Part shown: positions 1-42,920 of the stretch, in pieces | Position numbering within the stretch: the stretch's first letter is position 1 | How the letters are laid out: each line of letters begins with the position of its first letter | The notes under the pieces: model-generated | The model's database searches: none | What the model was told of the DNA's origin: nothing | The model's input: only the letters and a program-made list of their open reading frames with translations | Translations under genes and position numbers: made by a program | Assembly (NCBI GenBank): GCA_902604035.1 | Contig: CACKXG010000005.1 | Span: 1 to 42,920, forward strand | Length of the DNA: 42,920 nt | DNA from: an uncultured Pelagibacteraceae bacterium | GTDB taxonomy: Bacteria; Pseudomonadota; Alphaproteobacteria; Pelagibacterales; Pelagibacteraceae | Direction of reading: 5' to 3'

Positions 1-1558
<1,558 letters not shown>

Positions 1559-1562
<4 letters not shown>

Positions 1563-2182
1563 AACTGAATTAAATCTTTAAACTCTTGTTTAACAACATC
1601 CCATTTTAAAATCATCGAATTTAAAACGATCTTTCGATCTAAAGTTTTTAATTCATCTGCAATCGGAGCCCATTTATATAAAGAGAGTGCACTAGGATTA
1701 AAAGGTAAGTCTTGATAATAAACATCCCAATTTATTTTCTCTAATCGTTCATCAAAACTTTTCCTAGCTTCATCAATAATATCTAATGGCATCTTATTAG
1801 AAATTTCGTCATCTAAAATTTTATTGAAAATTTCGTTTGCTTTATGAATATCCTGATAATTAAAATTAACTTTTAAATATGAAAAAGTAAAAAAAGTTAA
1901 ATCTTGTAATGCAACCGAATAAATATTCCATTTAGCAAGATTTACTGATGACATAAATTCATCATTATCAAAATGAAGAACGTATCTTGTTCCCATTCTA
2001 GTTTTTAGATAATTATATAAAGTAACTTGAGTAGCCCAGGCAGATTTAGTTTGAATAAATTGTTCTAATTCATCTAAAGTTTTTATTTTTTTCTTTGGAA
2101 TAAACGCCTTAAACATGGCAAATAAATATGTTTTAAAATCTTCAAGTTTTATATCTCTCCAAGTTAATTTGTATTTTCCCAT
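1559..2182 (-). CDS. Conserved hypothetical protein, 207 residues
   Basis: I do not recognise the function. The product is soluble-looking, rich in aromatic and charged residues, with no signal peptide or membrane segment. A distinctive stretch is [16 protein letters not shown], followed by [11 protein letters not shown]. The gene lies on the opposite strand between acsA, which it overlaps by 4 bases at the 3' ends, and the symporter genes. I start it at the ATG at 2182 rather than at the in-frame TTG at 2203, because the T of that TTG is the last base of a TATAAT box on the minus strand (2208-2203), which would place the transcription start downstream of the TTG. I believe similar proteins occur across alphaproteobacteria, but that is from memory and untested. 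Confidence 0.75.
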
Positions 2183-2202
2183 GTAAATTTGTAAGTGCGC
2201 CA

Positions 2203-2208
2203 ATTATA
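2203..2208 (-). promoter_or_regulatory. -10 box TATAAT for the minus-strand hypothetical gene
   Basis: A perfect TATAAT lies 20 bases upstream of the ATG at 2182, predicting a leader of about 14 bases. No convincing -35 box is seen at 16-18 bases spacing. The box also rules out the longer TTG start. Confidence 0.45.
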
Positions 2209-2317
2209 TCTTAAAAAAGTAAGTAAATAAGTACCTAATATGGTGAATTTTAGGTCTTTTCAAAACCTTCATAATGGTTATGGTTTCAACCAGTTATAAC
2301 TAAATAGAGAGGTATAA

Positions 2318-2578
2318 ATGTCAAATCAACAAAAACACTGGGAAAAAACCAGGGGATTGTTATTTATAACACTGGCAATCTGGTTTGTTTTCTCAATTGG
2401 CATCTTTCTCTTTGGAGCTGAAATGAACGAGGTCACAGGACCTTTCGGTTATCCGTGGACATACTGGTTTACATGTCAGGGATCTCTTGGTGCATTTGTA
2501 ATCCTAATTTTCTGGTTTGCGAATAGACAAGAAAAAATCGATGAAGAGTTCGGCTTTAGCGAAAGAGAGGACGAATAA
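2318..2578 (+). CDS. DUF4212 sodium/substrate symporter small subunit
   Basis: An 86-residue membrane protein with two predicted transmembrane helices (about residues 12-33 and 48-67) and an acidic C-terminus. The pattern YWxxxRxL-like (HWEKTRGLLF), FGAEMNEV, FGYPWTYWFTCQGSLGAFVILIFWFA is that of the DUF4212 small subunits encoded immediately upstream of SSS-family sodium symporters. It overlaps the large-subunit gene by one base (TAATG), so the two are co-translated. A good ribosome binding site AGAGAGG (2306-2312) sits five bases before the ATG. It probably assembles with the large subunit in the inner membrane; its exact role in transport is not known to me. Confidence 0.9.
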   Translation: MSNQQKHWEKTRGLLFITLAIWFVFSIGIFLFGAEMNEVTGPFGYPWTYWFTCQGSLGAFVILIFWFANRQEKIDEEFGFSEREDE

Positions 2579-4389
2579 TGAAAGGTAATTTCATAGATAA
2601 TTTGCCTAAGATTTACGGAATCTATACAGGAGGATTTGTAGGTTTCATAATCATTATGGCAATTGCTGAACAGATGGGTATGACAGCTAAAACGATCGGT
2701 ATCGCTTTTGTTGCATTTACTGTATTCATCTATGCATTAATCGGTTATCTATCAAGAACAGCCCAAGCAGATGCATATTATGTAGCTGGAAGGCAAGTAC
2801 CAACAGTCTTCAACGGAATGGCGACTGCAGCAGACTGGATGTCTGGTGCATCATTCGTTGCTATGGCAGGTGGTATTTACTTTAAAGGTTACGGTTATAT
2901 GGCTCTACTTGTTGGTTGGACTGGTGGATACGTGCTTGTTGCATCTTTATTAGCACCATACCTAAGAAAATTTGGCTGTTATACAGTTCCAGATTTTATA
3001 GGTACGAGATACGGTGGTAATTTAGCAAGATTTAGCGCAGTGGTCGTTTTAACTGTTGCTTCATTTACTTATGTGACTGCACAAATTAACGCTACGGGTA
3101 CTATTGCATCTGTTGCACTTGATATCCCATTCCAATATGCAGTTTATGTTGGACTAATAAGTATTTTATTATGTTCAATGTTAGGTGGTATGAGAGGGGT
3201 AACTTGGACACAGGTTGCACAATACATTGTACTAATTATAGCTTATCTACTTCCAGTATTCTGGATCAGTAACAAAATGGGTGCGGGTTTCTTCCCTCAC
3301 TTTATGTTAGCTGACGAGGTAGCTAGAATTGGTGAATTAGAACAACAGTTCGGTTTTGTTAAAAACGCAGCTGCTGATCTAAAATCAGTACCTAAAGGCT
3401 TAGCAGGAATAACTAAAGCTCACTCTGCAGTGAACGCTACACCTTGGGCATTTATTTCATTAGCATTAGCGATGATGATGGGAACAGCTTCATTACCGCA
3501 CGTGATGATGAGATACTTTACTACTCCAAGTGTAAAAGCAGCTAGAAAATCAGTAGGTTGGTCATTATTCTTTATCTTCCTACTTTATTCTTCTGCTCCA
3601 ATGTTAGCTACATTATCTAAGTTATCATTGATCGACCCGAATTTACCAACAGGTATTATCGGTAAGACATTTGCAGAAGTGGAAGCAATAGATTGGTACC
3701 AAAACTGGAACCAAGCAAACCTAATGTTTATCAGCGACTTTAACGGAAATGGAACTCTTGAATTAAACGAGTTTTTCATGGGTGGTAAAGCCGTTGTATT
3801 AGCAACACCAGAGATAGCTGGATTACCTTATGTAATTTCAGGACTAGTTGCTGCAGGAGGTATGGCAGCTGCCATGTCTACTGCGGATGGTTTGATTCTA
3901 GCGATTGCAAACGCTATATCACATGATGTTTACTATAAGATCATTGATCCGAAAGCGGAAACTGCAAAACGACTACTTGTTGCAAGGGTATTACTTGTAA
4001 TAATTGGTTTTGCTGGAGCAACTATTGCAGCAATGGAAATTCAAGGGATCTTAGGTTCGGTTATCTGGGCTTTTGATTTTGCGATGTCTGGATTGTTCTT
4101 CCCACTTGTACTTGGTGTATGGTGGAAGAGAGCTAATAGACAAGGTGCGATTGCTGGTATGCTAGGTGGTCTAATCGCCGGTGCGTGGTACTTAGTTTGG
4201 GTGCGAACTGGTGGAAGCGGATTCCTAGGAATTACACAGTTAACATTTGGTATCTTCGGATCAGCTGTTAGTTTAGTTTTAATGGTGATAGTTAGTTTAA
4301 TGACTGCAGAACCAGATAAAGCTACTCAAAAAATGGTTGATGACGTGCGTGTACCGAGTGGTAAATCAATTCTTGGTAAATCACACTAA
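2578..4389 (+). CDS. Sodium/solute symporter large subunit (SSS family, ActP/VC_2705-like)
   Basis: A 603-residue inner-membrane transporter with about 12-13 hydrophobic helices. SSS-family features include AYYVAGRQVPTVFNGMATAADWMSGASF (residues roughly 62-90, read in parts), GGMRGVTWTQVAQYIVL, and GLVAAGGMAAAMSTADGLIL, the conserved core helix with the sodium-site Ser/Thr region. It most resembles the subfamily that pairs with DUF4212 and includes acetate/monocarboxylate permeases. With acsA nearby I infer uptake of acetate or another short organic acid driven by sodium, which suits a marine bacterium. Residues 387-398 form a textbook EF-hand loop (Asp-x-Asn-x-Asn-Gly-x-Leu-x-x-x-Glu) in a segment between helices. 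A strong terminator follows. Confidence 0.9.
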   Translation: MKGNFIDNLPKIYGIYTGGFVGFIIIMAIAEQMGMTAKTIGIAFVAFTVFIYALIGYLSRTAQADAYYVAGRQVPTVFNGMATAADWMSGASFVAMAGGIYFKGYGYMALLVGWTGGYVLVASLLAPYLRKFGCYTVPDFIGTRYGGNLARFSAVVVLTVASFTYVTAQINATGTIASVALDIPFQYAVYVGLISILLCSMLGGMRGVTWTQVAQYIVLIIAYLLPVFWISNKMGAGFFPHFMLADEVARIGELEQQFGFVKNAAADLKSVPKGLAGITKAHSAVNATPWAFISLALAMMMGTASLPHVMMRYFTTPSVKAARKSVGWSLFFIFLLYSSAPMLATLSKLSLIDPNLPTGIIGKTFAEVEAIDWYQNWNQANLMFISDFNGNGTLELNEFFMGGKAVVLATPEIAGLPYVISGLVAAGGMAAAMSTADGLILAIANAISHDVYYKIIDPKAETAKRLLVARVLLVIIGFAGATIAAMEIQGILGSVIWAFDFAMSGLFFPLVLGVWWKRANRQGAIAGMLGGLIAGAWYLVWVRTGGSGFLGITQLTFGIFGSAVSLVLMVIVSLMTAEPDKATQKMVDDVRVPSGKSILGKSH

Positions 4390-4399
4390 ATAATCTTTT

Positions 4400-4428
4400 A
4401 AGGGGCGATTAATTTCGCCCCTTTTATT
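4400..4428 (+). terminator. Rho-independent terminator after the symporter operon
   Basis: A nine-pair GC-rich stem (AAGGGGCGA-type arm 4400-4408, complementary arm 4415-4423) encloses a six-base loop TTAATT and is followed by TTTATTT. In this AT-rich, tightly packed window it is the only classic terminator I see, and it separates the symporter operon from the next gene. Confidence 0.85.
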
Positions 4429-4444
4429 TCAATACATTTTCCAA

Positions 4445-4450
4445 TATAAA
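4445..4450 (+). promoter_or_regulatory. Possible -10 box (TATAAA) directly before the YggT-like gene
   Basis: After the terminator at 4400-4428 the next gene needs its own promoter. TATAAA ends six bases before the ATG at 4457, so transcription would start at or next to the start codon (leaderless). No clear -35 is visible. Confidence 0.3.
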
Positions 4451-4456
4451 TTTTGA

Positions 4457-4807
4457 ATGTCAGCAAATTTTCATCCTATAATATATTTTATTGATTATTT
4501 GCTTGGTATCATCATGTGGACTCTTATTGGAAGAGTAGCGATGAATATTTTTCAAAAAGAAGACTCACAATTCTTTTTCATGAGAGTATTTGTAAAATAC
4601 ACCAATCCTCTCATAAAATTATTTAAACCAATAACACCTTCATTTATCATTGGACCATTGGTGCCCTTGTATGTTGCATGGTTTTTCTACATGATTAGAT
4701 TTTATCTAATGCCTTGGATCTTAGGCTATTCGGTGATGGGAATGTTATCATTTCCTTTGGAGAGTGAAATTTCTAGACAAATTTACCAATTTTTTAATTC
4801 ATTTTAA
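4457..4807 (+). CDS. YggT-like small membrane protein
   Basis: A 116-residue protein with two or three hydrophobic segments (about residues 8-28, 58-85 and 84-98). The stretch FVKYTNPLIKLFKPITPSFIIGPLVPLY (read in parts) resembles the YggT-family pattern, in which a first helix is followed by a proline-rich 'T-P-L-L-P-R-I-P' linker and a second helix. YggT proteins are inner-membrane proteins; some have been linked to osmotic stress and cell division, but the molecular role is unclear. The gene lies between the symporter terminator and rpe and may be read with rpe, 34 bases downstream. The family assignment is tentative; the membrane nature is firm. Confidence 0.6.
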   Translation: MSANFHPIIYFIDYLLGIIMWTLIGRVAMNIFQKEDSQFFFMRVFVKYTNPLIKLFKPITPSFIIGPLVPLYVAWFFYMIRFYLMPWILGYSVMGMLSFPLESEISRQIYQFFNSF

Positions 4808-4841
4808 TTTTTAAAATTGATACTAGTTAATCTAGCAATCA

Positions 4842-5501
4842 ATGAAAAATATACAAATTTCACCGTCAATTTTATCAGCTGACTTTAGTCAATTGGGTTC
4901 AGAAATTAAAAGACTTGAAGAAGGTGGAGCCGATATGATTCATGTAGATGTAATGGATGGTCATTTTGTTCCTAATTTAACAATTGGGCCACCTGTAATA
5001 AAAGCTCTTCGAAAACATTGTTCAATAAAATTTGATGTTCATTTGATGATATCACCAGTGCATAAATATATAGATGCTTACGCCGATGCGGGAGCAGATA
5101 TAATTACTATTCATCCCGAAGCAACTGATAATTTAGAAAATTCTATTAAAAAGATACAAGAAAAAAATAAGAAAGTTGGAGTTTCACTTAATCCTGAATC
5201 TAAAATTGATTTAATATTAGATCTATTAGATCAAATTGATTTAGTTTTAATTATGAGTGTAAATCCTGGATTTGGAGGTCAAAAATTTATGCCGGAAGTT
5301 TTGGATAAAATCAAAGATCTAAAAAAAATTAGAGAACAAAAAAAGTTAGATTTTGACATAGAAATTGATGGTGGAATCAATTTTGATAATTGCAAAAGTG
5401 CAATTGATGCCGGTGCTAATATCCTTGTTTCTGGTACTACGGTATTCAAAAGTAATGATGGAGATATAAAGAAAAATATTAATTTATTAAAATTAAAATA
5501 A
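4842..5501 (+). CDS. rpe: Ribulose-phosphate 3-epimerase
   Basis: A 219-residue TIM-barrel enzyme that interconverts ribulose 5-phosphate and xylulose 5-phosphate in the pentose phosphate pathway. The N-terminal SPSILSADFSQLGSEI, the metal-binding IHVDVMDGHFVPN, FDVHLMI, the flexible-loop motif MSVNPGFGGQKF, and the phosphate-binding DGGIN and ISGTTVF-like (LVSGTTVFKS) segments are all present and in order. Length is normal for the family. It is followed four bases later by the heparinase II/III-like gene, with purH next; I recall this rpe-heparinase-purH order from other alphaproteobacteria. Confidence 0.97.
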   Translation: MKNIQISPSILSADFSQLGSEIKRLEEGGADMIHVDVMDGHFVPNLTIGPPVIKALRKHCSIKFDVHLMISPVHKYIDAYADAGADIITIHPEATDNLENSIKKIQEKNKKVGVSLNPESKIDLILDLLDQIDLVLIMSVNPGFGGQKFMPEVLDKIKDLKKIREQKKLDFDIEIDGGINFDNCKSAIDAGANILVSGTTVFKSNDGDIKKNINLLKLK

Positions 5502-5505
5502 GTTA

Positions 5506-7131
5506 ATGATTAATACAAATTCCTTAGGCATTTTGGGTCAATTTTATTTTAATATAAAAGAAAGTTTTAAATCAATTTATCAAAATTCAAATTTCTATGA
5601 GAAGAAAATATCAAAAACTTTTGAAAATAGCTTTGAATACAAACCTAGTCCTCATTTACTTTCATCTATAATTAAATATCAAAATAAAAAATATAAAATT
5701 GAAGATTTTGCTATTGAGTCAATTTGGCAAAATAATTTAAATCCTAAAGATTATGAAAAGTTAAATAATTTTTTTTGGTTTTTTAGCTTGGATTTAAAAT
5801 CTTCAAAAAAAACTACACAAACAGTTATCAAAAACTGGGTTTCAAATAATAGCAAATATCAAAAAAAAAGCTGGGAATTTGATTTAACAGCAAAAAGAAT
5901 TATTTCATGGTTATCAAATCATCAACTGACTTATGAGGATAGTGACCAAGAATACAGATCTACTTTTGATCATATGATTCAAAAACAAACTAATCATTTG
6001 TTAAATGAAATCAAAAACTCAAAAGAAGTAGAAAATAAATTGATTGGTTGCGCTGCAATAATTTTAACTGGATTAGCTTACAAAAATGAAAGACAATATC
6101 TTTTAAATGGATTGAATTTATTAAAAAAAATCATTAAATCCTCAATTGATAATCAAGGCTTTCCAAAATCAAGAAATATTCGACAACTTATATTTTATTT
6201 AAAATACTTTATAATTATTAGGGAATGGTTTAAAGAATCTCAAAGTCTAATTCCTGAATATATTGATGAAACCATTTATTATTTAGGATCAAGTTATGCT
6301 TTCATTTGGCAAAATATAAAGCAGGATATTTTTTTTAATGGTAATTTTTCATCTGAAAATAAAGAATTTGATCAATATTTAAAAAGGTTTGGTTATACTT
6401 TCAAAAACCAAATTAATGAACTTGGTGGATATGCAATTCTTAAAAATAAAAAAATAATTCTTGCTGCTGATATAGGTTCTAGTCCTAACAAAACTTTTTC
6501 CAACGACTATCAAGCAGGTGCCTTATCTTTTGAAATATTTTCAAATGAAAAAAAATTAATTTCAAATGCTGGTTATTACGCAGATAAAAATAATAAATTT
6601 AATAAATTATCAAGAAGTACATCTCTTCATTGTGCTTTAACAATTGAGGATTATTCTTCTTGTAATTTTGTTAAACATCAACAAAATTTGATTACTGATA
6701 AAGGACTAAAAATATCAAAAAAAAATATAGTTTTTGAAAATAATTATTGGAAAATATCAGGTACACATGATGGATATTTAGTTAAATTTGGAACTATTTA
6801 TGAGAGAGAAATTGAGTTCTACCCAGAACAAATGAAATTTATTGGCTATGATAAGTTATTTAGAAAAAATTCGAATAAAGAAATTAAATTTGATATTAGA
6901 TTTCATCTTGATCCAAACTCAAAAGTGATGAAAACACAAGATAACAAATCTATACTAATTGAATTAGATGATGAAGGTTGGAAATTTAGTTGTGATAACT
7001 TTGATATTGATATTGATAATGGCTTATATTTCGGTAATAAAAATTCATATAAAGAAAACCAAAATATTTTTATCTCAGGTATAAATAATGAAAAAGAACA
7101 GATAATAAAGTGGGAGATAAGTAAATTATAA
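5506..7131 (+). CDS. Heparinase II/III-like protein
   Basis: A 541-residue protein. The N-terminal half is helical and aromatic-rich like the alpha-toroid of heparinase/alginate lyases (WEFDLTAKRIISWLSNH, about residues 123-140). The C-terminal half matches the heparinase II/III domain (GGYAILKNKKIILAADIG, then DYQAGALSFEIF and RSTSLHCALTIEDYSS), where homologs carry a conserved His/Asp-rich glycine segment. No signal peptide is evident (N-terminus MINTNSLGILGQFYF), so it may be cytoplasmic or use an unrecognised export route. It is packed between rpe and purH, with a four-base gap before it and a one-base overlap after it. I do not know its substrate; its persistence in a streamlined genome argues for a housekeeping envelope role rather than polysaccharide scavenging. 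Confidence 0.85.
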   Translation: MINTNSLGILGQFYFNIKESFKSIYQNSNFYEKKISKTFENSFEYKPSPHLLSSIIKYQNKKYKIEDFAIESIWQNNLNPKDYEKLNNFFWFFSLDLKSSKKTTQTVIKNWVSNNSKYQKKSWEFDLTAKRIISWLSNHQLTYEDSDQEYRSTFDHMIQKQTNHLLNEIKNSKEVENKLIGCAAIILTGLAYKNERQYLLNGLNLLKKIIKSSIDNQGFPKSRNIRQLIFYLKYFIIIREWFKESQSLIPEYIDETIYYLGSSYAFIWQNIKQDIFFNGNFSSENKEFDQYLKRFGYTFKNQINELGGYAILKNKKIILAADIGSSPNKTFSNDYQAGALSFEIFSNEKKLISNAGYYADKNNKFNKLSRSTSLHCALTIEDYSSCNFVKHQQNLITDKGLKISKKNIVFENNYWKISGTHDGYLVKFGTIYEREIEFYPEQMKFIGYDKLFRKNSNKEIKFDIRFHLDPNSKVMKTQDNKSILIELDDEGWKFSCDNFDIDIDNGLYFGNKNSYKENQNIFISGINNEKEQIIKWEISKL

Positions 7132-8669
7132 TGAAGAAAAAAATCAAAACAGCACTCATTTCTGTATCTGATAAAAATAACTTAAGACCATTATTAAATA
7201 TTTTAAAAAAGAACAAAATTAAAATAATTAGCTCGGGTGGTACTTATAAAGAAATTAAAAGATTAAAATTTAACTGTTTAGAAGTGTCTGATTTTACCAA
7301 TTCACCTGAGATTTTGGAAGGTAGAGTGAAAACTCTTCATCCAAAAATCCATGCTGGAATTTTAAATAAAAGAGAGAAAAAATCTCACTTAAAAGATCTA
7401 AAAGATAACGGTTTTGAGAATATTGATTTAGTCATAGTTAATTTTTATCCATTTGAGAACACTCTTAAAAAAACAAAAGACCATAAAAAAATTATAGAAA
7501 ATATTGATGTAGGTGGTCCTACAATGGTTAGGTCTGCAGCTAAAAACTATAATGATGTGACTGTAATAACTTCTTCAGACCAGTATGAAGATTTAATTGA
7601 AGAATTAAAAAAATTTAAAGGATCTACTTCCTTAAGTTTTAGGGAGAAACTGTCAAGAATAGCTTTTACTGAAACAGCTTATTATGACTCTGTTATTTCA
7701 GACTATTTTAATAAAAAAACAAATACTATTTTTCCTAAGAAAAAAGTTTTGCATGGAAATCTTACAGAACAACTTAGATACGGAGAAAATCCTCATCAAC
7801 AAAGTGCGATCTATTCAAGTAGTTTAAATACAAATTTAAAACAAATTCATGGAAAACAACTAAGTTACAATAATTATAATGATATATTTAGTGCTCTAAC
7901 AATTTCAAGATCTTTACCAAAGGGTAAAGGAACAGTCATAGTTAAACATGCAAATCCATGTGGAGTTTCTACTAAAAATGAAAATTTAGAGAGTTTTAAA
8001 TCCGCTCTATCTTGTGATCCCATAAGTGCTTTTGGTGGAATAGTTTCTTGTAATTTTAAAATTACTAAAAATTTAGCTTTAGAATTAAATAATTTATTTT
8101 TAGAAGTAATTATCGCAAATGGATTTGAAAGCAGTGCTATCAAAATATTAAAAGCTAAAAAAAACTTAAGATTAATTGATGGAACAAATTATACATCAGA
8201 AGAACTTCATAAATTTGTATCATTCAATCAAAATATAATGATACAAGAAGAGGACTTAAATTTATTTTCAACTAAAAATTTTAAAATCGTTTCAAGACAA
8301 AAACCGACATCAAAACAATTTAAAGATCTTATTTTTGCTTTCAATGTATGCAGATATGTCAAATCAAACGCAATAGTGTTAGCATCAAATCAAACCACTG
8401 TTGGTATTGGTTCTGGTCAACCAAGCAGATTAGATAGTTGTCAAATAGCAATAAATAAAATGAAAAAATTTAATCTTCAGAATGATAATTTAGTTGCTGC
8501 CTCAGATGCATTCTTTCCTTTCGTAGATGGTATTGAAAAATTAATCCAATCTGGTGTTAGAGCAGTAGTTCAGCCATCTGGATCAATAAGAGATAAAGAA
8601 ATAATTAACTTTGCAAATGAAACAGGTACAGTGCTTGTTTTTTCAAAGACAAGACACTTTAGGCATTAG
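7131..8669 (+). CDS. purH: Bifunctional AICAR transformylase / IMP cyclohydrolase
   Basis: A 512-residue enzyme catalysing the last two steps of de novo purine synthesis: formyl transfer from 10-formyl-THF to AICAR, then ring closure to IMP. The N-terminal MGS-like IMP cyclohydrolase domain shows ALISVSDKNNL, SSGGTYKEIK, TLHPKIHAGIL and NFYPFENT. The C-terminal AICARFT domain shows LRYGENPHQQSAIY, GTVIVKHANPCGVS with the catalytic Lys-His, SAFGGIVSCN, IGSGQPSRLDS and SDAFFPFVDGIE. It ends RHFRH, typical of PurH. Its 3' end overlaps the convergent dehydratase gene by 11 bases. Length is near the family norm. Confidence 0.98.
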   Translation: MKKKIKTALISVSDKNNLRPLLNILKKNKIKIISSGGTYKEIKRLKFNCLEVSDFTNSPEILEGRVKTLHPKIHAGILNKREKKSHLKDLKDNGFENIDLVIVNFYPFENTLKKTKDHKKIIENIDVGGPTMVRSAAKNYNDVTVITSSDQYEDLIEELKKFKGSTSLSFREKLSRIAFTETAYYDSVISDYFNKKTNTIFPKKKVLHGNLTEQLRYGENPHQQSAIYSSSLNTNLKQIHGKQLSYNNYNDIFSALTISRSLPKGKGTVIVKHANPCGVSTKNENLESFKSALSCDPISAFGGIVSCNFKITKNLALELNNLFLEVIIANGFESSAIKILKAKKNLRLIDGTNYTSEELHKFVSFNQNIMIQEEDLNLFSTKNFKIVSRQKPTSKQFKDLIFAFNVCRYVKSNAIVLASNQTTVGIGSGQPSRLDSCQIAINKMKKFNLQNDNLVAASDAFFPFVDGIEKLIQSGVRAVVQPSGSIRDKEIINFANETGTVLVFSKTRHFRH

Positions 8670-9003
8670 GTATTTGATCTATTTTTGCAGCAAGAATAAA
8701 ATCACTCTCTGCTAGACCTTTAATTGCATGTGTAAATATTTTAATTCTAGCATAACCCCAACCAAACCATAGATCTGGATGATGACCTTCGGACTCAGCT
8801 ATTTCTCCAACTTTATTAACGAATTCCTGACTTTTTAAAAAGTTATCAAACTTAAAACTTTTTATTAAATGAAAACCATCAATTTTATCCTCTAACACTT
8901 CCCATCCATCAACTTTTTTTAAATATGTATGAATTTCGTCGGCATTAAAAGGAGGGATATTTCCTTCACATGGTACACACTTTTTATTTGCTAAATCACT
9001 CAT
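8659..9003 (-). CDS. phhB: Pterin-4a-carbinolamine dehydratase (4a-hydroxytetrahydrobiopterin dehydratase)
   Basis: A 114-residue protein that dehydrates 4a-hydroxytetrahydropterin, regenerating the pterin cofactor used by aromatic amino acid hydroxylases. The signature EGHHPDLWFGWGYARIKIFTHA (read in parts), with the paired His and the WxxV/I strand, plus the C-terminal GLAESDFILAAKID, identify the family. The frame is open further upstream to 9057, but those 18 codons lie in the tRNA-Gly gene, so the ATG at 9003 is the true start. It lies only nine bases after the encoded CCA end of tRNA-Gly, with no space for a normal leader or Shine-Dalgarno site. No phenylalanine hydroxylase gene is visible nearby; the protein may serve another pterin pathway such as Moco or folate repair. 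Confidence 0.9.
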   Translation of the reverse strand: MSDLANKKCVPCEGNIPPFNADEIHTYLKKVDGWEVLEDKIDGFHLIKSFKFDNFLKSQEFVNKVGEIAESEGHHPDLWFGWGYARIKIFTHAIKGLAESDFILAAKIDQIPNA

Positions 9004-9012
9004 AAACTTTTT

Positions 9013-9087
9013 TGGAGCGGGCAAAGGGGGTCGAACCCTCGACCTTCTCGTTGGCAACGAGACGCTCTACCACTGAGCTATGCCCGC
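9013..9087 (-). tRNA. tRNA-Gly (anticodon GCC)
   Basis: Read on the minus strand this folds as a full cloverleaf: acceptor GCGGGCA paired with TGCCCGC, D arm TAGCTCAGTGGTAGAGC, anticodon arm TCTCG-TTGCCAA-CGAGA with GCC at the anticodon positions, T arm GAGGG-TTCGACC-CCCTT (with the usual GTTCGA core), discriminator T, and an encoded CCA at 9015-9013. A strong promoter precedes it and the dehydratase gene follows at once, so the two are probably on one transcript. Confidence 0.97.
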
Positions 9088-9100
9088 TTCTTTAAAAAAC

Positions 9101-9129
9101 ATTATAGATAGCGAGTTTTAGAAAAGCAA
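9101..9129 (-). promoter_or_regulatory. Promoter of tRNA-Gly
   Basis: On the minus strand a -35-like TTGCTT (9129-9124) is followed after exactly 17 bases by a perfect TATAAT (9106-9101). The tRNA begins 13 bases further on, giving a leader of about seven bases. It lies in the gap after the sulfotransferase gene, so the tRNA need not depend on readthrough. Confidence 0.7.
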
Positions 9130-9154
9130 GCAATAGTTAACTTTATTTGGATAT

Positions 9155-10003
9155 TTATTTGTATCCTAGTTCAATTAAATTTTTTTTATAAACTTTATTA
9201 AGTTTTTCTTTTAAATCATCTTCTAGAATTTTTTCCCAATCATTTTCAGGTCCCAAGAAAAAAAAGGGGATTTGCTTATTTTTTTTTCTTGATTTTACAG
9301 ACTCAGAAAAACCGTACTTTATCTCATTATCCTTAAGCTTTTGAAAAGAAGTTGAATTAACAGAATTTTTTATTTTCAATTTATTTATTTTTTGAGAATT
9401 ATTAGTTGTATGGTTTATAAATTTTACAATTTCTGTAAAAATTTCGTAAGTTTTCTTCATCAAATCCTCATATTTTACAATCATTAATGGAAATTCTTTT
9501 TGAGATTGCCAAGATTTATAATTATTTTCCCAAGAACTAATAAATTGAAAATCACTAAACTCCTCTTCTTTTTCATAATCATAAATATATTTTTTGTTAT
9601 TTAACATCCAATCTAAAGCTTTAGCATAATCTAATTCGTAGTGATTTCGCAAAGAGGTTATGACATTCCTAGGATCCCTTACAATGTAAATACATCCGAT
9701 AGAGTTTTCTTTATTAGTAAATTTTCTGTTATTTATTGAACCAAATACATTGTGTGTTTTGAAAAACCTTATTTTTTTATCTTTATTTATTCTTTCTTGA
9801 GCCTTTATCCAAAATCTAGTTGTGTCTATTACTAATTTTGGTATGTAATCAAATCCTTGAAAATGTTTTTTTTCAGGAAACTGGCCAATATTTTTAATTA
9901 AACTCTCTTTAAAAACTCCATCTTTTGAATAATAATATGCACTAATTAAGGTACGTAACCAAGTATTTCCACTTTTAGGGTATGATGCAATCCAAAAGAT
10001 CAT
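9155..10003 (-). CDS. Sulfotransferase-domain protein
   Basis: A 282-residue cytosolic-type sulfotransferase that should transfer sulfate from PAPS to a hydroxyl or amino group. The PAPS 5'-phosphosulfate loop YPKSGNTWLR is at residues 8-17, and the 3'-phosphate motif IYIVRDPRNVITSLRNHY is at about residues 105-122. The middle shows the WENNYKSWQ-KEFPLMIVKYEDL segment common in this family, and the C-terminal region is lysine-rich. The acceptor is unknown; a lipid, glycan or small molecule are all possible. The gene sits alone between tRNA-Gly and the LON-domain gene, with a -10 box nine bases or so before its ATG. In a sulfur-auxotrophic SAR11 cell a PAPS-consuming enzyme is notable. Confidence 0.88.
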   Translation of the reverse strand: MIFWIASYPKSGNTWLRTLISAYYYSKDGVFKESLIKNIGQFPEKKHFQGFDYIPKLVIDTTRFWIKAQERINKDKKIRFFKTHNVFGSINNRKFTNKENSIGCIYIVRDPRNVITSLRNHYELDYAKALDWMLNNKKYIYDYEKEEEFSDFQFISSWENNYKSWQSQKEFPLMIVKYEDLMKKTYEIFTEIVKFINHTTNNSQKINKLKIKNSVNSTSFQKLKDNEIKYGFSESVKSRKKNKQIPFFFLGPENDWEKILEDDLKEKLNKVYKKNLIELGYK

Positions 10004-10011
10004 AAATATAT

Positions 10012-10017
10012 ATTATA
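10012..10017 (-). promoter_or_regulatory. -10 box TATAAT of the sulfotransferase gene
   Basis: A perfect TATAAT on the minus strand ends eight bases before the ATG at 10003. Initiation about seven bases downstream would leave a leader of one or two bases, i.e. an essentially leaderless message. The -35 region is pure A/T and not recognisable. Confidence 0.45.
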
Positions 10018-10049
10018 GATGAATAATAATTTTTTTGTTATTATAAATT

Positions 10050-10688
10050 ATGCAAAATTTTCCTAAAAAAATTCCAATCTTTCCAATAAGTAATTTCATT
10101 ATTTTTCCCAAGACAACCGTACCTTTAAATATTTTTGAACCACGATACCTTGAAATGATCAATGATAGCATGAAATCAGATAAATTAATTGGGATGGTGC
10201 AGCCAAAAAATTATAAAGATGAAAATGGTATACCAAAATTACATAATGTTGGTTGTCTTGGAAAAATAACAAGTTTTAGGGAGACAGAGGATGGTCGTTA
10301 TCTAATTGAATTAAAAGGAAAAATTAGATTTCACATTAAAAATGAAATAAAAACAGATAAAAAATATAGAAGTGTAGAAGTAGACTATAACGATTATTCA
10401 AATGATTTAAGCCAAGAAAAAGAGGAATTAAATTTTTCTGATCTTGAACTAATTTTTAAAGACTTAAAGTCTTTGTTTGAAAAAAGAGGTTTTATTATCA
10501 ATTGGAAAGCATTAGAAAAACAAAGTTTAGATGAGACTATTAATGCCTTATCTATGGCATCACCATTTTCACTTGAAGAAAAACAAATTTTACTTGAAGC
10601 TAAAAATTTAGATATTAGAAAAAATAAAATAGCAGAAATTCTTAAAACTTACATTTTTGATAATTATCAAAATACTACACTGCAATAA
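10050..10688 (+). CDS. LON substrate-binding-domain protein
   Basis: A 212-residue protein made only of the Lon N-terminal (LAN/PUA-like) domain. The start KIPIFPISNFIIFPKTTVPLNIFEPRYLEMI (read in parts) is the family hallmark, followed by GMVQPK, GCLGKITSFRETEDGRYLIELKGKIRF and a helical C-terminal segment with LLEAKNLDIR. There is no AAA+ or protease domain, so it is not the Lon protease itself. Stand-alone proteins of this type occur in many alphaproteobacteria; their role is not established. It is transcribed divergently from the sulfotransferase and convergent with the UbiH-like gene. Confidence 0.9.
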   Translation: MQNFPKKIPIFPISNFIIFPKTTVPLNIFEPRYLEMINDSMKSDKLIGMVQPKNYKDENGIPKLHNVGCLGKITSFRETEDGRYLIELKGKIRFHIKNEIKTDKKYRSVEVDYNDYSNDLSQEKEELNFSDLELIFKDLKSLFEKRGFIINWKALEKQSLDETINALSMASPFSLEEKQILLEAKNLDIRKNKIAEILKTYIFDNYQNTTLQ

Positions 10689-10695
10689 AGACTAA

Positions 10696-11769
10696 TTAAA
10701 ACAAAAGACCTTCATCTGCAATTTTTGTAAAAATTTTATTAATACTAGAATTCTTATTAAAATACTGAATTGATTTACTTAAAAATTCATTTTTAGTTTT
10801 TCTTTCTAAGTTAAAAAATTGATGAATTAAATCAATTCCTGAGGAAAATATGTAATTTTTATGCTTTTGATTATTTTCAAATTCTATATTTAATTTTGAG
10901 TCTATAGGTAAACCAAGATCAATTTTATTTTGAATTATATTATTTAAGAACTTTATATCTCTAATTGTCATATTAAAACCTTGCCCGGCAAGAGGATGAA
11001 TTCTATGAAGTAAATCTCCAAATGCCAAAATATTTTTATGAAAATAAGATCGCAAACTTAATCCTTTTAGCTCAAAAGAATGAATTTTATCTATTTTTTT
11101 TAAATTATATTTAAGATTATAATATTTAATTAACTTAGTGATTTCTATCTCACCTTTCAAATAATTATTAATTGAGTAGACAACTGATGTTTCATATTCC
11201 GAGATGGGCAAAAAAGCTAAAGGACCATTCTTTGTAAATATTTGTGCAGCGATGTTATTAGCAATTTTATCATGTTTTATAATTGTGGTATAAGCAACAC
11301 TATTGTATTTTTTTTCTATTTTTTTATTAAAATATTTTTTTGTAATTGGGTGATTGTAATCAGTAGTAATAACCAAATCATAATCCCTAGAATAATTTAT
11401 TGTTTTTTTATAATTAGTCTTTGTAAAATACCTGTTATTAAATAAATTTTTTTCTAAAATTTGTTGAAGTTTATGATTTTTGACAATCGAGAATAAATGA
11501 TCACTATTATTTCCAAAACTAATTAATTTTTGTTTTTCCAAATTGTCACTGTAAATTTCTATTTTCTTTAATTTATGAATAATTTTTTCGATATTAATTA
11601 TTTTTTCATTAAAAAATTCTATATTACTTTTGGAAATACCTATTGTTCGAGTTTTATTTACTGGATATGTTTTTTTTGAATATAAAAAATCGACATAAAT
11701 TTTTTGATTAACTATAGATTTTGCTAAAGTTAAGCTAGCTAAACCATTACCAAGAATACAAACTCTCAT
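10696..11769 (-). CDS. UbiH/UbiF/Coq6-type FAD-dependent monooxygenase
   Basis: A 357-residue flavoprotein hydroxylase, most likely of the ubiquinone pathway. The N-terminal Rossmann motif VCILGNGLASLTLAKSI (G-x-G-x-x-S) binds the FAD ADP moiety. The C-terminal GDLLHRIHPLAGQGFNMTIRD is the classic UbiH/UbiF/Coq6 signature binding the FAD ribityl and pyrophosphate. I start at the ATG at 11769. A TTG 13 codons upstream would overlap the divergent ftsK promoter and add a non-conserved tail. The middle of the protein is diverged and Lys/Asn-rich, so which ring position it hydroxylates cannot be told from sequence. Confidence 0.85.
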   Translation of the reverse strand: MRVCILGNGLASLTLAKSIVNQKIYVDFLYSKKTYPVNKTRTIGISKSNIEFFNEKIINIEKIIHKLKKIEIYSDNLEKQKLISFGNNSDHLFSIVKNHKLQQILEKNLFNNRYFTKTNYKKTINYSRDYDLVITTDYNHPITKKYFNKKIEKKYNSVAYTTIIKHDKIANNIAAQIFTKNGPLAFLPISEYETSVVYSINNYLKGEIEITKLIKYYNLKYNLKKIDKIHSFELKGLSLRSYFHKNILAFGDLLHRIHPLAGQGFNMTIRDIKFLNNIIQNKIDLGLPIDSKLNIEFENNQKHKNYIFSSGIDLIHQFFNLERKTKNEFLSKSIQYFNKNSSINKIFTKIADEGLLF

Positions 11770-11810
11770 ATTATTTTTAATTTTAACAACAAAAATTAGA
11801 TGATACAAAG

Positions 11811-11819
11811 TGGTATAAT
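11811..11819 (+). promoter_or_regulatory. Extended -10 promoter of ftsK
   Basis: TGGTATAAT is a perfect extended -10 (TG-n-TATAAT), a form that can work without a -35, and none is seen. The box ends 12 bases before the ftsK ATG, so the predicted leader is about six bases. The site lies in the 62-base gap between the divergent UbiH-like gene and ftsK. Confidence 0.65.
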
Positions 11820-11831
11820 TGATTCATATAT

Positions 11832-13916
11832 ATGGATATTAAAAAAACAGCCAATTTGTTCATTGATTTTACAACTAAGCGATTAGCCGAGATTTCTGGG
11901 ATAATCCTCTTTTTTTTAGGTTTAGCTCTATTTATAGCATTATTTAGTTACTCACCAGAAGATCCAAACTTTATTTTTCCAGATAATACAGAAATTAAAA
12001 ATTTTTTTGGTTTTAAAGGTAGTTTTGTTTCTGACTTATTTTTTCAATCAGTTGGATTAATTGCTTATCTAATTTCTTTAACTTTTATCATTACAGGAAT
12101 TAACTTAATAATGAGTAAAGAATTTATTTTAATTATTGAAAACATTTTCTTTGCTGTACTTTATTGTATTTTTGGAACACTTTTTTTAACACATTATTAT
12201 ACTGATGCTTTTACATTTTATATAAATGGCAATGGCGGCTTTATAGGCAATTTTCTTAATCAAACTTATTTAAACAAGATATTACTTATAAACAATCAAA
12301 TATCATATTATATTTTAATTATTTTAATTTTATTATTATTCCTAAAAAGTATTAATTTTAATCCTTTTAAATTTTATAAATTATTATTAAAAACTTTAAG
12401 TTTATTTGAAAAAAAAGAAGAAAAAAATTATACAGATAAAAGTGAAATTATAAGTGAATATATACCACAAGATCAAATTAAAAATCTTATACAAGAAGAT
12501 TTACCATTTATAAAAAATGAAAATAAAACAGATAGCAAAATTAAATTTAAACTCCCAGACTTAGAGCTATTAAAAACACCTTCTAAAAGAGAAAGAGAGG
12601 GATCTGACAAAAATGAAAATAATGATCCTGAATTTTTAGAAAAAATCTTATTAGATTTCGGGGTTAATGGTAAAATTAAAAAAGTAAGTCACGGACCTGT
12701 TGTGACACTAAACGAATTTGAGCCTGCTGCTGGAGTAAAAGTTTCAAAAATTATTAATTTATCAGACGATATAGCAAGAAATACTAGTTCAGAGTCCGCA
12801 AGAATATCTACAATACCTGGAAGCAATACTATTGGTATTGAACTACCAAATAATTCTAGAGAAAATGTTTATTTAAGTGAAATTTTAAATAACAGTGATT
12901 TTAAAAAAAGAGACATCAAATTACCAATTGCGCTAGGTAAAAGTATATCAGGAAATTCAATAGTTGGTGATTTATCTTCAATGCCACATTTACTTATAGC
13001 CGGAACTACTGGATCTGGTAAATCAGTATGTATCAATACAATTATCTTATCTCTTCTTTACAGACACACTCCTGATAAATGTAAATTTATTTTAATTGAT
13101 CCTAAGATGTTGGAGCTATCCACTTACGAAGGAATTCCACATTTACTGTGCCCAGTTATAACAGAAGCAAAAAAAGCAGCTTCAGTACTAGGCTGGGTAG
13201 TTAAAGAAATGGAGAGCAGATATAGATTAATGACGAAAGAGGGAGTCAGAAATATTGATGGTTACAATGCCAAACATAAACTTCCAATGCCATATATTGT
13301 AGTCGTTGTTGATGAGATGTCTGACTTAATGTTGGTTGCTGGTAAAGAAATTGAAAATTATATTCAAAAACTATCTCAAATGGCACGAGCAGCAGGAATT
13401 CATATTATAATGGCCACCCAAAGACCTAGTGTAGACGTAATTACAGGTACAATAAAAGCAAATTTTCCTACCAGAATATCATTCCAAGTAACCTCTAAAA
13501 TAGATAGTAGGACAATTCTTGGAGAACAAGGAGCTGAACAATTGTTGGGAAAAGGTGATATGTTATACATGTCCTCAGCTAATCGTATAGTTAGAATTCA
13601 TGCACCGTTTGTATCTGATGGTGAAATTGAAAAAATAAATAATTCTTTAAGATTTCAAGCAGAACCAGATTACGTTGATGAAATTTTAAATTTTGCTGAT
13701 GAGAAAGAAATTGGTGATAACCAAAGTCAAGGTGAGAAAGACGAACTTTACGAACAAGCTTTAGATATAATTAGATCTGAAGGTAAGGCGTCTACTTCGT
13801 TTTTACAAAGAAAACTACAGATTGGATACAACAGGGCAGCAAGAATTATTGATATGATGGAGGCAGATGGCGTTGTTAGTAAGGCAAATCATGTGGGCAA
13901 AAGAGACGTCCTCTAA
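11832..13916 (+). CDS. ftsK: DNA translocase FtsK
   Basis: A 694-residue septal DNA pump that clears and aligns the chromosome termini for dimer resolution at division. The N-terminus has about four transmembrane helices (within residues 15-175), followed by a short charged linker, shorter than the long linker of E. coli FtsK. The motor has the beta-alpha domain entry GPVVTLNEFEPAAGVKVSKI, Walker A AGTTGSGKS (about residues 391-399), Walker B YIVVVVDEMSDLM, and MATQRPSVDVITG. The C-terminal winged-helix gamma domain (about 630-694, ending KANHVGKRDVL) reads KOPS sites in homologs. Its stop overlaps the lolA start by one base. Confidence 0.97.
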   Translation: MDIKKTANLFIDFTTKRLAEISGIILFFLGLALFIALFSYSPEDPNFIFPDNTEIKNFFGFKGSFVSDLFFQSVGLIAYLISLTFIITGINLIMSKEFILIIENIFFAVLYCIFGTLFLTHYYTDAFTFYINGNGGFIGNFLNQTYLNKILLINNQISYYILIILILLLFLKSINFNPFKFYKLLLKTLSLFEKKEEKNYTDKSEIISEYIPQDQIKNLIQEDLPFIKNENKTDSKIKFKLPDLELLKTPSKREREGSDKNENNDPEFLEKILLDFGVNGKIKKVSHGPVVTLNEFEPAAGVKVSKIINLSDDIARNTSSESARISTIPGSNTIGIELPNNSRENVYLSEILNNSDFKKRDIKLPIALGKSISGNSIVGDLSSMPHLLIAGTTGSGKSVCINTIILSLLYRHTPDKCKFILIDPKMLELSTYEGIPHLLCPVITEAKKAASVLGWVVKEMESRYRLMTKEGVRNIDGYNAKHKLPMPYIVVVVDEMSDLMLVAGKEIENYIQKLSQMARAAGIHIIMATQRPSVDVITGTIKANFPTRISFQVTSKIDSRTILGEQGAEQLLGKGDMLYMSSANRIVRIHAPFVSDGEIEKINNSLRFQAEPDYVDEILNFADEKEIGDNQSQGEKDELYEQALDIIRSEGKASTSFLQRKLQIGYNRAARIIDMMEADGVVSKANHVGKRDVL

Positions 13917-14464
13917 TGCTTCGATATTTTCTAATATTTTTTTTATTTATATTTGCCTCCATCTCAAATGCTGAAGTCAAAGAAAAAATAATACAAAATC
14001 TGAAAGATACAAAAAATCTTGATTTTAAATTCGAGCAAAATGTTAATGGAAAAATAGAAAATGGAAACTGTACCATTGAGTATCAAAAAAAAATCTTTTG
14101 TGAGTACGCGAGAAGTAATAATAAAATTTTAGTATCAAATGGTAAATCTTTAGTAATAAAAACAAGGACTAGTTATTACAGATATCCATTAAAAAAAACT
14201 GCTTTAAATTTAATTTTAGACAAAAATTTTCTAATAAATAAAATTTATGATCTTGAGGAAAGAATTGTTGATAATAGTCTAATTAATTTTACAATTAAAG
14301 AAGGAGTTAACGAAATTAATATTTTTTTTGATAAACAAACTTATGATTTAGTCGGTTGGCAAAACACTGATATTTATCAAAATTTTAATATTACTTTTCT
14401 TAGTTCAATAAGAAAAAATAGGGTGCTTTCAAAAAATCTTTTTAAAATTCCTGTTCAGAATTAA
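13916..14464 (+). CDS. lolA: Outer-membrane lipoprotein carrier protein
   Basis: A 182-residue periplasmic chaperone that ferries lipoproteins from the LolCDE complex to the outer membrane. A signal peptide (MLRYFLIFFLFIFASISNA, cleavage predicted after residue 19) is followed by the LolA-fold pattern: a helix with LKDTKNLDFKFEQNVNGK, then beta strands including CEYARSNNKILVSNGKSLVI, the LILDKNF segment, and VGWQNTDIYQNFNITFLS. Position directly after ftsK matches the common ftsK-lolA order of proteobacteria. Sequence is diverged but length is right. Two bases before the end it overlaps the convergent acetyltransferase gene. Confidence 0.88.
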   Translation: MLRYFLIFFLFIFASISNAEVKEKIIQNLKDTKNLDFKFEQNVNGKIENGNCTIEYQKKIFCEYARSNNKILVSNGKSLVIKTRTSYYRYPLKKTALNLILDKNFLINKIYDLEERIVDNSLINFTIKEGVNEINIFFDKQTYDLVGWQNTDIYQNFNITFLSSIRKNRVLSKNLFKIPVQN

Positions 14465-14964
14465 ATATTCAAAATTTCAGTTTTAAATATTTTCATTCCT
14501 CTTGAAATATAATTACTTAATGCATTTTTATGATCCAATGAACATGTGTGAACCCAAACACGATTAACTTTATTTTCAAAAGATTTTTTAATTGCCTCAG
14601 ATAATAAATAGGAACCTAATTTTTTATTTTGATATTCTTCTAATATCCCAAAATAAGCAATTTCAGTCTCATTTTTCTCTGGGTGAAAAATTAATTCAAA
14701 AAAACCAACTAGATTATCATTAAATTTAAATACATATGATCTAACACTTTCATTAGATACATAATTAATCCATTTTTCTTCTGACCAAGTAAGTCTGTCT
14801 ACCCATTTATGATGTTTACCAATATTTTTGTAGAAAAATTTATTTAATTGAAAATTTATTGGATCAATTAAACTCAAAGAATAATCTTCTGAGGGCTTAT
14901 TTCCTTCTTTAAGATCTTGAAGTGAGTTTATTTCTAAATAATTTCTTTTAACTTCCTCGGTCAC
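14461..14964 (-). CDS. GNAT-family N-acetyltransferase
   Basis: A 167-residue protein with the GNAT fold. FNDNLVGFFELIFH leads into TEIAYFGILEEYQNKKLGSYLLSEAIKKSF (read in parts), which holds the acetyl-CoA pyrophosphate-binding Q-x-x-K-L-G-x-x-L motif, and the C-terminal VWVHTCSLDHKNALSNYISRGMKIFK has the usual motif-B pattern. The acceptor substrate is unknown. It is the last gene of the his operon, overlapping the HIT gene by four bases (ATGA type), so it is co-expressed with histidine synthesis, though nothing in the sequence ties it to that pathway. Confidence 0.85.
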   Translation of the reverse strand: MTEEVKRNYLEINSLQDLKEGNKPSEDYSLSLIDPINFQLNKFFYKNIGKHHKWVDRLTWSEEKWINYVSNESVRSYVFKFNDNLVGFFELIFHPEKNETEIAYFGILEEYQNKKLGSYLLSEAIKKSFENKVNRVWVHTCSLDHKNALSNYISRGMKIFKTEILNI

Positions 14965-15326
14965 TCAACCATTTTTCCTACTCGTTCACCTCCAAACAGA
15001 TGAAAGTGTAAATGTGGTACCTCTTGTCCACCATGATCACTGATATTTGCTAAAGCTCTATAACCTTTACCTACTTCTGTTGAAACACCAAGCTTTTTAG
15101 CAACTATATTAATACCTTTTAATAATCCAACCATCTCTTCTGAAGAGGCATTCAAACTAAAATCATCTAAATCAACGTATTTCCCTTTGGGAATAACTAA
15201 AGCATGAATTTTTTTTTTTGGATTAATGTCATGAAATGACAAAACAAAATCATCTTCATAAATTTTAGTACAAGGAATCTCCCCACGCAAAATTTTTGCA
15301 AAAATATTATTATCGTCGTAACTCAT
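14961..15326 (-). CDS. HIT-family nucleotide hydrolase (HinT-like)
   Basis: A 121-residue histidine-triad protein that hydrolyses nucleoside phosphoramidates or related AMP adducts. The N-terminus FAKILRGEIPCTKIYEDD is characteristic of HinT, and the triad HLHFH (residues 105-109, H-x-H-x-H) is followed by LFGGERVG. Placement immediately downstream of hisE in the his operon is common in alphaproteobacteria. It overlaps hisE and the acetyltransferase gene by four bases each, pointing to translational coupling. Confidence 0.95.
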   Translation of the reverse strand: MSYDDNNIFAKILRGEIPCTKIYEDDFVLSFHDINPKKKIHALVIPKGKYVDLDDFSLNASSEEMVGLLKGINIVAKKLGVSTEVGKGYRALANISDHGGQEVPHLHFHLFGGERVGKMVE

Positions 15327-15595
15327 TTTTTTCTTTTTTCTAATTCTGACATTACGTCCTCAATTTTTATATTATTAGCTTCGAGATACATTAGTAGATG
15401 ATAAAAAACATCTGCTGCTTCGTGAATTTTGTTTGAATTTTCCTCTACAGCCTCAATTAACTCATTAACTTCCTCTAAAACTTTTGCTTTGCTTAATGAT
15501 TTGTCTGTAAGCAACTTATTGGTATACGAACCTTCAATTGGGGAAGATTTTCTATCTCTTGCAAGTTTTATTAGGTTTTCTAATGTATTGAGCAT
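15323..15595 (-). CDS. hisE: Phosphoribosyl-ATP pyrophosphatase
   Basis: A 90-residue MazG-like all-alpha enzyme for histidine step 2, hydrolysing PR-ATP to PR-AMP. The metal-binding pattern KVLEEVNELIEAVEE followed by HEAADVFYHLLMYLEAN (E-x-x-E and E/D-x-x-D) is clear. It is a stand-alone HisE, not fused to HisI; no hisI is visible in this window. There is one base between it and hisF. Confidence 0.95.
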   Translation of the reverse strand: MLNTLENLIKLARDRKSSPIEGSYTNKLLTDKSLSKAKVLEEVNELIEAVEENSNKIHEAADVFYHLLMYLEANNIKIEDVMSELEKRKK

Positions 15596-15596
15596 G

Positions 15597-16352
15597 TTAA
15601 ATTCTAACAGGAATTCCTTTTGAATCCAAATATTCCTTAGCTTCTTTTACGGAATGTTTGCCGTAGTGAAATATTGATGCTGCTAGAACTGCACTAGCTT
15701 TTCCTAATTTAATTCCATCTAACAAATGATCCAAATTACCAACTCCGCCAGATGCAATTACTGGAATATTTACTTTTGAAGATATATTAGACATTAAATC
15801 AATGTCATAACCAACTTGAGTACCATCTCTATCCATAGAAGTGACTAGAAGCTCGCCTGCTCCACTATCTTCCATTTTTTTTGCAAATTCTATTGCATCA
15901 ATGCCAGTATTATTTCTTCCACCATGAGTAAAAATTTCCCATATATCTCCATTTTTTTTAGCATCTATCGCTACCACAATACATTGTGACCCAAATTTTT
16001 TAGAACTTTCTATAACTACTTCTGGATTTTGAACTGCGGCAGTATTGATTGATACTTTATCTGCACCACAGTTCAGTAGTTTATTGATATCTTCAACACC
16101 TCTAACGCCACCTCCAACTGTCAGGGGAACAAAACATTTCTTTGAGGTTTTCTCTACCACATCATAAATAGTATCTCTATTTTCATTTGATGCAGTAATA
16201 TCTAAAAAGCAAATCTCATCTGCTCCACCGTCTGAATAAATTTTAGCCTGCTCAACAGGATCACCCGCATCCTGCAGATCAACAAAGTTAATCCCTTTTA
16301 CAACACGTCCATTTTTAACGTCTAAACATGGTATAATTCTATTCTTAAGCAT
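15597..16352 (-). CDS. hisF: Imidazole glycerol phosphate synthase, cyclase subunit
   Basis: A 251-residue TIM barrel that, with HisH, converts PRFAR and ammonia to imidazole glycerol phosphate and [20 protein letters not shown] carries catalytic Asp11, and the second acid is in [45 protein letters not shown] and VIASGGVGN give the phosphate sites. The AICAR released feeds back to purH, also in this window. The start overlaps the hisA end by eight bases. Confidence 0.98.
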
Positions 16353-17070
16353 CCAGTTCCTTAACTAATTCGTCTAATTTAATATCTCCATCATAGATAG
16401 CTTTTCCAACTATTATACCCTCGATATTACTATTATTTAATTCCTTAGCTTTTTTAATATCGTTAATTGATGAGACACCACCCGATATAATTACTGGACA
16501 ATTGGATGTATTAGCAACCTTTGCTGTCTCTTCAAAATTAGGACTTTGCTTCATCCCATCTCTGTTTATATCAGTATAAATCAATCTACTTGCACCAAAA
16601 TTATTTACCTCTCTCAAATAATCTAGAGTTAATTGGTTTAAATTTTCTTTCCAGCCTGAAACTGATAAATATCCATCTTTAGCATCCAAACCTAATGCAA
16701 TCTTATTTGGAAATTTTTCACAAGCATCTTTTAAAAAATTTTTATCTTTTATTGCGGCGCTTCCTAAAATAACTTTCTCAACACCAGCATCTGTATATTT
16801 ATGAATACTATCAAAATTTCTAATTCCTCCACCAATTTCAATTTTAAGATCAAATTTAGTTATTATTTCTTGAATTATATCCAAATTTACAGTTTCTCCA
16901 GTTAAAGCCCCGTCTAAATCAACTATATGTAGGTTTTCAAAACCATGATCTTTATATTTTTCAGCTTGTTCAACGGGAGACATTTCATATTCAGTTTTTT
17001 TATTAAAGTCTCCTTTGACTAACCTCACACACTTTTTGTCTTTAATATCTATTGCTGGAAATATTTTCAT
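16345..17070 (-). CDS. hisA: ProFAR isomerase (HisA)
   Basis: A 241-residue TIM barrel that isomerises the aminoaldose ProFAR to PRFAR. Asp8 in [18 protein letters not shown] and the second catalytic Asp in [10 protein letters not shown] are present, along with [18 protein letters not shown] and IISGGVSS. Its ATG overlaps the stop of the small lipoprotein gene upstream (ATGA), so its translation is probably coupled to that gene. Confidence 0.98.
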
Positions 17071-17213
17071 TTTTTAATTTTAATATTTGGTTTAGTATTT
17101 ATATCCATCATTATTTTTTTTTGTTTTTTGTTTTTTTCATTTAATTTCATTTGTTTAGTTGTCTCACAAGAATTTAAAGTTAATAAAATAATTAAAAGTA
17201 AAATAGATCTCAT
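17067..17213 (-). CDS. Tiny putative lipoprotein embedded in the his operon (48 residues)
   Basis: I find an open frame of 48 codons between hisH and hisA. It reads MRSILLLIILLTLNSC (a short basic start, a hydrophobic core, and the lipobox L-N-S-C with Cys16), then a very polar, Lys-rich tail ETTKQMKLNEKNKKQKK-...-IKIKK. Its ATG overlaps the hisH stop by one base (TAATG) and its TGA overlaps the hisA ATG (ATGA). That exact fit to both neighbours is hard to get by chance and matches other junctions in the operon. After lipidation the mature part would be about 33 residues. Function is unknown; it may resemble other tiny membrane-anchored lipoproteins. Asn at -2 of the lipobox is uncommon but tolerated. 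Confidence 0.7.
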   Translation of the reverse strand: MRSILLLIILLTLNSCETTKQMKLNEKNKKQKKIMMDINTKPNIKIKK

Positions 17214-17839
17214 TATAATTTTATAAAATTATCAATTATCTTAAGTCCAGTTTTATCACTCTTTTCAGGGTGAAATTGTGTTCCAAAGATATTTTCTTTT
17301 TCAACAGAACAAACAATATTTGATGAATACTCTGTTGTTGCTGAAATTAAATTTTTATCTTTTGGTACGAATTCATAACTATGAACAAAATACATGTGAG
17401 AATTATTTTCTATATCTTTGAAAATTTTACTATCTTTCAAAATGTTTATTTGGTTCCAACCTATATGAGGGAGCTTATACTTTCCATTTTGATTATCAAT
17501 TTTTGATACCTTACCTGGTATCCAGCCTAAGCCCTTAGTTTCTTTTTCTTCATAACCAACATCAGCAAACATTTGAAGCCCAACACAAATTCCAAGAAGA
17601 GGTTTTTTATTGTTAATAGCAAACTCGTTTAAAGTATCCACTAAACCACTGATTTTATTGAGCGCACCAACACAACTTTTAAACGAACCCTGTCCTGGCA
17701 AAACAACTTTATCTGAAGATTTAATCTTACTTAAATCTGAAGTCACTTCGATATTTACATTATTTTTAGCAACCTCTTCAAAAGAGTTTATTACCGAGCT
17801 TATATTGCCCGAATTATAATCAACAATTGTGACGTTCAT
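17213..17839 (-). CDS. hisH: Imidazole glycerol phosphate synthase, glutamine amidotransferase subunit
   Basis: A 208-residue class I amidotransferase that supplies ammonia from glutamine to HisF. VDYNSGNISSV at the N-terminus, VLPGQGSFKSC, the nucleophile Cys85 in LLGICVGLQMFAD, and the C-terminal His-Pro-Glu of FGTQFHPEKS complete the triad. It is separated from hisB by five bases. Its stop is fused to the start of the small lipoprotein gene. Confidence 0.98.
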   Translation of the reverse strand: MNVTIVDYNSGNISSVINSFEEVAKNNVNIEVTSDLSKIKSSDKVVLPGQGSFKSCVGALNKISGLVDTLNEFAINNKKPLLGICVGLQMFADVGYEEKETKGLGWIPGKVSKIDNQNGKYKLPHIGWNQINILKDSKIFKDIENNSHMYFVHSYEFVPKDKNLISATTEYSSNIVCSVEKENIFGTQFHPEKSDKTGLKIIDNFIKL

Positions 17840-17844
17840 TAAAC

Positions 17845-18435
17845 TTATAATGAGCCTTTAGTTGATGGAATACTCCTCTTATTTCTTGGATCCATTTCTA
17901 ATGCAGTTCTTAACGATCTTGCTAATGCTTTGTAGCAAGATTCAATTATGTGGTGGCTATTATCCCCATAAATATTTTCAACATGCATAGTAATACCTGC
18001 AGATTGAGAAAACGCCTGAAACCATTCTTTAAATAATTCCGTATCCATCTCACCAAGTTTCTCAACTTTTAATTTTACTTTCCAAATCAAATAAGGTCTG
18101 TTTGAAACATCTATTGCAACTCTTGTTAATGTTTCGTCCATTGGAATAACTGTGTGTGCATACCTTTTTATTCCTACAAATTTTTTAGCTGCTTTTTTTA
18201 AAGCTTCACCAATAGCAATACCTGTATCTTCTGTTGTGTGGTGAAGATCGATATGAGTATCTCCTTTTGCTTTAACTTTTAAATCAATCAAAGAATGCTT
18301 TGATAATTGTTCAAGCATGTGATCCAAGAATCCGATACCAGTATCAATTTGGTATTTACCTTTGCCATCAATATTTACTTCAACATTGATGCTGGTTTCT
18401 TTTGTTTTTCTAGATACTTTTCCTTTTCTAGTCAT
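17845..18435 (-). CDS. hisB: Imidazoleglycerol-phosphate dehydratase
   Basis: A 196-residue enzyme for histidine step 6. It is a stand-alone dehydratase with no phosphatase domain. The Mn-binding motifs are both intact: [18 protein letters not shown] and [16 protein letters not shown] near the N-terminus, and [19 protein letters not shown] near the C-terminus, ending in the typical IPSTKGSL. It is the first gene of the minus-strand his cluster, with its own promoter just upstream. Confidence 0.98.
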
Positions 18436-18446
18436 ATATTTTTAAT

Positions 18447-18475
18447 GGTATACATACATAATCCCACTATATCAA
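18447..18475 (-). promoter_or_regulatory. Promoter of the his operon
   Basis: On the minus strand TTGATA (18475-18470) and TATACC (18452-18447) are separated by exactly 17 bases, and the hisB ATG follows 11 bases after the -10. The predicted leader is four or five bases, too short for a his leader-peptide attenuator or a T-box. Nothing else regulatory is seen in the 89-base gap to hslV. Confidence 0.5.
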
Positions 18476-18524
18476 TATCAGTCTAAACACTTGAAGTATC
18501 AAAAATAGTTACCATTTATTAGGT

Positions 18525-19040
18525 ATGACAACAATTGTACTAGTTAGAAAAAATAATGAAGTAGTCGTTGCTGGTGATGGGCAAGTTAGTATGGGAAATA
18601 CTGTTGTTAAAAGCACTGCTTCAAAAGTTAGAAAAATTGAAAAAAGAGATGTAGTTGCGGGATTTGCTGGATCAACTGCTGACGCATTGACTTTATTTGA
18701 AAGACTAGAAGGAAAACTAGAAAAACATGCGGGCAACTTATCAAGAGCCGCTGTTGAGCTAGCAAAAGATTGGCGAACAGATAAGTATTTACGAAGATTA
18801 GAGGCATTAATGGCGGTAGGAGATAAGAATAATAGTTACATAATTTCTGGGACTGGTGACGTCCTAGAGCCTGAAGGAGATGTGATTGGAATAGGTTCGG
18901 GTGGTAATTACGCTCTTGCTGCAGGAAAAGTTTTAATGGAAGGCAGTATGTCTGCAGAGGAGGTCGCAAAAAAAGCAATTAAAGTTGCAGCAGATATATG
19001 TGTATTCACTAATGATAATGTTAAAATTGAAAAAATATAA
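18525..19040 (+). CDS. hslV: ATP-dependent protease HslV (ClpQ) peptidase subunit
   Basis: A 171-residue proteasome-like threonine protease. After removal of Met1 the mature enzyme starts with the nucleophile in [49 protein letters not shown] (read in parts) and [19 protein letters not shown] are family signatures. The short start directly before TTI shows that this ATG is correct. A one-base overlap joins it to hslU. Confidence 0.97.
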
Positions 19041-20413
19041 TGGATAATTCAAACGTAACTCAATTACACCCTAAAGATAAAAATCAAAAAGAAGAAACCT
19101 CTTTAGTAAGCTCTTTATCTCCAAGAGAAATTGTTTCTGAATTAGATAGATTTGTTGTCGGTCAAAATAAAGCCAAAAGAGCTGTTGCTGTTGCTTTAAG
19201 AAATAGATGGAGAAGACAAGCGCTTAAAGGTGAAATGAAAAATGAAGTTTTACCAAAAAATATTTTAATGATCGGACCAACTGGAGTTGGAAAAACTGAA
19301 ATCTCAAGAAGACTCTCAAAATTGGCTGAAGCTCCTTTTGTAAAAGTAGAAGCTACAAGGTTTACAGAAGTTGGTTATGTTGGAAGAGATGTGGAGCAGA
19401 TCGTAAGGGATTTAATTGAGATTGCAATCTCTATGGAAAAAGTAAAAAAAAGAAAAGAAGTTTTTGCAAAAGCTCAAAAAGCTGCAGAGGAAAAAGTTTT
19501 AGATGCTTTGGTTGGTAAAAAAGCAAGTTTAGCTACTAGAGAAAGTTTTAGAAAAAGACTTAGAAACGGTGATTTAGATGACAACGAAATTGAAATAGCT
19601 GTAAGTGATACAGGTACAGGTGGTGCTTCTTTTGAAATTCCAGGGATGCCTGGAGCAAATGTTGGAATGATTAACATTGGCGACATGATTGGAAAATCTA
19701 TGGGCAATAAAGAAAAGAAGAAGAAAATGACCGTTAAAGAGTCTCATGAAATTTTAATTAATGATGAGTCAGATAAATTAATTGAGCAAGACAAAATTAT
19801 TAAAGCTGCAAAACTCTCAACAGAAAATAATGGAATCGTTTTCTTAGATGAAATTGATAAAATTTCAGCAAGAACAGATAGAGTTGGTGGAGATGTGTCG
19901 AGAGAAGGTGTTCAAAGAGATTTGTTACCTCTAATCGAAGGAACTACAGTTAACACCAAGCATGGTCCAATAAAAACTGATCATATTTTATTTATAGCAT
20001 CTGGCGCTTTCCAGCTTGCAAAACCTTCAGATTTACTTCCAGAATTACAAGGTAGACTACCAATTAGAGTAGAGCTTGAGGCTTTAACTAGCGAAGATTT
20101 TAAGCGAATTTTAAGAGAACCTGATTTTAGTTTAATAAAACAATATGTTGCACTTTTAAAAACTGAAAATGTCGATCTTGAATTTTCGGATGATGGTATA
20201 GATGCTATTGCTAATATTGCCTCCGAAGTAAACGCTACTGTTGAAAATATTGGTGCCAGAAGATTACATACAATCATTGAAAAAATCTTAGATGAAATAA
20301 GTTTTACTGCTACTGATCGTGCAGGTGAAAAAATTGTTATTAATAAAGAATATATTAATAAAAACTTAGATACTTTAGTTAAAGACACTGATCTTTCTAA
20401 ATTTATTTTATAA
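19040..20413 (+). CDS. hslU: HslU (ClpY) AAA+ unfoldase of the HslVU protease
   Basis: A 457-residue hexameric ATPase that unfolds substrates into Hsl[17 protein letters not shown] opens the conserved part. Walker A is [15 protein letters not shown], the pore-loop-containing segment follows in [17 protein letters not shown], then the I-domain, Walker [12 protein letters not shown], sensor [12 protein letters not shown], and the C-terminal tail LSKFIL, which in homologs inserts into HslV. Its 3' end overlaps the convergent Smr gene by 11 bases. Confidence 0.98.
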
Positions 20414-20825
20414 CTTTATTTTTTTTCAAAAAAATATAAAAAGCTCCTCCGCCGCCATCTTCTATCTTGGCATCTGTTATTTCATTAATCTTGCTCATTA
20501 AATCTTTATCATTATTGATAAATTCAGGAACTGAATATTTTAAAATCCCAAGATCTTTCGAGACATAAGGATCTTTTTCATTTTCAGAATGAAGACCTTT
20601 TCCTGTAATAACAATTAATTTATTTACATTTTCGGAATAAGCTTTTTTAATAAAATTTTCTATTGTTTTATTTGCTTCATCTAAAGTATAACCATGCAAA
20701 TCTATTGATTTTACTTTTAAATTTTTGTTTTTTTGAAATTTAAAATCTTTATTAGGTAGTTTTTCAGTGCTATTTACGAATTTGTACCAATCTTTTTTAT
20801 CTTTGTCTGAAATTCTATCGTTCAA
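20403..20825 (-). CDS. Smr-domain protein
   Basis: A 140-residue protein with a basic, disordered N-terminus and a C-terminal Smr domain, a putative nuclease. The two hallmarks are [20 protein letters not shown] (D-L-H-G) and [11 protein letters not shown] (T-G-x-G), followed by a [12 protein letters not shown] strand. Proteins of this form (DUF-type Smr/MutS2 homologs) are common next to the Tim44-like gene in alphaproteobacteria. One base separates the two genes, so they form a unit. Confidence 0.93.
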
Positions 20826-21422
20826 TTATGTTAATATATTAACTAGCTGCCAATTTGGATTTGCTGAGGTAGTATCTCTTGCAAAAATCCACGTATCATA
20901 GATTTTTTTAATCTTTTCAGGGTCTCCAGAAACAATTTTTTTATCTTTATCTCTAATGCAAGTAATCACCTCTGCTATAAAATCTACCGTTACGTTTAAA
21001 ATATTTCCAGTTTTTTTATGCTCTTTAATCTCAGCTTTATTGACTCCAATAAATGTTATTTCTGCAAAATGACCCCTCTTTGCTCGTTCTTTCAAGGCAT
21101 CATCAAATTGATTAAATATTTCTTTATTTAACAGGGGTTTTGCATTTGTGATTTTATTATCATTATCACTAAAGTCAGTAATAATTGTTTCATAAGCAAT
21201 TTTTGCACCTTTTAAAAATTCTTTTTTAGCCTCGTCATCAAAATTCTCTTTTGGTTTAGTTGCTTGATCTACCTTAATATTTTTTAGAACCTCTTTAAAT
21301 TGAGCTGGTGATTTTCCCTCGAAACCAGTTCTTTTTCCAAGAATTCCTCTTAATCTTAAAAAAATAAAACCAGCAATCATTGCCAACAATATAATATCGA
21401 TGTATTCAAAACTATAACTCAT
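20826..21422 (-). CDS. Tim44-like (TimA) membrane-anchored protein
   Basis: A 198-residue protein with one N-terminal transmembrane helix (IDIILLAMIAGFIFLRLRGILG, about residues 8-29), a charged linker, and a C-terminal Tim44-like domain: FLKGAKIAYETIITDFSDND, ITFIGVNKAEI, VTVDFIAEVITCIRD, and the terminal DTWIFARDTTSANPNWQLVNI. The domain is the bacterial relative of mitochondrial Tim44. The role in bacteria is not settled. It is divergent from fxsA-secB, the usual alphaproteobacterial arrangement as I recall it. Confidence 0.92.
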   Translation of the reverse strand: MSYSFEYIDIILLAMIAGFIFLRLRGILGKRTGFEGKSPAQFKEVLKNIKVDQATKPKENFDDEAKKEFLKGAKIAYETIITDFSDNDNKITNAKPLLNKEIFNQFDDALKERAKRGHFAEITFIGVNKAEIKEHKKTGNILNVTVDFIAEVITCIRDKDKKIVSGDPEKIKKIYDTWIFARDTTSANPNWQLVNILT

Positions 21423-21442
21423 GGACTAATAGTAATTACTAT

Positions 21443-21458
21443 GTTGATTAATTTCAAC
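21443..21458. repeat. Inverted repeat GTTGA-TTAATT-TCAAC between Tim44-like gene and fxsA
   Basis: Five-base arms with a six-base, itself palindromic, spacer sit midway in the 58-base divergent intergenic region. It could be an operator or chance; a full palindrome of 16 bases in AT-rich DNA is only mildly unusual. Confidence 0.3.
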
Positions 21459-21480
21459 CAGCAATTTAGATTATGGACAA

Positions 21481-21906
21481 ATGAACTCAATTATTTTAGC
21501 AATTATAGTAATACCTGTATTGGAAATTTATCTTTTAATTAAGATCGGATCTCAAATTGGAGCTATTACAACAATTTTACTAATTTTTACCACAGCTATA
21601 ATAGGTATTTATTATGCCAAATATGAAGGCTTAAACACTCTTAGATCTGGTTTTTCTCAATTGAGTAGAAATGAAACTCCAGCCTATGAGGTAATTTCGG
21701 GGGCTGCGATTGCTTTTGCTGCAATTCTTTTAATAATCCCAGGATTTTTAACTGATCTTTTAGGTTTCCTGTTGATTTTTCCTATAACAAGAAAAATTAT
21801 TTTCGGTAATTTTACAAAAAAATTTAAAAGTAAAAGAGATATAAAAAATAATTTTATTGATGGAGAATTTGAAGATATAGATGATGACAATGACAAAAAA
21901 GTATAA
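21481..21906 (+). CDS. fxsA: FxsA-family membrane protein
   Basis: A 141-residue inner-membrane protein with three or four helices. The pattern VIPVLEIYLLIKIGSQIGAITTILLI (read in parts), then GIYYAKYEGLNTLR, GAAIAFAAILLIIPGFLTDLLGFLLIFP matches FxsA (suppressor of F exclusion of T7 in E. coli). The tail is acidic and aspartate-rich. Function in the cell is unclear. It is followed by secB with an overlap of up to 26 bases. Confidence 0.92.
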   Translation: MNSIILAIIVIPVLEIYLLIKIGSQIGAITTILLIFTTAIIGIYYAKYEGLNTLRSGFSQLSRNETPAYEVISGAAIAFAAILLIIPGFLTDLLGFLLIFPITRKIIFGNFTKKFKSKRDIKNNFIDGEFEDIDDDNDKKV

Positions 21907-22312
21907 AATTATAGGAAAATTTATTTCTGATATGTCTAGTGAAACTAAAGATGTAGATACATATATTTTTGTGAAAGACCGTATTACTAAATATAAGCTT
22001 GGTATTGATATTAGTTCAAAGGCATTAAAAAATAAAATAATAGAAGTAAATACGACAATAAAATTTGAAGATAAAGAAGATGTTCAAAAAAAATCACATT
22101 TTGAAATAAAATTTTCGACAATTGTAAAAATAGAAGAAGATATAAAAGAAAAGAATGAGTTAGAAAAAATCTTATTATGTGATGTCCAAGAAGAAATATC
22201 ACCTGAAATTGAAAAATCTTTCTTAAATTTACTACATAATTCTGGGTATCCCGGTTTTGAATTCGAAAAAAAATTAAATTTTCAGGAACTATATAAACAA
22301 AGAACTAATTAA
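21881..22312 (+). CDS. secB: Protein-export chaperone SecB (diverged)
   Basis: A 143-residue protein. YKIIGKFISDMSSETKDV corresponds to the SecB start 'Y-x-K-D-x-S-x-E-x-P', KNKIIEVNTTIKFE to its first strands, and CDVQEEISPEIEKSFLNLLHNSGYPGFEFEKKLNFQELYKQR (read in parts) to the C-terminal 'C-P-x-x-L-F-P ... G-G-F-P-P ... F-x-x-L-Y' region with several consensus prolines lost. The gene order fxsA-secB next to dnaQ and Tim44 supports the call. Starts at 21881, 21884 or 21890 are possible (MMTM); the last gives the smallest overlap with fxsA. It should hold preproteins for SecA. Confidence 0.82.
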   Translation: MMTMTKKYKIIGKFISDMSSETKDVDTYIFVKDRITKYKLGIDISSKALKNKIIEVNTTIKFEDKEDVQKKSHFEIKFSTIVKIEEDIKEKNELEKILLCDVQEEISPEIEKSFLNLLHNSGYPGFEFEKKLNFQELYKQRTN

Positions 22313-22971
22313 AAATAATTTTTCTTTAAATTATTATTTAAATATTCTTTATGCTTTGTTATTTCTTCATCTGAAGGTTTGATAATTTTTTTAAAATATA
22401 AAATACTTTTATTTTGAAGATTTGTATTTTCATCTTTGCTTCTGTCCAAATCTAATGTTGGTTCTTTTTGATCGATTAAATTTATATAAACTTTTGACAG
22501 TAAATCACAATCAACTAAGGCTGTATGAAGAGTTCTTTTGGAATTATCTATATTATATCTTTTACAAAGAGCATCTAAGTTAGCAGAAGATCCTGGAAAT
22601 TTACTTCTTGCTAAAGATAAGGTGTCCACGACTTCATTTGTTATTTTGCCCTTCCCAATTTTTGATAGTTCATTATTTAAATGTTCAATATCAAATTCAG
22701 CGTTATGAATTATTAATCTTTTATCCTTAATAAAATTTAAGAAATCTTCGGATATATCTTTAAATTTTTTCTGTTCAGATAAAAATTCATCAGAGTAACC
22801 ATGAATCTTAAAAGCTTGTTCAGAAACTTTTCTTTCCGGGTTTAGGTAATAATGAAAATTATTCTTAGTAGGTATTAAGTTATCTAGTTCTATACAGCCT
22901 ATTTCAACGATTCTATGTCCTTCTTTGACAGATATTCCTGTGGTCTCAGTATCTAAAATTATTTCTTTCAT
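22309..22971 (-). CDS. dnaQ: DNA polymerase III epsilon subunit (3'-5' proofreading exonuclease)
   Basis: A 220-residue DEDDh exonuclease that proofreads replication. The metal ligands are Asp7 and Glu9 in ILDTETTG, Asp94 in IHNAEFDIEHLN, and Asp154 with general-base His149 in RTLHTALVDCDLLSKVY. The C-terminal tail binds the alpha subunit in homologs. It overlaps coaE by four bases, and its end overlaps the convergent secB by four. Confidence 0.97.
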   Translation of the reverse strand: MKEIILDTETTGISVKEGHRIVEIGCIELDNLIPTKNNFHYYLNPERKVSEQAFKIHGYSDEFLSEQKKFKDISEDFLNFIKDKRLIIHNAEFDIEHLNNELSKIGKGKITNEVVDTLSLARSKFPGSSANLDALCKRYNIDNSKRTLHTALVDCDLLSKVYINLIDQKEPTLDLDRSKDENTNLQNKSILYFKKIIKPSDEEITKHKEYLNNNLKKNYF

Positions 22972-23540
22972 TGCTTTATCTTTTGAAGAATATTTTTTAT
23001 ACTATTATTAATTGTTTTTTTGGTAAAATCATTTTTGATTACAAAATGAGATTTTTTTATTTTATATTGTGATGAAAATTGAATCTTTTTAAATTTATTA
23101 AATAATTTTTTATTAAAATTTTTTCTTTTTGTTAATTTTTTTAAAATCTTCGATTTTTTTGAGTCTACAAATATTAAAATATCTCCTTTTTTATTAAGCT
23201 TATTTTCTAATAATAGAGGTACGTCTAATATTACAAATTTTTTATTTTTATTTTTTTTTAAGAAAAAATTCATTTTTTTTCTTACTTCGGTGTGAACTAT
23301 CTTTATTATTTTTTTTAAATTACTCTTTTTTTGTAATATCGCTTCCGTAATTTCCTTTTTTTCTATGGGAAATGATTTTATGTTTTTGGGTAATGTTTTT
23401 TTTAATTTTAAAAATATTTTTTTATTTTTTTTATAAAGTTTTGTCACTTCATAATCCGCATCAAAAACAGGATACCCTAAATTATTCGCAACATAACTCT
23501 TGCCCGAACCTATATTGCCTAAAATTCCAATTCTAATCAT
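22968..23540 (-). CDS. coaE: Dephospho-CoA kinase
   Basis: A 190-residue P-loop kinase for the last step of coenzyme A synthesis. The loop GNIGSGKS is at residues 8-15 and is followed by the YPVFDADYEVTKLY segment that binds dephospho-CoA, then VILDVPLLLENKLNKKGD. It is very lysine-rich, like the rest of this AT-rich chromosome. It sits between aroE (eight-base overlap) and dnaQ (four-base overlap). Confidence 0.95.
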   Translation of the reverse strand: MIRIGILGNIGSGKSYVANNLGYPVFDADYEVTKLYKKNKKIFLKLKKTLPKNIKSFPIEKKEITEAILQKKSNLKKIIKIVHTEVRKKMNFFLKKNKNKKFVILDVPLLLENKLNKKGDILIFVDSKKSKILKKLTKRKNFNKKLFNKFKKIQFSSQYKIKKSHFVIKNDFTKKTINNSIKNILQKIKQ

Positions 23541-24327
23541 TTTTTAAAAGTTTGAAGGTTTCAAAATTAACTTCTGGTTCTATACCATGCCATAATTTAA
23601 ATGCTTCTGAAGCCTGATAAATAAACATTGCCCCACCATTTTCAGTTTTGTTTCCCAATTTTTTTGCTTCTTTTAAAAAAATTGTTTCAGCTGGATTATA
23701 AATAACATCATAAAATAATTTGTTTTTGCCAACATTTGAAAAATTTAAATTTATTTTTTCATTATTCAGACCAAGACTTGTAGCATTTATAACCACATCA
23801 AATTCAGATAAATTTCCCCATTCTAAGACATTCAAGTTTTTAAATAAAATTTTCAAGTTTTCTGCTTTTTTTTTGGTTCTGTTGCTAATAGTAATTTCCA
23901 AAACATCCATTTTTTTAAGAGCAACAATTAATGAAGGAACCACACCACCAGCTCCTAAAATTAAAATTTTTTTATCTTTCATGTTAAAATTTAAAGCTTT
24001 AATTGCTTTATCAAAACCTATGATATCTGTATTGTGTCCAATTAAATTACCTTTTTCAAAAATAATTGTATTTACCGACTGAGTTTTTTCTGCGTCTAAA
24101 CTTAATGTGTCTAAGTAAGGAATTACTTTTTTTTTAAAAGGAACAGTAACATTGCAACCAGAGATTTTTTGCTTTTTTATATTTTGTATAATTTCTTTAA
24201 TTTCATCTTCTTCTAATTTTATTTTATCATAAATAGCATCAATATTATTTTGTTTTAGCCAATAGTTATGAAGTTTTGGTGACAGTGAATGACTAATCGG
24301 ATTTCCAATAACTAAATATTTTTTCAT
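23533..24327 (-). CDS. aroE: Shikimate dehydrogenase
   Basis: A 264-residue NADP-dependent enzyme that reduces 3-dehydroshikimate to shikimate. GNPISHSLSPKLHNYW binds shikimate, the catalytic Lys65 is in GCNVTVPFKKKV, and Asn-Thr-Asp lies in IGHNTDIIGF. The dinucleotide fold is marked by KILILGAGGVVPSLI and SNRTKKKAENL, and the C-terminal GGAMFIYQASEAFKLWHG (read as usual) closes the site. Its ATG overlaps the maf stop by one base. Confidence 0.97.
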   Translation of the reverse strand: MKKYLVIGNPISHSLSPKLHNYWLKQNNIDAIYDKIKLEEDEIKEIIQNIKKQKISGCNVTVPFKKKVIPYLDTLSLDAEKTQSVNTIIFEKGNLIGHNTDIIGFDKAIKALNFNMKDKKILILGAGGVVPSLIVALKKMDVLEITISNRTKKKAENLKILFKNLNVLEWGNLSEFDVVINATSLGLNNEKINLNFSNVGKNKLFYDVIYNPAETIFLKEAKKLGNKTENGGAMFIYQASEAFKLWHGIEPEVNFETFKLLKND

Positions 24328-24911
24328 TATAATGATCCTAAATAATCCTTTATTTTTTTAACAGGAAGTCCCATAATAGTATCTTCATCACCTTCTATAC
24401 TTGCAAACAACTTTCTGCCCTCTCCCTCTATTTGGTATACATTATATGCGTAAAGGGTTGCATCGGGTATTTTAGATAAATAATTTTTTAATTCATCATC
24501 AGAAAAATTTTTCATAGTTAGTTTTGCCTTATCAGTATAGTTCCAAATCATAGATCCATTTTTTGATATACACACGGAACTTATTAAAAAATGTGATTTA
24601 CCATTGAGTTTTCTTAATATTTCCATGGCTTCTTTTCTGCTTTCTGGCTTAGATATTAATTCGCCATCCAAATCTATCACGCTATCTGCCCCCAAGACAA
24701 TTTTGTCGGTTTTTTTCATGCTAACTTTGTTTGCTTTTAATTCAGCTAAGTTTTTTGAAATTATTTCTGAGCTTGCCTTTTCTTTTAATAAGCTTTCTTT
24801 TACAGGATCTTCGTCAATGTTTGATTGTTCTACAATGCATTCAATATTATTTTTATCTAAAATATCTTTTCTAACCTTGCTCTTTGATGCAAGAATAATT
24901 TTACTTAACAT
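24327..24911 (-). CDS. maf: Maf-family nucleotide pyrophosphatase
   Basis: A 194-residue house-cleaning enzyme that hydrolyses non-canonical or modified NTPs. ILASKSKVRKDIL at the start and VLGADSVIDLDGELISKP (with the conserved Asp76), then AMEILRKLNGKSHFLISSV, and YAYNVYQIEGEGRKLFASIEGD (read in parts) are Maf signatures. Its start overlaps the ppsR end by 11 bases. Confidence 0.93.
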   Translation of the reverse strand: MLSKIILASKSKVRKDILDKNNIECIVEQSNIDEDPVKESLLKEKASSEIISKNLAELKANKVSMKKTDKIVLGADSVIDLDGELISKPESRKEAMEILRKLNGKSHFLISSVCISKNGSMIWNYTDKAKLTMKNFSDDELKNYLSKIPDATLYAYNVYQIEGEGRKLFASIEGDEDTIMGLPVKKIKDYLGSL

Positions 24912-25728
24912 TGCTTAGGTATATTTCGTGAATTTTAATTATAGAAGCTGCTGTTTCTTCAACAGACTTTCTTGTAACATCTATGAGGGGCCATTTATAT
25001 TTTTGAAATGTTTTTTTTGCCTCTAAAACCTCTTTTTTAATATTCTCTAAATTTGTATATTCAATATTTTCTGTTTCTTTTAAAGAATTCATTCTATTTT
25101 TTCTCAAATCTGCCAATCTTTCTGGCTCCGTACTTAGTCCTACAACACATGTCATTTGTGGATTTTTTTTAAGGGACTCTGGCAAAGAATTTTCATTTAC
25201 TAACGGAATGTTTGACGTTTTAAAACCTTTGTTGGCTAAATAAATAGATGTTGGTGTTTTACTCGTTCTGCTAACGCCTACAAGAATAATATCAGATTTG
25301 TTTACTTCGTTAATTAAATTTCCATCATCATGATTCATTGTAAATTGAATTGCTTCAATTCTATCATAATACTCTTCATTCAATATATGTTGACCACTTG
25401 GCTCGTGTGTTGCTTTTTGATTTAATATTTTTGAAAAATTCAGAATTAAATTTCCTAAAACGCCAAAACATGGAATATTTTTATCCTCGCTCGCGTTTGC
25501 AAGGTATTTAGCTAAGTTGTTATCTACGATAGTATATAAGATTATTGAATTTTCATTTTTTTTTGCATCCTCTAGAATTTTTAGAATTTGATTTTCTGTC
25601 CTTGTAAAAGAGTAAGAATGAACCTTATATTCTATATTTAAAAATTGAGCCTTCAGGGCTAAAAATATTCTATCTAAAGTCTCACCCGTTGAGTCAGATA
25701 TTAAATATATTTGATATGTATTACTCAT
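24901..25728 (-). CDS. PPSR/PDRP-type kinase-pyrophosphorylase (DUF299)
   Basis: A 275-residue bifunctional regulator that phosphorylates (with ADP) and dephosphorylates pyruvate phosphate dikinase or PEP synthase. LISDSTGETLDRIFLALKAQF at the N-terminus and the nucleotide-binding GVSRTSKTPTSIYLANKGFK are diagnostic, with VGLSTEPERLADLRKNRM and the late PLIDVTRKSVEETAA. Which partner it controls cannot be told here; no ppdK or ppsA lies in the window. It is the gene flanking the candidate oriC on the left, the conserved position in alphaproteobacteria. Confidence 0.95.
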   Translation of the reverse strand: MSNTYQIYLISDSTGETLDRIFLALKAQFLNIEYKVHSYSFTRTENQILKILEDAKKNENSIILYTIVDNNLAKYLANASEDKNIPCFGVLGNLILNFSKILNQKATHEPSGQHILNEEYYDRIEAIQFTMNHDDGNLINEVNKSDIILVGVSRTSKTPTSIYLANKGFKTSNIPLVNENSLPESLKKNPQMTCVVGLSTEPERLADLRKNRMNSLKETENIEYTNLENIKKEVLEAKKTFQKYKWPLIDVTRKSVEETAASIIKIHEIYLSNVK

Positions 25729-25995
25729 GAATAAATTGTTAATAAGTTTGTAATATTTTAATTAAATTACACAATTTAAAATTTTTTAAATTAACCTTGT
25801 AAAAACTGCTATTTATTAACATTAATAATAAATAGGGTAAAACAATCCACAAAAATTAATATGATCAAAAAAGCTTCATTTTAAACAATTTTAACCACAT
25901 TAGATGTTGGTAAATTGTGAATATAATGTTTATAAAAATTAATCACCTTTATTCACAAGATATATTACAACTACAATAATTAATAATACTTATTT
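25729..25995. other. Candidate chromosomal replication origin (oriC)
   Basis: This 267-base gap, the longest in the window, lies between divergent ppsR and hemE, the position of the Caulobacter and Rickettsia origins as I recall it. It holds one perfect DnaA-box consensus (TTATTCACA, 25949-25957) and four one-mismatch boxes: ATATTCACA on the minus strand at 25916-25924, TTAACCACA at 25891-25899, TTATTAACA at 25813-25821 and, on the minus strand, TTATTAACA at 25737-25745. The first two form a 9-base inverted repeat (TTGTGAATA / TATTCACAA) spaced by 26 bases. The rest is extremely AT-rich, suited to unwinding. Genes on both sides point away from it for several kilobases, and a parS site lies 11 kb to the right. 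It must also contain the ppsR and hemE promoters. Confidence 0.65.
25949..25957 (+). promoter_or_regulatory. DnaA box TTATTCACA
   Basis: An exact match to the TTATNCACA consensus inside the ppsR-hemE gap. It is paired with the one-mismatch minus-strand box at 25916-25924. Confidence 0.6.
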
Positions 25996-27000
25996 ATGAA
26001 ACCATTAAACAGAGTAATAACTAACAAAGATACCTCATTCAATCCTATATGGATAATGAGGCAAGCAGGTAGATATTTACCAGAATTTAGAAAAATTAGG
26101 AAAGAAAATCCTAACTTTATTAATCTATGTTTAAATGAAGACTTGTCTTCAGAAATAACTCTACAACCTCTTAGAAGATTTGATTTTGACGCAGCAATAA
26201 TTTTTTCAGATATTTTAATGCTTCCATATGGATTAGGTCAAAAAGTAGAATTTGAAAAAAACTTTGGTCCAAAATTGGGCGAATTAAATTTAAATGAAAT
26301 TGTAAAGACTGATGAAATCGATTTTGTAGAAAAAATACATCGTGTATATAAGGCAATTAAAAAAGTTAGCTCTAACACTAACCTTAAAAATAAAAATACT
26401 ATTGGTTTTATTGGCGCTCCATGGACATTATTAGTTTATATGATTAATCAGCAGTCTCCCAAAAAAAATTTGAAAAAAGATTTCTTTAAAGATGAGTTTT
26501 TAATAAATAGAATTTTATTAATTATTGAAAAATTTTTAAAAGTACATATCAAAAACCAAATTGATAATGGCGCAAACGTAATACAAATATTTGATAGCTG
26601 GGCAGGTTTATTAGAAGAAAAAGATTTACCCAACTATGTTTATGCCCCAACTTTAAATTTAGTAAACTTTGTAAAATCTTTAAATGTTCCAGTGATATGT
26701 TTCCCTAGAGAAATAAAAAATTATAAAGACTTTTGCGACATTGTTAAACCTGACGCTATAAGTATTGATTACAACGTTGATCCTAAAAAAATACTTAGAG
26801 ATATTAAAATACCTATTCAAGGCGGTTTAGACCCTAAAATTTTATTAACAGACAAAGAAACTTTGAAAAAGGAAGCCTCTAATTATTTGGAAATCTTTAA
26901 AGATCATCCATATATATTTAATCTTGGACATGGTATTTTGCCCGAAACTAATTCAGAAATGGTAGAAAATTTAATTAAAATTGTAAGAGATTTTAAATGA
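25996..27000 (+). CDS. hemE: Uroporphyrinogen decarboxylase
   Basis: A 334-residue TIM-barrel enzyme that removes four carboxyls from uroporphyrinogen III to give coproporphyrinogen. The substrate-binding WIMRQAGRYLPEFRKIR (residues 19-35) is the family signature. FDAAIIFSDILMLPYGLG, GFIGAPWTLLVYM, QIFDSWAGLL, QGGLDPKIL and FNLGHGILPET follow in the expected order. It begins a run of plus-strand haem genes and overlaps hemH by four bases. Confidence 0.98.
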   Translation: MKPLNRVITNKDTSFNPIWIMRQAGRYLPEFRKIRKENPNFINLCLNEDLSSEITLQPLRRFDFDAAIIFSDILMLPYGLGQKVEFEKNFGPKLGELNLNEIVKTDEIDFVEKIHRVYKAIKKVSSNTNLKNKNTIGFIGAPWTLLVYMINQQSPKKNLKKDFFKDEFLINRILLIIEKFLKVHIKNQIDNGANVIQIFDSWAGLLEEKDLPNYVYAPTLNLVNFVKSLNVPVICFPREIKNYKDFCDIVKPDAISIDYNVDPKKILRDIKIPIQGGLDPKILLTDKETLKKEASNYLEIFKDHPYIFNLGHGILPETNSEMVENLIKIVRDFK

Positions 27001-27992
27001 TTGAAAAAAATCATCCTCCTATAAAGTTTGGTAAAACAGGCGTACTCATAATTAATTTAGGCACGCCAGATTCTACTAATTGGTTTGATATAAGAAAATA
27101 TTTAAGAGAATTTCTTTCCGACAGAAGGGTTATCGAGGTAAATCCATTAGTCTGGCAAATTATTTTGAATTTGTTTATTTTAAATCTCAGACCCTCGAAA
27201 ACCGCTAAAGCTTATAAAGAAATTTGGATGAAAGATGAAAATATGTCGCCACTTCTTTATTATACAAAAAAACAAAGTGAGAAAATTTCAAACGTACTGT
27301 CAAAAGAAAACATTATTATAGATTTTGCTATGAGATATGGAAATCCTAGTATTAAAAGCAAGATTCATAAATTGCACAAAATGGGTTGTGAAAACTTAGT
27401 GATACTTCCTCTTTATCCTCAGTACGCAGCAGCCACTACGGCAACAGTTTGCGATGAGGTTTACAGAACTTTAATGAAAATGAGGTGGCAACCCTCTTTA
27501 AAAATAATTCCTCACTACGAATCCGACCAACTTTACATTGGTGCTCTTGTTAATTCGATTAATAAAAAAATAAAAGAAATAAATTGGAAACCAGATCTAA
27601 TTATAGCCTCTTATCACGGGATACCAAAAAAATATTTTGACAAGGGTGATCCTTATCATTGTTATTGTCACAAAACGACAAGACTTATTTCAGAAAAATT
27701 CACTTCAATTGAAATTAAAACTACATTTCAGTCAAGGTTTGGTCCACAAGAATGGCTTCAGCCATATACTGACAAGACTTTAGAAAATTTACCCGTAGAA
27801 GGTGTTAAAAACGTTCTTACAATCTGTCCAGGCTTTGCATCTGATTGTGTAGAAACCCTAGAGGAAATACAAATTCAAGCTAAAGAAAGCTTTTTAAAAT
27901 CCGGAGGAGAAAATTTTGATATGGTTCCTTGCTTAAATGATAATGATGATCACATCCTTTTATTAAAATCCTTAATTGAAAGAAATATTTAA
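26997..27992 (+). CDS. hemH: Ferrochelatase
   Basis: A 331-residue enzyme that inserts ferrous iron into protoporphyrin IX. LIINLGTPDSTNWFDIRKYLREFLSDRRVIE (read in parts), the MRYGNPSI block, LPLYPQYAAATTATVCDEV, the catalytic His in IASYHGIPKKYFDKGD, SRFGPQEWLQPYT, and the metal-path acids of PGFASDCVETLEEI are all present. It lies between hemE and hemJ, so three late haem steps are encoded together. Confidence 0.98.
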   Translation: MIEKNHPPIKFGKTGVLIINLGTPDSTNWFDIRKYLREFLSDRRVIEVNPLVWQIILNLFILNLRPSKTAKAYKEIWMKDENMSPLLYYTKKQSEKISNVLSKENIIIDFAMRYGNPSIKSKIHKLHKMGCENLVILPLYPQYAAATTATVCDEVYRTLMKMRWQPSLKIIPHYESDQLYIGALVNSINKKIKEINWKPDLIIASYHGIPKKYFDKGDPYHCYCHKTTRLISEKFTSIEIKTTFQSRFGPQEWLQPYTDKTLENLPVEGVKNVLTICPGFASDCVETLEEIQIQAKESFLKSGGENFDMVPCLNDNDDHILLLKSLIERNI

Positions 27993-27995
27993 TTT

Positions 27996-28430
27996 ATGAA
28001 CTCATATTTATTATTTAAATCTTTGCATTTGATTGCGGTTATTTCTTGGATGGCCGGTCTTTTGTATCTTCCTAGAATTTTTGTTTACCACGTTGAAAAT
28101 AAAGAAAAAAAAGAAGCAACAGATATTTTTGAAGTTATGGAAAGAAGGTTATTTTACTACATTATGCGTCCTGCAATGATTTTTACATGGGTTTTTGGAT
28201 TGGTATTAATTTATCTCAATGGAATAGATATTTTTTCTCAATTATGGTTTCAGATAAAAATTGTCTTAATAATTTTGTTATCAGCCTACAATGATTATTT
28301 AGGGAAATGTCTCGTTGCTTTAAAAAATTCTACAAACACCAGATCTGCAAAATTCTTTAGGATTGTTAACGAAATACCCACAGTTATCTTAATTATCGTT
28401 GTATTTTTAGTTATTTTTAAGCCAATCTAG
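27996..28430 (+). CDS. hemJ: Protoporphyrinogen oxidase HemJ
   Basis: A 144-residue membrane protein with four predicted helices, the HemJ (UPF0093) type of protoporphyrinogen IX oxidase that replaces HemG/HemY in most alphaproteobacteria. His11 in FKSLHLIAVISWMAGLLYLPRIFVYHVE (read in parts) is the conserved haem/substrate-linked residue, and MERRLFYYIMRPAMIFTW and WFQIKIVLIILLSAYNDYLGK follow. It starts three bases after hemH, so it is surely co-transcribed. Confidence 0.95.
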   Translation: MNSYLLFKSLHLIAVISWMAGLLYLPRIFVYHVENKEKKEATDIFEVMERRLFYYIMRPAMIFTWVFGLVLIYLNGIDIFSQLWFQIKIVLIILLSAYNDYLGKCLVALKNSTNTRSAKFFRIVNEIPTVILIIVVFLVIFKPI

Positions 28431-28496
28431 GGTTGAAATAACAACAGCAGTATATATATTAGAATTGTCTGATAATTCCTTATCAAAAAATTAATC

Positions 28497-29765
28497 ATGA
28501 ATATCCAAGAACTAAAACTAAAATCATCTGAACAGCTCATTACTCAAGCTGAGGAACTAGGTATAGAAAATGCCAGCACACTGAGAAAGCAAGAAATACT
28601 TTTTGCTATTCTAAAAAAAGTCGCTGAAAAAGAGGAAATTACTGGCGTAGGTGTTTTGCAATTACTACAGGATGGCTTTGGTTTTTTAAGAGCAATGGAA
28701 TCAAACTATCTTCCAGGACCGGATGATATTTATGTTAGCCCAAGTCAGATTAGAAAATTTGGTTTGAGAACCGGTGATACTGTTGAAGGACCGGTAAGAG
28801 CTCCTAAAGAAGGCGAAAGGTATTTTGCATTATTACAAGTTAGTAAGATTAATTTTGAAGAACCAGAAAAGGCAAGACACAAAATTGCATTTGATAACTT
28901 AACTCCACTTTATCCAGACAAACAATTGGTGATGGAAGTTGAAACTACTAAAGTCGAAAAAAAACAAGACTTAACCCCAAGACTTATTGATCTAGTTAGT
29001 CCAATTGGTAAAGGACAAAGATCTATAATCATTTCTCCACCTAAAGCTGGAAAAACAATGATTTTACAAAGTATAGCAAACTCAATAGCAAAAAATTATC
29101 CTGAATGTTATCTTATGGTGCTGTTGATTGATGAACGTCCAGAGGAAGTAACAGACATGCAAAGAACTGTAAAAGGTGAAGTAATCAGCTCTACTTTTGA
29201 TGAACCAGCTCAAAGGCACGTGGCAGTTGCTGAGATGGTTATTGAAAAAGCAAAAAGACTAACTGAGCACAAAAAAGATGTTATTATATTATTGGACTCT
29301 ATTACCAGATTAGGAAGAGCATATAATGCGGTAATACCTAGTTCTGGCAAGGTTCTAACCGGAGGTGTTGATGCAAATGCACTTCAGAGACCAAAAAGAT
29401 TTTTCGGAGCGGCCAGAAATATCGAAGAAGGTGGTTCATTAACAATAATTTCTACAGCTTTAATTGATACAGGAAGCAGAATGGATGAAGTAATTTTCGA
29501 AGAATTTAAAGGAACAGGTAATAGTGAAACAATACTAGATAGAAAAATTGCAGATAAAAGAATATACCCAGCAATTGATATAACAAAATCAGGCACAAGA
29601 AGAGAGGAATTATTGTTTGATAAAAATGATTTACAAAAAATGAACGTGCTTAGAAGAATAATTGCGCCAATGGGAACAATGGATGCTATCGAATTCATAA
29701 ATTCAAAATTAAAAGATACAAAAAATAATGCTGAGTTTTTTAATTCAATGAACAAACCTACATAA
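28497..29765 (+). CDS. rho: Transcription termination factor Rho
   Basis: A 422-residue hexameric RNA helicase. An N-terminal helical domain ([18 protein letters not shown]) is followed by the OB-fold RNA-binding region with [23 protein letters not shown] (about residues 60-82, read in parts). Walker A is SPPKAGKTM (about 180-188), Walker [15 protein letters not shown] (about 263-276), and the secondary RNA-binding Q/R loops are in [27 protein letters not shown] (read in parts). The 66-base gap upstream has a weak hairpin (GAATT...AATTC, 28462-28478) and may hold its promoter. With few intrinsic terminators seen in this window, Rho is probably important here. Confidence 0.98.
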
Positions 29766-29803
29766 ATTAAATACTCTTTTGTTGAGTTTATTTTAAAAGG
29801 TTT

Positions 29804-31480
29804 ATGAAAATAAATACACAAGAAGTAGCTAAACTTTTTCAAGAAAAAAAATATTCAGAATTAATTTTCTTTTTGGAGTCATTTCCTGAAAAATTACCAT
29901 CAGAAATATTAAATATATTGGCTATTTCAAGATTATTAAGAAAAAAGGATGAAGAGTCACTGAGTAAAGCACTTGGTGAGTTCAAAGAAGTTTATACTAG
30001 AGAAAAACACACACAAACGGGATTAAACGGTTTAATTAATTTTTTTAATTCTGCTGCTGATTTTTATGATTATTTGGGTTACCAAGATACATCTAATCGT
30101 GCAACGGGTTATTTAAAAGAGAGTGTTGTTTTTTTTAAGGAAGCCGAGAGTTATTTTGGCTATGAAAAAAGACTTGTTTCTGTAGCTATAAGAGTATTTA
30201 AAAGGCTTAATGATTTAGATACTATTTTAGAGTTTTATAAAAAATTACACGAAAAGGGAGATAGCACTTTATCTATATTCTCTTCATGGATCTTCTTTAA
30301 TAATTACAAATACAACTGGGAACAGAAAGATTTTTTAAGTTATTCAAAATTATTAGAAAATTATTGTCCAAATATTCCTAAAGATAAAATATATGATATC
30401 CCTAATAATAAAAATTCAAAAATAAAGATTGGTTTTTTATCCTCAGATATAAATAAAGCGCATTCCATAACTTTTTTTTTAAAAACAGTTCTTGATTCGT
30501 ATGATAAAGAAAAATATGAAACATATTTATTTTTGAACAGCAATGTTGAAGATGAGGGCACTAAATTATTTAAAAAATATGTAGATCATTCAATTAATAT
30601 ATCTCAGCTAAATGATATTGATTGTATCAACTTAATTAGAAAAGAAAATTTAGATATGATTTTTGACCTAATGGGCGTTACCTCAACAAATAGGATTGCT
30701 CTATTTAAAAATAGAATAGCCAAAATCCAAATATCCTGGTTAGGATACTGTAACACCACAGGTATTAATAATATGGATTATTTAATATCAGATAAAAATT
30801 TAATCTACGAAGATGAACATGCTTTGTATTCTGAAAAGATATTGTATTTACCAAATATTTGGAATTGTCATGCAGGTCTGAATTTTGAAAGAAATCATTC
30901 GCCAGCACCATCAATTTCAAATAAATTCATCACTTTTGGATCTTTTAATAATTTTAATAAAATTAATGAAAATGTTTTAAAAACCTGGGCAATTATTTTA
31001 AAAAATATAAATGGTTCAAAGTTAATATTAAAATCTTCTACTAAAAAAGAAACTGAAATATTCAAAAATACTTTAAAAAAATTTGATGTTTTGAATTCTG
31101 TAGTATTTCTTCCTACTGCTAAATTTTTTCAAGATCATTTAAAATTATATGAGAATGTTGATATTGCTCTAGATACATTCCCTTATAACGGAGTTACCAC
31201 TTCATTTGAAGCAATATGGATGGGTGTTCCGGTTATAACAATGAAAGGATATAATTTTAATTCGAGATGTGGAGAGTCTATTAATAAAAATATTCAAATG
31301 AAAAACCTTATAGCTCAAAATGAAGAAGAGTATATATCAATTGCTACCAATTTATCTCGTAATAAAAATCAACTTATAGAAGTAAGAAAAAAATTATTTG
31401 ATAATGCACTTTCAAGTCCCTTATTTAATAAAAAAGAGTTTAATAAAAACTTTTTTGAGCTAATAGATAAAGTAAAGTAA
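29804..31480 (+). CDS. O-GlcNAc-transferase-like glycosyltransferase (GT41)
   Basis: A 558-residue protein. The first ~200 residues are helical without clear TPR consensus. The rest is an OGT/SPINDLY catalytic region: [20 protein letters not shown] with the His of the H-loop, [47 protein letters not shown] (read in parts), [24 protein letters not shown], and the sugar-nucleotide site [27 protein letters not shown] followed by SRCGESI. It may transfer a UDP-sugar to Ser/Thr or to a glycan in the cytoplasm; donor and acceptor are unknown. It lies convergent to a second GT41 gene, 28 bases between the stops, in the rho-mnmE interval. Confidence 0.85.
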
Positions 31481-31508
31481 AGTAAACTTAATTTTTTAAA
31501 AAATAATA

Positions 31509-33440
31509 CTATTGATATAAAATTTTAGTATAAATTTTTTCCAAATCATTAGTAAATGTCTCACTGTCAAATAATTTATGTGTATTTACTTTATTTTTTA
31601 AATGTTTTTTCAAATTTTTTATTTCCTGAATATTGTTTGCTAAAAATATAGCTTTGTTTTCATAATCTTTAATATTTGAAGTAATTAGATTTTCCAAACC
31701 AATATTTGTTAGAATACTACTAGCGACTCTTGAAGGAAAAGATTTTCCTTTTAAAGTTAATATAGGAACCCCCGCTCTAATTGATTCACTGGCAGTCGTA
31801 TGAGCATTATATGGAAATGTATCAAGAAATAAGTCTATAAAATTAAGCCTTTTAAGGTGGTCCTTTAATGGAATTCTTTTAGCAAAGATAATTCTTTCCC
31901 TATTTACTCCTTGTGTTTCAGCTTCCTTCCATAAATTTTGTTTTCCTAATTCTTTATTTTGTAATAACCATAAAACACTAGACTCACATTTTTTTAGAAT
32001 ATTCATCCATCTTTTATAAATTGTAGGGGTGATTTTGTAACTATTATTGAAACAAGCAAAAATAAATTTATCCTCGGGTAAACCTAAATCTTTTTTATTT
32101 AAGTTTTTATCTGAAACTTCAATTATCTTTTGATTTGCTTGGTAGCAATTTGGTAAATATATTACCTTTTCTGAAAAATATTTCTTATTTTCTTCAGGTA
32201 TAACAATTTTATCTGCGATTATATAGTCATAGTACTCTGAACCCATTGTACCTGGATAACCCAAATAATTTATTTGTTTTGTTGCTAATTGGTTAAAGAA
32301 AATATTATTCCTAGCATTTAGTGTATGACCAGTTAAGTTAACTGCAATATCTAATTTTAGTTCTTTACATAATGAACTTATTTTAGAATCTGACATTTGT
32401 GATATATCAATAAATTTATCAAAATGCTTTTTGACTTTTTCAGTCCACTCATCTTTAATAGGACCTATATTAAATCCATAAATTTTAAATTCAGATTTGT
32501 TATGGTTTTTGAAAACATCTAAAATTAAATGCATTACAGGATGATTATGAAATTCAGCTGAGAAATATCCAATAATTATTTTGTCATTTTTAAAATTATT
32601 TTTTTGTTTTCGTGGAGTTAAAGAATGTTCCTTTAAAAAAAGTTCTGTGATTCTTTTTTGTTGATCAGGGTCGTCTATTAACGAAGCGTGTATAAAAGGA
32701 TTGATTGTTTTTTTTTTCATCTTGATATCATTATTAATCAATTTAATTTCTTTTTCATAATCCTTCCAATCATGTAGTGCCATTTTGGCATTTAATCTCT
32801 TCCCTTTCACGTAGTCTAAATTTTCATTAATTTTTAAAGCGATATTATAATCCTCAATTGCGTTTTCAAAATCATCAAAATATAACTGGAGTAACTCACC
32901 CCTATTACTATATGCTTCAGCAAAATTTGTATTTAATTCTATAGCCTTAGTATAATTATTCCTTGCAAGAGTATATTTTTTTAAACTACTAAAAATATTT
33001 CCTAGATTATTATAAATTTTGTAATCATTAGGTTTTAATTTGATACAAATTTCCAGATATTTTATTGCTTCACTGAATTTAGAAATATTTTTTAAAGCTA
33101 CAGCCTTATTTAGGTTAGCATCAAAATAATTTTTTTTTAAAGATAAAGCTTTGTCGTAATCTTTTATTGCATTTAAATAATCGCCTTTCTCTGAAAAAAT
33201 AACTCCTCTGCTATTATAACTTTCTGGAAAAACATTATTTATTTTTATAGATATGTCTAAACATTCCTTTGCTTTCTTGAAATTTTTTAGTTGAACATAA
33301 GTTGTTCCAAGCAAATACAGTAAATTACTATTTTTTGAATTAGTTTTTAGTAACTTTAAATAAATTACTTGTGCTTCTTTAATTTTACCATTTATATGAA
33401 GTTTTTTAGCTTCTTCGAATAACAATTCTTCAGACTGCAT
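31509..33440 (-). CDS. TPR-containing O-GlcNAc-transferase-like protein (SPINDLY type, GT41)
   Basis: A 643-residue protein. Residues ~5-215 contain about six tetratricopeptide repeats (for example YNSRGVIFSEKGDYLNAIKDYDKAL and YNNLGNIFSSLKKYTLARNNYTKAI, read in parts). The catalytic half shows IIGYFSAEFHNHPVMHL (H-loop), DIAVNLTGHTLNARNNIFFNQLATKQINYLGYPGTMGSEYYDYIIAD (read in parts), FIFACFNNSYKITPTIYKRW, and LFLDTFPYNAHTTASESIRAGVPILTL with SRVASSIL. The domain order matches bacterial OGT homologs. It is a paralog of its convergent neighbour, but with true TPRs. Substrate is unknown. Confidence 0.9.
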   Translation of the reverse strand: MQSEELLFEEAKKLHINGKIKEAQVIYLKLLKTNSKNSNLLYLLGTTYVQLKNFKKAKECLDISIKINNVFPESYNSRGVIFSEKGDYLNAIKDYDKALSLKKNYFDANLNKAVALKNISKFSEAIKYLEICIKLKPNDYKIYNNLGNIFSSLKKYTLARNNYTKAIELNTNFAEAYSNRGELLQLYFDDFENAIEDYNIALKINENLDYVKGKRLNAKMALHDWKDYEKEIKLINNDIKMKKKTINPFIHASLIDDPDQQKRITELFLKEHSLTPRKQKNNFKNDKIIIGYFSAEFHNHPVMHLILDVFKNHNKSEFKIYGFNIGPIKDEWTEKVKKHFDKFIDISQMSDSKISSLCKELKLDIAVNLTGHTLNARNNIFFNQLATKQINYLGYPGTMGSEYYDYIIADKIVIPEENKKYFSEKVIYLPNCYQANQKIIEVSDKNLNKKDLGLPEDKFIFACFNNSYKITPTIYKRWMNILKKCESSVLWLLQNKELGKQNLWKEAETQGVNRERIIFAKRIPLKDHLKRLNFIDLFLDTFPYNAHTTASESIRAGVPILTLKGKSFPSRVASSILTNIGLENLITSNIKDYENKAIFLANNIQEIKNLKKHLKNKVNTHKLFDSETFTNDLEKIYTKILYQ

Positions 33441-33520
33441 GTCAAAATATAATAAATTTATTTGATTAAAAATTTATAATATTTATTCGTTCATGTAAGG
33501 TGTATATTTAAAAAATATTT

Positions 33521-34852
33521 ATGACTATTTATGCTTTATCAAGTGGACCAGGAGTATCTGGTATTGCTGTAATAAGAATTTCTGGACAAGAAACTTCCAA
33601 GGTTATTGAATTATTAACTCGTAAAAGTCTGCCAAAACCCAGAGTAGCAACACTTAGAAAAATCAATAAAATCAACACTTCTGAGCTAGTTGATGAAGGT
33701 GTAATACTATGGTTTCCAGGGCCTGAGAGCTACACAGGTGAAGATATGGCTGAAATACATGTTCATGGGAGTAAAGCCGTTGTCGATGCTTTACATTCCT
33801 GTCTTTCAGATATTGAAAATTGTAGATTAGCTGAACCAGGTGAATTTACAAAACTAGCTTTTCAAAATGGAAAAATAAATTTACTCAAAGCTGAAAGTAT
33901 TGCTGATTTAATTTCTGCAGAAACTGAAATTCAAAGACAACAAGCTATTAAAATCATGAATGGAAAATCAGCAGACCAATTTAATTTTTTAAGAGAAAAA
34001 CTTTTAAAAATTTTATCCCATGTCGAGGCTAAAATTGATTTTCCCGAAGAAGATTTGCCGAATAATATTTTAGAAGAGATTAAAATAACTGCAGATGAAG
34101 CAATAAAAAAAATTAAAAGAATATTAAATGATCAAAAAGTTGGAGAAAGAATTAGAGAAGGGTTTAAAATTGCTATCCTAGGACCCACTAATGCTGGCAA
34201 ATCTAGTTTGATGAATCATTTATCTAATAGAGATGTTGCAATAGTGTCCGAGATTGCTGGTACTACTAGAGATGTAATCGAAACACATCTTAATATAGAT
34301 GGCTATCCTGTTATAATCTCTGATACAGCTGGCATAAGAGATTCTAAAGATGAGATCGAAAAGAAAGGAATTAGATTAACCTTAAATAGAGCAGAAGAAG
34401 CAGATCTAAAACTTGTTGTAGTAGATGTAAAAAACCTTGATTTTAGTAACATTTTGAAGGATTTGTTACATGAAAATGCAATTTTAGTTATAAATAAGTC
34501 TGATCTTTTAGAAAAAGATATTGATCCAGAAATTAAAAAAACAAATCATGTTTTAATTTCAATAAAAGAAAATAAAAACATTGAAGAATTAATTTTAAAA
34601 ATAAAAAATGATTTAAAAAACAAATTTATTACAAGTGATGATATTTTAATTACAAGAGAGAGACACAGACAACATCTGCAACAGTGTTTGGATCATCTAA
34701 ATAACTTTAATAAAAAAAAAGAAATCGAAGATTTTGATAAAGCTGCAGAAGATTTAAGATTAGCTACTAGACATTTAGGTATGATAGTTGGAAAAGTTGA
34801 TGTAGAGGAGATATTAGGTAGTATTTTCAATGATTTTTGTATCGGCAAGTAA
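33521..34852 (+). CDS. mnmE: tRNA modification GTPase MnmE
   Basis: A 443-residue GTPase that with MnmG makes cmnm5U34 in tRNAs. The N-terminal folate-binding domain is marked by TIYALSSGPGVSGIAVIRISG and EPGEFTKLAFQNGKINL. The G domain has GPTNAGKSS (about residues 221-229), DVAIVSEIAGTTRDVIE, SDTAGIRDSKDEIEKKGI and NKSD. It ends in the conserved FCIGK with the functional Cys. A TATATT-like box lies about 13 bases before the ATG. mnmE normally follows rho; here two glycosyltransferase genes intervene. Confidence 0.98.
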   Translation: MTIYALSSGPGVSGIAVIRISGQETSKVIELLTRKSLPKPRVATLRKINKINTSELVDEGVILWFPGPESYTGEDMAEIHVHGSKAVVDALHSCLSDIENCRLAEPGEFTKLAFQNGKINLLKAESIADLISAETEIQRQQAIKIMNGKSADQFNFLREKLLKILSHVEAKIDFPEEDLPNNILEEIKITADEAIKKIKRILNDQKVGERIREGFKIAILGPTNAGKSSLMNHLSNRDVAIVSEIAGTTRDVIETHLNIDGYPVIISDTAGIRDSKDEIEKKGIRLTLNRAEEADLKLVVVDVKNLDFSNILKDLLHENAILVINKSDLLEKDIDPEIKKTNHVLISIKENKNIEELILKIKNDLKNKFITSDDILITRERHRQHLQQCLDHLNNFNKKKEIEDFDKAAEDLRLATRHLGMIVGKVDVEEILGSIFNDFCIGK

Positions 34853-34884
34853 TACACTATTTTGCTGGTTTTTTGCACCTTTTT

Positions 34885-34917
34885 CATCAATAAACGTTGA
34901 TAAATATGGCTTATTTA
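34885..34917. repeat. Two adjacent inverted repeats upstream of mnmG
   Basis: In the 117-base mnmE-mnmG gap, ATCAA-TAAACG-TTGAT (34885-34900) abuts ATAAATA-TGGCT-TATTTAT (34899-34917), a perfect 7-base inverted repeat, followed by an A-rich run. They may form hairpins ending the mnmE message or bind a regulator. The rest of the gap holds only the mnmG promoter. Confidence 0.4.
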
Positions 34918-34945
34918 TAAAAAATTAAGCTTATCTTGTAAATTA

Positions 34946-34951
34946 TATAAT
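34946..34951 (+). promoter_or_regulatory. -10 box TATAAT of mnmG
   Basis: A perfect TATAAT lies 18 bases before the mnmG ATG, predicting a leader of about 11-12 bases. It probably drives the mnmG-rsmG-parA-parB run. No good -35 is seen. Confidence 0.5.
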
Positions 34952-34969
34952 CACATATAGATTTGGATT

Positions 34970-36841
34970 ATGAAAAATGATTTGTCATTTGATGTAGTCG
35001 TAATTGGAGGTGGACATGCGGGATGTGAAGCTGCAGCAGCTTCTGCTCGACTTGGAGTGGATACTGCCCTATTTACTCACAAAATAGAAACTATTGGTGA
35101 GATGTCTTGTAACCCTGCAATAGGTGGTTTGGGTAAAGGCCATTTAGTTAGAGAAATAGATGCTCTTGACGGTGTTATGGGAGATGTTGCAGATAAATCA
35201 GGTATACAATTTAGATTATTAAATAGAAGTAGAGGACCAGCAGTCAGAGGACCACGAACTCAATCAGACAGATCATTATATCGAAAGTATATGCAAGAAA
35301 AATTGCTAAACTATTGTAATTTAAGCATTTTTTCCGATTCAGTAATTAAGTTTATTTTTGATAAAAATGCAATAAGTGGATTTGAAACCAAAGAGGGAAA
35401 GAAAGTTCTATCCAATAAGATAATACTCACAACAGGGACTTTTTTAAATGGTTTGATACATATAGGCGATGAAAGAACTCCAGCAGGTAGATACGACGAA
35501 AAACCTTCTACGGGTTTGAGTGAGCAATTAGCAAAATATAATTTTAAAATTGGAAGATTAAAAACCGGAACCCCACCAAGATTAGATTCAAGGACAATTA
35601 ATTTTGAAAACTTAGAGGTACAATTTGCAGATGATGATCCTTATTTTTTTTCATTCCTAACAAAAAAAAATTTAAATAAACAAGTGTCATGTAGAATGAC
35701 ATATACAAATGAGAAGGTTCATAAAATTATAGAGAAGAATTTATCAAAGAGTGCTATGTACTCAGGTAGTATAAAAGGAGTAGGTCCAAGATATTGTCCA
35801 TCAATAGAAGATAAAATAGTAAAATTTGCAGATAAAGTTCGTCATCAGATATTTTTAGAACCTGAGGGTCTAAATGATCACACAATTTACCCAAATGGTA
35901 TCTCAACATCACTTCCAGCTGATGTGCAACAAGAAATATGTAATAATATCAATGGCTTAGAAAATGTTACAATATTAAGACCAGGATATGCAATCGAATA
36001 TGACTATGTAGATCCACGTGAACTATTCTTAACCCTTGAAACTAAGAAGATAAGCAATCTTTATCTCGCTGGCCAGATTAATGGAACTACAGGATACGAA
36101 GAAGCTGCTGCGCAGGGCCTGATAGCAGGAATAAATGCTGCTTTGTCCGTAAAAAAATTAGAACCTTTCATACTTGATAGATCTGACGCCTACATTGGAG
36201 TAATGATTGATGATTTGGTGACCAAAGGGGTAGCTGAGCCATACAGAATGTTTACATCAAGAGCAGAATATCGATTGAGTTTGAGATCAGATAATGCTGA
36301 CCAAAGATTAACTGCTAAGGGAATAGATATTGGTTTAATTGCTGATCAGAGAAAAGCTGCATATTTAAGTAAATTTAAACAAATCAGTCAAATTAATATA
36401 AAAATGCGCGAATCCAAGATTTCACCATCAAAAGCCCAAAAATTTGGAATAAAAATAGCTAAAGACGGAATATTGAGATCATCTAGTGAAGTTTTAACTC
36501 AAAAAGGGGTAAATATGAGTAAAATTAGAGAAATATGGTCAGATATACCTTTTTTCAATAAAGAAATTGATGAACAAGTGGAAATTAACGCACATTACAG
36601 AGGATATTTAAAGAAACAAAAAGCAGATATTTTAGCATTTAAGAGGGACGAAAACTTAATTATTCCAGATAAAATCAATTATGATGAGCTATCAGGTTTA
36701 TCCAATGAGGTAAAAGCAAAATTTAGGGAAATAAAGCCCAAAACAATGGGTCAAGCTCTAAGAATTGACGGAATAACTCCTGCTGCTGTATATATTTTGT
36801 TGTCACATGTCAAAAGAAAGTCTATTAAGCATATAGCTTAA
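34970..36841 (+). CDS. mnmG: tRNA uridine-5-carboxymethylaminomethyl modification enzyme MnmG (GidA)
   Basis: A 623-residue FAD protein, partner of MnmE. The FAD Rossmann motif is [21 protein letters not shown] near the N-terminus (read in parts). The family signatures are [24 protein letters not shown] (read in parts) and [20 protein letters not shown], then [12 protein letters not shown] and [21 protein letters not shown] (read in parts). The C-terminal helical domain binds MnmE and tRNA. The stop overlaps the rsmG ATG (TAATGG). Confidence 0.98.
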
Positions 36842-37485
36842 TGGATCAGGAAATTTTAAATTCTTATTCTAGAATCAATCACTTAAATGTTTCACGTGAA
36901 ACATTTTTGGACTTTGAAAACTATATATCTATGATTCTTGAAAAAAATAAAAAAATTAACATAATTAGCCAAAATACAGCATCAAAAAAGGCAATAATTG
37001 ACCGTCATATTATAGATTCTGCACAAATTATTGATTTTGTTGACTTAAAGAGCAATACAACTACAGATATAGGTTCAGGAGGGGGTATGCCAGGTATAAT
37101 CGTGGCAATTATACTAAAAAATATGAAAAATAATATGAATGTGCACCTTTATGAAAAAAGTTACCATAAAAGCCATTTTTTAAAGGAAGTTTCAAAAAAA
37201 TTAAATCTAAACACAAAGGTTTTTCAAAAAAATATTTTTGAAATAAAAAATTTAGAAACAGGAACGATAATGTCCAGAGCATTTAAACCAATGCCAGTAG
37301 TTTTAGAATTAGTATATGAAAATTTTTCAAAATATAAAAATTTAATTTTTTTTATGGGGAAAAGTGGAAAAAAAATTTTTGAAAATTCCAAAAAAAATTG
37401 GGATCTGGAGTATACAGAAAAGAAAAGTTTAACAAGTGAAGACTCATTTTTAATAAATATTAAAAAAATTAAAAAAAAAAATTAA
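36841..37485 (+). CDS. rsmG: 16S rRNA m7G527 methyltransferase RsmG (GidB)
   Basis: A 214-residue SAM-dependent methyltransferase that methylates N7 of G527 in 16S rRNA. LNVSRETFLDFENYISMILEKNKKINI (read in parts) and DRHIIDSAQIIDF precede the SAM site TDIGSGGGMPGIIVAI (about residues 75-90), with SRAFKPMP as motif IV-like. Bases 36885-36906 within its first 25 codons form a parS site and encode the NVSRETF stretch. The C-terminus is a lysine tail (KKIKKKN) in an A-rich run that leads straight to parA 21 bases on. Confidence 0.96.
   Translation: MDQEILNSYSRINHLNVSRETFLDFENYISMILEKNKKINIISQNTASKKAIIDRHIIDSAQIIDFVDLKSNTTTDIGSGGGMPGIIVAIILKNMKNNMNVHLYEKSYHKSHFLKEVSKKLNLNTKVFQKNIFEIKNLETGTIMSRAFKPMPVVLELVYENFSKYKNLIFFMGKSGKKIFENSKKNWDLEYTEKKSLTSEDSFLINIKKIKKKN
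36885..36906. promoter_or_regulatory. parS centromere site inside rsmG
   Basis: The 16-base core TGTTTCACGTGAAACA (36888-36903) is an exact match to the canonical chromosomal parS and extends to a perfect 22-base palindrome. ParB binds it and spreads to form the segregation complex. It lies about 600 bases before parA and 11 kb from the candidate oriC, which is the usual origin-proximal location. I found no second full parS in the window. Confidence 0.93.
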
Positions 37486-37506
37486 AAAAATTATAAAAAA
37501 AATTAA

Positions 37507-38301
37507 ATGCAAATTATTTCGGTCATAAATCAAAAGGGTGGGGTTGGAAAAACTACTACGGTGATTAATCTTGCAGCAGGTTTATCTCAAATAGATAAAA
37601 AAATTTTAGTAGTTGACCTAGATCCACAAGGTAATGCTACCACAGGTCTAGGATTATCTAATACGGATAACTCAAGTGATACAATTTACGGAGTTTTGAA
37701 TGGAACTAGAGAAATTAGTGAGGTGATTAAAAAAACACAGTTCAAAAATTTAGATATTATCACATCCAATGTAGATTTATCAGGTTTAGAAGTAGAGACG
37801 GCTGATGATAATAACAGGGCTTTTATACTAAAGACTAAATTAACCGCATATTTAAACGATTCTAGAAGTTTATATGATTATGTCTTGGTTGATTGCCCAC
37901 CTTCATTGAGCTTATTAACAGTAATGGCTCTTGTAAGCTCGAATTCATTATTGGTGCCACTTCAAACTGAATTTTTTGCACTAGAGGGCTTAACACAGCT
38001 AATGAAAACAATTGAAAGGATAAAAATAAGTTTAAATCCAGATTTGAAAATTAGGGGCATACTTTTAACGATGTACGACAAAAGAAATAAGCTTTCATCT
38101 CAAGTAGAGAAAGAAGCTAGAGATTATTTTAGTGAAAAAGTTTACTCAACTGTCATACCAAGGAATGTCAGATTATCAGAAGCACCTTCCCATGGCATGC
38201 CAGTATTGATTTATGACAAGACATGTCCTGGAAGTAAATCTTATTTTAGTTTTACTGACGAGTTTATAAATCAAGAATCAACAATTGGGAGTGCTGCTTA
38301 A
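37507..38301 (+). CDS. parA: Chromosome partitioning ATPase ParA
   Basis: A 264-residue deviant-Walker ATPase that moves the ParB-parS complex. NQKGGVGKTTTVINLA holds the deviant Walker A (residues 10-17, signature Lys10). LVVDLDPQGNATTGLGL is Walker A', and YVLVDCPPSLSLLTVMAL is Walker B. VIPRNVRLSEAPSHGMPVLIYD is typical of chromosomal ParA/Soj near the C-terminus. Its stop overlaps the parB ATG by one base. Confidence 0.98.
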   Translation: MQIISVINQKGGVGKTTTVINLAAGLSQIDKKILVVDLDPQGNATTGLGLSNTDNSSDTIYGVLNGTREISEVIKKTQFKNLDIITSNVDLSGLEVETADDNNRAFILKTKLTAYLNDSRSLYDYVLVDCPPSLSLLTVMALVSSNSLLVPLQTEFFALEGLTQLMKTIERIKISLNPDLKIRGILLTMYDKRNKLSSQVEKEARDYFSEKVYSTVIPRNVRLSEAPSHGMPVLIYDKTCPGSKSYFSFTDEFINQESTIGSAA

Positions 38302-39140
38302 TGGATAAAATTAAAAAAGGATTAGGAAGAGGACTTTCATCGTTGATTGGTGAGACAAAAATTGAACCTCAAAAAAATCAAGTATCAATTAGTGATCTGA
38401 TTCCAAACAAGTATCAACCAAGAAAGATATTTGATGAAGCTAGTTTGGAAGATCTAACAAATTCAATTAAAGAAAGAGGAATGATACAGCCTATAATCGT
38501 TAGAAATTCTAACGATGATAGATCAAAGTTTGAAATAATTGCCGGTGAGAGAAGATGGCTGGCAGCACAAAGAGCAGGTCTTCATAATGTGCCTGTTGTA
38601 ATAACAGAAGCAGATGATTTAAAATCTTTAGAATTTGCTATTGTAGAAAATGTTCAAAGGCACGACCTTAATCCTCTTGAAGAAGCACAAGGATACAAAA
38701 AACTTATTGATGAATTTTCTTACGATCAAGATAAAGTATCAAAATTCATTGGAAAAAGCAGAAGTTATATTGCAAACTCTTTAAGACTTTTAACTTTGCC
38801 TGATGATGTAATTAAATTAATTGAAACTCAAAAATTAACAGCAGGTCACGCAAAAATTTTAGTTGGTCTTGAAAATGCAAGTTTTGTTGCAAATAAAATT
38901 ATTGAAAAAAGACTTACTGTAAGACAAGTTGAAAATTTTGTTAGAATCTTTAAAAATAAAAAAAAGACCAAGTTATCTAAGGACTCTAACTTAATTGCCC
39001 TTGAATTATCTATTTCAAATAAAATTGGTTTAAATGTTGATATACAAAATAATAAAAGAAATAAAGGTAAAATAAGTTTTGAATATAAAGATTTAGATCA
39101 ATTAAATAAGATTATAGATATAATTAAATCTTATTATTAA
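38301..39140 (+). CDS. parB: Chromosome partitioning protein ParB (CTP-dependent clamp)
   Basis: A 279-residue parS-binding protein. The N-terminal KKGLGRGLSSLIG binds ParA in homologs. IPNKYQPRKIFD and IAGERRWLAAQRAGL are the CTP-binding boxes (the G-E-R-R arginine patch), and VENVQRHDLNPLEEAQGYK completes the CTPase fold. The helix-turn-helix is about residues 138-165 (VSKFIGKSRSYIANSLRLL). The C-terminal dimerisation domain is short. The cognate parS lies in rsmG. The glycosyltransferase gene begins five bases after the stop. Confidence 0.98.
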   Translation: MDKIKKGLGRGLSSLIGETKIEPQKNQVSISDLIPNKYQPRKIFDEASLEDLTNSIKERGMIQPIIVRNSNDDRSKFEIIAGERRWLAAQRAGLHNVPVVITEADDLKSLEFAIVENVQRHDLNPLEEAQGYKKLIDEFSYDQDKVSKFIGKSRSYIANSLRLLTLPDDVIKLIETQKLTAGHAKILVGLENASFVANKIIEKRLTVRQVENFVRIFKNKKKTKLSKDSNLIALELSISNKIGLNVDIQNNKRNKGKISFEYKDLDQLNKIIDIIKSYY

Positions 39141-39145
39141 TTCTT

Positions 39146-40741
39146 ATGTATTATCCTAATAAATTAATAATTTTTTTAAAAATAATAATATTAATTTTGT
39201 TTTTTTTTGGATTATGGAATTCCTTAATAATTGGGGGTTCATGGGACGAACCTTTTCATGCAGCTAATGGAATACGTCGATTTCGTTATCTAATTTCATT
39301 TGGAGAATATCAAAATTATCAATATGCTAACAATCAATTTTACCCTGGATTATATGATACAATTAGTAGTTCAATTAGCCATATAATATACAAATTTTAT
39401 CCAAAATTTTTTGGGAACTTTTTTTTTAATATTAAACACTTTATTAATTTTACTTTTGCAGCTCTTGCAATATACGGACTGTATCGTTTTATAAAATTAT
39501 TTACAAAAAATGAACTTCTGGCTTTAATAAGTTCATTGCTTACAATTTTAAATCCTTTCTTTTTTGGGCATATGGGAATTAACCCAAAAGATACAATAAT
39601 TTTCTTTTCTCTAATATGGTTTTTATATTTTTTTTATAAATATATTTCAAAAAAGGAGGATTTGAAAAATTTAATTCTTTTTTCAATATTTATTGGTTTT
39701 GGTTGTGGCATCAGAATTTCTTTTTTAGGAATAATTTTTCCAATAATATTGTTTGGGATTATTAGTTATATTAAGCAATTTGAATACAGCCTAGGGAAAT
39801 TTTTAAAAAAAAAGATATCTGATATAATTATTTGCGTAGTAATTATATCATTTCTTACTTTGCTTACTTGGCCACATTTGCATCAGGGTAATTTAAATAT
39901 TTTTCTTGAAACTCTAAAAAACTCTATTTCGTGGCAAGCCGGTCCTAAATTAGGTTTAATCAATGGTGTTTTCTATGAGACATCAAACACTCCAAAAACA
40001 TATTTTTTAAGCTTTTTACTATTTAAAATGCCAATTTATCAAACCTTACTATTTTTTATTTCAATTATTTTTATTTTTTTAAAAAAAGATTTTTTTAAAA
40101 ATCATTTAAATGAATTTTCTAAATTTATTTTTTTAAATTTATTTATTATCTTTTTCGTAATTTTTTTAACAATTGTACTAAATGTTAAAATTTATGATGG
40201 AATTAGATTATTTTTATTTTTAATACCTTTCTTTTGTACAATTAGTGCATTTTGTATTATTCATTTTTTTCTTAACTTCAAAAAAAATTATCCATATTTG
40301 ATATTGTCTGTTATTTTTACATTTTTATTAATTTTATCGTTGAATAGATTTATTATTATTTCCCCATATCAGTATTCTTATTTAAATTATAATTTTATTA
40401 GTTTAGATAAAGCTGCAAATAAATTTGAAAATGATTACTGGAATACATCTTGGAAAGAATTAATTCAAAATTTACCAGAGGAAGTTGGTGGAAAAAAATT
40501 TGATAAATTCAATATAGCTGTATGTGGGGGAGATGCTCATATCGCTCGTTATTATTTATCAAAAAGGTATAAAAAATTTAACATTACAGATCCAAGTGAG
40601 GCAGATTTTATAATTATGACTGACAGAGCAAGCTTTAATATAAATGATAAAAGAACTTGTTTTGATATTTACAAAGGACAGGATCTTTTTTTTGTTAAAA
40701 GAGGAAATTTGATATTATCAAAATTTACAAAAATAAAATAA
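39146..40741 (+). CDS. GT-C-type membrane glycosyltransferase (ArnT/PMT-like)
   Basis: A 531-residue polytopic membrane protein with roughly ten transmembrane helices and very high Phe/Ile/Leu content. The first extracytoplasmic loop opens with IIGGSWDEPFHAANGIRRFRYL, carrying the acidic D-E pair typical of GT-C enzymes using polyprenyl-phosphate sugars. NPFFFGHMGINPKDTIIFF and GCGIRISFLGIIFPIILFG resemble the PMT/GT39 and related 'DUF' families. The C-terminal ~110 residues form a soluble domain (GGDAHIARYYLSKRY...FIIMTDRASF) like the extracytoplasmic end of such proteins. It probably decorates a lipid or glycan at the outer face of the inner membrane. It follows parB by five bases and is convergent with holA. 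Confidence 0.75.
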   Translation: MYYPNKLIIFLKIIILILFFFGLWNSLIIGGSWDEPFHAANGIRRFRYLISFGEYQNYQYANNQFYPGLYDTISSSISHIIYKFYPKFFGNFFFNIKHFINFTFAALAIYGLYRFIKLFTKNELLALISSLLTILNPFFFGHMGINPKDTIIFFSLIWFLYFFYKYISKKEDLKNLILFSIFIGFGCGIRISFLGIIFPIILFGIISYIKQFEYSLGKFLKKKISDIIICVVIISFLTLLTWPHLHQGNLNIFLETLKNSISWQAGPKLGLINGVFYETSNTPKTYFLSFLLFKMPIYQTLLFFISIIFIFLKKDFFKNHLNEFSKFIFLNLFIIFFVIFLTIVLNVKIYDGIRLFLFLIPFFCTISAFCIIHFFLNFKKNYPYLILSVIFTFLLILSLNRFIIISPYQYSYLNYNFISLDKAANKFENDYWNTSWKELIQNLPEEVGGKKFDKFNIAVCGGDAHIARYYLSKRYKKFNITDPSEADFIIMTDRASFNINDKRTCFDIYKGQDLFFVKRGNLILSKFTKIK

Positions 40742-40752
40742 GTAAGAAAAAT

Positions 40753-41745
40753 TTAAATATAATTTTTGGCAGAAAATTTGCTTAAAATAAAATCTGTAAT
40801 TAAATTAATTGCATTATTTATATTCTTTTTACTCTGCAATTCAGTCTTATTCAGTGCGTAGATTAGTTGTTTAACTTTTTTTGAGTTCCAATTTTGTATT
40901 TGTTTTTTTGTAATTTCTTTATCTTTCCAAAATATGGGAGGTTTAGCTGAGGAAATAGTTAATTCTAAATCATTGTTTGACTCAAATTGTCTTCTCAAGC
41001 TTAAAATTTTTTTAGATTTAATTAAAAAGGTACGAATTATTATAATGGCATCCTCTTTGCTGAAGTTGTTTTCATTTAAAATTTTAACTATTTTTCTGTT
41101 ATTTTTAGCAAAACAATTATCGACTAGCTCTGAAATATTATGATCTTCGCTCAGGTTGGTGAGCTTTGCAATTTCTTCTGATGTTATTCTTTTGTTGCTT
41201 AAGCAAAATGCTTCTATCTTGTTTAGCTCATTCTTTAAATTTTCTCTATCACCATTTGATTTATTTATGATTAAATTTATATCTACATTTGAAATCATTA
41301 TTTTTTTCTCACGAAAAAAATTAAATGTTAATTTAGACAAAGTTTGTTGATTGTCTGGGTAAAATGGTATGCATACACATATTTTACTTTTTTCAAAATA
41401 AGACCTTAGTTTTGATTTTTTATCCAGGTTGTCTGTATCAATTATAAATTTTAAATCCTTTAATTCTCTAGTTATTAGATTTTCAATTATTTTAAATATT
41501 TTGTCAGAAGCACGTTTAATTATTATTACTTTTTTATTTTCAAAAAGAGAGCCTGACAGAATATTCTCAATAAATATTTCAGTATTATCTAAAATTTCTT
41601 TTTCATCGTAGTTTATTATATTTTTTTCCTCTTTTAAGACATATTCAGCTAACTCTTTTTTTAATCCCTTATTTTTTCCATAAAAAAGATAAAAATTTGT
41701 TATATCTTTATTTATTTTATCAATTTCATATGATTTGATTATCAT
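40753..41745 (-). CDS. holA: DNA polymerase III delta subunit
   Basis: A 330-residue clamp-loader subunit that opens the beta clamp. It has the AAA+-like fold without catalytic Walker motifs. NFYLFYGKNKGLKKELAEYVLKEE is the delta-family N-terminus, ENILSGSLFENKKVIIIKRASDKI the clamp-interacting region, and FIIDTDNLDKKSKLRSYFEKS and CIPFYPDNQQTL follow, with a helical collar domain at the C-terminus. It is diverged but position and pattern fit: leuS-lptE-holA order, with a four-base overlap with lptE. Confidence 0.9.
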   Translation of the reverse strand: MIIKSYEIDKINKDITNFYLFYGKNKGLKKELAEYVLKEEKNIINYDEKEILDNTEIFIENILSGSLFENKKVIIIKRASDKIFKIIENLITRELKDLKFIIDTDNLDKKSKLRSYFEKSKICVCIPFYPDNQQTLSKLTFNFFREKKIMISNVDINLIINKSNGDRENLKNELNKIEAFCLSNKRITSEEIAKLTNLSEDHNISELVDNCFAKNNRKIVKILNENNFSKEDAIIIIRTFLIKSKKILSLRRQFESNNDLELTISSAKPPIFWKDKEITKKQIQNWNSKKVKQLIYALNKTELQSKKNINNAINLITDFILSKFSAKNYI

Positions 41746-42182
41746 TGTAGACTCAACAATTTTGTCATTAATTTTTCTCTAATTGAAGATGCAAAATTTT
41801 TCTTAATTATGTCTTCATAATTTTTCTGCTCAATTGAATCTGATATGTTTTTAACAATAAACCTTTCTTCAAATGTAATTATTTCTGAATCTATATCAAA
41901 CCTTGCCTCTATTGTAATTTCATAGTTAGATGCTATTCCACTTTTATTTTTTGATTTAATTTCTTTTGAGTAGATTGAATTTAATTTAACATAATAGTTA
42001 TTTTTCGAATTTTTATTTGAAACGATTTCAAGTTCATTTTTAATTAATTTATTCATTACAATATCACCACTCATCTTTGATATAATTATATTGTAGTTGT
42101 TTATCTTATTGTCTTTGTATATAGCAGTATATCCACAACCATATATAAAAAATAATATTAATATTGAAAGTTTCTTTATCAT
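41742..42182 (-). CDS. lptE: LPS-assembly lipoprotein LptE
   Basis: A 146-residue outer-membrane lipoprotein that plugs and assembles the LptD LPS translocon. The N-terminal signal MIKKLSILILFFIYGC has lipobox I-Y-G-C (Cys16) followed by GYTAIYKD, the usual LptE 'C-G-Y-x-P-x-Y' start. The mid-region KNELEIVSNKNSKNNYYVKLNSIYSKE and ASNYEITIEARFDI correspond to the conserved LptE strands. It is five bases downstream of leuS and overlaps holA by four, so it is in one operon. Confidence 0.9.
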   Translation of the reverse strand: MIKKLSILILFFIYGCGYTAIYKDNKINNYNIIISKMSGDIVMNKLIKNELEIVSNKNSKNNYYVKLNSIYSKEIKSKNKSGIASNYEITIEARFDIDSEIITFEERFIVKNISDSIEQKNYEDIIKKNFASSIREKLMTKLLSLQ

Positions 42183-42187
42183 TATTT

Positions 42188-42920
42188 TTAAATTATAACG
42201 TTTAGAAGTTTATCTTTAATATATATTTTTTTCTTTATATTTTTCCCCTCAATATATTTAAATATTTTGCTATCAGTCATAATTAATTTTAACAGATCGT
42301 CCTCAGAAGAATTTTTGGGCAAAGTTACCAATCCTCTTTTTTTACCATTTACCTGTATTACAATTAAACTATTTTTTTCTTCTATAAGTTTGTTGTCGTA
42401 TGAGGGCCAATTTAACTCTTTATTTAATCCTAAATTATCTAAACATTCATTTGCGAAGTGAGGTACCACCGGCAAAATAGATATTAAAATTTTTCTATAG
42501 TTCTCCAAAATTTTGTCTTTATTGTATTTGTTTTCTATTTCTTTAAATAAGTACGCATGCATTTCATGCATATTGGCAACAACGATATTGTAACTAAAAT
42601 TATTAAGATTGTCCGTTATTTTTTTTATAAATTTGTGAGTAAATTTTTCAAGTTCTTCATTTTTATCTTCTTGGTGGTTTAATTTTATCTCCTTTATAAT
42701 TTTATTATGAAGACTCCAAAGTTTTTGTATAAATTTAAATGAGGCTGACATTCCTTCCTCAGACCACTGAACATCTTTTTCTGGGGGACTATCTGATAAA
42801 ATAAACAATCTAACTGAGTCTGCTCCAAAATTATTTATTATATTTTCTGGATCAATTGTATTTTTTTTTGATTTGGACATTGATTCCGATGGTCCTACTT
42901 TTACTATTTCATTTGTATTT
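42188..42920 (-). CDS. leuS: Leucyl-tRNA synthetase, C-terminal part (5' end off the window)
   Basis: About 244 codons of the 3' part are present; the frame stays open to the right edge (NTNEIVKVGPSESMSKS...), so the ATG at 42880 is internal. SMSKSKKNTIDPENIINNFGADSVRLFILSDSPPEKDVQWSEEG (read in parts) is the class I signature loop and its flank. The first Lys of KMSKS is Ser here, but the catalytic second Lys is kept. The anticodon-binding helical domain follows, and the C-terminal domain ends with VIQVNGKKRGLVTLPKNSSEDDL. It charges tRNA-Leu in the cytoplasm. Confidence 0.97.
   Translation of the reverse strand, partial: NTNEIVKVGPSESMSKSKKNTIDPENIINNFGADSVRLFILSDSPPEKDVQWSEEGMSASFKFIQKLWSLHNKIIKEIKLNHQEDKNEELEKFTHKFIKKITDNLNNFSYNIVVANMHEMHAYLFKEIENKYNKDKILENYRKILISILPVVPHFANECLDNLGLNKELNWPSYDNKLIEEKNSLIVIQVNGKKRGLVTLPKNSSEDDLLKLIMTDSKIFKYIEGKNIKKKIYIKDKLLNVII

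Follow-up and report, generated by a model that had tools for sequence, protein, structure and literature searches.

The window, a stretch of 42,920 nucleotides, is contig 5 of a genome assembled to 799,750 bases in 51 contigs and 65% complete. Close relatives of this genome are entered in the genome collection as Pelagibacteraceae or Candidatus Pelagibacter, that is, SAR11. SAR11 ranks among the most abundant groups of bacteria in the ocean. An earlier note on this DNA proposed a candidate chromosomal origin of replication between ppsR and hemE, and we followed up this proposal in the window and in related genomes.

The ppsR–hemE gap and its surroundings

According to the list of open reading frames and profile models, positions 25729–25995 form a 267-bp gap from which ppsR (minus strand, 24901–25728) and hemE (plus strand, 25996–27000) diverge. 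Both flanking genes score above the cut-off of a curated model: ppsR, the PEP synthase/PPDK regulator of COG1806, has 304.3 bits against NF003742 (cut-off 225), and hemE has 314.7 bits against TIGR01464 (cut-off 302.95). The next-largest gap between main open reading frames, as read from the list, is about 142 bp (17071–17212), and the description of the locus as the largest gene-free gap, with divergent flanking genes, is correct on both counts. Further out on the ppsR side are maf (slightly below the TIGR00172 cut-off), dnaQ and a Tim44-family gene; on the hemE side are hemH, rho, rsmG/gidB (96.8 bits, slightly below the cut-off of 99.5), parA and parB. The window also holds aroE and coaE, identified by eye from their translations. 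A perfect parS (TGTTTCACGTGAAACA) lies on the plus strand at 36888–36903; it is a single match, and none was found in 100 shuffles even at two mismatches. It sits inside the rsmG/gidB coding sequence, where the protein reads Asn-Val-Ser-Arg-Glu-Thr-Phe. The parA and parB genes occupy 37507–39140 on the plus strand, with parB above the TIGR00180 cut-off and parA matching ParA-family models below their cut-offs. The start of parA is 11.5 kb from the gap, in agreement with the placement of parS and parAB within 12 kb.

The same two gene neighbours, hemE and COG1806, are given in Table 1 of PMC1914354 as the flanks of the Caulobacter and Rickettsia origins, as the earlier note had pointed out. A Caulobacter-type origin lies between or beside these genes, as does the gap, and since the flanks are published for Caulobacter and Rickettsia, the origin's place in SAR11 is an expected one.

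The arrangement is kept across the genus. A divergent ppsR/hemE pair is present in 108 of 110 genus loci, the window included, with the genes 261–284 bp apart; the two remaining loci (L036 and L113) are at contig ends, with no ppsR on the contig. The 110 loci comprise the best 30 of 51 ppsR matches, the window (L005) among them, and the best 80 of 288 hemE matches; some may share a genome, and they yield 105 distinct gap sequences, equivalent to about 16 after weighting. ATT stands at the aligned hemE start codon of L030 and L031, whose gap length is therefore approximate. Across the order, ppsR was detected in 118 of 148 genomes. It is missing from five genus genomes that are at least 90% complete; four of these also have no hemE, and in the fifth hemE lies at the end of a contig. 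The assemblies may have gaps at the origin in these cases, or the genes may truly have been lost.

The gap is 82.8% AT, compared with 71.7% for the window. The AT content had been called extreme; it is high, but 775 of 42,653 sliding windows are equally AT-rich, and we rejected AT content as proof of an origin. The stretch from the core DnaA box (below) to the hemE start codon, 25958–25995, is 86.8% AT and is the presumed duplex-opening region: in composition, it is the AT-rich region beside the boxes that an oriC is expected to have. Since two genes diverge from the gap, their promoters probably lie in it. This, along with the AT content, is what would be seen if the gap were merely the divergent ppsR/hemE promoter region, with AT-rich promoter motifs mimicking DnaA boxes. 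The counts of boxes, their persistence next to other genes and the symmetry of the chromosome, all described below, speak against such a reading, which we consider very improbable; promoters may instead coexist with the origin in the gap. A further stretch, 25868–25884, contains AAGCTTCA and by eye is conserved in part of the genus; it is not a DnaA box.

DnaA boxes, a phased array and a triplet element

The full dnaA gene was not found in the window's own genome (65% complete, 51 contigs), and box consensus sequences were judged from related proteins. Domain IV of SAR11 DnaA aligns well with that of E. coli DnaA (1j1v), and the RPRQ and RDHTT motifs of this domain are kept in 20 of 20 genus proteins, which makes an E. 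coli-like box consensus reasonable. The core DnaA box, TTATTCACA, lies on the plus strand at 25949–25957. By weighted information over the 105 distinct genus sequences, no other 9-mer of the gap is as well conserved, and it is the only exact copy of TTATNCACA in 42.9 kb. Strict TTATCCACA has no exact copy in the gap or in the rest of the window. Whether this is the "perfect" box of the earlier note consequently depends on the consensus: it is perfect against TTATNCACA but has one mismatch to strict TTATCCACA. At up to one mismatch to TTATNCACA there are six sites in the gap compared with a shuffle mean of 0.87, and none of 1000 shuffles reached six; five of these sites, rather than the four counted earlier, carry the mismatch (at 25737, 25813, 25891, 25916 and 25927). 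The 9-base inverted repeat across 26 bases is exact, with arms at 25915–25923 and 25950–25958 and 26 nt between them.

Exact matches to TTATNMACA number four in the window's gap and 0.22 in shuffles. They include TTATTAACA on the minus strand at 25737–25745, adjoining ppsR, which is conserved (the G at 25738 has a weighted frequency of 0.91), and TTATTAACA on the plus strand at 25813–25821, which comes second in conservation among the non-overlapping 9-mers of the gap. In 17 genus representatives less than 80% identical there are 56 such sites compared with 3.6 in shuffles; for 19 gaps taken from the family's other genera the figures are 47 and 2.8. The boxes are therefore conserved in the same gap of related strains, in the genus as well as beyond it, as one of the checks proposed in the earlier note asked. 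The excess in the genus, about 15-fold, was obtained against shuffles that preserve dinucleotides, which argues against promoter motifs as the source of the boxes. A cluster of DnaA boxes above chance, as is expected of a DnaA-dependent bacterial oriC, is present in the gap. Strict TTATCCACA was rejected as an origin marker on its own, with four copies in the window's whole genome and none in the contig, and so was TTATCCACA at up to one mismatch, with 15 sites in the window compared with 13.97 by chance.

Upstream of the core box and in the opposite orientation is a row of weaker boxes. Relative to the core box, the sites on the minus strand are TTATAAACA at offset −22 (25927–25935), the weak box ATATTCACA at −33 (25916–25924) and, outermost, the weak box TTACCAACA at −44 (25905–25913); they are 11 bp apart with 2-bp gaps between them. 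Minus-strand box matches peak at exactly these offsets, with 7.4, 6.6 and 6.7 of 8 positions matched at −22, −33 and −44 over a background of about 3. At −22, at least six of eight positions match in all 16 genus representatives and in 10 of the 14 other-genus gaps; the numbers are the same at −33, and 13 of 16 representatives match at −44, where the 14 other-genus gaps show no peak. These counts cover 16 of the 17 representatives (L030 omitted) and 14 of the 19 other-genus gaps (L137, L139, L143, L144 and L147 omitted), the omitted gaps having their best-scoring site elsewhere in the gap, and the other-genus anchors come from a score that rewards the triplet element described below. A strict array-plus-box pattern finds matches in 3 of 12 genomes, in each solely in the origin gap, and misses the other 9; run backwards as a control, it gives one match each in 2 of the 12. 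The gap had been called box-poor, which does not hold when weak conserved boxes are counted; the phased array of weak boxes had been overlooked.

On the other side of the core box, a 4-bp spacer (AGAT, plus strand, 25958–25961) leads into a predicted trio-like opening element on the minus strand at 25962–25976. It consists of five triplets, 3'-TAT AAT GTT GAT GTT-5', with an invariant T: in the genus alignment, the plus-strand A at 25964, 25967, 25970, 25973 and 25976 has a weighted frequency of 1.0. When the box is chosen without regard to the triplets, all five triplets follow at a 4-bp spacer in 105 of 108 genus gaps (the register is missed in L018, L030 and L031), compared with 0.76% of 3172 box-like sites that served as background, taken from the sampled stretches in four genomes; since the genus sequences are related, the 108 gaps are not independent events. 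At best sites, p ≤ 0.05 for the element is reached individually by 16 of the 17 genus representatives and by 11 of the 19 gaps from other genera. Percentages for other genera on score-derived anchors are biased, because the score rewards the triplet element; the count anchored on the box alone is free of this bias, and with it all five third positions fit in 8 of the 19 gaps. In 16 genus representatives T is found in 80 of 80 triplets and a central A in about 58 of 80, and in the 19 other-genus gaps, on the box-only anchor and with some gaps off register, T is found in 74 of 95 and a central A in 50 of 95.

The five triplets resemble DnaA-trios, with T as the invariant base instead of the usual central A. 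The published trio consensus is 3'-GAT-5' with a conserved central A (PMC8287927), and from the 5'-tail scaffolds described in that paper we infer that published trios are on the strand with its 5' end directed away from the box. A basal unwinding system (BUS), as known from B. subtilis, calls for a DnaA box with at most two mismatches within 16 bp of the trios, and the window has such a box in TTATTCACA, at one mismatch and with a 4-bp spacer. It also calls for at least three consecutive 3'-NAN-5' triplets; the window has two consecutive ones and three of five overall, while at least three in a row are found in several relatives, for example L010, L022 and, in the sister family, L298 and L299. 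The triplet element, like the array, was absent from the anatomy given in the earlier note, whose origin call itself stands.

The element persists where the neighbouring genes differ. In genus g2, represented by two complete genomes (G061 and G067), rho takes the place of hemE beside the gap. G061 keeps the box TTATAAACA, the 4 bp and five A-ending triplets, with the box starting 136 nt before rho, and the same box-plus-triplet element is legible by eye in G067 (of these two g2 loci, both among 20 stretches taken from other genera, the former, L290, enters the counts; the latter, L291, was read by eye only). Elsewhere, g2 has only a distant hemE-like match, with 32% identity and about 577 kb from the gap in G061. 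None of the 15 genomes searched from sister family f2 yielded a ppsR, and in G064 of this family maf, identified by eye, and hemE face each other across 271 bp. Of four f2 genomes (L297–L300), two contain CTACTACTACTA 4 bp plus one triplet past a weak box, in the same register; by eye, the weak boxes have two and three mismatches. The other two carry CAA-rich versions of the element. Since the element is kept where hemE or ppsR is missing, it is not tied to one neighbour's promoter, and the persistence of core box and triplets in g2 and in the sister family, where no ppsR was found, likewise argues against the gap being a promoter region alone.

The gap could be an origin and the triplets at 25962–25976 could still be kept for some other reason, as part of a promoter or leader, with opening taking place elsewhere in the gap. 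A central A, which according to PMC10721633 is preferred by B. subtilis DnaA, is found in just three of the five window triplets. Against this stand the identical 4-bp register past the box in almost all genus gaps, the presence of the element before rho in g2 and, in the sister family, the occurrence of CTACTACTACTA, the complement of the published GAT trios, in half of the four genomes. We regard such a different role for the triplets as rather unlikely, and prefer to see in them a putative opening element.

Strand asymmetry and inversion symmetry of the chromosome

As the window's genome is 65% complete, skew was taken from relatives: twenty 20-kb samples (400 kb) per genome, spaced by 60–75 kb, in four complete genomes. 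Mean skew either side of the gap is 0.057 and −0.044 in G080, 0.054 and −0.058 in G012, 0.057 and −0.070 in G061, and 0.028 and −0.051 in G073. The best balanced two-arm split falls at 935, 1275, 155 and 220 kb in these genomes, respectively, with the gap at 910, 1262, 141 and 234 kb, that is, 13–25 kb from the gap in four of four (permutation p = 0.0075, 0.0024, 0.0001 and 0.0158). The earlier note had named a skew minimum elsewhere as evidence that would count against the origin; in the relatives, where this was checked, the position of the balanced split gives no sign of it. The switch in strand asymmetry with the terminus opposite that is expected of an oriC is present in all four complete relatives. 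The cruder interpolated cumulative minimum lies at 962, 1176, 164 and 73 kb, 23–161 kb from the gap (161 kb in G073, 86 kb in G012). Given the sparse samples and the displaced minima, skew alone indicates the neighbourhood only. In G080 and G012, third-codon skew on the gene strand is mostly positive on both arms with no switch between them, and the skew therefore mostly follows gene orientation.

Gene positions give a second, different view. The distance from the gap of dnaA, gcrA and three response-regulator groups is roughly kept, while the side on which they lie is switched between genera; dnaA is at +63, +64, −71 and −72 kb in four complete genomes. The gap is the best of 100 reflection axes (its antipode necessarily gives the same value), with a mean spread, as a fraction of the genome, of 0.0176, compared with 0.0185 for the axis 1% ppsR-ward, 0.0216 for that 1% hemE-ward and a median of 0.069. 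The test used 8 of 11 complete genomes and five gene groups, with dnaA in four of the eight; the groups were set by score rank and by eye, without trees, and genomes of the same genus share history. In eight complete genomes, a short OmpR-type protein (L284, L286, L288) with an apparently decayed receiver domain is encoded 17–28 kb from the origin; in the window's genus its gene is on the side of hemE, in other genera on that of ppsR.

These data bear on the possibility that replication starts elsewhere in the region, for example at dnaA, and that the gap is a DnaA-titrating or regulatory cluster. The location of dnaA 63–72 kb off in the four complete genomes and the displacement of the cumulative minimum would be compatible with it, and accessory DnaA clusters do exist, for example E. 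coli datA (PMC5742627). However, the inversion axis is best at the gap, if only slightly better than 1% ppsR-ward, and disfavours the dnaA locus, which lies at a distance of about 5% of the genome and is found on different sides in different genera. Triplet elements of this type are known from origins, where they serve in opening (PMC8287927), and the place between hemE and COG1806 is the published one in Caulobacter and Rickettsia (PMC1914354). A start elsewhere in the region appears least probable of all the alternatives, marginally below a promoter region alone, against which the centring of both skew and inversion symmetry on the gap also argues.

We conclude that the gap at 25729–25995 is very probably the chromosomal origin (oriC) of this SAR11 bacterium, with a probability of roughly nine in ten. 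This prediction draws on its location, conservation and spacing, its length being kept in the genus, on the skew split and inversion axis in complete relatives, and on the usual box-reading residues in the relatives' DnaA. The candidate put forward in the earlier note is supported, and neither the skew nor the conservation of the boxes turned out against it. Read depth in SAR11 is described as V-shaped, with one origin and one terminus, in a passage of PMC9589681 that does not name the locus.

A probable origin with a possible T-anchored opening element

In the model that we propose, DnaA would bind the core box at 25949 and the oppositely oriented weaker boxes one helical turn apart (25905, 25916 and 25927), with further boxes at 25813 and 25737. 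A DnaA oligomer would then spread from the core box onto the minus strand at 25962–25976, one subunit per T-ending triplet, and the AT-rich stretch before hemE would melt to allow helicase entry. B. subtilis DnaA contacts the central A through Asn187 and the T through Asn196; it prefers a central A, and an A-to-T change there impairs initiation (PMC10721633). By alignment, the position of residue 187 is Tyr and that of 196 Asn in 20 of 20 genus DnaA proteins, and the same pair is found in three of five other-genus proteins, the three readable ones; all four DnaA proteins of sister family f2 have Phe at 187 and Lys at 196. The altered residue at 187 may account for the altered triplet motif. 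A simple one-to-one rule between residue and motif is contradicted by f2, which has Phe187 yet perfect GAT repeats in two genomes. It is possible, though on balance doubtful, that SAR11 opens its origin by a T-anchored DnaA-trio, 3'-N(A/T)T-5', read by a DnaA with an aromatic residue in place of the base-capturing Asn; we offer this tentatively.

The regulatory sites of the Caulobacter origin are largely missing. The CtrA site TTAA-N7-TTAA is absent from the window's gap and present in 18 of 108 genus gaps, and none of the 11 complete relatives has a CtrA protein that passes NF045991 (best match 148 bits, cut-off 350). One of 14 control genomes scores above this cut-off; the model is named for Rhodobacterales CtrA, and a very diverged CtrA could escape it. 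The combination of CtrA sites and CtrA seen in Caulobacter-type origins is thus not found here, and neither is an IHF site, as neither published IHF consensus occurs in the window's gap; one consensus or the other is matched in 5 and in 12 of the 108 genus gaps. Each of the 11 complete relatives has three HU/IHF-family proteins and GcrA. SAR11 is reported to have a CcrM homologue (PMC3973325), and according to PMC9516812, in a statement that does not name the locus, Pelagibacter DNA carries less GANTC methylation near ori. GANTC is found in none of the 108 gaps, where a methylation link would thus have no site, and we rejected its avoidance at the origin as not significant, with just 1.8 sites expected in the 17 representatives.

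The SAR11 gap resembles the Caulobacter crescentus and Rickettsia origins in PMC1914354 in its flanks, in having several DnaA boxes and in being AT-richer than the genome; it is shorter (267 bp compared with 383–404 bp) and, unlike Caulobacter, its window copy has no CtrA site or IHF consensus and none of the complete relatives has CtrA above the cut-off. With the B. subtilis BUS described in PMC8287927 and PMC10721633 it shares a box with one mismatch to TTATCCACA, a short spacer, triplets on the matching strand and, in several relatives, GAT-type triplets. In contrast to that system, the most constant base is T, the central base is mostly A or T, and B. subtilis Asn187 is replaced by Tyr, or by Phe in the sister family. 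In the left half of E. coli oriC, rows of same-oriented weak boxes are 2–4 bp apart (PMC5742627), as are the SAR11 ones at 2 bp, and the TTATT and TTGT words on the minus strand of the SAR11 element are like the E. coli single-strand motifs in the same paper; unlike the E. coli half, the SAR11 gap has fewer boxes, a core box opposite to the row and no IHF consensus.

A literature search at the level of titles and beginnings of abstracts found, among the papers listed, no description of this SAR11 origin, and no paper on a DnaA-trio in Pelagibacter. DoriC-type databases of predicted origins probably list a Pelagibacter origin. As far as this search showed, the internal anatomy and the variant trio are new. 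At least one metagenomic estimate of SAR11 replication takes as its starting point a terminus located through read coverage (PMC9589681), and a base-resolved origin would be a fixed point for such estimates. The predicted anatomy means that an alphaproteobacterial origin without CtrA and IHF consensus sites keeps a core box, helically phased weak boxes and a triplet opening element. With the constant base shifted from the central A to the T, and with the DnaA contact residue changed as well, the recognition of single-stranded origin DNA becomes directly testable; if the tentative reading is true, the T-anchored trio would represent a second code by which single-stranded origin DNA is read, here in an origin that has lost CtrA control.
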